Of a stretch of 54,206 nucleotides of DNA, positions 1-54,206 are shown piece by piece (position 1 is the first letter of the stretch; every line of letters starts with the position of its first letter). A program made the translations under genes and the position numbers. A model generated the notes under the pieces. The model searched no databases. It was not told where the DNA came from and worked only from the letters and a program-made list of their open reading frames with translations. Source of the stretch: an uncultured Actinomycetes bacterium (GTDB lineage: Bacteria; Actinomycetota; Actinomycetes; Nanopelagicales; Nanopelagicaceae). Where the stretch lies: NCBI GenBank assembly GCA_903924485.1, contig CAIYBL010000051.1:1-54206 (forward strand), read 5' to 3'.

Positions 1-450
1 CAAGCCGCTGCCGCTTTGAAACCTCTTGCTGGAACTCTTGCTAAGGATTTATTTGCGATCGGTCTTATTGGTGCTGCGTTGCTTGCTGCATCTATTTTGC
101 CGTTGTCAACGGCGTATTCAGTCAGCGACCTCACTGGGCGTCCTGCTGCTCTTGATGATGGATACGCAGAGGCGCCGTTGTTCTACGGAACTTTCGCCGC
201 AATTACAGTGATTGCCGCTGGGCTTGTCTTATTGCCCGGTGCACCGCTTGTGACAATTTTGATCTGGACTCAGGTGCTCAATGCAGTCCTATTGTTGCCA
301 CTGCTGTTCTATATGTTTGGCATTGCGCGCGATAAGCGCCTCATGGGTGAATTTAGTGCAACAAGAAATATGCAGGCGGTCTATATGGTGATCATCGCCA
401 TGGTCGGAGTCTGTGTGAGTTGCATGCTTTGGTTCACCTTCCGCCGCTAA
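1..450 (+). CDS. NRAMP-family divalent metal transporter, C-terminal part
   Basis: Partial gene cut by the left edge of the window; an open frame runs from base 1 to the TAA at 448-450. About 149 residues remain. Four hydrophobic segments are visible. The stretch with LPLSTAYSVSD, then EAPLFY, then QVLNAVLLLPLLF followed by ARDKRLMGE is characteristic of the last helices of NRAMP/MntH transporters, which import Mn2+ or Fe2+ with protons. The metal-binding DPGN motif lies in the missing N-terminal part, so substrate cannot be judged. Its stop codon is interlocked with that of the convergent gene that follows. Confidence 0.85.
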   Translation, partial: QAAAALKPLAGTLAKDLFAIGLIGAALLAASILPLSTAYSVSDLTGRPAALDDGYAEAPLFYGTFAAITVIAAGLVLLPGAPLVTILIWTQVLNAVLLLPLLFYMFGIARDKRLMGEFSATRNMQAVYMVIIAMVGVCVSCMLWFTFRR

Positions 451-797
451 TTCTTTTCTTTATTACCCTCTTTTTCATCAGCTTCGCGTGCGAGGGCATC
501 AAGATCTGGCCTAGGAATTTTTGGCATGTCACCCTTGAGAAGTCGTCGCCATAAGTAAATGGCAATAGCGCCAAAGAATGGCCATTCAAATGTGTAGACC
601 CACGCCCGCCAATTGCCGTGTTGTGCGCGGCCAAATTCAAACCAACCGGCCCACATGCAAAAAGGAACTGCCAGGACCATGCCTACCGTTAGCCACTTTT
701 TGGCTTTGTCAGAGACTGGTTTTTCCCCGCCTGCTTCTTCGTGAATCCAAGCTGGCTCATTGGTTTCAAAATCGTGCGACGAATTTTTAGCCATCAC
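447..797 (-). CDS. Small membrane protein next to CtaG, unknown function
   Basis: About 116 residues with a hydrophilic acidic N-terminus (about 1-32), two membrane segments (about 34-52 and 70-84) joined by a Trp/Gly-rich loop (WFEFGRAQHGNWRAW), and a charged C-terminal tail rich in Lys and Glu. It follows the CtaG-like gene directly: the upstream TGA (794-796) overlaps a GTG (797) and an ATG (794), so both starts give translational coupling. Coupling to ctaG and the nearby cox genes suggests an accessory role in the terminal oxidase, but no family was recognised. The 3' end overlaps the NRAMP gene by 4 bases. Confidence 0.75.
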   Translation of the reverse strand: MMAKNSSHDFETNEPAWIHEEAGGEKPVSDKAKKWLTVGMVLAVPFCMWAGWFEFGRAQHGNWRAWVYTFEWPFFGAIAIYLWRRLLKGDMPKIPRPDLDALAREADEKEGNKEKN

Positions 798-1633
798 GAT
801 TCACCTTTCTCTTTCCCGTTATCACTCAACAATTGCGCGGCTGCGTCGGCAGCAATTTCCGCATCCACTGAAACTGATCTTCGTTCCTCGCTTTTGATCC
901 AGTGATAAACAGCAAAGGACATCCAGATCGCGTCGATGATCATGCCGCCTGACCACATGATGGATCCACCTCGGCGCTGATCATCCAAGGTAAACATATT
1001 GTTGTAGAGAGATTTAGGGGATATGTAAATAAAGAAACCAGTAAGAGTTTCTGGAACCATCATGAGAAAGAGAGAGATCACTGCGAATGCTGGTGAAATG
1101 CGACGGCCGAAAAGGTTGCGATCGAGCAGATTGAAATAAAAGAAATATGCCACGATGAAATAGAGCGGAACCTCAAGGTAGTTGTGTACCCATGGTCGCT
1201 CCATAATAAATACGTGTGGACCAGGAAGGTGTACTCCGATCATCATTGATGCGTAAATCAACCAACTAAAGACTGGAGAAGAAAGAAACTCGAACACTTT
1301 GTTCTTTGGGTGAAAAGTGGAAGGCGTGCCAAGAACTAGAAGCGGTCCCGTGGCCATCATCAAAGTGACGTGTTGAATCATGTGACACCAAAAGAGATTG
1401 GCCGAATGCACCCCAATAGGAGTACTTACAACAAAAGCAATTGTGCCTAAGCCTGATAAAAAGAATCGGCGTTGACGTTTGGCTAGCGGGTTCACGGAAT
1501 TGGCCGTTGCGCGTAGGTAAAGGTATTCGGAGATAAGTAATGGAATCGTGATTGCCGGTGCTAATTGCCAACTGGACCAAAAGTCCGTAGCTGCGCCCAT
1601 GTCCATAGGTTGCGAGAGTAAACCCAACGGCAA
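794..1633 (-). CDS. ctaG: CtaG-family cytochrome c oxidase assembly membrane protein
   Basis: Polytopic membrane protein of about 279 residues of the Caa3_CtaG type, a family linked to copper delivery to the oxidase. The motif FWCHMIQHVTLMMATGPLL with paired His, the following LGTP, and later GVHLPGPH are typical. It diverges from the cupredoxin and ctaCDE genes, which supports a role in oxidase assembly. The longest frame starts at TTG 1633. An ATG at 1606 (Met-Asp-Met) is an alternative, with TACTCT a few bases upstream that could drive a leaderless mRNA. The last codons are coupled to the next small membrane protein gene. Confidence 0.8.
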   Translation of the reverse strand: MPLGLLSQPMDMGAATDFWSSWQLAPAITIPLLISEYLYLRATANSVNPLAKRQRRFFLSGLGTIAFVVSTPIGVHSANLFWCHMIQHVTLMMATGPLLVLGTPSTFHPKNKVFEFLSSPVFSWLIYASMMIGVHLPGPHVFIMERPWVHNYLEVPLYFIVAYFFYFNLLDRNLFGRRISPAFAVISLFLMMVPETLTGFFIYISPKSLYNNMFTLDDQRRGGSIMWSGGMIIDAIWMSFAVYHWIKSEERRSVSVDAEIAADAAAQLLSDNGKEKGES

Positions 1634-1688
1634 ATGCGCGCGAGGTTTCTAGCCCGAAAAAAACAGGAGGTATCCCCACTCAGAAAAC

Positions 1689-1710
1689 TCTCAGGTATAA
1701 ATTCCTGAGA
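1689..1710. repeat. Perfect inverted repeat in the ctaG/cupredoxin divergent region
   Basis: TCTCAGG at 1689-1695 and CCTGAGA at 1704-1710 are perfect complements separated by the AT-rich 8-mer TATAAATT. It is the only clear dyad in the 177-base region between two divergent respiratory genes. Position and symmetry suggest an operator for a dimeric regulator, or a promoter element, since the spacer resembles a -10 box. The regulator is not identified. Confidence 0.45.
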
Positions 1711-1765
1711 TAACACCCAAAAAAGGTATAGGAGATTGAGAGAAGACCCTTTACTCTTTACCGAT

Positions 1766-1771
1766 TAGGCT
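1766..1771 (+). promoter_or_regulatory. Putative -10 box of the cupredoxin-ctaCDE operon
   Basis: TAGGCT matches the TANNNT -10 element that recurs upstream of many genes in this window. Transcription would start near 1778, giving a leader of about 30 bases that carries a strong purine Shine-Dalgarno run (GAGGGGGG) just before the ATG at 1811. No convincing -35 element is seen. Confidence 0.4.
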
Positions 1772-1810
1772 CGCTCACTTGTGGCCTGGTTCACCTCGAG
1801 GGGGGTCTTT

Positions 1811-2500
1811 ATGAATAAGCGGTTCTTCGCCGCACTCGGAACAGTCATTCTAGGCGCAGCGGTAATCGCTGGAATTGGTACGTATGTTGCCAGTGCAAAG
1901 AATGATTCACGAGTGCTCGCTGCAACACCAGCAGGAACAATGGTGACTCCTCAAGGAACGTTGCCTCACTACACACTCGATATGGCTGCCTATCCCGATT
2001 CAATGGCGGGAAGCCACGGTAAAGATGGTGGCGTTCATCCTGATTGGGTGACATACGGCGATTACACAAACTTTAAAGTCCCAGCACATTCAGTGATCAC
2101 AATCACCATTAAGCAATATGACTCGGGCGCTCGCATTACTAATGACTTCTTTGCAACAGTGCACGGAACCATGGATGGCACGGCAACACTCAACGGCAAG
2201 GTAGTTACATCCGTGGATCCAGAAGCAGTGGGTCACACATTTACCCTGCACGGTTTAGCTGATGCGAAATCACAACTCTTTGTCAGTGTTCCACTGCCGT
2301 CACTTGCCGATTCTGCAGTTCCTGATTCTGGTTATTCCACAACACCGAACGTGGTCACCTTTTCCTTCATCACTGGCGATGCCGGTGAGTATGTGTGGAA
2401 CTGCGAATACCCATGCGGTGATGGAACAACAGCTCGCTTTGGTGGACCAATGTCTACACAAGGTTATATGTCCGGCAACTTCACCGTAGCGAACGCATAA
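1811..2500 (+). CDS. Membrane-anchored cupredoxin-like protein upstream of COX subunit II
   Basis: The start is ATG 1811, because GAGGGGGG sits right before it; a GTG at 1781 is less likely. The protein has 229 residues: an N-terminal hydrophobic segment (about 4-27, signal anchor or signal peptide), then an extracytoplasmic beta-rich domain. Candidate copper ligands are H142 and H147 (GHTFTLHG), C198 and C202 (NCEYPCG) and M214 or M220. The Cys-x3-Cys-Gly arrangement resembles the CuA loop of COX subunit II, but the His usually found four residues after the second Cys is absent. It is first in the ctaCDE cluster, 13 bases before ctaC. It may be a copper chaperone or electron carrier for the oxidase; that role is inference. 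Confidence 0.75.
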   Translation: MNKRFFAALGTVILGAAVIAGIGTYVASAKNDSRVLAATPAGTMVTPQGTLPHYTLDMAAYPDSMAGSHGKDGGVHPDWVTYGDYTNFKVPAHSVITITIKQYDSGARITNDFFATVHGTMDGTATLNGKVVTSVDPEAVGHTFTLHGLADAKSQLFVSVPLPSLADSAVPDSGYSTTPNVVTFSFITGDAGEYVWNCEYPCGDGTTARFGGPMSTQGYMSGNFTVANA

Positions 2501-2513
2501 GGGGGCGCACACA

Positions 2514-3281
2514 ATGTCTGAAGTAGAAACTCCAAAGCGTCCTTCTATTTTGAAGAGCAAGGATGTACAAAAAACTGCAATCCTTTGGGTTGTCTTCACT
2601 GCGATTATTGGTTTTGTTGCTTCCACTGTTCAGGTGCGCGCAATGGGCGCCCCTGCATCAGAGACAATGTCAACGACGATCAACATGATGCGCGTCTTTA
2701 CCTGGGCGGCCTCTCCTGTAGCTGGACTAGTTGCGGCAATGGCAGCAACAACCCTTATGGCAAAGCGTCACTATGGAGATGCGCCACCCGCAGATGCCGA
2801 TCACGGGATTCGAAATAGCCCAAAAGCTGCATCGACATGGCTGGTTGTCTCGGCAATCTTGTGTCTCTTCGCGGTTATCTGGGGAATGATTGTCTTGCAA
2901 AACGACAACGCTGCCTTGCTTAACGGAAAAGCAATGAACATTAATGTCACGGGACAGCAATGGGTTTGGAACTTCGATTACGTCGATAACGGCACCACTC
3001 GAAGTCAAGATCTTTATCTCCCAGTTGATAAGCCTGTTGTATTCCATGTGACATCTAAAGATGTTGTTCACTCATTCTGGATTGTGCAGATGGGTATCAA
3101 AGTGGATGCAAATCCAGGTTATGTGACAGAAACTTCAGTGACACCTAACAAGATCGGCATCTATGACTTGCGGTGCGCAGAACTTTGCGGCCTCTATCAC
3201 GCATATATGCAGAAGAAAGTTCACGTTGTGAGCCAGGCTGACTATGACACCTGGATCCAAAGCCAAGGAGGCAAAGCCTGA
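2514..3281 (+). CDS. ctaC: Cytochrome c oxidase subunit II
   Basis: 255 residues. Hydrophobic helices lie at about 22-42, 60-82 and 108-128, followed by the extracytoplasmic cupredoxin domain. The aromatic electron-entry stretch GQQWVWNFDY is at about 147-156. All CuA ligands are visible: H186 (VVHSFW), then C221, E223, C225, H229 and M232 in CAELCGLYHAYM. There is no fused cytochrome c domain. CuA accepts electrons from cytochrome c and passes them to heme a. ctaC overlaps ctaD by one base (TGATG), so the two are likely translationally coupled. Confidence 0.95.
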   Translation: MSEVETPKRPSILKSKDVQKTAILWVVFTAIIGFVASTVQVRAMGAPASETMSTTINMMRVFTWAASPVAGLVAAMAATTLMAKRHYGDAPPADADHGIRNSPKAASTWLVVSAILCLFAVIWGMIVLQNDNAALLNGKAMNINVTGQQWVWNFDYVDNGTTRSQDLYLPVDKPVVFHVTSKDVVHSFWIVQMGIKVDANPGYVTETSVTPNKIGIYDLRCAELCGLYHAYMQKKVHVVSQADYDTWIQSQGGKA

Positions 3282-5161
3282 TGACTACATTAACTAATCG
3301 TCCAGCTTCTGCTCCGGGACATTCAGCGTCAAAGAAAGCGCTGATAGAAAGATTGAACGTCTTCACGGCATTTGGTCTTGGAATTATTATGGCCATTGTT
3401 TTCTGGTACGCCGCGAAAGCGTTCTTGCCAGCAAACACTGACGGATCATTCATTAAGTCCAACCGTGATCAGTGGGTCTTGCTTTCTATGATCGGTTGGT
3501 TTATCGGTTTCATGACTGGAATCGGCGCACTCATCGGGCCATTCCGCTGGTTACTCGGAAAAGATCTGAACCATGACGAAAATATGTTTTATGCCGGTAA
3601 AGATCTTGGCATAAAGCGCTACTTCCGCTACACAACAGATCACAAGGTTGTCGGTATTCAATACTTGGTAGTTACCACCATCATCTTCTTTGTTGGCGGT
3701 GTTCTTGCAATGTTGATTCGTACCAACCTTGGTCATCCAGGTGGCGGTTGGCTTCAACCTCAGACTTATAACGCGATTGTCGGAACTCACGGAATCATCA
3801 TGATCGTCGGAACGATCATCATGATCACCGGACCTTTCGGTAACTTCATCATGCCAATCATGATTGGCGCGCGCGATATGGCATTCCCTCGCCTAAACGC
3901 ACTGAGCTTCTGGTTGATCGTGGCCGCAATTCCGCCAATCCTTTCTTCCTTCTTCTTAGGTGGAATTCCAACAGGATGGTCTGCGTATAACCCCCTCGCA
4001 GATCAGGCACCTCCTGGCATGGATGGTTACATCATGTTCATCTGCATCTTTGCGATCTCAACGATGGTCGCTGGCGCAAACATCACAACAACTGTTGTGA
4101 AGATGCGTGCAAAGGGCATGACATGGAACCGCACACCTATCTTCATCTACGGAACGGTGGCCTCGGTTGCATTGGCTTTGCCAGCGTTCCCAGTCTTTTT
4201 CCTTTCCCAAGTTATGTCGGCGCTGGATCGCGCAACGGGATCCACTTTCTACGACACTCGTGGCGGCGGAAGCGGATGGCTATACGAGAACCTGTTCTGG
4301 ATCATGGGCCACCCTGAGGTATACGTAATTCTGATTCCTGCAGTTGCAGCCTTGATGGAGATGGCGCCTGTCTTTACGCGTCGCCCACTCTTTAGCTTCA
4401 ATTTGGCAATCATGGGTATTGCTGGAATCTCGGGACTCTCGGTTCTCGTATGGGCTCACCATATGTACATGACTGGATGGGCGCCGCTATTGGCTGGTCC
4501 ATTTATGTTGACGACCGAATTGATTTCGATCCCAACAGGAATGCTCTTCTTAGTGCTTATTGGAACGCTTTGGCGTGGTCGTCTTTGGATGACAATGCCA
4601 ACAGCTTCCATTTACGCACTTCTCTGGAACTTCATGATCGGTGGCATTACTGGCATCTATCTCTCTGACGTTCCTGCTGATGCCTTCTTGCATGGTTCGA
4701 TGTATGTGACTGCGCACTTCCATTACACGCTGATGGGCGCAGGACTTACTGGTGCAATCGCATCTCTAGTCTTCTGGTTCCCAAAGATGACAGGGCGCAT
4801 GTTTGATAAGACTTTGAGTTGGGTTGCCTTCTGGTTAATTCAAATCGGGTTCAACGTCGCATTCATGGGAATGTTTATGGTCGGCCTTGCTGGTCAACCA
4901 CGACGTGTTGAGGCTTACGCTCACATGTTTAGTCAGGGCAACATGGTCACCACTGCTGGTGCCTACGTAATCATGGCTGGAATGTTGGTTCTGTTGTACG
5001 GCATGATCTCATCATGGCGCAACGGAATTATGGCGCCGATGAATCCTTGGTTTGCAAAGACTTTGGAATGGACAGTGCCGAATCCGGTTCCTCTAGAAAA
5101 CTTTGAGGTTCTTCCAGTTGTTACTGAAGATGCCTACGGATATGGAAGGACGCAATCATGA
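3281..5161 (+). CDS. ctaD: Cytochrome c oxidase subunit I with N-terminal extension
   Basis: 626-residue heme-copper oxidase catalytic subunit. Ligands: H170 (GTHGIIM) and H481 for heme a, H479 for heme a3, and H344, H393 and H394 for CuB; the cross-linked Tyr is Y348 in GHPEVY. The D-channel residues D199 (RDMAFPR) and N206 and the Glu E346 are present. At the K-channel position the usual PTG-x-K is IPTG-M-L, so leucine (L422) replaces the conserved lysine. Residues 1-105 form an extension with two hydrophobic helices (about 27-50 and 66-90) before the usual start (IKRYFRYTTDHK). The core subunit I family is certain; proton-pumping behaviour cannot be read from sequence. Confidence 0.95.
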   Translation: MTTLTNRPASAPGHSASKKALIERLNVFTAFGLGIIMAIVFWYAAKAFLPANTDGSFIKSNRDQWVLLSMIGWFIGFMTGIGALIGPFRWLLGKDLNHDENMFYAGKDLGIKRYFRYTTDHKVVGIQYLVVTTIIFFVGGVLAMLIRTNLGHPGGGWLQPQTYNAIVGTHGIIMIVGTIIMITGPFGNFIMPIMIGARDMAFPRLNALSFWLIVAAIPPILSSFFLGGIPTGWSAYNPLADQAPPGMDGYIMFICIFAISTMVAGANITTTVVKMRAKGMTWNRTPIFIYGTVASVALALPAFPVFFLSQVMSALDRATGSTFYDTRGGGSGWLYENLFWIMGHPEVYVILIPAVAALMEMAPVFTRRPLFSFNLAIMGIAGISGLSVLVWAHHMYMTGWAPLLAGPFMLTTELISIPTGMLFLVLIGTLWRGRLWMTMPTASIYALLWNFMIGGITGIYLSDVPADAFLHGSMYVTAHFHYTLMGAGLTGAIASLVFWFPKMTGRMFDKTLSWVAFWLIQIGFNVAFMGMFMVGLAGQPRRVEAYAHMFSQGNMVTTAGAYVIMAGMLVLLYGMISSWRNGIMAPMNPWFAKTLEWTVPNPVPLENFEVLPVVTEDAYGYGRTQS

Positions 5162-5772
5162 GCGTAGAAACTCACGCACATTCAAACCCACATCACGAGC
5201 ATCCAGATGCAGTCGGATCACGAAACCGCCTCGGCGCAATCTTGATCCTGGTTGCTGATATTGCATTCGCACTCAGCGTCATCTTCGTTTACTTCTACCT
5301 CAAAGGTCAGAACGTCAACGGAATGTGGCTACCAAAGGCAAGTGACACAGCAGGTGCAACAACACCTGTGTCCAGTATGGGTGCTTGGTATCTGACGGCG
5401 ATTGCTGCAGTTGGATTACTAACACACCGATACGCACTTGCTGGAGTTCGCGCAAAAAATCAGACACAGTTGAAACTGGGTTCATTGATGGCTTTGATTG
5501 CAAGCCTTGTCGGTCTTGTGTATCAAGGTATGCAAATCAACAGCGCATCATTCACAATCACAATGGGTGCATATGCTTCTTGCTATTACTTAATAGCCGG
5601 ATTGAACTTCATGCACTTACTGTTCACGGTATTTATTTCACTTGGCAACTGGAACCGCTCACGTCTAGGGATCTACGTTTCTGACCATTGGCATGTAGAT
5701 ATCGTTAACGTCTGGTGGATCTGGATGACTGTTTCATCTCTTCTAGGAGCATTCACTCTCTCGTTCACGTAG
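5158..5772 (+). CDS. ctaE: Cytochrome c oxidase subunit III
   Basis: 204 residues with a His-rich N-terminus (HAHSNPHHEHP) and about five membrane helices, ending in WHVDIVNVWWIWMTVSSLL, which is typical of COX III. It overlaps ctaD by 4 bases (ATGA) and is the last gene of the cupredoxin-ctaC-ctaD-ctaE operon. The subunit stabilises the D-channel side of subunit I. A hairpin terminator follows 17 bases after the stop. Confidence 0.9.
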   Translation: MSVETHAHSNPHHEHPDAVGSRNRLGAILILVADIAFALSVIFVYFYLKGQNVNGMWLPKASDTAGATTPVSSMGAWYLTAIAAVGLLTHRYALAGVRAKNQTQLKLGSLMALIASLVGLVYQGMQINSASFTITMGAYASCYYLIAGLNFMHLLFTVFISLGNWNRSRLGIYVSDHWHVDIVNVWWIWMTVSSLLGAFTLSFT

Positions 5773-5789
5773 AACTATTTACCCTTAAG

Positions 5790-5826
5790 AAGAAGGCACT
5801 GCGCTAACCTTGCGTGGTGCCTTCTT
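5790..5826 (+). terminator. Intrinsic terminator of the ctaCDE operon, with a promoter in its loop
   Basis: Perfect 10-bp stem: AAGAAGGCAC (5790-5799) pairs with GTGCCTTCTT (5817-5826) around a 17-base loop, followed by a T-rich stretch. It lies directly after ctaE. The loop contains TAACCT (5805-5810), the apparent -10 box of the next gene, whose GTG start at 5817 is the first base of the right arm. Confidence 0.75.
5805..5819 (+). promoter_or_regulatory. Leaderless promoter and start of the EamA gene
   Basis: TAACCT (5805-5810), then six bases, then GTG at 5817. This matches the TANNNT-N6-start pattern seen at about ten genes here. Transcription starting at the GTG would omit the left arm of the terminator hairpin, so the new mRNA could not refold into it. 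Confidence 0.55.
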
Positions 5827-6716
5827 TGATTTCTAACAAGTCCTGGCTTCCTGCCTATATAGCTTTGGGAATTGTGTGGGGATGTTCATTCATTTTTATT
5901 AAATTGGGATTGGATTTCTTAACTCCCGTCGGAGTCGCCTTTGGGCGCACCGCCCTTGGTGCACTTGCACTAGTTGTTGTCAGCAAATCTCGAAAGATTT
6001 CACTACCCACAGATAAGCGGATATGGGCGCACTTGTGGGTTGTAGCGATGTTACTCAACGTTGTCCCTGGGGTGCTCTTCGGAGTTGCCGAAACTCACGT
6101 CACGTCAATTTTGGCAGGAATCATTAATGCAGTAACTCCACTTATGACGCTGTCTGTGATGATGATTGTCTTTCGCGAAGAAAAGGCCAAGAGTCACCAG
6201 GTGATCGGCCTGGTGATTGGTTTTCTCGGAGTTCTCACCGTCCTTGGTGCATGGCATGGGCTTGGCAGCAATCCCATCTCCGCGATTATTGCTTTACTCG
6301 CTGCAGTGCTTTGCTACGGGTTTGCCTTTCCCTATTCGCGAAAGTTTGTCTTGCCTTACAAGTTAGAACCAGAAGCTGCTGCAACCACACAAGTCTCACT
6401 CGCGGCTGCGACACTTCTGCCTTTCTATTTGATGGACGGAATCGCCCGTGATTACTACCGCCCGGGTCCGGTATTCGCGATGGTTGCATTGGGAGTCTTT
6501 GGCACGGGATTTGCCTACATTTGGAATTTCCAGATTATGGCAGCTGCGGGAAGCGCCATCGCTAGCTCGGTCACATATGTGACGCCAGTGATTGCCGTTC
6601 TCGTAGGTGTGATTTTCCTAGGTGAAGGTATTTCCTGGAATCAACCAGTAGGTGGCGCAATAGTTTTATTAGGCGCGGCAATCAGCCAAGGGAGAATTCG
6701 CCTTAATCGATCTTAA
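5817..6716 (+). CDS. EamA-family (DMT) drug/metabolite transporter
   Basis: About 299 residues with roughly ten hydrophobic helices in two EamA repeats. The first repeat begins with YIALGIVWGCSFIFIKLGLDFLTPVGVAFGR, a hallmark of this family; the second ends with VTPVIAVLVGVIFLGEGISW. EamA proteins export amino acids, metabolites or drugs; the substrate is unknown here. GTG 5817 is chosen over GTG 5814 because it lies six bases after a -10 box. The 3' end overlaps the convergent NicO gene by 14 bases. Confidence 0.85.
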   Translation: MPSLISNKSWLPAYIALGIVWGCSFIFIKLGLDFLTPVGVAFGRTALGALALVVVSKSRKISLPTDKRIWAHLWVVAMLLNVVPGVLFGVAETHVTSILAGIINAVTPLMTLSVMMIVFREEKAKSHQVIGLVIGFLGVLTVLGAWHGLGSNPISAIIALLAAVLCYGFAFPYSRKFVLPYKLEPEAAATTQVSLAAATLLPFYLMDGIARDYYRPGPVFAMVALGVFGTGFAYIWNFQIMAAAGSAIASSVTYVTPVIAVLVGVIFLGEGISWNQPVGGAIVLLGAAISQGRIRLNRS

Positions 6717-7890
6717 AAGCATCACGAATTGGCCCTAATTCAATTCCCGCCTTTGCGTGGTCAGAGATTTCACCGCGGTTGAGTTGTGAAGTATGTGCCT
6801 TGTTGTGCCAACGCTCTTCAATTTTGCCAAAGCGCCAGAGAGCCAAGGCAACAATCCACACCACTGCGAAGAGCCCGACAATTATGAAGCCAGCAGAGTT
6901 GAGATTAAATCTTCCCGCGTAGTCCCATAGTCCACCTGTAAGGTTGAGCTGCTTAACAATCACTTGCAGGATTTCAAGGCCTCCAACAAAGAGCGCAACA
7001 GAAACAGAGAGCCCGGTAATCACAATGTTGTAATACACCTTGCGAACGGGTTTGGAAAATGCCCAGCCGTATGCGAAGTTCATGAATGAACCATCAATAG
7101 TGTCGAGCAAACTCATTCCTCCGGCAAAAAACATCGGCAAAGAAAGTATTGCCCACCAAGGAAGCCCTGCAATTACGGATGACCCAGCAAGTACAAGTAA
7201 TCCGATCTCCGTTGCGGTGTCAAAGCCAAGGCCGAAGAGAATTCCAAGCGGATACATTTTCCAACTAGCGTCAATCCGACGCGCTATTGGACCAAAGAAG
7301 CGCATCAGCAAGCCTCGTGAGTTTAAGTGCTTTTCTAGCTCTTCTTCGTTATACATACCCTTTCGCATGTCAAAGAAAACTCGAAGAATTGAAATCAAGA
7401 TAACTAGGTTGAGAACGGCGATCAACATCAAAAACGTTCCACTGATTGTTGTCCCGATAAGTCCCGTGTAATGGTGCAACGAAGAATTCTGATCTTTTAG
7501 TTGAACACCTAGCGCTTTGATACCAAAGTTGAGCAAGATTGCGAGCGTTGCAACGACCGATGAGTGGCCAAGGGAGAAGAAGAACCCGACCGCGAGGGGG
7601 CGCTTTCCCTCCGACATCAATTTACGAGTCGTGTTATCAATGGCGGAAATATGATCGGCATCAAAGGCGTGACGCATGCCTAGTGTGTAGGCCAGGGCAG
7701 CGGTGCCCCATCCAAAGAGGGAGCCATCTGACAACTTGTAGTGCCCGCTGGTTGCAGCGAACATGAGAGCGGCACCGGCGATATGCAAAAAAGCAATGAA
7801 CCCAAACATCGCGTATATACGGCGCCATTCATCGCGACTCAGGCGCTGGCGCAAGGGGATCCGCTGGGGCTCCTTCACGACGATATTCAT
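6703..7890 (-). CDS. NicO/NiCoT-family nickel/cobalt permease
   Basis: 395 residues, integral membrane. The signature H-x4-DH of NiCoT permeases is visible as RHAFDADH (H74, D79, H80), and LGFDTATEIGLL is the second family motif. These permeases take up Ni2+ or Co2+ with high affinity. ATG 7890 is preferred because GAGGGG lies seven bases upstream; a TTG at 7896 also exists. A perfect palindrome of Nur-box form lies upstream between the likely -10 and the start, which points to nickel uptake repressed by nickel. No urease, hydrogenase or Ni-SOD gene is in the window. Confidence 0.9.
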   Translation of the reverse strand: MNIVVKEPQRIPLRQRLSRDEWRRIYAMFGFIAFLHIAGAALMFAATSGHYKLSDGSLFGWGTAALAYTLGMRHAFDADHISAIDNTTRKLMSEGKRPLAVGFFFSLGHSSVVATLAILLNFGIKALGVQLKDQNSSLHHYTGLIGTTISGTFLMLIAVLNLVILISILRVFFDMRKGMYNEEELEKHLNSRGLLMRFFGPIARRIDASWKMYPLGILFGLGFDTATEIGLLVLAGSSVIAGLPWWAILSLPMFFAGGMSLLDTIDGSFMNFAYGWAFSKPVRKVYYNIVITGLSVSVALFVGGLEILQVIVKQLNLTGGLWDYAGRFNLNSAGFIIVGLFAVVWIVALALWRFGKIEERWHNKAHTSQLNRGEISDHAKAGIELGPIRDAFKID

Positions 7891-7919
7891 GCTCAAACCC
7901 CTCGGAACGTCCTAATTCT

Positions 7920-7942
7920 TAGATGCAAATCGTTTGCATCTA
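7920..7942. promoter_or_regulatory. Nur-box-like operator upstream of the NicO gene
   Basis: Perfect palindrome with 10-base arms (TAGATGCAAA and TTTGCATCTA) around a 3-base centre. It contains TGCAA-N5-TTGCA, which matches the consensus described for the Fur-family nickel regulator Nur of Streptomyces (TTGCAA-N5-TTGCAA) apart from the outermost bases. It lies 30 bases before the ATG at 7890. Confidence 0.7.
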
Positions 7943-7946
7943 GCAA

Positions 7947-7952
7947 AGTATA
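7947..7952 (-). promoter_or_regulatory. Putative -10 box of the NicO gene
   Basis: Reading leftwards the strand shows TATACT, a near-consensus -10 hexamer, four bases before the Nur-like palindrome. Transcription would start inside the palindrome, so a bound dimer would block initiation. No clear -35 is seen. Confidence 0.5.
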
Positions 7953-8086
7953 AAGGGAGATTTTCACCTCGTCCTGCTGAAATTGAGCATTCTCACAGCA
8001 GGTAGGCGTGCTTTTGGTTGGCTTGCTGGGGGCGCTGTCCGTAACCTTGGAACTTGTAGGTTTCCTCACTCGATTGGAGTTTCATC

Positions 8087-9682
8087 GTGTTTGCGAAAAT
8101 TAGATCCCCACTTATATTGATTGTGGCTTGCGTCCTTGTCCTACCCATTATTTCTGAGTCACAAGCCAGCGCTGCTCGAAAATCTGTGGCATCCACGGCA
8201 TGCGGGTGGGATAGCGCAACTGGGTGGGTTAAGCGAGAAAATCTCAAGACTGGTGATGCAGCCTGGTCAAAAGGAATTCCCCTTGAATACAGTGGAGATT
8301 ATGGGTCTAAAGAGAAGAAAACTTCTCCGATCAAAACACTTGCTCGAGCACTCGCGGCGAAAACTGTTGAGGGTTGGTTTGATGCTCAAAGTGCCACTTG
8401 TGGCGAAACTATCGGATTACACATTACGGGAAATGACGTACCCGTAAATATTCGAGTTTTCAGAATGGGCTATTACGGCGGTACTGGTGCACGTTTAGTG
8501 GAAACCATTACGACAAAACCAATTCCTGTAGGGTCAAAGATACAAATATCTTCAGCGCCGAAATCCACCGTGACAACGAGTTGGCCGGTGGCATGGGAAT
8601 TCAAAGTTACCAAAGATACCGTTCCAGGTCAGTACTTAATCAGGTTGGATGACGGAAGTGGCGATGCTTCATTCGTTCCGTTGACAGTTATTGATCCACA
8701 GAACAAAAGCGAAATCACTTTTGTCTCATCGGTTTTAACATGGCAGTCCTACAACCAGTGGGGCGGATATTCGTTGTATAAAGGTCCAAATGGAACGCGT
8801 GCTACAAAAGCAAGCGTTGTTTCGTTTAATCGCCCGTACGATGGCGATGGTTCTGGTCAATTTAGATACATGGAATATCCGGTATTAAAATTGGCCGAGC
8901 AACTCGGCATTGATATGAACTACGTAACTGATATTGAATTGAATAAAGATGCATCGGCACTTGCTAATACAAGCTCAATTATTCTCGGAGGCCATGCAGA
9001 ATATTGGACGACACGGATGCGAGAATCTCTTCAGTCTGCAGTTGATCGTGGTGTAAATCTTGTTTCCTTCGGCGGAAACGCAATTTACAACAGACCTCTT
9101 TTGGATAGCAGCGCGCGAGAAATGACAATGTGGCGTGGTTCTAAATCAGATCCCACTCGTTTGAACCCGCTATTGGCTACCACCGAATGGCGTAACGCCC
9201 CAATTCATCAGCCAGAATCAATGCTTTTAGGCTCCCAATATGTCGGACTTGGGGTTGATGGCGATTACACGATTGCACATCCAGATCGCTGGCCGTTCAA
9301 TACAGAAAGACACCCCAATGCTCTAAAGAACATCGTGGGGCGCGAAGTTGATTCACCTCTATATGCACCCGGACCTGCAGTTGAATCGCTTGCTAGCTCG
9401 AGCATTAAATTCCGCGGGCAACTTATTACGACAATGGCGACCTATTACACAAACTCAAAAGGCGCGGGCATAATCGATATTGGGACAAATGGATGGACCT
9501 GCGTCATTGATGATATTTGCCCGTGGCATCCAAATATTTCCAAAGATACTCAAACCGATGCTCGTTTAGTAACGATCGAGATTCTCAAGGGACTGACTAA
9601 GGGTCCGCTGGCTAAATGGAGACCAGCCATTACCGATGTGCCGGCTCGCGCAAAGAATGCTCACTCGGGAGCAATTGCCTAA
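8087..9682 (+). CDS. Secreted N,N-dimethylformamidase beta-subunit-like protein
   Basis: 531 residues from GTG 8087, with GGAG eight bases upstream. An N-terminal signal peptide (about 1-29, ending SQASA) indicates export. The region FRMGYYGGTGARLV, the later WQSYNQWGGYSLY, and GHAEYWTTRMRESLQSAV followed by VSFGGNAIYNR are typical of the large domain shared with the DMFase beta subunit. True DMFase hydrolyses dimethylformamide, but most homologues are uncharacterised and the small alpha subunit is not encoded nearby. The actual substrate is unknown; hydrolysis of an amide outside the cell is an inference. Confidence 0.75.
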   Translation: MFAKIRSPLILIVACVLVLPIISESQASAARKSVASTACGWDSATGWVKRENLKTGDAAWSKGIPLEYSGDYGSKEKKTSPIKTLARALAAKTVEGWFDAQSATCGETIGLHITGNDVPVNIRVFRMGYYGGTGARLVETITTKPIPVGSKIQISSAPKSTVTTSWPVAWEFKVTKDTVPGQYLIRLDDGSGDASFVPLTVIDPQNKSEITFVSSVLTWQSYNQWGGYSLYKGPNGTRATKASVVSFNRPYDGDGSGQFRYMEYPVLKLAEQLGIDMNYVTDIELNKDASALANTSSIILGGHAEYWTTRMRESLQSAVDRGVNLVSFGGNAIYNRPLLDSSAREMTMWRGSKSDPTRLNPLLATTEWRNAPIHQPESMLLGSQYVGLGVDGDYTIAHPDRWPFNTERHPNALKNIVGREVDSPLYAPGPAVESLASSSIKFRGQLITTMATYYTNSKGAGIIDIGTNGWTCVIDDICPWHPNISKDTQTDARLVTIEILKGLTKGPLAKWRPAITDVPARAKNAHSGAIA

Positions 9683-9795
9683 AACTCTCAATTAATTCTC
9701 AGGTTGCGCGGTCACTTTCACACCGCTCTCCCATCTGAATTTGTCATCATTCACCCTTGCCCACACGCCCATCATAAGATAACTAGGAGCTACAT

Positions 9796-10056
9796 ATGAA
9801 GAAGATTGTCGCCACAATTGCACTTGCCACTGGTTTAGTCCTTGCAGGAACTTCCGTTTCATTTGCAGCCTCGGCTGCACCAACAATTGCCAAGCCAACT
9901 AAAAAGGCAAAAGCAGGGGAAGGCACTGCAACTCACGAGATGAGTGAATCTTCCACTGGGCAAGCTGAAGAGGGAGCCTCTAAGCCAAAGACGAATTTGA
10001 TCAAGAAGAGCCTGATTAAGAAGAGCTCTAAAGCGAAGGCAACAAAGAAGCCATAG
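9796..10056 (+). CDS. Small secreted Lys-rich protein
   Basis: 86 residues. A clear signal peptide (MKKIVATIALATGLVLAG, cleavage after about FAASA) is followed by a short low-complexity mature part: a Lys/Ala segment, an acidic Ser/Glu middle (about 45-58) and a strongly basic tail with the repeated unit LIKKS. It is preceded by TAAGAT and TAGGAG, so promoter and ribosome site are present, and a hairpin terminator follows. No family was recognised. The basic tail could bind polyanions such as teichoic acids or DNA; this is speculative. Confidence 0.7.
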   Translation: MKKIVATIALATGLVLAGTSVSFAASAAPTIAKPTKKAKAGEGTATHEMSESSTGQAEEGASKPKTNLIKKSLIKKSSKAKATKKP

Positions 10057-10072
10057 TTATTTGTTATCCAGG

Positions 10073-10111
10073 GAAGACCACAACTTTGATTAATTCAGAG
10101 TCGTGGTCTTC
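10073..10111. terminator. Bidirectional hairpin terminator
   Basis: GAAGACCAC (10073-10081) pairs perfectly with GTGGTCTTC (10103-10111) around a 21-base loop. It is followed by TTTGTTTCT on the plus strand. It lies between the Lys-rich secreted protein gene and the convergent MprF-like gene, reaching into the last codons of the latter. Confidence 0.6.
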
Positions 10112-11799
10112 TTTGTTTCTATCGTACGTGAACCGATAAATGCCTCGGCTCGCAGTGTTGCCAATCCTATTTTAGGTAGATCAGAATTCTTGCGGAACAT
10201 CATGTAGCGAGGGACCCACTCTGGCCTAAATTTTGAGTTAAACCGATACAGAGATTCCATCTGCACCCACCTGGAGAAAAAGAGCAGGATACTTCGCCAG
10301 GATTTAATGACAGGTCCTGCCCCCAATTGCGCACCTCGCTCGAAGGCCGATCTAAATGCGGCAAAGTTGAGTGAGACGCGATCTATGTCGTGTTCACGCG
10401 CATAATTGATCGTTGCATCAATCATCAACTCATTAATGCCCGACTCGGAATGCGGCGCGCGTCTCATGAGATCAAGGGAAAGACCCTTTGCGCCCCACGG
10501 AACATATTGCAAAATACCGCGAAGCTCTCCATCTTTTGAAGCGGTAACAATGAGTAAATCTGGTTCGTTCTCTTCTGCAATTCGACCAAGTCCCATCATG
10601 AATCCGCGCTCTGTCGCGCCATCTCTCCACTTTTTGGAGTCGTGCGTAAGTTCGGCTCGCATTGCAGGAGTCATTTCAGAAGATCTATAAACGTGAGTTT
10701 CGAAGCCTTGTTTAAGAATTCGGCGGACTGATTGTCGAACATTTCGATAGCGGGGATTATCTGGTTCGTACTCAGCCACATGGACGATCGCTTCATCACC
10801 GATTTCAAGGGCAACCATATTGGCCTCACGCACCCAGATTTCTCCCGCTTCTTCGCTGCAACCCACTGCCCCAGGTGTCCATCCATTTTCTCGACACAGT
10901 TGGATAAATGATTGCATTACCTGTGGCCATGCATCCGGATTTCCAATCGGATCACCACTCGATAGGGCGCATCCACCAACAACTCGATAGGTGATTGCAG
11001 ATTTGCGGGTACTTGACCAAATAATGCTTTTATCTTCGCGAAGTGCGAAGTACCCTACTGAATCTCGCTCACCAAATTCCACCAAGAGTGCGCGTAGTGC
11101 GTTCTCATCTTCCTCACTCATATGTGGCTTAGGCGGGCTGGGCTGTAGGAGTGCAAGTAAAGGGGAGATGAGAGTGAGAAGCCCTAAACCAGCCATTGCA
11201 TAATCGAAAACATCTTGTTCTCTATGGCTTACAAAATGCGAAGGACCCGAAAGTCCAATGAGTGAGCGAAGAACCGTTTGAGCCATCTGTGAAAAACTCA
11301 CTTCAGCCTCAAAAAGTTTGTCTGGAGCGAACAATAAAATTAAGCCGATCACAAAACTCATGAGCGCAAACTGAGCGAAAATAATGCCAGCTCGGGTGAA
11401 AACTTTTCGAACTGGTTTTGCGTAGAACTCTTTCCGAATAACAAACAGGAATACCGCAAGTGTTAACGCGGCAAGTGCTGGGGCGAGATAGAAACCCTTG
11501 AGGACATCCAACGCTGCACTGGTGATGAGCAAGAATTCGGTAATCAAATGCGCCACGTGGTTGCGCCTGGCGATGGCGAATGAGAGAACCATGAGAAGGA
11601 CACCAACGATGATGGATCCTGCAGTAGCCAGATTTGGCCAACCCTTTGGGGCAATTGACTCTATTAAGTGGATTCTTCTATGAAAGGGCTTTGAGATGCT
11701 AGAGCCGATATTTACTATCCCGAGAATGAGCAAAACCCGTGCCGCCAAGAGGACTTTCCAGCGTGAACCTTCTAGTTTTTTCATACGCGTTATGCTCAC
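10090..11799 (-). CDS. MprF-like membrane protein with DUF2156 (lipid aminoacyltransferase)
   Basis: 569 residues. The N-terminal 230 or so residues hold about six hydrophobic helices; the C-terminal half (about 235-560) is a soluble DUF2156 domain of tandem GNAT type, with GYFALREDKSIIWSS, GDPIG and PDLLIVTASKDGELRGILQYVPWG as recognisable blocks. MprF/LysX proteins move an amino acid from aminoacyl-tRNA to phosphatidylglycerol, lowering the negative surface charge. There is no fused lysyl-tRNA synthetase, unlike mycobacterial LysX; lysS is separate at 29600. Start is uncertain: GTG 11799 has AAGGGA upstream; ATG 11784 is an alternative. Confidence 0.8.
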   Translation of the reverse strand: MSITRMKKLEGSRWKVLLAARVLLILGIVNIGSSISKPFHRRIHLIESIAPKGWPNLATAGSIIVGVLLMVLSFAIARRNHVAHLITEFLLITSAALDVLKGFYLAPALAALTLAVFLFVIRKEFYAKPVRKVFTRAGIIFAQFALMSFVIGLILLFAPDKLFEAEVSFSQMAQTVLRSLIGLSGPSHFVSHREQDVFDYAMAGLGLLTLISPLLALLQPSPPKPHMSEEDENALRALLVEFGERDSVGYFALREDKSIIWSSTRKSAITYRVVGGCALSSGDPIGNPDAWPQVMQSFIQLCRENGWTPGAVGCSEEAGEIWVREANMVALEIGDEAIVHVAEYEPDNPRYRNVRQSVRRILKQGFETHVYRSSEMTPAMRAELTHDSKKWRDGATERGFMMGLGRIAEENEPDLLIVTASKDGELRGILQYVPWGAKGLSLDLMRRAPHSESGINELMIDATINYAREHDIDRVSLNFAAFRSAFERGAQLGAGPVIKSWRSILLFFSRWVQMESLYRFNSKFRPEWVPRYMMFRKNSDLPKIGLATLRAEAFIGSRTIETKKTTTLN

Positions 11800-11845
11800 C
11801 GTCCCTTGGCTGTAAGTATAGAGTTTGAAGGGTGACGGAGGCGAT

Positions 11846-12805
11846 ATGAGCGAAGATGATGAGGCAGGTCAGGACGAGCTCATAACTGAAGAGATGTTGT
11901 GGGATCGCATTCCTGAGGTGGATGGTGCAGAACGTGCCAGTACTTACTACGAGTTGAGTGCACGGATCTACGCGCGCGGCCAATACGACGAGGCGCTCGC
12001 GCTGGCGGAAACTGCCTGCGATATTTATTCAGACCTTGGATCAAATGCACCAAGTGAGGGTTTAGCACAGGCTTACTCTGCAATTGGATACAACCTTAAT
12101 CAACTCAAGCGCATGGAAGAAGCTGCACATGCAATGAGCAAGGCTGTTGAGATCCTGCGCACTAATAAATCTCCGATTGCCCTAGAACTCGCGTGCACTC
12201 TTGGCGAGTGGTGGTATTCATCCAAGAATTATCAGAAGGTTATCGACACGATGCGTGAGTGCGCTCAAGAGCATCTCGTTGACGGCGATGAAATTGGCGC
12301 AGCAAATGATTTACACCTCATTGGTTGCGCTTATCGCGAGATAAAGAATTGGGATGATGCGCTAGCCAGCTTCACGGAAGCTCGCGCTTTGTATAAGAAA
12401 AATCGCGAAGTTATTCACGTGGGACGTTGTGACCAAAAGATTGCTGGTTGCCTCGTTGAATTAGGGCAAGGTGATTTAGCGTTGGAGACAGCAAGAAAAG
12501 CACTTGATGTCTTTGAGACCGCGCATGATCACTCCCGTGAAACTTTCGCTTTGTTGGAATATGGCAAAGCGCAGATACTCTTAGGTAAATTGGAAGATGG
12601 CTTGGCCACGTTAGATCGCGTGCTTCAAACTTCCACCGATGAGGACCCACGGGATTTCGATTTCATCATTGACGTTGAAACCCGAATGTCAGATGTCATG
12701 CGCACCCTTGGGCGAATTGAAGAAGCTGACGAAATCCTTAGGCGGCTTGCTTCGGTTTCAGAACTTCTTAACGAGGAAGATGTTGCAAGGCCCAGTGATA
12801 CATAG
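11846..12805 (+). CDS. Tetratricopeptide-repeat protein
   Basis: 319 residues, cytoplasmic, acidic. Start ATG 11846 is chosen because CGGAGG lies just upstream; an in-frame TTG at 11825 is less likely. Helical repeat pairs of TPR type run through the protein, for example YARGQYDEALALAETACDIY, AYREIKNWDDALASFTEARALY and VELGQGDLALETARKALDVF. TPR domains mediate protein contacts; the partner is unknown. It diverges from the MprF-like gene with a region of about 45 bases between. Its last 38 bases overlap the convergent TrmH-family gene. Confidence 0.8.
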   Translation: MSEDDEAGQDELITEEMLWDRIPEVDGAERASTYYELSARIYARGQYDEALALAETACDIYSDLGSNAPSEGLAQAYSAIGYNLNQLKRMEEAAHAMSKAVEILRTNKSPIALELACTLGEWWYSSKNYQKVIDTMRECAQEHLVDGDEIGAANDLHLIGCAYREIKNWDDALASFTEARALYKKNREVIHVGRCDQKIAGCLVELGQGDLALETARKALDVFETAHDHSRETFALLEYGKAQILLGKLEDGLATLDRVLQTSTDEDPRDFDFIIDVETRMSDVMRTLGRIEEADEILRRLASVSELLNEEDVARPSDT

Positions 12806-13406
12806 CAATTGCACCGGCGGCAGACGCATTCATTGATCTTGTTGAGCCATATTGATCAATCGCGTACATAACCGAGCAAGCAGCAATTCCTGCATCTGAC
12901 ATACCAGCACCCTCTTGCCCGAACAAAAGCACGCATTTCTCAGGCAATTGGGCGCCTTCTAGGCGAAGGGATCCAAGGACGTTATCGATGCCAATAAGCG
13001 GAAGGTCATTCTCCGCAGACCACTGAGCGAGATCTTCAACGGTGGGGTGGTGGATGACGGTGAGGTATCGGTCGGTGACCATGGCGCCGCGCTTATTCCA
13101 ATCGCGCTTTCCTACGATATGAACGCCAGAGACATTGAATGCATTGGCAGTACGAACGATTGATCCGATATTGAGATCGTGTTGCCAATTTTCAATGGCA
13201 ATCTGCAAACCGTGCCGCTTCGTGTTGAGATCCGCGACAATCGCCTCGACGCTCCAGTATCGGTACTTATCTAAAACATTTCTGCGGTCTCCATTGGCGA
13301 GAAGTTCAGGGTCAAAATGAGCGTCACTCGGCAAAGGCTCAGGATGAGGACCAACGCCAACGACAGGGAAGAATTCGCCGGGTCCTATAGTTGCTGGTGG
13401 AAGCAT
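12768..13406 (-). CDS. TrmH/SpoU-family RNA 2'-O-methyltransferase
   Basis: 212 residues counted from ATG 13406. A SPOUT fold is shown by IENWQHDLNIGSIVRTANAF (motif 1), VLLFGQEGAGMSD (motif 2) and YGSTRSMNASAAGAIAMYHW (motif 3, with the conserved N-x-S). These enzymes use AdoMet to methylate a ribose 2'-OH in tRNA or rRNA; the target cannot be told. The longer GTG 13415 start would fall inside the -10 box TAGAGT, so ATG 13406, seven bases after that box, is preferred. Confidence 0.85.
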   Translation of the reverse strand: MLPPATIGPGEFFPVVGVGPHPEPLPSDAHFDPELLANGDRRNVLDKYRYWSVEAIVADLNTKRHGLQIAIENWQHDLNIGSIVRTANAFNVSGVHIVGKRDWNKRGAMVTDRYLTVIHHPTVEDLAQWSAENDLPLIGIDNVLGSLRLEGAQLPEKCVLLFGQEGAGMSDAGIAACSVMYAIDQYGSTRSMNASAAGAIAMYHWALQHLPR

Positions 13407-13419
13407 GATGGGCACTCTA
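13407..13419 (-). promoter_or_regulatory. Leaderless promoter of the TrmH-family gene
   Basis: On the minus strand TAGAGT (13414-13419) is followed by seven bases and then ATG 13406. This is the leaderless arrangement seen repeatedly in the window. Confidence 0.5.
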
Positions 13420-13470
13420 AACTGAATACATCGGAAACGCTATCTGCGCGCTCGTACGAAGGAGAAATTT

Positions 13471-13845
13471 GTGACTGCACTGGGCTGGGTTAATTCTGTT
13501 CTGTTAGTGATACATATTCTTTCGGTAGTAGGACTCTTAGCGCTCCTGCTTCTTCAATTTAAGAAGAGCCCTCGCATGGTTCCATCTGGCGCGCTGCATA
13601 GCGCTCTGACTGCTCTAGTTGCTGGACTCGCGATGGTCGGTTTACGCACGCCTCTTCATTCGGAAAATGCAGATAAATGGCCGCTCTTGAACAATGGATG
13701 GGTAAGTGTCAAGTTTGCAGTTCTCGCTGTGATTTTGATTTTGCTATTTCGTAATTCAAAGAAGCCAGAAATCAAGAATTCTGTTTGGCTTTCCTTGGTA
13801 GGGCTCACTACGTTCAATATTCTTATCGCTTCATTCTGGAGATAG
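13471..13845 (+). CDS. Small four-helix membrane protein, unknown function
   Basis: 124 residues from GTG 13471, with AAGGAG nine bases upstream. Four hydrophobic helices (about 5-27, 41-59, 77-95 and 104-121) with short polar loops. No family assigned with confidence. It is separated by only four bases from the PBP4-type carboxypeptidase gene, so the two are probably co-transcribed, which hints at a cell-envelope role. Confidence 0.7.
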   Translation: MTALGWVNSVLLVIHILSVVGLLALLLLQFKKSPRMVPSGALHSALTALVAGLAMVGLRTPLHSENADKWPLLNNGWVSVKFAVLAVILILLFRNSKKPEIKNSVWLSLVGLTTFNILIASFWR

Positions 13846-13849
13846 TTCC

Positions 13850-15013
13850 TTGAAGAAGGGCTTTGCAGCACTATCAGCAACGGTTTTGGTAGTACTTGCG
13901 ACAACGCCCGCTGATGGTTCAACTCTCCTTTCGGGAGCCGCAATTCCTAAATACTTTGCTCAGATTTCTATGTCACCCACTCTGGCTAGTCCCGCCCTCT
14001 TGCTGATTGATGAATCAACGGGGGAGGTTGTCTATGAGAAGGATGCTGATTCGCTGAGGCGACCCGCATCAGTTTTGAAGACATTTTCTGCTGCTGCCGC
14101 TCTTGAATACTTAAGTCCAGATTTGCGATACACAACGAAGTTATTCTCGGGTGATAGCCCAACGGCATTTTTACTTACCGGCGATTTCGATCCATGGATG
14201 ACAACAAATTATGTCGACGCGCAAAAGTACCATCGTGCGTGGACTTCTTACTTTGTCAATAAAGTTATAGCAGAAATCAAAAAGAGTTCGCTATCGCACT
14301 CGATTACTCTTTCTTATCGCGGCGTGTATTCACAAGATGTGGTCGCGATGCAGAGCGCCCTTCACTTAAAAGGAATTACAGCAACTGTGTTAGGGGTGTC
14401 TTCTGCAACTGTGAGCGCCAATACTGGGCTTGAAATTGCATCAACAACTTCTCCTACAGTCTCAGATATGTTGAAATTCGCTCTAACCTATAGCGATAAT
14501 TTAGTGGCCGAGCGACTCGCTCGAGCAGCAGCAGGCGCTGCTGGCTTTGGGATGAACGATATTGGCGTGGACTTAGTAATTCGTTCGACTTTGGCCAAGC
14601 TAGGCGTAGCAGCTACAGGTATGTACATTCATGACGGCAGTGGGTACTCCAAAGCGGATCGACTTAACGCCCGAGTGATAGGGAATTTGTTATTGGCGGT
14701 TAGGAATGATCCTCGCTTTACGCCGCTTTACGAAGGCCTTCCAATTTCCGGTGTTAGCGGAACACTTGAAACTCGCTATCGCACAACTGCGCCACAAGCA
14801 GTGGGTTTAGTCCGAGCAAAAACAGGGACACTCGATGGCACGGTTAGTTTGGCCGGATATGTTGAATCTGGGACTCATGAATATATTTTTGTAGGAATTG
14901 CTGACCATATTCGAGTGGGAGATTTACCCACTAACGAGGCACGAACGACGTTGGATCAAATGCTAGGAAAGATTGCTGCTCCTAAAATCGAGCAAGCCGC
15001 GACTACAAATTAG
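13850..15013 (+). CDS. dacB: D-alanyl-D-alanine carboxypeptidase/endopeptidase, PBP4 type (peptidase S13)
   Basis: 387 residues from TTG 13850, with GGAG about nine bases upstream. Signal peptide at about 1-23. Penicillin-binding motifs: S74-V-L-K77 (nucleophile), S215-D-N217 and K324-T-G326; HDGSGYSKADRLNA (about 261-274) is the S13 signature. It trims peptidoglycan stem peptides outside the membrane. It is shorter than E. coli PBP4, consistent with a reduced insert domain. It shares stop-codon bases with the convergent small membrane protein gene. Confidence 0.9.
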   Translation: MKKGFAALSATVLVVLATTPADGSTLLSGAAIPKYFAQISMSPTLASPALLLIDESTGEVVYEKDADSLRRPASVLKTFSAAAALEYLSPDLRYTTKLFSGDSPTAFLLTGDFDPWMTTNYVDAQKYHRAWTSYFVNKVIAEIKKSSLSHSITLSYRGVYSQDVVAMQSALHLKGITATVLGVSSATVSANTGLEIASTTSPTVSDMLKFALTYSDNLVAERLARAAAGAAGFGMNDIGVDLVIRSTLAKLGVAATGMYIHDGSGYSKADRLNARVIGNLLLAVRNDPRFTPLYEGLPISGVSGTLETRYRTTAPQAVGLVRAKTGTLDGTVSLAGYVESGTHEYIFVGIADHIRVGDLPTNEARTTLDQMLGKIAAPKIEQAATTN

Positions 15014-15318
15014 TCGTCGCTTCCCTCGTTCTCATTTGAGGCCCGATTTACTGGCTTGGTGAGAGAGATGGTATTCGCAGCCTTGTTCGTAGGGGCAGAG
15101 GCTTGAGAAACCTGGGCGGGCGCCGTGACCTGGGTGGCAACAGCTGCCCCTGGGTCAGAGACTTGGGTATATCCAAAGGCGGTGGCAACCAAGAGAAGAG
15201 GAGCTGCCAATGCCACTATACGTCCACGTCGGGTTATCCCGCCACGACGAGCAAAGGCGCCCTCATTGTCGACATCTGCTAGCTCAAACCACTCAGGCTT
15301 TGGAATATTCGTAGTCAT
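15010..15318 (-). CDS. Single-pass membrane protein with Ala/Thr/Val-rich tail
   Basis: 102 residues. The N-terminal part is acidic (ELADVDNEGAFARRGG), a basic RRGR precedes one membrane helix (about 34-50), and the outer part is low-complexity, rich in Ala, Val, Gln and Thr, ending in an acidic ENEGSDD. AAAGGGA lies upstream of the ATG at 15318. No family recognised. Topology by the positive-inside rule would place the tail outside the cell. Confidence 0.65.
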   Translation of the reverse strand: MTTNIPKPEWFELADVDNEGAFARRGGITRRGRIVALAAPLLLVATAFGYTQVSDPGAAVATQVTAPAQVSQASAPTNKAANTISLTKPVNRASNENEGSDD

Positions 15319-15395
15319 GATGACTCCCTTTCGTTAGGTGAAAATTAACCTGCCTCTCTGTGAGAAACCTGGGAACGCCGTTCGACGATGCTGAG

Positions 15396-15410
15396 TAATC
15401 TTGCCCAATG
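15396..15410 (+). promoter_or_regulatory. Leaderless promoter of ctaB
   Basis: TAATCT (15396-15401), six bases, then ATG 15408. No Shine-Dalgarno sequence is present, in agreement with a leaderless mRNA. Confidence 0.55.
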
Positions 15411-16301
15411 ACAATCTTCACGCCTGTGAGCACGCGAGAAAAAGCCCGCGGGTACATGGACCTAATGAAATTGAGGGTTGTTGAACTCTTATTGATTTCA
15501 ACGCTACCTGCGATGGTCTTAGCGAACAAAGGTTTACCAGGTTGGGGGGTAACTCTCGCAGCGATTATTGGCGGAACACTTGCTGCTGGCTCTGCAAATG
15601 CATTTAACATGGTGATTGAAACAGATTTAGATCGGTTAATGGCTCGTACTGCCAAACGTCCACTCGTCACTGGTGTGCTTAACAAAAAACAAGCAATTAT
15701 ATTTGCGAGTTTCATTGGCGTACTTTCGTTGGTTATTTTTTGGGAGTTCACTACCCCCCTTGCAACACTCTTAACTTTTATCGCTATTACTTTCTACGTT
15801 GTGGTTTATACGATGGGATTAAAGCGTCGTACGGCACAGAACATCGTGTGGGGAGGGGCCGCTGGATGTATGCCGGTTTTCATCGGATGGGCCGCTATTA
15901 CTAACTCATTATCAATCTCAGCAGTCGCATTCTTCTTCGTAATCTTTTTCTGGACGCCGCCACATTTTTGGGCGCTCGCAATTAAATATAAAGATGACTA
16001 TGCAGCAGCGGGAGTCCCAATGCTTCCTGTTGTTGCGACGCGTGCCCGCGTTCGACTTGAGATGTGGTTGCACACGATTGCAATGATCATTTCGTCGATC
16101 GTCCTCATCGAGACGGCGAAGTTGCCTGTATGGGCACTGGCGATAACGATTGCTTTAGGACTCGTATTTGCCTATCAACTCTTGCAGTTGCGGGATAACT
16201 CAGATTCCTACGCGAAGACTGCAGGAAAGATTTTCCATTGGTCTATTACATATTTGAGTTTATATTCACTGCTACTGGTTGCGGCGCAACTAGTAGTTTA
16301 A
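15408..16301 (+). CDS. ctaB: Protoheme IX farnesyltransferase (heme O synthase)
   Basis: 297 residues, UbiA-family membrane prenyltransferase with about eight to nine helices. The first Asp motif is NAFNMVIETDLDRLMARTAKRPLVTG (about 64-89) and the later family block is FFWTPPHFWALAIKYKDDY (about 182-200). It attaches a farnesyl group to heme b to make heme O, precursor of the heme a of the oxidase encoded at 2514-5772. The heme A synthase gene ctaA is not in this window. The stop codon interlocks with that of metZ. Confidence 0.93.
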   Translation: MTIFTPVSTREKARGYMDLMKLRVVELLLISTLPAMVLANKGLPGWGVTLAAIIGGTLAAGSANAFNMVIETDLDRLMARTAKRPLVTGVLNKKQAIIFASFIGVLSLVIFWEFTTPLATLLTFIAITFYVVVYTMGLKRRTAQNIVWGGAAGCMPVFIGWAAITNSLSISAVAFFFVIFFWTPPHFWALAIKYKDDYAAAGVPMLPVVATRARVRLEMWLHTIAMIISSIVLIETAKLPVWALAITIALGLVFAYQLLQLRDNSDSYAKTAGKIFHWSITYLSLYSLLLVAAQLVV

Positions 16302-17515
16302 AGGGCTTGTTCGATATCCCGTAGAAGATCTGCTGAATGTTCTAGCCCAACAGATAGTCGCAATACTGATTCGGTGATGCCCATCTCGGCTTGCACTTCA
16401 GGCGCCAAACGCCTGTGAGTGCTAGAAGCAGGGTGGGTTATGAGTGACTTGCTGTCTCCTAAGTTATTAGAGATATCTATGACGCGTAAAGCATTCATAA
16501 AAGCGAAGGCATTAGCTCGTTTCCCGGCAAACTCGATACCAATCGTAGATCCACCACCATCCATCTGCTTTTGCGAAACTGCATAGCCAGGGTGAGATTT
16601 CAATCCTGGGTAGCGAACACTCTTGATTTCAGGACGCGTTTCAAGAAATTCAGCGATTAACTGCGCACTCTTATTCATGCGATCTACACGCATGCTCATA
16701 GTCTCAAGTGATTTAACAAGAACCCATGCGTTAAATGGACTCAGTGAAGGTCCGGTGTGACGAATAAATGGATTGAGTTGCTCTTTGATGTATTTCTCAT
16801 TGCCCAAAATCGCACCAGCAAGAACACGGCCTTGTCCATCAATATGTTTTGTAGCGGAATACATAACTACATCGGCGCCGTGTTCAAGTGGCTTTTGCAA
16901 AACGGGAGAAGCCATAACGTTGTCAATGATCACAGTGGCGCCCACTTTGTGAGCCAAATCGCTCACCATACGAATATCTACGACATCCAGCATTGGGTTG
17001 CTTGGAGTTTCTAAAAAGACCACTTTCGTTGGTTGCGATAGTGCTTTCGCCCAATCCTCTGGATCATTTCCCTTGACGAGTTCTGTCGTAATGCCCCATT
17101 TGGGAAGAATTTCCATTAGGACAACGTAACAAGAGCTAAACATAGAAGCCGATGCAACGATGCGATCGCCCGACTTAACTAGGCATGCAACGGATGCGAA
17201 CATGGCTGACATTCCAGAACCCGTGCCGACGCACAATTCGGCACCTTCAATTGCAGCTAGACGTTGTTCGAACATTGAGATCGTTGGGTTTGCAAAGCGG
17301 CCATAAACAAAATGGTCGGTTTCCTCAGCGAAGGAGGCTTCTGCCTGCTCTGCACTTGAATATGTGAAACCGCTATTGAGGTAAAGCGCCTCTGATGTTT
17401 CGCCAAATCCACTTCGAGCCAAACCCGTTCGGATCGCATGCGTATCAGGGTGTAACTCCCAGGATGGCTCCGGACGTTCATTTTGGGGCTGATAACCCCA
17501 AGGGCGTTTACTCAT
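16298..17515 (-). CDS. metZ: O-succinylhomoserine sulfhydrylase (trans-sulfuration family)
   Basis: 405 residues from ATG 17515 (MSKRPWGYQP). PLP-dependent Cys/Met-metabolism enzyme: Y71-G-R phosphate-binding motif, D198 in IIDNV, and the PLP lysine K223 in YSATKHIDGQGR. The IDGQGR variant is typical of MetZ, which makes homocysteine directly from sulfide and O-succinylhomoserine; cystathionine gamma-synthase is a less likely alternative. An upstream extension to 17545 would overlap the promoter and the divergent ABC gene. Confidence 0.85.
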   Translation of the reverse strand: MSKRPWGYQPQNERPEPSWELHPDTHAIRTGLARSGFGETSEALYLNSGFTYSSAEQAEASFAEETDHFVYGRFANPTISMFEQRLAAIEGAELCVGTGSGMSAMFASVACLVKSGDRIVASASMFSSCYVVLMEILPKWGITTELVKGNDPEDWAKALSQPTKVVFLETPSNPMLDVVDIRMVSDLAHKVGATVIIDNVMASPVLQKPLEHGADVVMYSATKHIDGQGRVLAGAILGNEKYIKEQLNPFIRHTGPSLSPFNAWVLVKSLETMSMRVDRMNKSAQLIAEFLETRPEIKSVRYPGLKSHPGYAVSQKQMDGGGSTIGIEFAGKRANAFAFMNALRVIDISNNLGDSKSLITHPASSTHRRLAPEVQAEMGITESVLRLSVGLEHSADLLRDIEQAL

Positions 17516-17540
17516 GCAATTAGTGTAAGGTGCGAGCGTG
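17515..17540. promoter_or_regulatory. Overlapping divergent leaderless promoters (metZ / ABC exporter)
   Basis: Minus strand: TACACT at 17522-17527, six bases, ATG 17515. Plus strand: TAAGGT at 17526-17531, six bases, GTG 17538. The two -10 boxes share two base pairs, so only 22 bases separate the two start codons. Confidence 0.6.
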
Positions 17541-18461
17541 CCCACTCACACTGATTCAGTATTAGCGATCTCCGTAAAGGACCTCACCAAGGTCTATGGG
17601 GATCGACCAGCCGTCTCGCACGCCAACTTTGAAGTACCCCTTGGCACGGTTTGTGGTTTTGTTGGTCCTAACGGATCAGGCAAAACGACGACGATGCGCA
17701 TGCTGCTTGGTTTGATTTCACCTACGGGCGGGACAGCAACGATCTTGGGTCAGCCAATCAACCACCCCGAGCGCTATTTGAATCGCGTGGGCGCGATGAT
17801 TGAAGGACCAGCTTTCTACCCAGCGCTATCGGGAGATGAAAACTTACGAGTACTTGCAACACTGGGCGGCTATGAGACCGAACAAGTGCAAGGACTTCTC
17901 GAGCGCGTAGGACTGGGCGATCGTGGAGATTCTAAATATAAAACTTATTCACTCGGTATGAAACAGCGACTTGGAATTGCAGCTGCACTATTACCTAATC
18001 CGCAATTGCTCATGTTGGATGAACCAACTAACGGTTTAGACCCTGCTGGTATCCAAGAAATCCGCGAATTACTTCGCGACCTAGCAAATGAAGGAACCAC
18101 GGTTTTTGTTTCCTCTCACTTGCTTTCTGAAATTGAAATGATTAGCGATTCATTGGTCATGCTGCGCAAAGGTGAAGTGATTTTTGCAGGCAAGACACAA
18201 GAATTATTACTTCGTCAGCAACCTACGATTATTGCAAAGAGTTCGGATCCACAAGATCTTGGTAAGTTGTTGAAGATTGCACATGACGCTGGCCACGAAG
18301 GAACGATTATTGACGGCGCAGCCCACATTCTTGGTCCTACTGACTGGGCGCCGATCTTAAACAAAATCGCCTTTGATGCAGGAATCACTTTGGCACAACT
18401 TTCGCCAGTGCTGCCCACTCTTGAAGAAACGTTCTTTGAAATGACAGGAGATTCAGAATGA
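17538..18461 (+). CDS. ABC transporter ATP-binding protein
   Basis: 307 residues from GTG 17538. Walker A GPNGSGKT (43-50), signature SLGMKQR (138-144), Walker B LLMLDEPTNGLDPAG (157-171) and the switch His in VSSHLLSE. The 80-residue C-terminal extension is usual for the BcrA/DrrA-like exporters. It overlaps the permease gene by 4 bases, giving a two-gene exporter. Substrate unknown: antibiotics, lipids or peptides are possible. Confidence 0.9.
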   Translation: MPTHTDSVLAISVKDLTKVYGDRPAVSHANFEVPLGTVCGFVGPNGSGKTTTMRMLLGLISPTGGTATILGQPINHPERYLNRVGAMIEGPAFYPALSGDENLRVLATLGGYETEQVQGLLERVGLGDRGDSKYKTYSLGMKQRLGIAAALLPNPQLLMLDEPTNGLDPAGIQEIRELLRDLANEGTTVFVSSHLLSEIEMISDSLVMLRKGEVIFAGKTQELLLRQQPTIIAKSSDPQDLGKLLKIAHDAGHEGTIIDGAAHILGPTDWAPILNKIAFDAGITLAQLSPVLPTLEETFFEMTGDSE

Positions 18462-19249
18462 TCCGCGTATTTTTTGCAGAGTGGCGCAAACTTCGCCGAC
18501 CAACTCTTTTCCTTGGAACTGTCGGCGCTGTAGCTGCAGTTACTGCATTGGTGACTTCAGTACTTTTCCTTTTAATTGATTCCAGAAATGGAAACGGACG
18601 TGAGGGCAGAACGATCACTCGGGAAACTCTCCAGCTACCACATGGCTTAACAATTGGTTTCAGTACTGCTGCCGGATTACTTGGTTTAGTTGCACTCTGT
18701 GTATTTGCTTCACAGATGGCGCAGGAATATACCCATGGCACACTTCGCAATTTATTGGTTCGTCAACCAAAACGTTTGACTCTGCTACTTGGAAAATTTC
18801 TTTCGATGTGTTCATTTGCGCTAGTGACGGTGATTGTCTCGGCCATCGTAAGCATTAGCCTTGCTTTTGGTCTCTCTGGAAAAGCGAAAGTCATTACAAC
18901 GGCATGGACAACAGGAGATGCACGTATTGCATTCCTTCATACCTTCATTAACGTGTTTCTTTCTGTCATTGCCTACGGCACTGTAGGAATGATCCTCGGA
19001 TTGATATTTCGTGCGCCGATTCCAGCGATTTCTCTTGGAGTTGCATGGCTACTAATAGTTGAAAATATCATCGCAGCAACGGTTAAACATTCTGGTAAAT
19101 GGATGCCCGGCCAGCTCATTACAACAATTTCATCAGGTGGAGATATCACAGCCTCCTATCTTCATGCGATGTGGGTTGTTTCGGCCTATCTGGTACTGGG
19201 AGTTGTTGTTGTTTCAGTTCTTTTCAGGCGTAGAGATGTTGCCAACTAA
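18458..19249 (+). CDS. ABC-2 type transporter permease
   Basis: 263 residues with about six membrane helices. The order is typical of ABC-2 permeases: a helix near 20-40, a long loop, then EYTHGTLRNLLVRQPKRLTLLLGK (about 89-112), the conserved coupling region facing the ATPase. It pairs with the ATP-binding gene just upstream (4-base overlap). Confidence 0.85.
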   Translation: MIRVFFAEWRKLRRPTLFLGTVGAVAAVTALVTSVLFLLIDSRNGNGREGRTITRETLQLPHGLTIGFSTAAGLLGLVALCVFASQMAQEYTHGTLRNLLVRQPKRLTLLLGKFLSMCSFALVTVIVSAIVSISLAFGLSGKAKVITTAWTTGDARIAFLHTFINVFLSVIAYGTVGMILGLIFRAPIPAISLGVAWLLIVENIIAATVKHSGKWMPGQLITTISSGGDITASYLHAMWVVSAYLVLGVVVVSVLFRRRDVAN

Positions 19250-19319
19250 AGACACGGTCCACATCTGCATACGTTTTGAAGGGTGATGATTTAGCATTGT
19301 GCCCTCAGGAGGTTCCCCA

Positions 19320-20522
19320 GTGAGACGCACGCGATTGATAGTTCTTGCCATGGTTGCAGGATTACTCTGCACTTCAACTCCGGCGTACGCAAAAACTCCC
19401 AAACCAACTCTTGCACAAATTGCGGCGGCGAAAAAAGCTGAAGCTGCAAAGAAAGCAGCGGCCGATAAAGCTGCTGCCACTCTTAACGCAGCGAATCAAA
19501 CGCTGCGAACCTTGACTGCAAAGTCAGATAGCGCGAGGGCTTCCTATCAAAGGGCCCAAAGCGAACTAGCAATTGCGATTAAAGTTTCTATTGCTGCCGC
19601 AGCCCATGCAAAGTTGACGGCAGATGCTGTTGCGGCGGCACACCGAACGATTGGCAAGCTAGCGGCTAACGCCTACATCATGGGCGGAGGGCTAACAGAT
19701 ATCGAACCACTGTTGAGTTCAAGTGGTCCCCAGGATCTTGCCGACAAACTGTCAATATTAGGAACTCTTGGTGCACAGAATTCCACAGCGCTCGACCGAT
19801 ATACAGCAGCCGAAGTTGCAGCACGCGCAGCAAAGGCTCAGGCAGATTCGGCAAAAGTCGCTCAACAGGCAGCGACGGACAAAGTTGCAGCAGCGAAGAA
19901 AATTGCAGATGCGGCAAAGGCTGATCAGCAAGTGGAAGTAAGTAAGTTGCAAAAAGTTCAAGATCAATTGATGAAAGAGTTGGCAAGCGCTAAAAAAGTT
20001 CGAACAACACTTGAACAGCAGCGACAATTGGCTTTGCTCGAGGAAGCAAACGCCAACCAAGCCGCAATAACTCCAGGACAGAAAAAAGTCTGGCCCGATA
20101 CTGGATTTAAAGGACGCTCCACAATACGTTCTACCGAAGCGCAAAGAGCTAAGGCAGTTGCGTATGCCAAGAAGCAAGTATTGGCGCGAAAGCCATATGT
20201 CTGGGGCGCTCAAGGACCAAATTCATATGATTGTTCTGGACTTGTCTATGCAGCATATAAATCTGCCGGGCTTGGATATCCGGGGTGGGATCGATTAAAT
20301 GCTGCCTTGTACTCAGTAGCCACAATGCATGTGAAACTTGCCGATCTAGTGCCAGGAGATCTTCTTTTCTATTCATTCAACGGAACAATCGGCTCCATCC
20401 ACCACATCACGATTTATGCAGGTAACGGCATGATGTGGGAAGCCAATTCTCGAAGCAAGGGCCTGATTTTCTCGAATATGTATAGCGTTGCAGGGCTTAT
20501 GCCATTTGGCGGTCGGGTCTAG
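19320..20522 (+). CDS. Secreted coiled-coil NlpC/P60 peptidoglycan hydrolase
   Basis: 400 residues from GTG 19320; AGGAGG lies seven bases upstream, which excludes the longer GTG 19299 start. Signal peptide about 1-25. Residues about 27-245 are Ala/Lys-rich heptads, a long coiled coil as in RipA-like and CwlO-like hydrolases. The C-terminal NlpC/P60 domain has the catalytic C305 (YDCSGLVY) and H362 (HHITIYAG). It probably cleaves the D-iGlu-mDAP bond in peptidoglycan at division, with the coiled coil taking input from an ABC/FtsEX-like partner. Confidence 0.88.
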   Translation: MRRTRLIVLAMVAGLLCTSTPAYAKTPKPTLAQIAAAKKAEAAKKAAADKAAATLNAANQTLRTLTAKSDSARASYQRAQSELAIAIKVSIAAAAHAKLTADAVAAAHRTIGKLAANAYIMGGGLTDIEPLLSSSGPQDLADKLSILGTLGAQNSTALDRYTAAEVAARAAKAQADSAKVAQQAATDKVAAAKKIADAAKADQQVEVSKLQKVQDQLMKELASAKKVRTTLEQQRQLALLEEANANQAAITPGQKKVWPDTGFKGRSTIRSTEAQRAKAVAYAKKQVLARKPYVWGAQGPNSYDCSGLVYAAYKSAGLGYPGWDRLNAALYSVATMHVKLADLVPGDLLFYSFNGTIGSIHHITIYAGNGMMWEANSRSKGLIFSNMYSVAGLMPFGGRV

Positions 20523-20535
20523 TCTTATCTCCATG
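20520..20535 (+). promoter_or_regulatory. Putative leaderless promoter of tilS
   Basis: TAGTCT (20520-20525), seven bases, then ATG 20533. The box overlaps the stop codon of the preceding NlpC/P60 gene. Confidence 0.45.
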
Positions 20536-21513
20536 ATGGCCACTAGCGCGATGGTAGCGATCCGTAGCGCAGTGCGTAGCGAGTTAGAAAAATGCAGTGC
20601 TGGTGAGAAAATTATTGTTGCATGCTCTGGTGGCGCCGATTCTTTAGCGATGAGTTATGCAATTGCCCTTGAAGCTCCAAAATTAGCTCTCGAAGTTATT
20701 GGAGTCACGGTCGACCACCGACTGCAGGATGGTTCTAAGACACAGGCAGAAAAGGTTGTTGAGCAACTCGCAGGATTCGGTATTAAAAATTGCGAGATTG
20801 TCCAAGTAGAGGTAAATCTGACAGATGGGATGGAAGCATCCGCCCGTCGTGCTCGTTATGAAGGTCTTCAATTATCCGCGGAGAAGTTTGGTGCGACAAG
20901 AATTTTTCTTGGCCACACTCGCGATGATCAAGCCGAAAGCGTCTTACTTGGATTGGCTCGAGGTTCAGGTGCGCGCTCATTATCGGGAATGGCAAAGAAC
21001 AACGGTATGTATTCTCGACCGTTGCTGGATATCACTCGTAAGCAAACGTTGGAAGCGTGCTCTGAAGTTGGTTTAACACCTTGGCACGATCCACATAATC
21101 TTGATGATGCCTACCTACGTGTTCGCGTACGTCGCACACTTTTACCCGTCCTTGAAGATTCACTAGGGCCAGGTGTTTCAAGCGCTTTAGCGCGTAGCGC
21201 AGACCTCCTTCGTGATGACGCGGATGCCCTTGATGATTGGGCCTCTAGGGAGTTCACTCAGATGGATCCCACCTCGTTAGATGCCTCATATTTAGAAAAG
21301 CTCCCTAAGGCGGTTCGAACTCGGGTCATCAGATTGGCTATTTACGCCGCTGGAGCCCCTCAAGGCTCGATTAGCGCCGATCATGTGAGCGCAATTGAGG
21401 CGCTGGTCACTTCCTGGCACGGACAAGGTGCCTCCAGCCTTCCTGGCGGTGTGAAGGTTGAGCGATTATCGGGCAGACTTTCGCTCTTAGCCCCATCATC
21501 CGACCCAACTTAA
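20533..21513 (+). CDS. tilS: tRNA(Ile)-lysidine synthase
   Basis: 326 residues from ATG 20533. The PP-loop ATP-binding motif is ACSGGADSLAM (SGGADS at 32-37), followed by VTVDHRLQ, then LGHTRDDQAESVLLGLARGSG, a TilS hallmark. It converts C34 of the AUA-decoding tRNA-Ile to lysidine, which is essential. tilS, hpt and ftsH in this order are common in bacteria. Starting further upstream (20488) would overlap the preceding gene by 35 bases, so 20533 is preferred. Confidence 0.92.
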   Translation: MMATSAMVAIRSAVRSELEKCSAGEKIIVACSGGADSLAMSYAIALEAPKLALEVIGVTVDHRLQDGSKTQAEKVVEQLAGFGIKNCEIVQVEVNLTDGMEASARRARYEGLQLSAEKFGATRIFLGHTRDDQAESVLLGLARGSGARSLSGMAKNNGMYSRPLLDITRKQTLEACSEVGLTPWHDPHNLDDAYLRVRVRRTLLPVLEDSLGPGVSSALARSADLLRDDADALDDWASREFTQMDPTSLDASYLEKLPKAVRTRVIRLAIYAAGAPQGSISADHVSAIEALVTSWHGQGASSLPGGVKVERLSGRLSLLAPSSDPT

Positions 21514-21528
21514 GAGCAGCGAGGCACC

Positions 21529-22080
21529 GTGGATCTATCAGCTATTGGTAACGACGTAGAACGAATCATCGTCACCGAAGAAGACCTACAAGCAAAAATA
21601 AAAGAATTAGCTGCGCGCATTGATTCTGATTATGCAGATCAAGATCTTTTGTTGGTAGGTGTTCTGAAGGGCGCAGTTATGGCAATGGCAGATTTGGCAC
21701 GTGCGTTGCAACGCCATGTTGAAATGGATTGGATGGCCGTTTCTTCCTACGGTTCAGGCACAAAATCGAGTGGTGTTGTGCGAATCTTAAAAGACCTTGA
21801 TCGCGATATCACTGGACGTGAAGTGTTGATCGTTGAAGACATTGTTGACTCAGGACTGACGCTGTCATGGCTTAAGTCAAACCTTGAATCTCGTGGAGCA
21901 AAACGTGTTCAAATTCTTGCGGTACTTCGTAAGCCTGATGCAGCGAAAGTCGAAGTTCCCGTTGAATACGTTGGGTTTGAAATTCCATCTGACTTTGTTG
22001 TCGGGTATGGATTAGATTTCAACGAAAAATATCGCAATCTCCCATTCGTTGGCGTCCTCGCCAAGCACATCTACTCCTAA
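21529..22080 (+). CDS. hpt: Hypoxanthine phosphoribosyltransferase
   Basis: 183 residues from GTG 21529. The PRPP-binding motif VLIVEDIVDSGLTLSW (about 101-116) and the flexible loop SSYGSGTKSSGVV (about 72-84) identify the purine salvage enzyme that converts hypoxanthine or guanine to IMP or GMP. It lies between tilS and ftsH, 15 bases after the tilS stop, in the usual operon order. Confidence 0.93.
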   Translation: MDLSAIGNDVERIIVTEEDLQAKIKELAARIDSDYADQDLLLVGVLKGAVMAMADLARALQRHVEMDWMAVSSYGSGTKSSGVVRILKDLDRDITGREVLIVEDIVDSGLTLSWLKSNLESRGAKRVQILAVLRKPDAAKVEVPVEYVGFEIPSDFVVGYGLDFNEKYRNLPFVGVLAKHIYS

Positions 22081-22101
22081 GAGAAGAGTTCACAAAAAAC
22101 C

Positions 22102-24120
22102 ATGGCGGATGAGAAAAAAGCTCCTAAAAGTGTAAAACCGAAGAAGCCAACGACTAGGTATCAAAGGATTCTTCGCGGACCTCTTTTTTGGATTCTCGCT
22201 GCCATCATCGGAGTAACCGTTTTTGGGCAAATCTCAAGCGCCGGTAATCAGTACACCCAAGTAAGTACCTCACAGATCTTGGATGCGATTTCTAAGAGCC
22301 AAGTGGATTCTGTTGTTTTGGTCGATAAAGAACAAAAGATTCAAGCAATTCTTAAATCTGGTAACGCGATAAAGGGTTCCACCAAAGTACAGGCGTCATA
22401 CATTACGGGCCAAGAGCCAACGCTGATTGATGCGCTGACTAGCAATCCGCCTCCAGGATCTTGGACAGTTAAAGTTGCTACACAGTCACTGTTGATTTCT
22501 CTCTTCTTCTCTTTTGGACCGATCCTTATTATCGGTTTCCTTTTCTTCTTGATGATGAGTCAAGCCAATGGTGGTTCTCGCGCATTTTCATTTGGAAAAT
22601 CTCGAGCGAAATTGCAGTCCAATGATGTTCCCAAAACTACTTTCGCTGATGTGGCTGGCGCACAAGAAGCTGTGGCCGAACTTATGGAGATTAAAGATTT
22701 CCTAGCCAATCCTCCAAAGTACGTGGCCTTGGGTGCGAAGATTCCAAAGGGCGTCTTGCTCTATGGCCCTCCAGGAACAGGTAAAACACTGCTCGCCCGC
22801 GCTGTGGCAGGGGAAGCGAATGTTCCTTTCTATTCAATCTCTGGATCAGATTTCGTTGAAATGTTTGTTGGTGTTGGCGCAGCCCGTGTTCGCGATCTAT
22901 TCACCCAAGCCAAAGAAAACGCTCCAGCAATTGTCTTTGTCGATGAAATTGATGCAGTAGGTCGTCAACGTGGCGCCGGACTTGGTGGCGGACATGACGA
23001 ACGTGAGCAAACTCTTAACGCTCTGCTTGTTGAGATGGACGGGTTTGAAAGTAATGGTTCAGTTATTTTGATTGCAGCTACTAACCGCCCAGATGTTCTT
23101 GACCCTGCACTTCTTCGTCCCGGCCGATTTGATCGACAGATTCCCGTTGAGCGCCCAGACTTGAAGGGACGCGAGGCCATTCTTGCGGTTCACGCAAAAG
23201 GCAAGCCCCTTGCTAAAGATGTTGAACTTCTTGCCTATGCGCGACGGACTCCAGGATTTACTGGTGCTGATTTAGCAAATGTTTTGAACGAAGCTGCACT
23301 TCTCACGGCTCGCGAGGAAAAGAAGATCATTGGTAACCTCGAACTCGACGAAGCAATTGATCGCGTAATGGCTGGACCACAACGCAAGAGTCGTTTGATG
23401 AGCGAAGAAGAGCGCCGCGTTACCGCGTATCACGAGGCAGGACACGCGCTCGTCGCTCACGCATTACCGCACACGGATCCGGTTCATAAGATCACGATCA
23501 TGCCGCGCGGCCGGGCCCTTGGATACACGATGATCTTGCCGGATGAGGACAAATACTCGGTCACTCGCAATCAGTTGCTAGATCAGTTGGCGTATTCACT
23601 TGGCGGACGCGCAGCTGAGGAATTAATTTTCCATGATCCCTCTACTGGTGCAAGCAATGACATTGAAAAAGCGACAGCTCTTGCACGTGCGATGGTTACT
23701 CAATACGGAATGACTGAGGCTATTGGAGCTATTAAATTAGGCACCGATGCTTCGGAACCATTTATGGGTCGTGACTACGGACATACTCGCGATTTCTCAG
23801 AGTCCATTGCCGCCGTGGTGGATTCAGAAATACGTCGCTTGATCGAGAACGCACACCAAGAGGCCTATGACATCTTGGAGCAGAATCGAACAATTCTCGA
23901 TGAGATGGTTGTTCAGCTTCTAGAACTTGAAACTCTAAACAAGGAAGAGATCGCACAGATATTTGCTCACGTAAAATCTTGGGATAAGCGACCTTCGTGG
24001 ACTGGTTCGCCAACGCGAATTCCTTCAGCACAGCCGCCTGTTCCAACCCAGGCAGCACTTGCCCCTGTTGAAGAGGCCCCCGTAAAGAAGCCTAGGAAGG
24101 CGAAAAAACAAAGTGAGTGA
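22102..24120 (+). CDS. ftsH: ATP-dependent zinc metalloprotease FtsH
   Basis: 672 residues. Two membrane helices (about 27-45 and 131-152) flank an extracytoplasmic domain. AAA+ domain with Walker A GPPGTGKT (222-229), Walker B with D281-E282, and the SRH around [21 protein letters not shown]. The M41 zinc site is H444-E445-A-G-H448. A Pro/Ala-rich and then Lys-rich tail (about 630-672) is typical of actinobacterial FtsH. It degrades damaged membrane and regulatory proteins. It overlaps the folE frame by 8 bases. Confidence 0.95.
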
Positions 24121-24724
24121 CATCTCCCCGATCTCCATGGGGCCAAGAGATGGCCGGGCTAAGAGTGAATTTGATCAGCAACGGGCGCAGGCAGCGGTTA
24201 AGGAATTGCTTCTTGCTATCGGAGAAGATCCCGATCGTGACGGATTGCGAGATACCCCGGCACGAGTTGCTCGTGCATTTGCCGAAAATTTTGCTGGACT
24301 TTGGAAATCTCCAGATGATGTACTCACGACAACATTTGATATTGGTCATGAAGAGTTAGTGATTGTTCGCGACATTGATGTTTTTTCACACTGCGAGCAT
24401 CATCTGACTCCATTTCATGGAGTAGCTCATGTTGGATATATCCCCTCTGGTCGAGTTACGGGGCTTTCGAAGATTGCCCGCCTTGTAGACCTATATGCGA
24501 AACGACCACAGGTGCAAGAGCGAATGACTTCCCAAATCGCAGATGCCCTTGTGGAGATTCTCGACCCTGCGGGTGTAATTGTGATTATCGAATGTGAACA
24601 TCTTTGTATGTCCATGCGAGGTGTGCGCAAAACGCAAGCCCGAACAATTACGAGCGCCGTACGTGGCGTTCTAAGAGATTCCACCACTCGCGCTGAAGCA
24701 ATTAGTCTTATTACAAAACGGTAG
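24113..24724 (+). CDS. folE: GTP cyclohydrolase I
   Basis: 203 residues. Zinc ligands by comparison with the family: C94 and H97 in SHCEHHLTP, and C165 in [31 protein letters not shown] (about 109-127) is the family signature. It converts GTP to dihydroneopterin triphosphate, the first step of folate synthesis. The start GTG 24113 lies inside the end of ftsH; ATG 24137 is a shorter option. It opens the folE-folP-folB-folK cluster. Confidence 0.94.
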
Positions 24725-24730
24725 TCACAT

Positions 24731-25543
24731 ATGTCATTTTTTGGTTTGCCCACTGATCGTATGATCGTCATGGGGATTCTAAATGTCACACCCGATTCCT
24801 TCGCCGATGGCGGACGTTTTAATAGTACTGACACGGCAGTTGCAAGGGCTCTTGAAATGATCGATGAGGGAGTAGACATCATCGATATCGGCGGCGAATC
24901 GACACGACCCGGCGCAGAGCGAATTTCTGGAATAGAAGAACAATCACGGGTGCTTCCAGTGATCAAGGCTTTGAGTAAATATGGCGTCATCATCAGTATT
25001 GATACAAAACAAGCGGACACGGCTCGCAAGGCGATTGAGTACGGCGCACACATTGTTAATGATGTTAGCGCCGGTCTTGCCGATCCGCAGATGCTTGCTT
25101 CTGTGGCTGCCTTAGCTTGTCCTTTTATTGCGATGCACTCTCGTGGGAATTCTCAGGAGATGGGATCCCTCGCGGTTTATAAGAGCGTTGTTAAAGAAGT
25201 GGTCTTCGAACTTTCACAACGAGTTGACGAAGCCCTTGCAGCCGGAATCACTGCACAAAACCTGATTCTCGATCCAGGCCTGGGATTTGCCAAGGAAGCT
25301 GATCACAATTGGGAACTGCTCAATAATCTGGATGAGATCAAGAAAATTGGCTTCCCCGTATTGATCGGCGCATCTAGAAAAAGGTTCCTTTCAATGGCTA
25401 CCAGTGCTCAGTCTCCGGATGATCGCGAGGAAGCAACCATTGCCCTAACTGCTCTAATTGCCAATCAAGGGATTTGGGGAGTTAGAGTTCACAGCGTGAA
25501 GCCACATAGGGACGCCATTGCGGTAGCGAGGCATATGGCATGA
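24731..25543 (+). CDS. folP: Dihydropteroate synthase
   Basis: 270 residues. The pterin-binding signature MGILNVTPDSFADGGRF lies at about 14-30, followed by IDIGGESTRPGA (about 51-62) and, near the C-terminus, IGASRKRFL. It joins p-aminobenzoate to dihydropterin pyrophosphate and is the sulfonamide target. Six bases after folE; its end overlaps folB by 4 bases (ATGA). Confidence 0.94.
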   Translation: MSFFGLPTDRMIVMGILNVTPDSFADGGRFNSTDTAVARALEMIDEGVDIIDIGGESTRPGAERISGIEEQSRVLPVIKALSKYGVIISIDTKQADTARKAIEYGAHIVNDVSAGLADPQMLASVAALACPFIAMHSRGNSQEMGSLAVYKSVVKEVVFELSQRVDEALAAGITAQNLILDPGLGFAKEADHNWELLNNLDEIKKIGFPVLIGASRKRFLSMATSAQSPDDREEATIALTALIANQGIWGVRVHSVKPHRDAIAVARHMA

Positions 25544-25902
25544 GTGATTCGATTTCAATAACTGGGATTAGTGGTTTTGGGTACCACGGGGTATTTGAGC
25601 ATGAAACCAAAAACGGGCAAGCGTTTTTTGTGGATCTCATATTAAAAGCTGACCTTGCTCAAGCAAGCATCACCGATAGCCTTGAAGACACTATTGATTA
25701 TGGCGCCGTATGCGATTTAGCGTTGAAACATATTGAAGGTAAGCCAGTGCAACTTATTGAAAAACTTGCTGGAAATATCGCTGGAGAGGTTCTCGAAACT
25801 TTTGCATTGGTTAATACTGTTTTGGTGACGGTTCACAAACCACAAGCACCAGTCAATGTAGAAGTACTAGATATTTCTGTATCGATCGAGCGCGCACGAT
25901 GA
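25540..25902 (+). CDS. folB: Dihydroneopterin aldolase
   Basis: 120 residues, normal length. FGYHGVFEHETKNGQAFFVD (about 13-32) is the conserved active-site region, with the catalytic Glu/Tyr environment and a conserved Lys in HKPQAPV (about 104-110). It cleaves dihydroneopterin to hydroxymethyl-dihydropterin. It overlaps both folP and folK by 4 bases, so translation is coupled. Confidence 0.92.
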   Translation: MSDSISITGISGFGYHGVFEHETKNGQAFFVDLILKADLAQASITDSLEDTIDYGAVCDLALKHIEGKPVQLIEKLAGNIAGEVLETFALVNTVLVTVHKPQAPVNVEVLDISVSIERAR

Positions 25903-26357
25903 AAGCAGTGATTGCGCTAGGCGCCAACCTTGAAGATCCGCAATTGGCGATGGATTTGGCTGTGGGTTTGTTATCAGAGGCTACGGAGTTGCTGGCTGTA
26001 TCCACTTTTCATAAAACAAAACCAGTCGGGGGACCACCGCAACCTGATTACCTCAATGCTGTGTGCATTATCGAAAGTGATCTGACGGCACGTGAGTTAT
26101 TAAGTGTTTTGCATGGAATCGAAAAGAGTATGGGACGCGTTCGAGTTGAGCTTTGGGGCCCGCGAGTTATTGACCTAGATCTCATTACCTTCGGTGATTT
26201 GGTAAGTGATGATCCCGATGTATTGCTGCCGCACCCTCGCGCGTATCAGCGAACTTTTGTTTTGGAACCATGGTTGGAAATTGATCCCGACGCAGAACTT
26301 CCAGTACATGGACGCGTCGATCAACTTCTTAACTCATTGCGGGGAAGTGAATTATGA
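25899..26357 (+). CDS. folK: Hydroxymethyl-dihydropterin pyrophosphokinase
   Basis: 152 residues. ALGANLEDPQ near the N-terminus, PPQPDYLNAVC (about 46-56), and RVRVELWGPRVIDLDLITFGD (about 78-98), in which the Asp pair binds magnesium, are HPPK motifs. It pyrophosphorylates the pterin before FolP acts. In many genomes RWGPRxIDLDIL is the consensus; here ELWGPRVIDLDLI is a close variant. It overlaps nadB by 4 bases. Confidence 0.93.
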   Translation: MKAVIALGANLEDPQLAMDLAVGLLSEATELLAVSTFHKTKPVGGPPQPDYLNAVCIIESDLTARELLSVLHGIEKSMGRVRVELWGPRVIDLDLITFGDLVSDDPDVLLPHPRAYQRTFVLEPWLEIDPDAELPVHGRVDQLLNSLRGSEL

Positions 26358-27967
26358 AATTGTTAGCACCGAGTCCAGGGTGGACAGCTTCTGCAGACGT
26401 CATCGTTGTTGGTTCCGGTGTTGCAGGTTTAACGACGGCTCTCCAAATTCGAACGTACGGGCTTTCAGTTTTGCTTGTCACTAAAGCACGTGTTGATGCG
26501 GGATCCACGAAATGGGCTCAAGGTGGAATCGCCGCCGCACTTGGGCCTGGCGATACACCCGATCAACATGAGAAAGACACACTTGTTGCGGGCGCGGATT
26601 TGTGCGATATCGAGGCAGTGAAGGTTCTTGTCACTGAAGGCCCAGAAGCTGTTAGAAAACTCATTGCGAGAGGTGCGGTTTTTGATAAAGAAGAGACCGG
26701 TGAAATTGCACTGACTCGCGAAGGTGGTCATTTACGCAATCGCATTTTGCATGCAGGGGGAGATGCAACAGGTGCTGAAGTATCACGAGCATTGCTTGCT
26801 GCCGTTCATAACGATCCAGAAATTGAGGTTGTTGAACACGCCCTTGTTCTGGATGCCCTTAAAAATGGTGCTGGGGCAGTTTGTGGAGTGACCCTTCACG
26901 TTATCGGCGCAGGAACGCGCGACGGCGTTGGTCAAGCCATGGCACGTGCAGTAGTTCTAGCAACAGGCGGCCTTGGCCAAGTATTTGCACAGACCACGAA
27001 CCCGTCAGTTTCTACGGGCGATGGGGTGGCGTTAGCGCTGCGCGCAGGTGCGAAACTGGCAGATGTTGAATTTATTCAGTTTCATCCCACAGTTTTATGG
27101 CTGGGAGATGATTCACAAGGACAACAACCGCTCATCAGCGAAGCAGTACGAGGCGAGGGTGCCTTCCTTGTTGACGATCAAGGTGTGCGGTTTATGCAGG
27201 GCGTTCATCAACTCGCAGAACTGGCACCACGCGATGTCGTAGCAAAAGCGATTATGCGACGCATGAATGAGACAGGTGCGCATCATGTCTGGCTAGATGT
27301 GCGACATATTGATGGATTCACAGAACGTTTCCCCACAATTTATGCTTCTTGTTTGGCACATGGAATTGATCCCCTCACTGAATTGATTCCAGTTGCGCCA
27401 GCTTCTCATTACGCCTCTGGGGGAGTTCGAGTGGATCTAAACGGCCACACAAGCGTTGAAGGTCTCTATGCATGCGGTGAAACTGCATGCTCTGGAGTAC
27501 ACGGTGCAAATCGCTTGGCATCAAATTCTCTTCTCGAGGGCCTAGTTTTCAGTGCACGCATTGCCGCCGACATTGCAGCAACGCCTCGTGAATTTACTCA
27601 GCCAGTTATTTTTGATGAACCAACCATCTTGCTAGATCCGCAGATTCGCAAAGAACTTCAATCCAGCATGAGTCGCGGAGCCGGTGTTTTGAGATCTCGA
27701 GATTCACTTTCAAAAACAGAATTAGAACTTGGAAAGCTTGCAATCAAGACTAGCAAGCTGCCATGCGTTGAGGCGTGGGAGACAACAAACCTATTTCAAC
27801 TCGCCCAAGCAATTGTGCGCTCGGCTTTGCAACGTGAAGAAACTCGGGGCTCTCATTGGCGAGAGGATTTCCCAGAGAAGTTGAATGTTTGGTCTAAACG
27901 AATTCTTCAACATATGGATATTTCAGGTAAGTGGGATACCTCCTACCAAGAGGTCAATAAGCAATGA
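26354..27967 (+). CDS. nadB: L-aspartate oxidase
   Basis: 537 residues. FAD-binding VVGSGVAGLTTA (18-29), TREGGHLRNRILHAGGDATG (about 116-135), and the catalytic region around ELAPRDVVAKAI and PASHYASGGV match NadB. It oxidises aspartate to iminoaspartate for quinolinate synthesis. nadA, normally next to nadB, is not in this window. It overlaps folK and nadC by 4 bases, so NAD genes are joined to the folate cluster. Confidence 0.94.
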   Translation: MKLLAPSPGWTASADVIVVGSGVAGLTTALQIRTYGLSVLLVTKARVDAGSTKWAQGGIAAALGPGDTPDQHEKDTLVAGADLCDIEAVKVLVTEGPEAVRKLIARGAVFDKEETGEIALTREGGHLRNRILHAGGDATGAEVSRALLAAVHNDPEIEVVEHALVLDALKNGAGAVCGVTLHVIGAGTRDGVGQAMARAVVLATGGLGQVFAQTTNPSVSTGDGVALALRAGAKLADVEFIQFHPTVLWLGDDSQGQQPLISEAVRGEGAFLVDDQGVRFMQGVHQLAELAPRDVVAKAIMRRMNETGAHHVWLDVRHIDGFTERFPTIYASCLAHGIDPLTELIPVAPASHYASGGVRVDLNGHTSVEGLYACGETACSGVHGANRLASNSLLEGLVFSARIAADIAATPREFTQPVIFDEPTILLDPQIRKELQSSMSRGAGVLRSRDSLSKTELELGKLAIKTSKLPCVEAWETTNLFQLAQAIVRSALQREETRGSHWREDFPEKLNVWSKRILQHMDISGKWDTSYQEVNKQ

Positions 27968-28811
27968 GTACCGCAGATGTCTCCCAAGCAACGATGGACC
28001 TTATTCAACGTGCAATTGCTGAAGATCTGGCGGGCGGTGAAGACGTAACCTCCGTTTCCACTGTGGATGCAAAGGCTGTGGCGGTTGCACATTTTTCCGC
28101 CAGAAATGAAGGAGTAATCGCTGGTCTTGATGTTGCGCGGGCTACTTTGGAGTCGCTTAATGTCACAGATATCCAACTTCTTGTAAAAGATGGTGATCTA
28201 GTAAAACCCGGAACGGAAATAATGCGCGCGCGAGGTTTAACAAGGAATCTTCTACTTGCCGAGAGAACCGCGCTTAACTTCCTTGGGCATTTAAGTGGAA
28301 TTGCAACACTCACTCATCTTTGGGTTGAAGCTGTTGCAGGAACTAAGACGAAGATTCGGGATACACGAAAGACAACTCCAGGACTTAGGGAATTAGAGAA
28401 GTACGCGGTGCGGATGGGGGCGGCGAAAATCATCGGATGTCGCTGAGTGCGTCAGCGCTCATTAAAGATAATCACGTCGAAGCTGCAGGTAGCGTGAGTG
28501 GCGCCTTTGAGAGTGTCCGACACACATTTCCAGATATCGATATAGAAATTGAGGTTGACACTCTTGAGCAATTGCGCGAGATTTTGGAACACCAACCCGA
28601 CCTAGTTCTTTTAGACAACATGAGCCCAGCGCAGTGCGCCGAGGCGGTCGCTCTTGTGGCCGGACGTTGCAAGCTGGAAGCATCGGGTGGAATCTCCTTG
28701 GGTAACGCCAAGGCGTACGCGGCATCAGGGGTTGATTACATAGCCATTGGCGCACTCACACATTCTGCGCCAGTATTAGACATCGGACTCGACCTTAAGG
28801 CGGAGATCTAA
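27964..28811 (+). pseudogene. nadC: Nicotinate-nucleotide pyrophosphorylase, frameshifted
   Basis: Two overlapping frames together make a full-length NadC (about 282 residues). The first (27964-28446) carries the N-terminal domain to LEKYAVRMG, the second (28437-28811) resumes at LSASALIKDNHVEAAG and ends normally. The break is at the G5 run 28416-28420: one extra G, or a -1 slip there, gives MGGGENHRMSLSASALIKDNH, the usual continuation. Everything on both sides is well conserved, which suggests a sequencing or assembly error or a very recent mutation rather than decay; programmed slippage is possible but unsupported. NadC decarboxylates quinolinate to nicotinate mononucleotide. Confidence 0.85.
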
Positions 28812-29579
28812 ATGCTATTAACAATTGATGTAGGAAACACGAATACGGTTCTCGGAGTTTTTTCCGGCAAAGAATTGGTTCGCTCTTGGAGAGTAAAAAC
28901 AGATCCACGAAATACTGCTGATGAATTATGGTTGCAGTTCAGCGCACTTGTTGCTGGGTACGAAGTAGGCGCACTTTCCGTTTGTTCGACAGTGCCGGCC
29001 ACATTGCGTGAATTGCGCACGATGATCGCAAATTATTTCTCTGATATTCCAGTCACGATCGTAGAACCAGGTATTAAAACAGGAGTTCCCCTTCTTGTAG
29101 ATAATCCAAAAGAGATCGGCGCCGATCGCATTGTTAATACCTTGGCCGCCCATACCTTGTATCCAAACGGCTCCGCGATTGTCGTTGATTTCGGAACCTC
29201 CACGAATCTTGATGTTGTTTCACCCACCGGTGAATTTCTCGGGGGAGCTTTGGCGCCCGGTATTGAAATATCTGTCGACGCGCTAGCGGCGCGGGCCGCG
29301 CAGTTGCGAAAAGTGGAACTCGTTCTGCCCCGATCTGTAATCGGAAAAAACACGGTAGAAGCGCTGCAATCGGGAACCATTTATGGATTTGCAGGCCAAG
29401 TTGATGGATTAGTTCATCGAATAACCCGAGAACTCAACATCACCTATCCAGGAGCGCCCACTGTGATCGCCACGGGCGGACTTGCTCCGCTTGTCTTGGG
29501 AATTTCAGAGACAATCAATCATCACGAACCCGACCTGACATTGATTGGATTACGGCTGATTCACGAGAGAAATGCCTAA
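28812..29579 (+). CDS. coaX: Type III pantothenate kinase
   Basis: 255 residues. ASKHA-fold motifs: IDVGNTNTVLGVF (about 4-16, phosphate 1), VVDFGTSTNLDVV (about 123-135, phosphate 2), and ATGGLAPLV (adenosine motif, about 221-229). EFLGGALAPGIEIS and RSVIGKNTVEALQSG are typical of actinobacterial CoaX. It phosphorylates pantothenate as the first committed step to CoA. The start follows the nadC stop with no gap (TAAATG). Confidence 0.93.
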   Translation: MLLTIDVGNTNTVLGVFSGKELVRSWRVKTDPRNTADELWLQFSALVAGYEVGALSVCSTVPATLRELRTMIANYFSDIPVTIVEPGIKTGVPLLVDNPKEIGADRIVNTLAAHTLYPNGSAIVVDFGTSTNLDVVSPTGEFLGGALAPGIEISVDALAARAAQLRKVELVLPRSVIGKNTVEALQSGTIYGFAGQVDGLVHRITRELNITYPGAPTVIATGGLAPLVLGISETINHHEPDLTLIGLRLIHERNA

Positions 29580-29584
29580 CTCGG

Positions 29585-29602
29585 TAGAGTGCTCCCACTA
29601 TG
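29585..29602 (+). promoter_or_regulatory. Putative near-leaderless promoter of lysS
   Basis: TAGAGT (29585-29590) is followed by nine bases and ATG 29600. The spacing is slightly longer than the usual six, so a leader of two or three bases is possible. Confidence 0.4.
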
Positions 29603-31102
29603 ACTGAGAATCCGAATATCGAAGATGACCTTCCCGAGCAATTACGAATCCGCCGGGAAAAGCGCGCCAGCCTCATTGAAAAGGGTGTTGAGCCGTATCC
29701 GGTGAGCGTTGCCCGGACAAAGTCTCTGGCTGATATTCGCGCGGCATATGTTGGTCTTGAGATCGATGTTGCCACAGGAGATATTGAAAGTGTCACGGGG
29801 CGAATCATCTTTAAGCGCGACACTGGGAAGTTATGTTTCGCAACATTACGTGAAGGTGATGGCACCGAACTTCAAGCAATGTTTTCTCTTGATAAAGTTG
29901 GTGAGGAATCCCTTGATGCATGGAAAAGTGATATCGATTTAGGTGACATTGTTAGCGTGACTGGTGAAATCATCACATCTAAACGTGGCGAACTTTCAAT
30001 CCTTGCAACTGCGTGGAAGTTGGCTTCCAAGGCGTTGCGACCATTGCCAAATGATCACAAGCCGATGTCAGAGGAGACACGTGTGCGCATGCGCTATGTG
30101 GACCTCATTGTTCGTCCGGAAGCGCGCTCTAATGCCCGCATGCGGCCAGCTGTAATGCGTTCATTGCGCGAGACATTCCATGCCCGAAATTATCTTGAAG
30201 TAGAAACACCAATGCTTCAAGTACAACACGGTGGGGCAGCTGCGCGACCTTTTAAGACCTATAGCAATGCCTATGACATGGATTTGTTTATGCGCATTGC
30301 GCCAGAACTCTTTCTCAAGCGTTGTGTTGTTGGCGGCATTGAACGCGTATTCGAAATTAATCGAAACTTTCGAAACGAAGGTGCAGATTCTAGCCACTCT
30401 CCAGAATTCGCCATGATTGAAAGTTACGAGGCATACGGAGATTGGCGCACTGTGGCCGATGTGGCCCGATCACTTGTGCAAGATGCAGCAACCGCAATTT
30501 TCGGTTCACACATTGCGCTTCATCATGATGGTCGTGAATCTGATCTTGGTGGTACTTGGAAAGAGATCTCCTTGTATGACGCCATCTCTGAAGGAGTCGG
30601 CGAGCCCGTTACGGCACTTACCCCTATTGCAGATTTGCGAAAACTTGCCGAGAAATTAGGCATAAAAATTGACCCTAATTGGGTAACTGGAAAACTAGCT
30701 GAAGAGATTTTTGAGCATGTTATTTCAGGAAAATTAAATGAGCCAACTTTTGTTATGGGATTCCCCGTAGACAATGCGCCACTTGTGCGCGGACACCGAG
30801 AAATTCCAGGAGTTGTTGAAAAGTGGGATCTTTATGTCGATGGCTTTGAATTGGCTACGGGTTATTCCGAACTTGTTGATCCCGTTATTCAACGCCAACG
30901 ACTTGTTGAGCAAGCAACTCTTGGCGCAAAGGGTGACTTCGAGGCAATGAGTGTTGATGAAGATTTCTTGCGTGCGATGGAATTTGGAATGCCTCCAATG
31001 GGTGGATTAGGCATGGGCGTTGATCGCTTACTCATGGCGCTAACTGGTTTAGGTATTCGAGAGACAATTCTTTTCCCTCTCGTGAAGCCAGAGAGCGAAT
31101 AG
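29600..31102 (+). CDS. lysS: Lysyl-tRNA synthetase, class II
   Basis: 500 residues. An OB-fold anticodon-binding domain (about 50-165, GRIIFKRDTGKLCFATLR) precedes the class II core. Motif 2 is FEINRNFRNEGADSSHSPEF (about 250-269) and motif 3 GMGVDRLLMAL (about 474-484). It charges tRNA-Lys. It is a stand-alone enzyme without the MprF-like membrane part found in mycobacterial LysX; a separate MprF-like protein is encoded at 10090-11799. Two bases separate it from the GNAT gene. Confidence 0.95.
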   Translation: MTENPNIEDDLPEQLRIRREKRASLIEKGVEPYPVSVARTKSLADIRAAYVGLEIDVATGDIESVTGRIIFKRDTGKLCFATLREGDGTELQAMFSLDKVGEESLDAWKSDIDLGDIVSVTGEIITSKRGELSILATAWKLASKALRPLPNDHKPMSEETRVRMRYVDLIVRPEARSNARMRPAVMRSLRETFHARNYLEVETPMLQVQHGGAAARPFKTYSNAYDMDLFMRIAPELFLKRCVVGGIERVFEINRNFRNEGADSSHSPEFAMIESYEAYGDWRTVADVARSLVQDAATAIFGSHIALHHDGRESDLGGTWKEISLYDAISEGVGEPVTALTPIADLRKLAEKLGIKIDPNWVTGKLAEEIFEHVISGKLNEPTFVMGFPVDNAPLVRGHREIPGVVEKWDLYVDGFELATGYSELVDPVIQRQRLVEQATLGAKGDFEAMSVDEDFLRAMEFGMPPMGGLGMGVDRLLMALTGLGIRETILFPLVKPESE

Positions 31103-31104
31103 CG

Positions 31105-31599
31105 ATGATCGAGATTCGCCCAGCCAAATCCACTGATATCAAAGGGATTCGAAAGATTATTGACACCTACGCGCCACAGCGTCGACTTCTTTCCAAGGAG
31201 ACGGTAACTCTTTATGAGAGCGTTCAAGAATTTACCGTTGCTGTTGAAGATGATCAGATAGTCGGTTGTGGGGCACTTCATGTGCTGTGGGAGGATTTAG
31301 CCGAAGTTCGCACCGTCGCTGTTTCGGAACATTTGCGCGGCAAGGGTGTCGGTCATCTCATTCTCGAGGCGATCATCAAACGTGCCAAAGACATCGGAGT
31401 CTCTCGTATCTTCTGTCTGACCTTTGAGACGGAGTTCTTTGGACGCCACGGATTTGAGGAGATTGAAGGAACCCCCGTGGATCCTGAGGTTTACAAGCAA
31501 CTCTTACATTCTTATGACACTGGTATCGCCGAATTCCTCGACCTCGAGAGCGTCAAGCCGAACACTCTGGGCAATACCAGGATGCTCAAGCATCTCTAA
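31105..31599 (+). CDS. GNAT acetyltransferase, probable N-acetylglutamate synthase (Rv2747/ArgA-like)
   Basis: 164 residues. GNAT fold with the acetyl-CoA loop EHLRGKGVGHLI (about 74-85, Q/R-x2-G-x-G). IRPAKSTDIKGIRKIIDTYAPQRRLL at the N-terminus and FCLTFETEFFGRHGFEEIEGTPVDPEVY are close to the short actinobacterial amino-acid N-acetyltransferases that start arginine synthesis. No other arg gene is nearby. Co-transcription with lysS is likely. Confidence 0.75.
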   Translation: MIEIRPAKSTDIKGIRKIIDTYAPQRRLLSKETVTLYESVQEFTVAVEDDQIVGCGALHVLWEDLAEVRTVAVSEHLRGKGVGHLILEAIIKRAKDIGVSRIFCLTFETEFFGRHGFEEIEGTPVDPEVYKQLLHSYDTGIAEFLDLESVKPNTLGNTRMLKHL

Positions 31600-31607
31600 T
31601 CTTTCGT

Positions 31608-31649
31608 CTAGATATGGCGCTCATTCGGGCATAAATCGCCCATATCTAG
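31608..31649. repeat. Long inverted repeat between the GNAT gene and clpC
   Basis: CTAGATATGGCG (31608-31619) and CGCCCATATCTAG (31637-31649) are complementary with one bulged base, around a 17-base loop. No T tract follows, so it is not a typical intrinsic terminator. It could still end the lysS-GNAT transcript, or be an operator for the clpC promoter region that follows. Confidence 0.5.
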
Positions 31650-31742
31650 GGTTATAGGGATGACGGATAAGCCCGCCTCGCAGCTAAACCCCGCGTGGCA
31701 TTAGGCTTAGCAACTAGCCAGTTTTACAGAAGGAGTCCTGCG

Positions 31743-34244
31743 ATGTTTGAGCGCTTTACAGACCGAGCCCGCCGTGTTGTTGTCTTGGCTCAAGAAGAAG
31801 CACGCATGCTCAACCACAATTACATTGGCACCGAGCACATTCTTCTGGGTCTCATTCATGAAGGCGAAGGCGTCGCCGCAAAGGCTCTTGAGTCACTAGG
31901 TATCTCCCTTGAGGCAGTGCGTTCTCAAGTGGAAGAAATCATCGGCCAAGGTCAGCAAGCTCCCAGTGGGCACATTCCTTTTACTCCGCGCGCAAAGAAG
32001 GTTCTAGAACTTTCACTTCGCGAAGCGTTGCAGTTGGGGCATAACTACATTGGCACCGAACATATTTTGCTTGGACTTATTCGCGAAGGTGAAGGCGTTG
32101 CGGCTCAAGTATTAGCAAAATTGGGCGCCGACCTTGCGCGCGTTCGTCAGCAAGTTATTCAACTTCTTTCCGGATACCAAGGCAAAGAGACAGTAGCTAC
32201 TGGGGGACCAGCCGAAGGAACTCCTTCAACCTCACTCATTCTTGATCAATTCGGTCGCAACCTGACTCAGGCCGCTCGCGAAGGAAAGCTTGATCCTGTA
32301 ATCGGTCGCGAAAAAGAAATTGAGCGCGTCATGCAGGTTCTATCGCGCCGTACGAAAAATAACCCAGTGCTCATCGGCGAACCAGGTGTTGGAAAGACAG
32401 CAGTTGTTGAGGGACTTGCCCAAGCAATCGTTCGTGGAGATGTTCCAGAAACTTTGAAAGACAAGCAGCTTTATTCGCTGGACCTGGGTGCACTCGTTGC
32501 CGGAAGTCGTTACCGCGGAGACTTTGAAGAACGCTTGAAGAAAGTACTCAAAGAGATTCGCACCCGTGGCGATATTATTTTGTTCATCGATGAGATTCAC
32601 ACACTTGTTGGCGCAGGAGCAGCTGAAGGTGCAATTGATGCCGCAAGTATTTTGAAGCCAATGCTGGCACGTGGTGAACTCCAAACTATTGGTGCTACAA
32701 CGCTGGACGAGTATCGCAAGCATCTCGAGAAGGACGCCGCCCTTGAGCGCCGCTTCCAACCAATCCAGGTTGCCGAACCATCACTTGAGCACACGATTGA
32801 AATTCTTAAGGGACTACGCGATCGTTACGAAACACACCACCGTGTTTCCATCTCTGACGCAGCCCTTGTTTCGGCTGCAACTCTTGCCGATCGCTATGTC
32901 TCTGATCTCTTCTTGCCAGATAAGGCAATCGATCTTATTGATGAGGCTGGTTCTCGGTTGCGCATCCGTCGCATGACTGCCCCACCAGAGCTTCGTGAAT
33001 TTGATGACAAGATCGCTAAGGTTCGTAAAGAAAAGGAATCCGCCATTGATGGTCAGGATTTCGAAAAGGCCGCCGCGCTTCGCGACACGGAAAAGAATTT
33101 GATTCTTGAAAAAGCTGAGCGCGAGAAGACCTGGAAAGCAGGTGATCTTGACATGGTGACTGAAGTTGATGAAGAACTCATCGCGGAAGTTCTCTCCATC
33201 GCAACCGGCATTCCAGTATTTAAGTTGACCGAAGAAGAAACTGCGCGGCTATTGCGCATGGAAGACGAATTGCATCGTCGCGTCATCGGTCAGGACCAAG
33301 CAATTAAGGCGCTTTCACAAGCAATCCGTCGTACGCGTGCGGGTCTAAAAGACCCTAAGCGTCCAGGTGGATCATTTATTTTTGCTGGCCCATCAGGTGT
33401 AGGTAAGACTGAGCTTTCACGCACGCTCGCTGCATTCCTATTTGGAAGTTCAGATGCTCTCATTCAATTGGATATGTCTGAATATTCCGAGCGCCACACT
33501 GCGTCACGACTATTCGGTGCTCCTCCAGGATTTGTTGGATATGACGAAGGCGGGCAGCTAACTGAAAAAGTACGTCGCAAGCCTTTCTCTGTTGTCCTTT
33601 TTGATGAGATTGAAAAAGCGCACCCAGATATTTTCAACTCGCTACTTCAGGTTTTGGAAGATGGGCGCCTGACTGATGCACAAGGTCGTGTTGTAGATTT
33701 CAAGAACACGGTCATCATCATGACAACTAACCTCGGAACTCGCGATATTTCAAAGGGCGCAGGACTTGGCTTTGCTAACTCTGAGGATGAGCTCAGCAAC
33801 TACGAGCGCATGAAGGCAAAGGTTGGGGATGAACTTAAAACTCATTTCCGTCCAGAATTCCTAAACCGTATCGATGACATCATCGTCTTCCACCAGTTGA
33901 CCAAGCCAGAAATTATCCAGATCGTTGATCTCATGATCACCAATCTTGATGATCGCCTAAAGGCCAAGGACATGGGTATCGAATTAACTACGACCGCAAA
34001 GGAATTACTTGCTACTCGTGGTTATGATCCTTTGATGGGTGCGCGTCCATTACGTCGCACGATCCAACGCGAGATTGAAGATGCACTCTCCGAGAAGATT
34101 CTTTTCGGTGATCTAAAAGCTGGCGAGATTATCGTTGTCGACGTAGAGGGCGAAGGGGCCGAGGCGAAATTTACTTTCTCAGGGTCACCGAAGGCGCTCA
34201 TGCCTGATACTCCTGGAGATCTAACCCAAGCACCAACCGCTTAA
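31743..34244 (+). CDS. clpC: ATP-dependent Clp protease ATP-binding subunit ClpC
   Basis: 833 residues from ATG 31743 ([14 protein letters not shown]), with GAAGGAG upstream. Two Clp N repeats (about 2-150), first AAA+ with GEPGVGKT (about 210-217), a UVR segment ([14 protein letters not shown], about 439-452) in the M-domain, and second AAA+ with GPSGVGKT (about 546-553). This layout defines ClpC, which unfolds proteins for ClpP. lsr2, which sits between lysS and clpC in mycobacteria, is missing here. The stop interlocks with that of the convergent membrane protein gene. Confidence 0.95.
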
Positions 34245-34798
34245 GGTTCTGATTTCCACTTCACATTTCCTAGGGTGATAAGCCCCACGATAAGAGCCAC
34301 TTGCAGGGCAATTGCTGCTGGTGAAGTGATTTCTCGCGCTATCAGCTCACCTAATGAGGTCGAGCTCAATGCGCTTGCACTCGAAACGTAGAATGAGTAA
34401 CTGATTACTCGGCCCAGCGCAAATGCCATCAATAATGGCCTAAGGGCTATATTCCTTATGATTCCAGCCGCTTCAAATAGTTGAGCAGAAGAAATCGGCG
34501 ATAAGAAGAAAAGAAACAGCAGCCCCCAAGTGCTTTTAGAGTCCGTCTTAATCCGCGAACCCAGTTGCTCTAGGTTGGTTACATACCCACGCGGTAGCCG
34601 AGGTGAGATCTTGCGAAAGGTAAGGGCTAAGCCACTTCTGCCCAAAGTCGCGCATGAAACTCCAAGCACAACTAAGAGTGCAGGGTTCATATGTTCTTTA
34701 AAAACGAAATACACAAGTATCGACCATGTCGGTGGCGCAAATGCGGGGAGCAGATTGGCCAGCGCAATGACAAAGCCCGCTACGAGGTAGGTCGTCAT
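34241..34798 (-). CDS. Membrane protein, possibly DedA/VTT-like
   Basis: 185 residues with about five hydrophobic segments. [19 protein letters not shown] followed by a helix with [12 protein letters not shown] loosely recalls the VTT (DedA) core, but the match is weak. Function unknown. ATG 34798 is six bases after TAGGCT, indicating a leaderless start. Its stop codon shares bases with that of clpC. Confidence 0.7.
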
Positions 34799-34810
34799 GC
34801 ATCCAGCCTA
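34799..34810 (-). promoter_or_regulatory. Leaderless promoter of the gene ending at 34241
   Basis: Minus strand TAGGCT (34805-34810), six bases, ATG 34798. Confidence 0.5.
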
Positions 34811-34835
34811 GAACTTGTCTCTGTTGTTTCCAAGA

Positions 34836-35687
34836 CTAACCAGGGAGTGAGTAGGTCTTTCTCGATTTTCTCGCGATTAAGCCGTCCTTCAGTAGAGTTT
34901 CAATAGCTTTTTCAATTTGTGAGTCATCGTGCCAAATTTTCTTGAGTGCACTCTCAGTCATTGATTCGTTCTCTCTTAGTGATTGCACGATTGTTCCTCG
35001 GCACTGGCGATCGCTGCCGTGCCAAGTTTGAGTCTTGGCAGTGGTTGTGGATTTAGGAAAGCCTGCTTTGCTCCAGGCACACGTTCGCCTGACAGGACAC
35101 TCTTCACAGCGTGGGTTGCGGGCAGTGCAGATCAATGCACCTAGTTCCATTGTTGCCGCCGCCCAAAGATGAGCGCCTTCGGTTGGAAGTAGATCTAGCC
35201 GGGATGCCCTTTCTGATTGTGAAGGGCTGGATGAAGGGGATTCGATTCCATCGAATAGACGCCCGAAAAGCCGACGGATATTCACATCCAATACAAGTGA
35301 ACTCTCACCGTAGGCAAAGGCGGTAATAGCTGCAGCGGTGTATTCACCAACGCCGGGTAGCGTCCTTAGAAGGTCTTCGCTGCGAGGCACTTCGTTATTG
35401 AAATCTTGAGCGATGATTTTTGAGCTCTCATGAAGACGAAGTGCCCGACGCGGGTATCCCAAACGCCCCCATGCAGTGATCACCTCACCAGCAGTAGCTG
35501 ATGCTAGATCTGTGGGTGTAGGCCAGCGCTCCATCCATTCAATCCATTTTGGAAGTACTCGATTAACCGGTGTCTGCTGCAACATGAATTCACTGACCAT
35601 GACACCCCATGGCGTTGTTTTTCGCCACGGAAGGTCTCGCTTATTATTTTCAAACCAAGCAAGGATTTCTTTCTCTACGTGGCTCAT
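34836..35687 (-). CDS. mutY: A/G-specific adenine glycosylase
   Basis: 283 residues. SEFMLQQT with catalytic E33, HhH region LPGVGEYTAAAI (about 110-121), catalytic D134 in LDVNIRR, and a [4Fe-4S] cluster C187-x6-C194-x2-C197-x5-C203. It removes adenine paired with 8-oxoguanine. The C-terminal part is short and winged-helix-like rather than the full NUDIX-type domain of E. coli MutY. Its start overlaps radA's end by 4 bases, so both repair genes form an operon. Confidence 0.92.
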   Translation of the reverse strand: MSHVEKEILAWFENNKRDLPWRKTTPWGVMVSEFMLQQTPVNRVLPKWIEWMERWPTPTDLASATAGEVITAWGRLGYPRRALRLHESSKIIAQDFNNEVPRSEDLLRTLPGVGEYTAAAITAFAYGESSLVLDVNIRRLFGRLFDGIESPSSSPSQSERASRLDLLPTEGAHLWAAATMELGALICTARNPRCEECPVRRTCAWSKAGFPKSTTTAKTQTWHGSDRQCRGTIVQSLRENESMTESALKKIWHDDSQIEKAIETLLKDGLIARKSRKTYSLPG

Positions 35688-37051
35688 TCTCCAGAAATCT
35701 TGACTCGGCTCAGAGCTTGATCTAGTCGAGATACTTCAACAATTTCCATTCCATCAATTTTGGTGTCACTACCGAGTGGAACAAGGGCGCGTTTGAAACC
35801 TAGGCGGTGTGCTTCAGCTAGGCGACGGCCAACGCCGCTAACTTTTCTGATTTCACCAGCAAGTCCAACTTCGCCAATTGCAACGAGATCACCTGGAAGG
35901 GCTAAACCTTTAGCAGCAGATGCAACCGCTAACGCTAGAGCCAGATCTGCTGCGGGTTCGGTCATTTTCATTCCACCAACCGTTGCGGCATAAACATCTC
36001 GGCCTGCGATGCGAATATTTGCGCGAAGTTCTAGTACAGCCAAGGTCATAGAGGTTCGTGCGGCATCAAGTCCGCTTGTGACACGTCGGGCATTTCCGTA
36101 ATCGTTATCGCGACCTAAGCCAACCAGTGCCTGTATTTCTGCAAGAAGTGGACGACGGCCTTCAAGGGTCACGGTGACGCATGTACCCGGAACAGGTTCG
36201 GTGTGGCGAGTAGTAAACAGACCAGTGGGATCGGCAACACTTTCTATTCCGCCATCATGTAAATCAAAACACCCAACTTCATCACTCGCTCCGAAACGAT
36301 TCTTTGTTGCGCGAATTAATCGCAATCTGGAATGCCGCTCACCTTCAAATTGCAAAACAACATCAACAATGTGTTCCAGCAATCGAGGACCTGCAATAGA
36401 GCCATCTTTAGTCACATGTCCAACAAGAAGCAAGGTGATGTCTCGATCTTTAGCTAAACGAATCAGCGCTCCAGCAACTTCACGAACCTGCGTCACGCCA
36501 CCGGCAGCGCCATCTGCAGCGCTGCTACTCACGGTTTGGATACTGTCGATAATGAGAAGATTTGGTTTTACTGTATCGATGTGAGTGATTACCGCTCCGA
36601 GATCATTTTCTGATGCAAGCCATAAAAGCGGATCAACCGCGCCTATGCGTTCAGCGCGAAGTCTCACTTGTGAGGCTGATTCCTCACCACTTATATATAA
36701 GGCGCGAATTCCGCGTGATGCACTTTGCGCAGCCACGGTCAGCAATAGCGTGGATTTACCAACGCCAGGTTCACCCGCCAACAAAATCGCGGCGCCAGGG
36801 ACTAATCCACCACCGAGAACGCGATCTAATTCAGTGACACCAGTAGAACGAGCTGAGGCGCTAGAAAGATCAACTTCACCAATTGGTGTTGCCACATTTG
36901 TAATCGCGCCTGGTACTAATGACAATCGCTTTGGTGCAGCAATTTCTTCAACGCTTCCCCAAACCTGACATTCACCACAACGCCCCGCCCATTTATTGGT
37001 AGTCCATCCGCATTCAACGCAGCGGAATGGATCCTTCTCGGGTTTAGCCAT
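35684..37051 (-). CDS. radA: DNA repair protein RadA (Sms)
   Basis: 455 residues. N-terminal zinc finger C11-x2-C14 and C25-x2-C28, RecA-like ATPase with Walker A GEPGVGKST (93-101), the RadA-specific KNRFG motif (about 250), and a C-terminal Lon-like domain (GMKMTEPAADLALALA region). It promotes branch migration in recombination. It has a leaderless-type start and is followed by mutY with a 4-base overlap. Confidence 0.94.
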   Translation of the reverse strand: MAKPEKDPFRCVECGWTTNKWAGRCGECQVWGSVEEIAAPKRLSLVPGAITNVATPIGEVDLSSASARSTGVTELDRVLGGGLVPGAAILLAGEPGVGKSTLLLTVAAQSASRGIRALYISGEESASQVRLRAERIGAVDPLLWLASENDLGAVITHIDTVKPNLLIIDSIQTVSSSAADGAAGGVTQVREVAGALIRLAKDRDITLLLVGHVTKDGSIAGPRLLEHIVDVVLQFEGERHSRLRLIRATKNRFGASDEVGCFDLHDGGIESVADPTGLFTTRHTEPVPGTCVTVTLEGRRPLLAEIQALVGLGRDNDYGNARRVTSGLDAARTSMTLAVLELRANIRIAGRDVYAATVGGMKMTEPAADLALALAVASAAKGLALPGDLVAIGEVGLAGEIRKVSGVGRRLAEAHRLGFKRALVPLGSDTKIDGMEIVEVSRLDQALSRVKISGE

Positions 37052-37063
37052 GGGGATAGCCTA
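37052..37063 (-). promoter_or_regulatory. Leaderless promoter of radA-mutY
   Basis: Minus strand TAGGCT (37058-37063), six bases, ATG 37051. Confidence 0.55.
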
Positions 37064-37077
37064 GAGCGAAGGGCTGA

Positions 37078-37887
37078 CTATTTACCTGCACCCAAGGTAG
37101 CTGGGTGCGTGATAACAAAGAGTGGCAGCGAACGCCGATCGATTTCCTTGATTGCCGCAATTCGGTCTTCGCAATGGCGCGCCAAAATGTCGTAGGCCTC
37201 CTGGCTCATCAGCGCAATGAGCTCGGTGCGGTTGGAAAGATAGACGGGCTCAATTCCAACGTGGGCCTCAGTATTGCTGGTGCAGTACCAATCGAAATCA
37301 TCGCCGCCATCGCCCCAAGCAAGTCGCTCGTACTCTCCAATAACAGTTACCGAATATTCGCGCTCGCCAACTTCGCGTGTTTCAAAACTTCGGCGAAGTG
37401 GTAGTTGCCAACATACATCAGGCTTTGTGTCAACGAAATGGATACCCTCTTTTTGCGCAAGATGGTGAAGCACGCACCCAAAGGAACCGGTGAACCCTTC
37501 AGCCTCATGACCTTTGCGATTGAGAAAAATACATGAACCGTCGATTGTACGAGTCTTTCGCTCGTCGTCTTCATCGCGTTCACTGATGCGAAGTTGTCCA
37601 CGAGGTTTCTTGGGTTGGGCTTGATTGAAGAATTGCCACATCTCGGGAGTTAACCTTGCTGCGGTCGCGAGAACTTTTGCTTCATCGCTTTCATCGGTAT
37701 ACATGGCACCTTCAGTGCAACATCCATCGTTTGGACGATCAGCGAAGACGCCCTTACAGCCGTCTCCGTAGATACAACTCCAAAAGGAAGTCAGCCAAGT
37801 CAGATCGCACTTGAACATTCCTGTTTCGTCATTGGGATCAGTGAATTCAATCCAATCACGGGCAAATCCTGGCTTAACTTCAGACAT
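37078..37887 (-). CDS. Cys-rich conserved protein, DUF3109-like
   Basis: 269 residues from ATG 37887 (MSEVKPGF). Longer in-frame starts up to 38103 would run through the divergent proC gene and are rejected. About eleven cysteines are spread through conserved-looking blocks: GDGCKG, NDGCCTEGA, GSCIFLN, FGCVLHHLA and PDVCWQLPLR. This order resembles DUF3109/YkgJ-type proteins thought to bind Zn or Fe-S. No enzymatic role is assigned. Start lies eight bases after TAGGCT, divergent from proC. Confidence 0.75.
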   Translation of the reverse strand: MSEVKPGFARDWIEFTDPNDETGMFKCDLTWLTSFWSCIYGDGCKGVFADRPNDGCCTEGAMYTDESDEAKVLATAARLTPEMWQFFNQAQPKKPRGQLRISERDEDDERKTRTIDGSCIFLNRKGHEAEGFTGSFGCVLHHLAQKEGIHFVDTKPDVCWQLPLRRSFETREVGEREYSVTVIGEYERLAWGDGGDDFDWYCTSNTEAHVGIEPVYLSNRTELIALMSQEAYDILARHCEDRIAAIKEIDRRSLPLFVITHPATLGAGK

Positions 37888-37951
37888 AGTTGCAGAGCCT
37901 ACGGCTAAATCTATGAATACGCACATCAGTCCAAGGTAGCCTTTGACCATG
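37887..37951. promoter_or_regulatory. Divergent leaderless promoters (Cys-rich protein / proC)
   Basis: Minus strand TAGGCT at 37896-37901, eight bases, ATG 37887. Plus strand TAGCCT at 37937-37942, six bases, ATG 37949. Confidence 0.5.
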
Positions 37952-38761
37952 ACGAGCGACTTCACACCTTCAGCAATTGGCGTCATCGGCGCAGGCATTA
38001 TGGGCGAGGCACTTATCAGTGCATTGATTGCATCGGGAGTATCGCCGAGCACCATCACGATTTCTGAAAAGCGTGATGATCGGGCAAGCGAACTGATGGC
38101 CAAGTATGGGGTTCACAGTGCATCCCTTGAAGCCAACGTTGCAAAGACTGAAGTTCTCCTACTTGTTGTAAAGCCACAAGATATGGCCACAGTCCTTGAG
38201 GAGATCAAGGATGTCCTGAATCCAGCGGCAGTTGTTGTCACCTTTGCGGCAGGCAAGAAGATTGATTTCATCGCTTCAATCTTGGGCGGCAAGCGCTCCA
38301 TCATTCGCGTTATGCCTAATACTCCGGCGCTAGTGGGTGAAGGTATGGCGGCAATCTCTAGTGGACCTGATGTTTCACCATCACACACACAATTCGTTCG
38401 TGGTTTTCTTGAGGCCACTGGCCAGGTCGTTGAGGTAGATGAGAAGTTGCAGGATGCGGTCACAGCGGTAAGTGGCTCAGGGCCCGCCTATTTCTTTGCC
38501 TTTATTGAAGCCATGGTGAGCGCTGGTGTTGACTTGGGTCTTAGTAGCGAAGTGGCAACTCAACTGAGTATCCAAACTATGGTCGGGGCTGCAAAGCTTT
38601 TGACCACGTCTGGAAAGAGCGCCACAACGTTACGTGAAAACGTCACCAGCCCTAACGGGACGACAGCAGCTGCGCTCGCTTCTTTCAATGATGCTGAACT
38701 AGGAAAGATAGTAAAGAGCGCTATGCGCGCGGCACGCGATCGATCACAAGAATTGGCGTGA
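37949..38761 (+). CDS. proC: Pyrroline-5-carboxylate reductase
   Basis: 270 residues from ATG 37949; a TTG at 37943 falls next to the -10 box and is less likely. Rossmann motif IGVIGAGIMGEALI near the N-terminus, VKPQDM, RVMPNTPALVGEGM (about 115-128) and the C-terminal signature VSGSGPAYFFAFIEAM through LRENVTSPNGTT. It reduces pyrroline-5-carboxylate to proline with NAD(P)H. The next gene starts directly after its stop. Confidence 0.94.
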   Translation: MTSDFTPSAIGVIGAGIMGEALISALIASGVSPSTITISEKRDDRASELMAKYGVHSASLEANVAKTEVLLLVVKPQDMATVLEEIKDVLNPAAVVVTFAAGKKIDFIASILGGKRSIIRVMPNTPALVGEGMAAISSGPDVSPSHTQFVRGFLEATGQVVEVDEKLQDAVTAVSGSGPAYFFAFIEAMVSAGVDLGLSSEVATQLSIQTMVGAAKLLTTSGKSATTLRENVTSPNGTTAAALASFNDAELGKIVKSAMRAARDRSQELA

Positions 38762-39985
38762 ATGCGAAAATCAGCGGTAGCTCTTGTTTTAGTTGGCGTT
38801 AACCTGCTTTCACCGCTAAATCTTTCTCAAGCTGCCACAAAAACAATCACAGTGAAAGCAATGTCCTTAATAACAACGCTGCCTGGTGAAGAAATCGTTG
38901 CTGGTGTGCTTGCGAAAGGTGCGACTGTATTTGTATTCGGAAATGTCAAAACCCCAACAGGAACTGACGGATTCATTAGTTCGATAGATTTGACAGGCAC
39001 GACTTTGTGGTCGCTTCCACTTCATGCAGGCGAGGCGAACGTTGTCACTTCCGCAGCGATTGATACAGCCGGAAACGTAATCGTATTTGGTGCCTCATCT
39101 AACCCCGACATTGTTCTTTCATCTCCTTCTACTATCCCTTATCAAAATCCTGATTCGGTGACGGTGGATGCAGTAGCACCTCAAAGAAATGATGTGACTG
39201 AAGCCCTCATATGGAAAGTTTCTGCGACTGGCCAACTGATCTCAAGCAACGCACATGATTTGAAATCTCCAGTGCTTGTAACCGCGGGCGTGCTCACCTC
39301 GACTGGATTTGCACTTGTTGGAAACATAAGTACTTCAACTGGAATGGCAGGATTTTTTCTCACGATGACTTCTGCGGGAGCTTATTCAAAGCCAGTTTAT
39401 ATAGGCAAAGTTGATACTGAATTGAATGCCCTTGTAAAAAAGTCCAATGGATTTCTTGTTGTGGGCGCTAGCTCGGAAACGATTTCTTCCAAGCCTCCCA
39501 AAGGCAAACGCGATGGTTTAGTTATATCCCTTAGCGTCTCCGGCAAGACATCTGCAGTTGTTCGAAGCACCAATGCAAATGCGATGAGAAATTGGCAAAG
39601 TGCGACCAGCTCCAATTTCCTTGGGGGGATAAGCCGATTAGGAAATAAGACAGAAGCAGTCGTTACACAGTTCAACGCCGCCTTGATACCGACATGGACT
39701 ACGCGCTTTTTAGCTGGTGGGGGAGCCTTCGCTGCGGATATATCTGCCACGTCGCGAGCAGCCTTCTTCGCATCAACTTCTACGATTACCGGGGTAACTG
39801 GATGGAAAGCCAGCAAAGGAGCTGGTCTCACGCTGATATTTGGTGCCAACGGTGCACTTGCAGGGGCATACAGCGCCCTAATGATTACTGCACCGATTGG
39901 ATTGGCATATAGCGCCGATCTTGGCCTGGTGGCGGTTGGGTCAGGGCCAAAAGGCGTTTCGGTCTTTCATGCACTTCCAAGGTAA
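38762..39985 (+). CDS. Secreted beta-repeat protein, propeller-like
   Basis: 407 residues with a signal peptide (about 1-25, ending SQAA). The mature protein repeats a pattern of about 50-60 residues: VFGNVKTPTGTDGFISSIDLTG, then VFGASSNPD, LVGNISTSTGMAGFFLTMTSAG and VVGASSETIS, each a short beta hairpin with Gly and an Asp- or Thr-Gly turn. This recalls delta-60-type or quinoprotein-like propellers. No catalytic residues are evident. It starts immediately after the proC stop, so co-transcription is likely, but no functional link is known. Confidence 0.7.
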   Translation: MRKSAVALVLVGVNLLSPLNLSQAATKTITVKAMSLITTLPGEEIVAGVLAKGATVFVFGNVKTPTGTDGFISSIDLTGTTLWSLPLHAGEANVVTSAAIDTAGNVIVFGASSNPDIVLSSPSTIPYQNPDSVTVDAVAPQRNDVTEALIWKVSATGQLISSNAHDLKSPVLVTAGVLTSTGFALVGNISTSTGMAGFFLTMTSAGAYSKPVYIGKVDTELNALVKKSNGFLVVGASSETISSKPPKGKRDGLVISLSVSGKTSAVVRSTNANAMRNWQSATSSNFLGGISRLGNKTEAVVTQFNAALIPTWTTRFLAGGGAFAADISATSRAAFFASTSTITGVTGWKASKGAGLTLIFGANGALAGAYSALMITAPIGLAYSADLGLVAVGSGPKGVSVFHALPR

Positions 39986-40036
39986 CCTAACTGCCTTGGG
40001 GTTCTTTGCCCTAACAGCATAAGGAGATCGTGGCGT

Positions 40037-40138
40037 ATGGGTTCAGTAATCAAGAAGCGACGTAAGCGGATGGCTAAGAAGAAGCATAAGAAACTTCTTA
40101 AGAAGACCCGCATTCAGCGTCGCAACGCCAAGAAGTAG
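40037..40138 (+). CDS. Small ribosomal subunit protein bS22
   Basis: A 33-residue very basic protein beginning [19 protein letters not shown] and ending RIQRRNAKK. This matches the actinobacterial mini-protein of the AURKAIP1/COX24 family, found as bS22 in mycobacterial 30S ribosomes. AAGGAG lies ten bases before the ATG. The gene is missed easily because it is so short. Only five bases separate it from the stop of the convergent protease-like gene. Confidence 0.9.
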
Positions 40139-40143
40139 TTTTA

Positions 40144-42543
40144 CTAACTCTTAACTAGTGCGAGCTTTCCAGAAATGCTCGTTACTGCGTAGCGCACTTT
40201 ATTCAGCACAACCCATGAAGCATCATTACGGGTTGTGCTTCGGACCCCCGAAATCAATTGCATAGTCGGTTTCTGCGCTGCGGCATCTAGCGTCAATGCG
40301 CAAACTCTTGTCTGGCAACCGAAGATCATTGTTTTCAAATCAACACTCATCGGAGTAGTCGGGGCCCCATAGCCGTCGGGAATTACCGTGTTGATTGCTG
40401 AGCCAGCATCGACATTCATCCAGCGAATTTGAACCGGGTTCGGAATGGATGTGCTTGTTGCCCCAAGCCAAGATGCAATCAAGCCTTTTGCTGTCTTGTT
40501 GAGAGAAACCCCATACCCAACAACTGCAACATCGGGTGAGGAAGTATCAAGGGTTCGATAACTCCAATCAGCCGCAGCAGCAGTAGACCTTGTGGCAAGA
40601 CGAATCTCTCCGGCTGTTGCTTGCTTTTGTTGATTAACGGCCAAGTTTGAGTCATAGATAACGCTCACCTTTGCACCAACAGTCACAGCACGAATATGGA
40701 AAGCAACATCTCCTGTTGTTCGTCCATCTGTCTTTCGATCACCATCTACCAATTCATAATTCCATTTACCGGCGCTACTTCGGACAGCGCCCAGCAAAAT
40801 ACCTTGACTCTCATCGCGATAGAAAACTTGGACTCCAGCGGAGGTAATAGCACATGCGTTGCTGACGCTTACATCGCTAGCGGTGCGGACTCGAACTGGT
40901 TGGTCGTAATTGTTAACTGCAGGTCCATTGCCATCAACAATTTCATATTTGAAATTCACACTGTCGAAAGTGGCATATCGCAGGTCTTTGTCGTCCAGAT
41001 CTGAATAGAAAATATGCATGATCTGTTTAGTTCCGAGCCCGCTAATACAGACGGAAACTGGACCCGAAACATTATGCAATGTTCGCCCTGCAGTGCCACC
41101 ACGCCCATCCACCACCACTTTTTTCCATGTCTTACCGTTCCAAAGTAAGAGCTTTAGCCCGCCGGAGGTGCTGTCGGTATATGCAATTGCTGGTTGATTT
41201 CGAAATGAAGTTACGGATAAATATTTCGCGTCAGCTGCTGTATCTAGATATGTGGGTACCGTCGTTGCTTGTGGAATAACGAGGGTGGTAGTCGCTGCCG
41301 GTGAAAATCCTAAGTCATTTACCGCTGTGATTGAAAATGAATAGCTTGCGCCGTTTTTCAATCCAGAAATAAATGCAGGGCTGGTTGCAGTGCTTTGCAC
41401 GACACCTGTTTGCAGGTTCTTTATTGAATAGCTAGAGACTTGAGCAGCGCGAGCATTTGTCGGCGCATCAAAAGTAATCACAGCTGATTTGTCTGCGACT
41501 AGAGCCGCCACGTTTCGCGGTGCCTCAGGAAGTGCGATTGCGATGCCAGCAGGTGGCTTATTTCGCAGGTCCTCCATCATTGCGAGCAATAAGGGACCTG
41601 GATCATGAAAAACTTCTCCAGCATCTAAGTTTGGAGTCATCACCGAGTTAGGGCCAGCCGATGAATATGTTGCTTCATCAAGGTGGCTGACGGAGGATCC
41701 ATCCGAATACCGAGATGGCGTATAGAGAACTGGTTTAACACCACCATTGGCCTTAACCCCAAGTGCCCCCGACCAAAGCAACGTATTCGTGAGGGCCTGA
41801 CCTAATTCTAGGGAAGGGGATGGAATATCAGATAGACGTCTCCCATCAGGCAGTTGCGCATAAGCATCAAACGCTGTTGGTTGATCGATGCTTCCAAATT
41901 TGTAAGTGGGGTATGCGGGATTGCTGTCGTAGGAGTCTGTTGAAAGAAAGCCGAGTCCGTGACCTAATTCGTGAACGAATACAGATTCAAGATCATATTC
42001 AGTTGTTGAAGGCTTCCCATCATTGCGTTGATCCCAATTGGCAGCTGAATTAACTTGAATGACAATCTCTGGATTGTTCTTATCTAAATCTGAACCAGAA
42101 AGAGCGTTGGCCAATGCCGAGGGATACCAAAGCGTTGGATCTGGTGCATTAGGAAAGTTGATGAAGTAGTTTCCAGGACGCGCACTGCCAAGTACTCCAT
42201 ACACGGGAGAGCGACCCCACGTTGCCTCAACTGAAATAGGAAGCGATGATGCGAAATTCTGCGCCCACACGTCGATAGCTGCCTGAACATCGGCCTTAGC
42301 CCAATCTGGAAAGTTGGTGTAGTTCACAACAAAGTGACTCTTTGCAACGGCTCGAGCTCCGCCAGATTGTGTAACCGAAGCTGTTTTTGTTGATGCTGGT
42401 CCAGCGTAAGTATGTCCCCAGATTGTTGAAGGTGCCTCGCGAGTAAGTGAAAGGGCATTGGCTGCCGGGGCGGCGATAAGCCCAGCGAGCATCGCAATGA
42501 TCGCGATTGCGCCTCTTACGTGACTCTTACTCTTGGTGAACAT
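40144..42543 (-). CDS. Secreted metzincin-like protein with Fn3 domain
   Basis: 799 residues from ATG 42543 (MFTKSKSHVRG), eight bases after TACGGT; an in-frame GTG at 42600 has no support. Signal peptide about 1-30. Zinc-protease motif H191-E-L-G-H195-G-L-G198-F-L-S201: the HExxHxxG part is intact but Ser is found where metzincins have the third His. A fibronectin type III domain follows (about 340-425), then a long C-terminal beta-rich region with repeats such as ISGLGTKQIMHIFYSD and GAKVSVIYDS, suggesting a propeller. Likely an extracellular protease or adhesin. Confidence 0.8.
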   Translation of the reverse strand: MFTKSKSHVRGAIAIIAMLAGLIAAPAANALSLTREAPSTIWGHTYAGPASTKTASVTQSGGARAVAKSHFVVNYTNFPDWAKADVQAAIDVWAQNFASSLPISVEATWGRSPVYGVLGSARPGNYFINFPNAPDPTLWYPSALANALSGSDLDKNNPEIVIQVNSAANWDQRNDGKPSTTEYDLESVFVHELGHGLGFLSTDSYDSNPAYPTYKFGSIDQPTAFDAYAQLPDGRRLSDIPSPSLELGQALTNTLLWSGALGVKANGGVKPVLYTPSRYSDGSSVSHLDEATYSSAGPNSVMTPNLDAGEVFHDPGPLLLAMMEDLRNKPPAGIAIALPEAPRNVAALVADKSAVITFDAPTNARAAQVSSYSIKNLQTGVVQSTATSPAFISGLKNGASYSFSITAVNDLGFSPAATTTLVIPQATTVPTYLDTAADAKYLSVTSFRNQPAIAYTDSTSGGLKLLLWNGKTWKKVVVDGRGGTAGRTLHNVSGPVSVCISGLGTKQIMHIFYSDLDDKDLRYATFDSVNFKYEIVDGNGPAVNNYDQPVRVRTASDVSVSNACAITSAGVQVFYRDESQGILLGAVRSSAGKWNYELVDGDRKTDGRTTGDVAFHIRAVTVGAKVSVIYDSNLAVNQQKQATAGEIRLATRSTAAAADWSYRTLDTSSPDVAVVGYGVSLNKTAKGLIASWLGATSTSIPNPVQIRWMNVDAGSAINTVIPDGYGAPTTPMSVDLKTMIFGCQTRVCALTLDAAAQKPTMQLISGVRSTTRNDASWVVLNKVRYAVTSISGKLALVKS

Positions 42544-42557
42544 ATTGGGAAACCGTA
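42544..42557 (-). promoter_or_regulatory. Putative leaderless promoter of the metzincin-like gene
   Basis: Minus strand TACGGT (42552-42557), eight bases, ATG 42543. Confidence 0.4.
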
Positions 42558-42649
42558 TCAGGGTGAGAAGATAAGACCATGGTTCAGATTGGGACAGCAC
42601 CCGAATATGCGAGAGTCACAGGGTATTTTAAGGTTAAAGGTAGGGATCA

Positions 42650-42904
42650 ATGCCAAATGTCATAACAATCTACTCTCGCCCTGGATGTCATCTGTGTGAT
42701 GTCGCATTGGATGTTCTTGAGAACCTTCAGAAAGAGTTGGATTTCGACATCGAGAAACTTTCGATTGAAGGAGATCCTGAACTAGAGCGTAAATACGGAG
42801 ATCAAATTCCAGTGATAAAGATCGACGGGGAACATCACGATTTTTACAGCGTTGACCCTGAACGCTTTAGAGCTTCCCTTGCGAGACATCGTCAGCGTCA
42901 ATAA
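42650..42904 (+). CDS. Glutaredoxin-like protein (DUF836 type)
   Basis: 84 residues. Thioredoxin fold with the redox pair C13-x2-C16 (RPGCHLCD) and the cis-Pro region QIPVIKIDG (about 53-61). It probably reduces disulfides in the cytoplasm. AGGGA lies just before the ATG. Its last 38 bases overlap the convergent XPB helicase gene. Confidence 0.85.
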   Translation: MPNVITIYSRPGCHLCDVALDVLENLQKELDFDIEKLSIEGDPELERKYGDQIPVIKIDGEHHDFYSVDPERFRASLARHRQRQ

Positions 42905-44516
42905 TTTTGTAGGAGTAACCCTGTTCGGCTAGAAAGCGTTGGCGGTTTTGCGCAAAATCTTGATCGATGGTGTCACGAGAAACGATGGAATAAAAACGCG
43001 CGGTTCGACCATCAGACTTTGGTCGCAAGATTCTTCCTAGTCGCTGCGCCTCTTCCTGACGAGATCCAAATGCCCCAGATACTTGAATTGCAACTGTCGC
43101 GTCCGGCAAGTCAATAGAGAAGTTAGCGACCTTAGAGACGACTAAACATTTGATTTCGCCCGATCGGAAAAGATTGAATAAGCGCTCTCGTTCGTTTACA
43201 GGAGTATCACCCTTGATCAGGGGCACTTGCAATACTTCAGCAAGTTCATCTAATTGATCTATGTATTGCCCGATAACTAAAACTTGATCATCCTTGTGAT
43301 GCTTCGTCAATAATTCAACAACGGCTCGTTTGGTTTTGGTTGTCGCGCATTGGCGGTAGCGATTTTCTGGTTCTGCTGTCGCGTAGAGCAGTCGTTCGGC
43401 CTCGGTAAGAGTTACGCGAACTTCTATGCACTCTGCTGGTGCGATGTAGCCCTGGGCTTCAATCTCCTTCCAAGGAACATCAAATCTTTTCGGTCCGATT
43501 AGGGAGAAGACCTCGCCCTCTAAACCATCTTCACGCACGAGCGTCGCGGTGAGTCCCAGGCGACGCCTCGATTGGATATCTGCGGTGAAGCGGAAAATTG
43601 GTGCGGGAAGAAGGTGCACTTCATCATAAATAATTAAGCCCCAGTCATGGGTATCAAATAAGTCTAAGTGTGCGTACGTTCCATTTTTCTTCTTAGTCAT
43701 CACTTGATAAGTGGCGATTGTGACGGGGCGAATTTCTTTCTTCGCGCCGGAATACTCACCAATTTCATCTTCGTTGAGTGTTGTACGAAGCAACAACTCG
43801 TCTCGCCATTGGCGGGCAGCAATTGTGTTGGTTACCAAAATGAGGGTTGTTGCTTTTGCATGTGCCATCGCTGCGGCGCCGACAATCGTTTTTCCAGCCC
43901 CACAAGGAAGAACAACTACGCCAGATCCACCATGCCAAAAACCTTCTGCTGCGAGTTCTTGATAGGGACGGATCTTCCATCCGTTTTGCACGAGGTCAAT
44001 GTCATGAGCCTGTCCATCCACATATCCCGCGAAGTCTTCGGCAGGCCAGCCAAGACGCAATAGCGATTGTTTAATGTGACCGCGCTGACTTGGGTGCACC
44101 GCAATTGTTTCGGCATCGATGCGAATACCAAGTAGCGGAGCTATCTTCTTCGCGCGGATTACCTCTTCAAGGACGGCTGTATCGGTGGTGATCAAAACAA
44201 GACCATGGATGGGATCAGCTTCCAAACGAAGGCGGCCATACCGAGACATGGTTTCGGCAACATCTACCAATATGGAATGAGGAACTGCGTATCGTGAATA
44301 TTTCAGCAGAGTGTCGATAACCATCTCTGCATCATGTCCTGCAGCGCGTGCGTTCCAAAGACCAAGTGAAGTTAGGCGATAAGTATGAATATGTTCTGGA
44401 GAGCGCTCAAGTTCAGCAAAAGGTGCGATAGCCCTGCGACACTCGGTGCTTAGTACGTGATCGATATCTAAAAGCAGAGTCTTATCACTCTGGACGATCA
44501 GTGGTCCATCAGTCAT
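42867..44516 (-). CDS. XPB/Ssl2-family DNA repair helicase
   Basis: 549 residues, SF2 helicase of the bacterial XPB (ERCC3) type. An N-terminal Helicase_C_3-like/DRD region (1-180) precedes motif I PCGAGKT (204-210), motif II YDEVH (297-301; XPB uses DEVH rather than DEAD), motif III TAT (323-325) and motif VI QRLGRILRPK (491-500). It unwinds or translocates DNA in repair. Overlaps the M20 peptidase gene by 8 bases. A Helicase_C_3-type protein is encoded just upstream, as in Mycobacterium (Rv0861c/Rv0862c). Confidence 0.93.
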   Translation of the reverse strand: MTDGPLIVQSDKTLLLDIDHVLSTECRRAIAPFAELERSPEHIHTYRLTSLGLWNARAAGHDAEMVIDTLLKYSRYAVPHSILVDVAETMSRYGRLRLEADPIHGLVLITTDTAVLEEVIRAKKIAPLLGIRIDAETIAVHPSQRGHIKQSLLRLGWPAEDFAGYVDGQAHDIDLVQNGWKIRPYQELAAEGFWHGGSGVVVLPCGAGKTIVGAAAMAHAKATTLILVTNTIAARQWRDELLLRTTLNEDEIGEYSGAKKEIRPVTIATYQVMTKKKNGTYAHLDLFDTHDWGLIIYDEVHLLPAPIFRFTADIQSRRRLGLTATLVREDGLEGEVFSLIGPKRFDVPWKEIEAQGYIAPAECIEVRVTLTEAERLLYATAEPENRYRQCATTKTKRAVVELLTKHHKDDQVLVIGQYIDQLDELAEVLQVPLIKGDTPVNERERLFNLFRSGEIKCLVVSKVANFSIDLPDATVAIQVSGAFGSRQEEAQRLGRILRPKSDGRTARFYSIVSRDTIDQDFAQNRQRFLAEQGYSYKIIDADDVSQGKL

Positions 44517-45576
44517 TAAGTAAATCCAAAATGAATGCGTGTAGGAACTCTGTTCGTTCGTGAATGGCGCTCACACTCGCCCATTCTGTGTGCGCATGGG
44601 CGCCGTGCCCAACAGCTCCTAGACCATCGAGAACCTTGGCACCCGCAGCCGCTGCAAAATTACCATCGCTTGCGCCGCCTACTGCCGCATGCCCCAAAGT
44701 CATACCTAATGTGGCTGCAACTTTCGCTGCTCGTTCATATAGTTCTTTGGTTGAGCTCAATTCAAGCGGTGGGCGATTGAGTCCGCCGGAAATTTCGATA
44801 CGCGCTTCTGGATGCTGAGTTGCGAATGCTCGAATGGCATTATCAACACGAGTGAGGTCATCTTGTAAGAACGAACGGGCGTCAACATCCAAAACCGCTA
44901 AATCTGGAACGGTATTTGACGTATTACCTGAACGCATAAGAGTTGGCACGACGGTAGTGCCGTGTTCAATGTTTTCAAGTGCTGCAAGTTGTAACACTAG
45001 GCGAGCAATTTCTACAGTGGCGTTGACGCCTTTTTCTGGCTCCAGTCCAGCATGAGAGGCACGTCCATGAACACTGATGTTGTACATCGACGTTCCCTTT
45101 CGGCCTGTCTTAACTTTGCCATCGATGGCAGCCTCTAGAACCAAAACCGCCTTCGAATTTCTAGCCAGATTTTTGATAAATTCTTTTGAAGTAGCGCTGC
45201 CCGTTTCTTCATCGGTGGTAGCAATCAGAGCTACAGATCCTTCGATATTTTGCATTGCATATAAGCCTTGAATGAAGCCTGCCTTCATGTCATAAATCCC
45301 GGGACCTCGAGCAACATCACCCTCGACGCTCCATAGCGGAGTAAATGAACCATGTGGCCAGACGGTATCCAAATGTGCAAGCAAAACAACATCAGGATTC
45401 TCTGCACCCCACCAAAACACGGGGCGCCCTTCAACCTGGACGATGGTGGCTGGAGATCCCAGCACTTGCGTTGCTATCTCGTTGGCAAGGTTGATTACAG
45501 AGATGCATGCTTGTAAATCTTCAGTGGGAGATTCGCAGCGAACAAGTTTCTCTAAGGCTGCCAAAGGTGTAATCAT
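44509..45576 (-). CDS. M20-family metallopeptidase (carboxypeptidase G2-like)
   Basis: 355 residues. Di-zinc aminoacylase motifs: HLDTVWP, GPGIYDMKAG (bridging Asp), TDEETGS (catalytic Glu and ligand Glu), RASHAGLEP in the dimerisation domain, and VGHGAHAHTEW near the end, the last His ligand. It would hydrolyse a C-terminal or N-acyl amino acid; glutamate carboxypeptidase is the closest type. It sits between the two XPB-related genes and overlaps the helicase gene, so it may be co-expressed with them. Confidence 0.88.
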   Translation of the reverse strand: MITPLAALEKLVRCESPTEDLQACISVINLANEIATQVLGSPATIVQVEGRPVFWWGAENPDVVLLAHLDTVWPHGSFTPLWSVEGDVARGPGIYDMKAGFIQGLYAMQNIEGSVALIATTDEETGSATSKEFIKNLARNSKAVLVLEAAIDGKVKTGRKGTSMYNISVHGRASHAGLEPEKGVNATVEIARLVLQLAALENIEHGTTVVPTLMRSGNTSNTVPDLAVLDVDARSFLQDDLTRVDNAIRAFATQHPEARIEISGGLNRPPLELSSTKELYERAAKVAATLGMTLGHAAVGGASDGNFAAAAGAKVLDGLGAVGHGAHAHTEWASVSAIHERTEFLHAFILDLLND

Positions 45577-45610
45577 GGGTTTAATTCTGCCGTATTTCTC
45601 TTTTTGGCGC

Positions 45611-47806
45611 TCATAGTGGGGCTACGCCTGTAATACGCGGAATTCTGAAGGATTGGACTTCGCCAGTTCCATGGTCGCGAGCGAGAAGTGAGCCTGCAGA
45701 AATACTCAATGGATCAATGATTCTGTGTGTTGCTGAACCATTGTTATCGGCGTACCCAATGGAGAGGGTGCGTTGTTCTGCAATGAATTTGTTGAGGATA
45801 TCCAAAGTTTCATTTGCGGTTGTCCGTGGGAGTGATCCCAGTGCCTTCGCTGCCACATCCCTGAGAGAGGTTTGCTTCTTGCTTGATCGTTCACCTGCAC
45901 GGATTGCTCGAACAGCTGCCGATAAAGTTTCTGGTGTTGGGGATTCGATTTCGCCAATAATTCGTGGAGGGCGAGGACGCGACTTAGCGCGATTGAGTTT
46001 TGGACCAGAAAGCAAGATGCCGGAACCAGATTCTGCGGCGGGCATATATCCAGCTTCACGTAGGGTTGCGATCAATTCATTTGCTTCGTGCTCACACACG
46101 AGAACCTCTGGTGCAATTCGCCGCAATCCCAGGCCTTCAACTTTTCGGTCGCTCAGAATTTGTGTAATGATGCTTGGATCTTCGCAACGAATGTAAGCAG
46201 TTGTATTTCCCACGCGAAGACGGCCGTGTCTCTTAGCAACATCTGCGATGAGGTATTCAAGTGGTTGCGGCATTGGCGTCTTGGAGGTTTTGCGCAGGAA
46301 TTCTCGTATCTCATCGCCCGTTTTGCCATGATCTAAACCTCTGCGGATAGAAGCCTCACTGAAGCGATAAACAGTGGCTCCACCGCGACTTTCAATATCA
46401 GCAATGGAATCAAGGATTCGTGCTACTTCAATTTCTAATGGTCCTGGCGCAATAGCGGTGTTATCACTCTGCAAGAGAATGTGATCAACAGGTTTTGGCA
46501 GATCCTCTGAAATTCCAAGCACATCATCCGCTGCAAGAAATCTCTTGCCATATTTGGAAAGGGCGCCTTGGCCCGTAATGCCCAACCATTCAGCTTCGCG
46601 TAGCGTCCATTGCACCAACTCGGGTTGCAATGTAGAACTTCGCCGGGAAGGCGCTCGCCATTTATTTAAGGATAGAAATGATTCAATTTCTGGCGTGAGG
46701 TAAGGATTGGCTGAAAGTATCCCAAGAGCCAATTTTCTGGCACTGGCCGCATTAACTCGATCAAGTTCTGGGCCGAGTGCGGAAATATGTTTCGAGTCTG
46801 CTCGACCTACTAATCCGCTAACTCTTGATGTAATCATCCATAACGAAGCAAGAGTTCTCCAACGAGTTTCATGATCTTGGGTGAGCCATAAATCAAATGC
46901 ATGTGTCGGAAGAATTCGGTCATCTGCATCAATTACAACTAGACCAGCCAGGAAAACAATTTCGGCAATAAAAGCGGCACAATTTTCATCCACACCAAGA
47001 TGTTCCGCTGCTGCTTTTAAGTCTCGTACTCCAAGTCCGCCTGCTCGAAGTGAACTGGGTGCTTCCTCCGACCAGAAGTTTAGAATCTCCTCCGACCAGC
47101 GAAGGACGGTTGCGATATTGGCGATCGCTGCACGATCGACCACCGCCTCCTTATTTGAAGTTCCAGTTAGGAGCGGAGGATTAGGTTGCGGATTCTTGTG
47201 GACCTTTCCGCCGCGTAAATTTAGCGCTACCTCACGCGGAAGCACGACAGTTCGTTGATCCAATGGAATGAGAAAGTTCTCTTTTAATAACCAAGCAATA
47301 CCTGGACCGGGATTTCGAATATCTCCAACACTGCCGCGTGGAGGTCCCCATGTAAGTCTTTCGAGGACCTTTTTTGATGATTCGGGCGCTTCTTCAAGTT
47401 TTGCCATGGAAAGTTTTGCCATCGAAGATGGTCCAAGGCCAGCCGGTTCATTGCCTAATACTTCGCGGAGAGAATTAGGAAACCAAAAAGCTTTTGAATC
47501 ACCGTAAATTAGGGCGAGGTCCAAGAGTATTGGAATGACGAATTTCGCTGAAGTATCGGTTAGCGCAATGACAGCCTTTTCGGTGAACGGTTCGGTAAGC
47601 GCTGCACATGCTTCGAGTACCTGAAATTGCCATTCGTTAAGTGAGTCAACAGCTCGGGCCAAACTTGGCGCAGAACTCGCTCGAATTCCGAGTGAAGACA
47701 TCTCTGGCGGTACTGGTGAAACTAAATCTGGGCGTAATGCAAACAGGGAAAGTAGAGCCTCGTCATCGAGGGCGCGCAGATACTCTGCAAAGGAACGTGT
47801 TTCCAT
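45611..47806 (-). CDS. Helicase-associated (Helicase_C_3/XPB-Ssl2-type) protein
   Basis: 731 residues without Walker motifs. The N-terminal SFAEYLRALDDEALLSLFALRPDL is the start typical of this actinobacterial family (Rv0862c-like). Near residue 470 LLQSDNTAIAPGPL is found, and a region with Arg-rich RIIGEIESPTPETL and a WYL-like end (LSIGYADNNGSATHRIIDPLSI). It lacks helicase activity by sequence and may act as a partner of the XPB helicase encoded downstream. Function not established. Confidence 0.82.
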   Translation of the reverse strand: METRSFAEYLRALDDEALLSLFALRPDLVSPVPPEMSSLGIRASSAPSLARAVDSLNEWQFQVLEACAALTEPFTEKAVIALTDTSAKFVIPILLDLALIYGDSKAFWFPNSLREVLGNEPAGLGPSSMAKLSMAKLEEAPESSKKVLERLTWGPPRGSVGDIRNPGPGIAWLLKENFLIPLDQRTVVLPREVALNLRGGKVHKNPQPNPPLLTGTSNKEAVVDRAAIANIATVLRWSEEILNFWSEEAPSSLRAGGLGVRDLKAAAEHLGVDENCAAFIAEIVFLAGLVVIDADDRILPTHAFDLWLTQDHETRWRTLASLWMITSRVSGLVGRADSKHISALGPELDRVNAASARKLALGILSANPYLTPEIESFLSLNKWRAPSRRSSTLQPELVQWTLREAEWLGITGQGALSKYGKRFLAADDVLGISEDLPKPVDHILLQSDNTAIAPGPLEIEVARILDSIADIESRGGATVYRFSEASIRRGLDHGKTGDEIREFLRKTSKTPMPQPLEYLIADVAKRHGRLRVGNTTAYIRCEDPSIITQILSDRKVEGLGLRRIAPEVLVCEHEANELIATLREAGYMPAAESGSGILLSGPKLNRAKSRPRPPRIIGEIESPTPETLSAAVRAIRAGERSSKKQTSLRDVAAKALGSLPRTTANETLDILNKFIAEQRTLSIGYADNNGSATHRIIDPLSISAGSLLARDHGTGEVQSFRIPRITGVAPL

Positions 47807-47842
47807 AACTTGCCTACATTAGTGCCAGATTGACCTCGGTAC

Positions 47843-48619
47843 TTACCGTTCCTTGGAGCGACCCCATCTTGGAGTCAAAAGCGCGCCTAGGGCGACAATT
47901 CTGCTGATAAGTGGCCCAAGAATTCTGTTGAGAACACGAGCTTTGCGAAAATCGTGGATTGGCCACCCATCGCGAAGGGCGCGGATACGCAAAATTGCAT
48001 CTGGGTTGATTGCGCTAGGAATACCAACGCCGAGTAGTAAAGGTAGATCATTATGTGAATCTGAATATGCATAGCACTGGGTCAAATCAAATCCTCGCTT
48101 GAGTGCAAGTTCATTAATTGCCGTTACTTTTTCTTTCCCATGCAAGAGGTTTCCATTCATCCCACCCGTGTACATGCCATCCTTCGTTTCTGCTTTACTG
48201 CCGAGCGCGCCCGTAAAACCCAATCGAGTTGCAATGAGCTGTGCCATTTCCTCCGGCGCTGCCGTTACTAACCACACCTCTTCATCGTTGCTTAAGTGAG
48301 TCTGTGCGATATCAATCGTGCCTTGCCATAAGGCAGGAGAGACATATTGGTCATAAACATCTTGGGCCATTAGGGCGATATCGGCCACGTTATGACCACC
48401 GATAAATTCACATGCTCCAGCCTGCCAACGTTTGATCTCCTCAGGATTTTCTTTACCAGTTAAACGAAAACGCAGATTTGCGAGCACGAATCGAGAAATA
48501 TCTGACTTTGTGAAGAATCCACGTTGATACATTCCGCGGCCAAGAAAATAGAGCGTGGACCCGCGAATGAGCGTGTTGTCGACATCGAAAAATGCCGCGC
48601 GCTTAGGGGTGGATTCCAT
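47843..48619 (-). CDS. HAD-IB family phosphatase (SerB-like)
   Basis: 258 residues. Motif I FFDVDNTL with nucleophile D12 and D14, motif II around VTAAPEEM, motif III/IV YSDSHNDLPLL. Subfamily IB phosphatases act on small phosphoesters; phosphoserine or a lipid-related substrate is possible. The C-terminal helix-rich tail (VLNRILGPLISRIVALGALL) is hydrophobic and may contact the membrane. Leaderless start (TAAGGT-N6-ATG), divergent from the histidine phosphatase gene. Confidence 0.87.
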   Translation of the reverse strand: MESTPKRAAFFDVDNTLIRGSTLYFLGRGMYQRGFFTKSDISRFVLANLRFRLTGKENPEEIKRWQAGACEFIGGHNVADIALMAQDVYDQYVSPALWQGTIDIAQTHLSNDEEVWLVTAAPEEMAQLIATRLGFTGALGSKAETKDGMYTGGMNGNLLHGKEKVTAINELALKRGFDLTQCYAYSDSHNDLPLLLGVGIPSAINPDAILRIRALRDGWPIHDFRKARVLNRILGPLISRIVALGALLTPRWGRSKER

Positions 48620-48672
48620 ACCTATACCTTAGCGAGACGGGGTTCTCCCCGACGCTTTATGCTTAGCCCATG
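48619..48672. promoter_or_regulatory. Divergent leaderless promoters (HAD phosphatase / histidine phosphatase)
   Basis: Minus strand TAAGGT (48626-48631), six bases, ATG 48619. Plus strand TATGCT (48658-48663), six bases, ATG 48670. Confidence 0.6.
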
Positions 48673-49293
48673 CCTTCAACTGTTCACGTGATTCGCCACG
48701 GCGAGGTCGAGAATCCAAAGAAGATTCTTTATGGACGCCAACCTGGATGGCGCCTTTCAACGCGCGGTCAGGAAATGGCCTCCGTCATTGGCGAATGGTC
48801 AAAAGCTATCGACTTGGGCGCACTGCACGTTTCGCCTTTACAGCGAGCCCAAGAAACTGCTGCTCCAATTGCGGCAGCACACGGTATTGAGATTTCAACC
48901 GATGAGAGGTTGATTGAGGCATCGAATATTTTTGAGGGGAAACCTTTCGGAATTGGTGATGGAGTCTTGCGTCATCCAAGCGCATGGCCTCATTTATGGA
49001 ACCCGTGGAAACCTTCTTGGGGTGAGCCATACGTCGAGCAAATTAATCGGATGCTTGCAGCGGTTTTCAGTGCGCATGAGGCCGCGAATGGCAAAGATGC
49101 TATTTGTGTCTCCCATCAACTGCCGATCTGGATTTTGCGCAGCGCAATCGAGGAACGTCCAATGTTTCATGATCCTAGAAAACGCGAGTGCTCACTGGCA
49201 TCTGTGACAAGTATTCATTTTGATGACGAAAATGTTATTTCTGGGATTACATATAGCGAACCCGCCCGCCACCTACTTCCACCAAAGAAGTGA
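48670..49293 (+). CDS. Histidine phosphatase (PGM) family protein
   Basis: 207 residues. Catalytic R9-H10-G in VIRHGEVENP, second motif with SPLQRAQETA (about 56-65) and the later SHQLPIW. It begins the cytochrome c biogenesis cluster exactly as in mycobacteria (Rv0525-Rv0529 order), although its link with cytochrome maturation is unknown. 4-base overlap with the next gene (GTGA). Confidence 0.88.
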   Translation: MPSTVHVIRHGEVENPKKILYGRQPGWRLSTRGQEMASVIGEWSKAIDLGALHVSPLQRAQETAAPIAAAHGIEISTDERLIEASNIFEGKPFGIGDGVLRHPSAWPHLWNPWKPSWGEPYVEQINRMLAAVFSAHEAANGKDAICVSHQLPIWILRSAIEERPMFHDPRKRECSLASVTSIHFDDENVISGITYSEPARHLLPPKK

Positions 49294-49841
49294 TGAAGCG
49301 GCATTTAGGATTTCTATCAACGTTACTTGTCGGTGCGCTCGCATTAACTGCTTGCGGTGCAGGTGGCACGACAACTGGTTCTAAAAGTTTTGTATCAGGA
49401 AATGGAACCGTGACATTTCTGACTCCTTCTAGCCGCGTGCCAGCGCCAGCGGTCTATGGAAAAACACTCGATGACACTGATTATTCCCTTGCTAAAGCAA
49501 CGGTGGCAGTCGTCAATGTGTGGGCGTCATGGTGCGCCCCATGTAGGGCAGAGGCTCCTACATTGGCCGCTTTATCCTTGAAGTATCCGAAGGTCAGTTT
49601 CATTGGCGTACTCACTCGCGACAATGTCTCAACTGCGAAAGCATTCATTACGAGGTTTAAAATCCCCTACCCATCACTCAAGGATGATTCAATTCTCTTA
49701 GGGTTTCATAATTCATTGATTGCCAATGCAATTCCATCGACTGTGATCATTGATAAAAATGGGAAAGTCGCAGCTAGAATTTCTGGGGAAGTTACGGTTG
49801 CATCTTTAACTGATCTCATTGATCGGGTGTCGGCCGAATGA
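49290..49841 (+). CDS. TlpA/ResA-type thioredoxin lipoprotein
   Basis: 183 residues. N-terminal signal with lipobox LTAC22, so the mature protein is anchored outside the membrane. Thioredoxin-fold active site WCAPC (C82-x2-C85) and the cis-Pro stretch AIPSTVIID. It reduces apocytochrome c heme-binding cysteines and is itself reduced by CcdA, the next gene. GTG 49290 and ATG 49293 are both possible starts. Confidence 0.9.
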   Translation: MMKRHLGFLSTLLVGALALTACGAGGTTTGSKSFVSGNGTVTFLTPSSRVPAPAVYGKTLDDTDYSLAKATVAVVNVWASWCAPCRAEAPTLAALSLKYPKVSFIGVLTRDNVSTAKAFITRFKIPYPSLKDDSILLGFHNSLIANAIPSTVIIDKNGKVAARISGEVTVASLTDLIDRVSAE

Positions 49842-50563
49842 AAAGTTTCTTCGTAGATCAGATTCTCGGCGGAATGCTGGTTGCTGCGTTTCCAATTTCG
49901 ATTATTGCTGGTTTGATTTCTTTTCTATCACCATGTGTCTTACCCCTCGTGCCTGGTTATCTCTCCTTTGCTGCTGGACTCTCTCGCAGCAGAGGGAAAG
50001 TATTGCTGGGATCAATACTTTTCGTTTCCGGATTTACTGCCTTATTTGTCTCTTACGGTGCACTCTTTGGTGGCCTAGGCTCAAAAATTTTGGTTCACGA
50101 AGGTGTCATCACTCGAATTCTTGGAGTGTTCACGATTGCACTGGGTGTGATCTTTATGGGCGCCTTTCCAATGATGCCCACCTATAAGCCGAAGATGTCT
50201 GTCGTTGGCGGGCTCGTTGGTGCACCAGTACTTGGCTTTCTTTTCGGTGTTGGTTGGACACCTTGCATTGGACCCGCGCTAGCAGCAGTAGAAACATTGG
50301 CTTTCGAACAAGCTAGCGCTGGGCGTGGAGCAATACTTTCCTTGGGCTATTGCATTGGACTAGGAACGCCCTTCATTCTCTCGGGGCTCTTCTTGGATCG
50401 CTCACAAAAACTTCGACGTTTTCTTACTCGCCGTGGAAATATCATCACAGGCATCGGTGGTGGGTTACTCGTGATCATTGGTCTCATGCAGGTATTTGGC
50501 ATCTGGAGTGAAGTGATGAATTCGCTACGGTCCCTTATCTCTGATTTTATCCCGGTGGTCTAA
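49838..50563 (+). CDS. ccdA: Cytochrome c biogenesis protein CcdA
   Basis: 241 residues with six membrane helices. The conserved PCVLP in SPCVLPLVPGYL (about 31-42) and WTPCIGP (about 139-145) carry the two redox cysteines that pass electrons from cytoplasmic thioredoxin across the membrane to TlpA/ResA. Overlaps the TlpA gene by 4 bases and abuts resB. Confidence 0.92.
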   Translation: MKSFFVDQILGGMLVAAFPISIIAGLISFLSPCVLPLVPGYLSFAAGLSRSRGKVLLGSILFVSGFTALFVSYGALFGGLGSKILVHEGVITRILGVFTIALGVIFMGAFPMMPTYKPKMSVVGGLVGAPVLGFLFGVGWTPCIGPALAAVETLAFEQASAGRGAILSLGYCIGLGTPFILSGLFLDRSQKLRRFLTRRGNIITGIGGGLLVIIGLMQVFGIWSEVMNSLRSLISDFIPVV

Positions 50564-52042
50564 ATGAACAATGAAACTGTAATTCCAGAGCTAGGGGCTA
50601 TGAGCTCACTCAGATTTGTGTGGCGCCAACTCACAAGTATGCGGACAGCTCTGTCACTTCTCTTAATTCTTGGTGTCGCATCCATTCCTGGTTCGCTTAT
50701 TCCGCAACGGCCGCAAAACCCTATGAAGGTTAGTGACTATTTCAAGAACGATCCTTCACTCGCCGCATGGATGGATAGGTTCTCGCTTTTCGATGTTTAT
50801 GGATCACCATGGTTTAGCGCGATCTACATTCTTCTTTTTCTCTCCTTGATTGGCTGTGTTCTTCCCAGAACATTTGAGCACTTTAAGGCAGCAAAGGCGC
50901 TTCCTCCGATAACACCGAAAAATTTAGACAAAATGGAATTCTTTTCAACATGGCACGGTAGCGGATTAGAAATAGAGGCCGCCCGTACTTTCTTGCGAAA
51001 GAAACATTTCCGTGTTCGCGAATTTGAAGGAACACTTTCATCTGAAAAAGGTTATCTGCGTGAAACTGGAAACCTCTTATTCCATTTGGCGCTCATTCTT
51101 GTGCTTGTTGGAGTGAGCCTTGGTGCCCTATTTGGAATGAAAGGCGAAGCGATCGTTAATGTTGGAGAGCGATTCACGAATACTCCGACTACTTACGACA
51201 GCCTCAGTTACGGAAAACTTTTTCACGATAGTTCGCTGCCGCCATTCACTCTAGCGATGGATGATTTTCGCGCCGAGTATGACCCTCTCACGAATGCGCC
51301 GAAGGATTACACGTTATGGGTAACGGCAACCGATAAGCCTGGCGCTACACCGGTTAAGCACATCATTAAAGTGAACGCCCCTTTGAGTTTCGGGGCCACG
51401 AATGTTTACTTGCAAGCGAATGGTTATTCCCCTGTGGTTACCGTGCGTGATAGCAAGGGAGCAGTAGTTTTGCAGGGACCTGTTCCATTTTTGCCGCAAG
51501 ATGCGAACTTGACCTCTGCGGGAGCGATAAAAGTCCCTGATTCAAACCCACAACTTGGATTCGTCGCCTCATTTCTTCCCACCGCATCACGTGACAAAGT
51601 CAGAGGCGGCGTTTCTGCTTTTCCCGAGGCGCTGGACCCTTCACTTTTGCTATCGGCGTGGACCGGAAATCTTGGTCTAGATCATGGAGTTCCACAATCT
51701 GTCTATCGGATTGATACAACCAAGATGACGCGTATTGGATTGAAATCTTTAAAAATCGGAGCGACGTATTCCTTTGCTCAAGGATCGATCACATTTGATG
51801 GTTTTGTCCCGTGGGTGAACCTTCAAATAGTGAGAGATCCCGGAAAGATGTTTGCTCTCTTTGGCGCTATCCTTGCGATTCTTGGTTTGTTAGCTTCTTT
51901 GTTCACAAGGCGTCGAAGAATCTGGATTCGTGTAAGCGATGATGGCCGCGTCGAAGTTGCTGGATTGGCAAAGAATGGCGCACCGGGTCTGGACACTGAA
52001 ATGGCACTATTCGTCGAAGAGTTAAAAAAGGTGGGGCAGTGA
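50564..52042 (+). CDS. resB: ResB/Ccs1 cytochrome c biogenesis protein
   Basis: 492 residues. N-terminal helices at about 28-46 and 82-100, a third at about 168-190, a long extracytoplasmic part (about 195-430) and a final helix at about 434-455. LILGVASIPGSLIPQRPQNP and GNLLFHLALILVLVGVSLG are ResB blocks. With CcsB it forms the system II heme lyase that carries heme outside and attaches it to apocytochrome c. It overlaps ccsB by 4 bases. Confidence 0.92.
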   Translation: MNNETVIPELGAMSSLRFVWRQLTSMRTALSLLLILGVASIPGSLIPQRPQNPMKVSDYFKNDPSLAAWMDRFSLFDVYGSPWFSAIYILLFLSLIGCVLPRTFEHFKAAKALPPITPKNLDKMEFFSTWHGSGLEIEAARTFLRKKHFRVREFEGTLSSEKGYLRETGNLLFHLALILVLVGVSLGALFGMKGEAIVNVGERFTNTPTTYDSLSYGKLFHDSSLPPFTLAMDDFRAEYDPLTNAPKDYTLWVTATDKPGATPVKHIIKVNAPLSFGATNVYLQANGYSPVVTVRDSKGAVVLQGPVPFLPQDANLTSAGAIKVPDSNPQLGFVASFLPTASRDKVRGGVSAFPEALDPSLLLSAWTGNLGLDHGVPQSVYRIDTTKMTRIGLKSLKIGATYSFAQGSITFDGFVPWVNLQIVRDPGKMFALFGAILAILGLLASLFTRRRRIWIRVSDDGRVEVAGLAKNGAPGLDTEMALFVEELKKVGQ

Positions 52043-52953
52043 CACATTCTTCTTGGGCGTATCTATCCAACTACCTGATCTATTCGGCAATGGCTATTTA
52101 CACATTGGCATTCTTTGCTCACGCATTCGAGACAGCCTGGGCAGTTCGCGCACCGCAGACAGATGAAGTTGAAGGAACGCTCCTAAAGAAGACCTTTGAT
52201 TTCACTCGCACTGAGAAAATGGCGCGTGTTGCCACAGCCTTCATGATCCTTGGTTTTCTACTTTTATTTGCAGGCGTTATCGCGCGAGGTATTTCTGCGG
52301 GACGAGCTCCATGGGGAAACATGTATGAATTTTCTATCACAGGTGCACTTGCATTTTGTGGGGCGTACCTAGCAGCTCTTCGAAAATATGATTTGCGTTG
52401 GCTGGGGTTGATCGTCTCCATTGCCGTTCTTTTGACTTTAGGAACTGCGATCACAATCCTCTATCGACCAAGTGCCCCACTTGTTCCTGCGCTTAAGTCA
52501 ACATGGTTGATCATTCACGTATCTGCGGCGATTATGTCCGGCGGCGTCTTCCTATTAGCAAATGTGATTGCAGCTGCTTACCTCTATTTGGATTCAATGG
52601 AGGCGCGAGGCGAACGCACTGCGTGGGCAAAGAGATTACCTAGCCTTGAAGTCCTGGATCAACTTTCTTATCGCCTTGTTGCATTTGTTTTTCCGCTCTG
52701 GACATTTGCCGTTATCGCGGGAGCGATTTGGGCTGAGCATGCTTGGGGACGTTATTGGGGATGGGATCCAAAAGAGACGTGGGCCTTCATTACATGGGTT
52801 GCCTATGCAGCGTATTTGCACGCGCGAGTGACAGTTGGTTGGCGTGGAAGAAAAGCTGCTTGGTTATGTTTACTTGCGGGCTCTACTTTCCTGTTCAACT
52901 ATGTCTATGTAAATATTTGGGGAACAGGAAAGCACACCTACTCAGGACTTTAG
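52039..52953 (+). CDS. ccsB: CcsB/ResC cytochrome c heme-attachment protein
   Basis: 304 residues with about eight membrane helices. The tryptophan-rich WWD motif is at 231-248 (WAEHAWGRYWGWDPKETW), flanked by His residues H160 and H234 likely to hold heme. Partner of ResB in the system II heme lyase. It starts at GTG 52039, four bases inside resB. It is the last gene of the five-gene cluster that starts with the histidine phosphatase. Confidence 0.93.
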   Translation: MTHSSWAYLSNYLIYSAMAIYTLAFFAHAFETAWAVRAPQTDEVEGTLLKKTFDFTRTEKMARVATAFMILGFLLLFAGVIARGISAGRAPWGNMYEFSITGALAFCGAYLAALRKYDLRWLGLIVSIAVLLTLGTAITILYRPSAPLVPALKSTWLIIHVSAAIMSGGVFLLANVIAAAYLYLDSMEARGERTAWAKRLPSLEVLDQLSYRLVAFVFPLWTFAVIAGAIWAEHAWGRYWGWDPKETWAFITWVAYAAYLHARVTVGWRGRKAAWLCLLAGSTFLFNYVYVNIWGTGKHTYSGL

Positions 52954-52956
52954 AGG

Positions 52957-53208
52957 TCAGATCTTTCTAAGAAAGTCTGGATCGTCATCAGGGGGCAATA
53001 TTCGGCGAACAGGTGGACGACCTAGTCCAGTCCGTCGCGGACGACCAGCGATCCAGTAAGCGATAGAGCCAATAGTTCCGATGATAATAATGATGAGCAA
53101 CCAGGCCGTTTTAGGTAAATTGCGCATCTCTGATGCATCTGTTCGCGCGCAATCTGCAATCGTATAAATCCAAAAAGCAATTATTAGTAGAACTATTATG
53201 AAACGCAT
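52957..53208 (-). CDS. PLDc_N-domain membrane protein
   Basis: 83 residues with two helices (about 2-18 and 35-54) linked by a short loop with DCARTDASEMRNLPKTAW, the typical cardiolipin-synthase N-terminal (PLDc_N) pattern, and a basic Pro/Arg-rich tail. Many actinobacteria have such stand-alone small proteins of unknown role. Start is leaderless (TAGACT, six bases, ATG). Confidence 0.8.
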   Translation of the reverse strand: MRFIIVLLIIAFWIYTIADCARTDASEMRNLPKTAWLLIIIIIGTIGSIAYWIAGRPRRTGLGRPPVRRILPPDDDPDFLRKI

Positions 53209-53220
53209 GTGCGGAGTCTA
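53209..53220 (-). promoter_or_regulatory. Leaderless promoter of the PLDc_N gene
   Basis: Minus strand TAGACT (53215-53220), six bases, ATG 53208. It lies in the 16 bases between menA's stop and this start. Confidence 0.5.
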
Positions 53221-53224
53221 ACCA

Positions 53225-54085
53225 CTACTTGGAAAGCCATAGAGAAATCGCTAACAGGGCAGAAAAGAGGAGTTGGAGCTGCCCAGTTTTGGCTAGCACA
53301 GGGATAAGCGCCGCTCCCTCAAGTCCTCCAGTGACCGATCGGCCCAGACGAAGCGTGATTGGAAGCAAAGCCAGCGTGAGGAGAGACCATGGGGAAAAGA
53401 TGAGCAGCGCGGCTAGGTGTGCGCAGAGCAAAAGGGTGAAGAAGAAGAGTCGGCTATTTCGATCACCCAGGCGTACTGCCAGAGTGTGCTTTCCGACGAT
53501 GGCGTCTTTTTTGAGATCTCGGATGTTGTTGACCGCCAAGATTGCACAAGAAAGAGAACCCATTGGGATTGAAACGATGAAACTTTTTAGAGTGACTGAT
53601 TGAGTTTGAACGAAATAGGAACCCATCGTTGCAACAACTCCGAAGAAGACGAAAACAGAAATCTCTCCTAAACCCATATAACCGTATGGATTCTTGCCAC
53701 CGGTGTATGACCACGCCGCCCAAATTGCCGCAGCGCCGATAGCCAGCAACCACCACGATGTGAGCCAAGCAAGCGTTAGGCCAGTGAGAGCCGCAATTGC
53801 AAATGAAATGATCGCTGCGCGCTTCACAGATGCAGCACTTGCCAAGCCACTTGCAACTAGGCGTATAGGTCCGATGCGATCGGCATCTGTACCGCGAACA
53901 CCATCGGAGTAATCGTTGGAATAATTAACAGCGATCTGCAGGGCCAAACTCACGAGCAACGCCAGGAGTGCACGTTCAGCATTTGCATGACTCTTGGCTA
54001 GAGCTGTTGCTACAAGGACTGGAGCTATCGCAGCTGGAAGTGTTCGAGGGCGCGCACCTTTAATCCATGTATTGATCGAACTCAT
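53225..54085 (-). CDS. menA: 1,4-dihydroxy-2-naphthoate polyprenyltransferase
   Basis: 286 residues, UbiA-family membrane enzyme with about eight helices. The first Asp motif is NYSNDYSDGVRGTDADR (about 54-70); the second region is NNIRDLKKDAIVGKHTLAVRLG (about 185-206). It adds the isoprenoid tail to DHNA to make demethylmenaquinone. Its ATG overlaps the stop of the preceding menE-like gene (ATGA), supporting a men operon. Confidence 0.92.
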   Translation of the reverse strand: MSSINTWIKGARPRTLPAAIAPVLVATALAKSHANAERALLALLVSLALQIAVNYSNDYSDGVRGTDADRIGPIRLVASGLASAASVKRAAIISFAIAALTGLTLAWLTSWWLLAIGAAAIWAAWSYTGGKNPYGYMGLGEISVFVFFGVVATMGSYFVQTQSVTLKSFIVSIPMGSLSCAILAVNNIRDLKKDAIVGKHTLAVRLGDRNSRLFFFTLLLCAHLAALLIFSPWSLLTLALLPITLRLGRSVTGGLEGAALIPVLAKTGQLQLLFSALLAISLWLSK

Positions 54086-54206
54086 CCGTTAAGCCTTTCA
54101 CGACTTGCGATTTGTGCAAGTGCAGCACGGTCCACTTTGCCGATGCTCATTAAAGGAAGTTTTTCTAAGAAGAGTATTCCTTTGGGTTTCGCCATATCCC
54201 CTAATG
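54082..54206 (-). CDS. menE: Acyl-CoA synthetase C-terminus, probable MenE
   Basis: Only the last 41 codons are in the window, cut by the right edge. The end, with KPKGILFLEKLPLMSIGKVDR, is the typical C-terminal domain of AMP-forming acyl-CoA synthetases, with the catalytic Lys in GK. Being translationally coupled to menA, it is most likely o-succinylbenzoate-CoA ligase, MenE, which acts earlier in menaquinone synthesis. Confidence 0.7.
   Translation of the reverse strand, partial: LGDMAKPKGILFLEKLPLMSIGKVDRAALAQIASRERLNG

Follow-up and report, generated by a model that had tools for sequence, protein, structure and literature searches.

The question raised by this locus is which regulator, if any, acts at an inverted repeat situated between a nickel permease gene and its predicted promoter. 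The stretch analysed (hereafter the window; 54,206 nt) belongs to a draft genome assigned to the Nanopelagicaceae, whose 189 contigs total 1.92 Mb, and "family" below refers to the genomes assigned to this same family or, for nicT promoters, to all loci whose product is at least 74% identical. The nearest nicT loci are those of freshwater actinobacterial MAGs, several of which are labelled Candidatus Nanopelagicaceae or Planktophila. The features of the nicT region are as follows.

6703..7890, minus strand: nicT, NiCoT-family nickel permease of 395 aa (NCBIfam NicT equivalog NF052500; Pfam NicO)
7898..7903, minus strand: RBS-like GAGGGG, 7 nt before the nicT ATG
7920..7942, no strand assigned: putative Nur operator, TAGATGCAAA-TCG-TTTGCATCTA (from the sequence, its uniqueness in the window and the flanking arms conserved in 62 nicT promoters)
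7924..7938, no strand assigned: core Nur box TGCAA-N5-TTGCA, TGCAAATCGTTTGCA (exact match)
7947..7952, minus strand: nicT −10 element TATACT, 4 bp before the repeat (a TACCCT-like hexamer is correspondingly placed in relatives)
7970..7975, minus strand: weak nicT −35 element AGGACG with a 17-nt spacer (TGGACA-like in most relatives)

The nicT product scored 500 bits against NF052500 (cut-off 450) and 325 bits against Pfam NicO. In the gene orientation, the upstream region reads AGGACG, 17 nt, TATACT, 4 nt, TAGATGCAAACGATTTGCATCTA and then GAGGGG, with the repeat overlying the predicted transcription start. The sequence-only reading had placed a palindrome just past the −10 TATACT, in agreement with the distance of 4 bp found here from the hexamer (minus strand, 7952-7947). 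The nicT promoter was absent from the listing of a generic promoter scan; the −35 and −10 elements occupy equal positions in the nicT relatives (TGGACA ... TACCCT). With the putative operator lying over the predicted start, a repressor bound there would keep RNA polymerase off the promoter.

On the forward strand, positions 7920-7942 read TAGATGCAAATCGTTTGCATCTA. Both 10-bp arms are fully complementary and the middle TCG is not self-complementary, so that the "perfect 23-bp palindrome" described earlier holds for its arms but not for its 3-bp centre, the whole being a 10-3-10 inverted repeat. The TGCAA-N5-TTGCA motif that had been noticed within it is exact at 7924-7938 and is the sole exact copy in the window, where no other inverted repeat combines arms of 10 or more with a gap of 8 or less; eight dinucleotide shuffles of the window gave 0, 0, 1, 0, 0, 0, 0 and 0 equally good repeats. 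With two mismatches, however, the motif was found 43 times in the window against 46.5 expected. The bare motif therefore says little on its own, and it is the conservation that does prove the site. Likewise, a scan of the genome with one mismatch (110 sites versus 39 for a reversed-pattern control) is too loose for naming a regulon. The two exact TGCRAA-N3-TTYGCA matches in the genome besides those at nicT and on contig C110, C78:819 and C96:5244, were rejected as chance occurrences because they lie inside long reading frames.

Conservation was assessed on 62 distinct family loci, of which the nicT products are at least 74% identical (74-100%). An exact TGCRA-N5-TYGCA is located upstream of nicT in all 62, against 0.09 expected from shuffles, which preserve dinucleotides and ignore relatedness. 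In the alignment, however, the leader sequence on either side of the box is nearly random, so that shared ancestry alone does not account for the conserved block. Relative to the core, this block spans roughly −5 to +19 as CTASW-TGCRAA-N3-TTYGCA-WSTAG, and such a form of about 25 bp would be a new detail of the Nur site. The absence of the palindrome from orthologous nicT promoters, which had been named as an observation that would speak against a Nur operator, was found in none of the 62.

Published work gives the Nur box as tTGCaa-N5-ttGCAA (PMC3919588), and the nicT site, aTGCAA-ATCGT-TTGCAt, agrees with it in spacing and is exact at the TGCAA and TTGCA positions, as the sequence-only reading had proposed in comparing it with the Streptomyces operator. 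A search of the genome for a Nur-type regulator, suggested at the same time, revealed two Fur homologues, one Zur-like and the other Nur, so that the second observation named as contrary, a genome without any Fur-family regulator, was not made either.

C110:8592-9005, strand not stated: nur, nickel-sensor Fur homologue (best solved relative 3EYY; ygfZ neighbour)

The Nur protein matches 3EYY (Streptomyces coelicolor Nur) with an E value of 7.7e-44 and 54% identity over 129 aligned residues, and is its best solved relative by a margin of 90 bits. The equivalents of S. coelicolor His33, 70, 72, 81, 88, 90 and 126, which we take to be metal-site residues, are kept without exception in the family (48 of 48 Nur proteins). 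A point on the opposing side is that His86 and His87 are replaced by Leu and Thr in the Nur of the source genome. A ygfZ-like gene comes after nur, and S. coelicolor nur likewise adjoins ygfZ (PMC4531530). Taken together, a box of Nur spacing and half-sites overlaps the promoter of a nickel gene, is conserved before its orthologs and coexists with a Nur protein, in support of the proposal that nickel uptake would be under Fur-family control. The second Fur homologue resembles actinobacterial Zur/FurB and adjoins a ZIP transporter gene.

The box is not confined to the nicT type of importer. A second NiCoT type (40-44% identical) carries it in 10 of 10 family promoters, and nikM (ECF type), in relatives using this other nickel importer, carries the exact box in 19 of 21 family promoters and in 12 of 18 promoters of other class members, while the shuffles gave 0.01-0.09 expected exact boxes per promoter set. 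Among 91 family genomes, 60 have a NiCoT, 24 have a CbiM/NikM match and 8 have neither in full; the sole overlap of NiCoT and NikM among them (G078) comes from a match scoring under the family cut-off. NiCoT and NikM therefore substitute for each other across the Nanopelagicaceae, and the putative operator appears to have been retained while the importer was swapped, a new detail for this regulator. A single box type, predicted to control nickel import, is thus kept before three kinds of importer. The relatives without NiCoT in which nikM has the same box are those of loci L203, L249-L278 and L285-L294. In two further genomes, both without nikM, the NiCoT is damaged: that of G012 (L319) is broken with the box intact, and that of G008 (L318) is a C-terminal remnant only.

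Distant NiCoTs have the box in 19 of 55 cases. Where a distant genome shows a clear box, it mostly also encodes a Nur of at least 50% identity, and the distant NiCoTs without the box are mostly from genomes without a close Nur. The Acidimicrobiaceae NiCoTs (about 62-65% identical) are mostly without the box, and the Fur proteins of these genomes are only 32-40% identical to the Nur of the source genome. The exception is Mycobacterium kyorinense (L140), in which a perfect TGCAAATGATTTGCA stands 113 bp upstream of the NiCoT gene, with a best Nur match of only 33% identity, which counts against Nur as the bound protein.

Another point against the Nur reading is that similar boxes precede genes other than those for nickel. 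In the source genome and many of its relatives, the sequence TGCRA-N5-TYGCAANTAG precedes cysK-cysE and also separates a thioredoxin-like gene from DUF4395, and this occurrence would be a further new detail.

C91:12394-12413 (L187), strand not stated: cysK-cysE box, TGCRA-N5-TYGCA with right flank AANTAG
C110:8070-8089 (L002), strand not stated: DUF4395 box, after the thioredoxin-like gene, TGCRA-N5-TYGCA with right flank AANTAG

These sulfur-gene boxes are located at or upstream of the −35 element and have asymmetric flanks, the left being unconserved, in contrast to the nickel boxes, which lie over the start or the −10 element. The cysK boxes were found by the pattern itself and thus give no unbiased count. 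The DUF4395 set was drawn from nur loci irrespective of the box, which is carried by almost every family locus having both the thioredoxin-like gene and DUF4395; in the non-family genomes examined, of which few carried DUF4395, none was seen near that gene. We regard it as possible, though rather unlikely, that the Nur regulon of the Nanopelagicaceae has been rewired so that Nur acts also at the cysK-cysE and DUF4395/thioredoxin/rhodanese boxes besides the nickel importers. If true, the rewiring would couple the supply of cysteine and thiols to the nickel status of cells that depend on a cysteine-ligated nickel superoxide dismutase (NiSOD). The box before DUF4395-nur was also considered for autoregulation of nur, and this was rejected because the box remains next to DUF4395 at loci where nur is over 1 kb away from it. 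Additional AANTAG-flanked boxes were detected at L188-L195, L198 and L201, the genes preceded by boxes of this kind being cysK-cysE, DUF4395 and DUF4395-rhodanese. The DUF4395 reading frame of the source genome (L002 1004-1464) starts only at GTG 1141, since ATG 1004 opens a different frame; the discrepancy may reflect a frameshift or an assembly error.

The same similarity of boxes allows that the nicT site is bound by another regulator, that of the cysK-cysE and DUF4395/thioredoxin sites, with nickel import belonging to a sulfur/thiol regulon. Both sets of boxes are indeed present in the source genome, with a similar 15-bp core and a partly similar flank. The nickel-importer boxes, however, reach Streptomyces-sized genomes and nikM, whereas the few non-family DUF4395 loci examined gave none; the placement and left flank of the two sets differ as described above, and the nickel set is already explained by the known Nur box. 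We consider this alternative very unlikely. Less likely again is a Zur operator, by which the zinc-sensing Fur paralogue would control nicT. The genome encodes a Zur-like protein, and both boxes have the 7-1-7-like inverted-repeat form common in the Fur family, but the ZIP gene adjoining the Zur-like gene is directly preceded by a different, Zur-type box, TGAAAATGATTGTCA (L001 2592-2606), and in all 62 promoters the nicT site keeps GC where the ZIP box has GA.

A slightly smaller probability still is left to the repeat acting as RNA, either as a hairpin or as a metal riboswitch in the nicT leader. A transcript starting far enough upstream would contain a 10-bp stem with a 3-nt loop, but the predicted start lies inside the repeat. 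In 24 of 62 relatives, moreover, an A faces a C in the stem and breaks a pair although neither DNA half-site is disrupted, and no Rfam match was obtained at E values up to 1 in 6600-8300, with the NiCo and cobalamin riboswitch families included; these two observations make the hairpin unlikely. The chance level of the two-mismatch motif in the window would be in agreement with a functionless palindrome, but the exact box in every nicT promoter of the set, together with that before the other importer types, refutes this by conservation and leaves it a negligible probability.

We therefore favour, with a probability of roughly 0.9, the identification of 7920-7942 as an operator of Nur, at which nickel-loaded Nur would repress nickel uptake. 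It would represent a very well conserved member of a kind of site already known. Nickel would act as the co-repressor, as it is known to do with Nur (PMC7055735). When cell nickel is ample, a Ni-loaded dimer of the source-genome Nur would occupy the site over the nicT start and block RNA polymerase, turning nickel uptake off; when nickel is scarce, apo-Nur would be released and NicT made, and the imported nickel would serve NiSOD.

The genome does encode such a nickel enzyme. No Nur target enzyme had been noticed near nicT, but sodN (NiSOD) and the maturation protease gene sodX are present on another contig. A Nur box before sodN, which had been suggested for checking, was not seen on inspection by eye of the 65-bp spacer of the divergent sodN-sodX pair (L009 1882-1946). 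NiSOD is nearly universal in the family (source genome and 90 family genomes). Fe/Mn-SOD, in contrast, was detected in none of the Nanopelagicaceae genomes searched, the source genome included, whereas the same search gave matches in 12 of 14 control genomes and in 17 larger class members, indicating that the classical Nur target sodF is gone. As NiSOD is the SOD found and Fe/Mn-SOD was undetected in the family, nickel seems to be essential to the superoxide defence of the Nanopelagicaceae. Published acI genomes are without cobalamin synthesis (PMC5301498), making nickel the more probable requirement than cobalt. The literature collection searched yielded no paper dealing with Nur or NiSOD in acI.

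The Nur regulon of S. coelicolor includes sodF and nikABCDE (PMC3919588, PMC7055735). The present system resembles it in the spacing and half-sites of the box, the orthologous regulator next to ygfZ, the predicted control of nickel import and the presence of NiSOD, but differs in that the importer is a NiCoT permease instead of NikABCDE and the putative operator takes an extended form, as a repeat spanning about 25 bp. Because sodF is absent, the sodF-derived small RNA that tunes sodN in S. coelicolor cannot act here, and the nicT site would fit a Nur operator but not the Streptomyces sodF/sodN switch. NikR, acting on E. coli nikABCDE, is likewise a nickel-loaded repressor of nickel uptake, although it belongs to a different protein family and has its own operator. 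The Zur operators of Actinobacteria are also Fur-family inverted repeats at metal-uptake promoters, with TGAAAAT-type half-sites (here before the ZIP gene) and another metal. The NiCo and cobalamin riboswitches share the location before nickel or cobalt transport genes but are RNA elements.

The Nanopelagicaceae (acI) are among the most abundant freshwater bacteria. They would illustrate a Nur circuit after the loss of sodF, and their nickel limitation could be read from one marker, the expression of nicT or nikM. In a 9.7-Mb class relative (L284, G145:C1:594500-598500), the NiCoT gene is immediately followed by sodF in the same orientation and preceded by a Nur box with one mismatch. The divergent neighbour of nicT in the window (8087-9682, plus strand) encodes a DMFA2_C-domain protein. 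Of 73 related loci, 21 have a relative of this protein close to nicT, and the box is present whether or not such a relative occurs.
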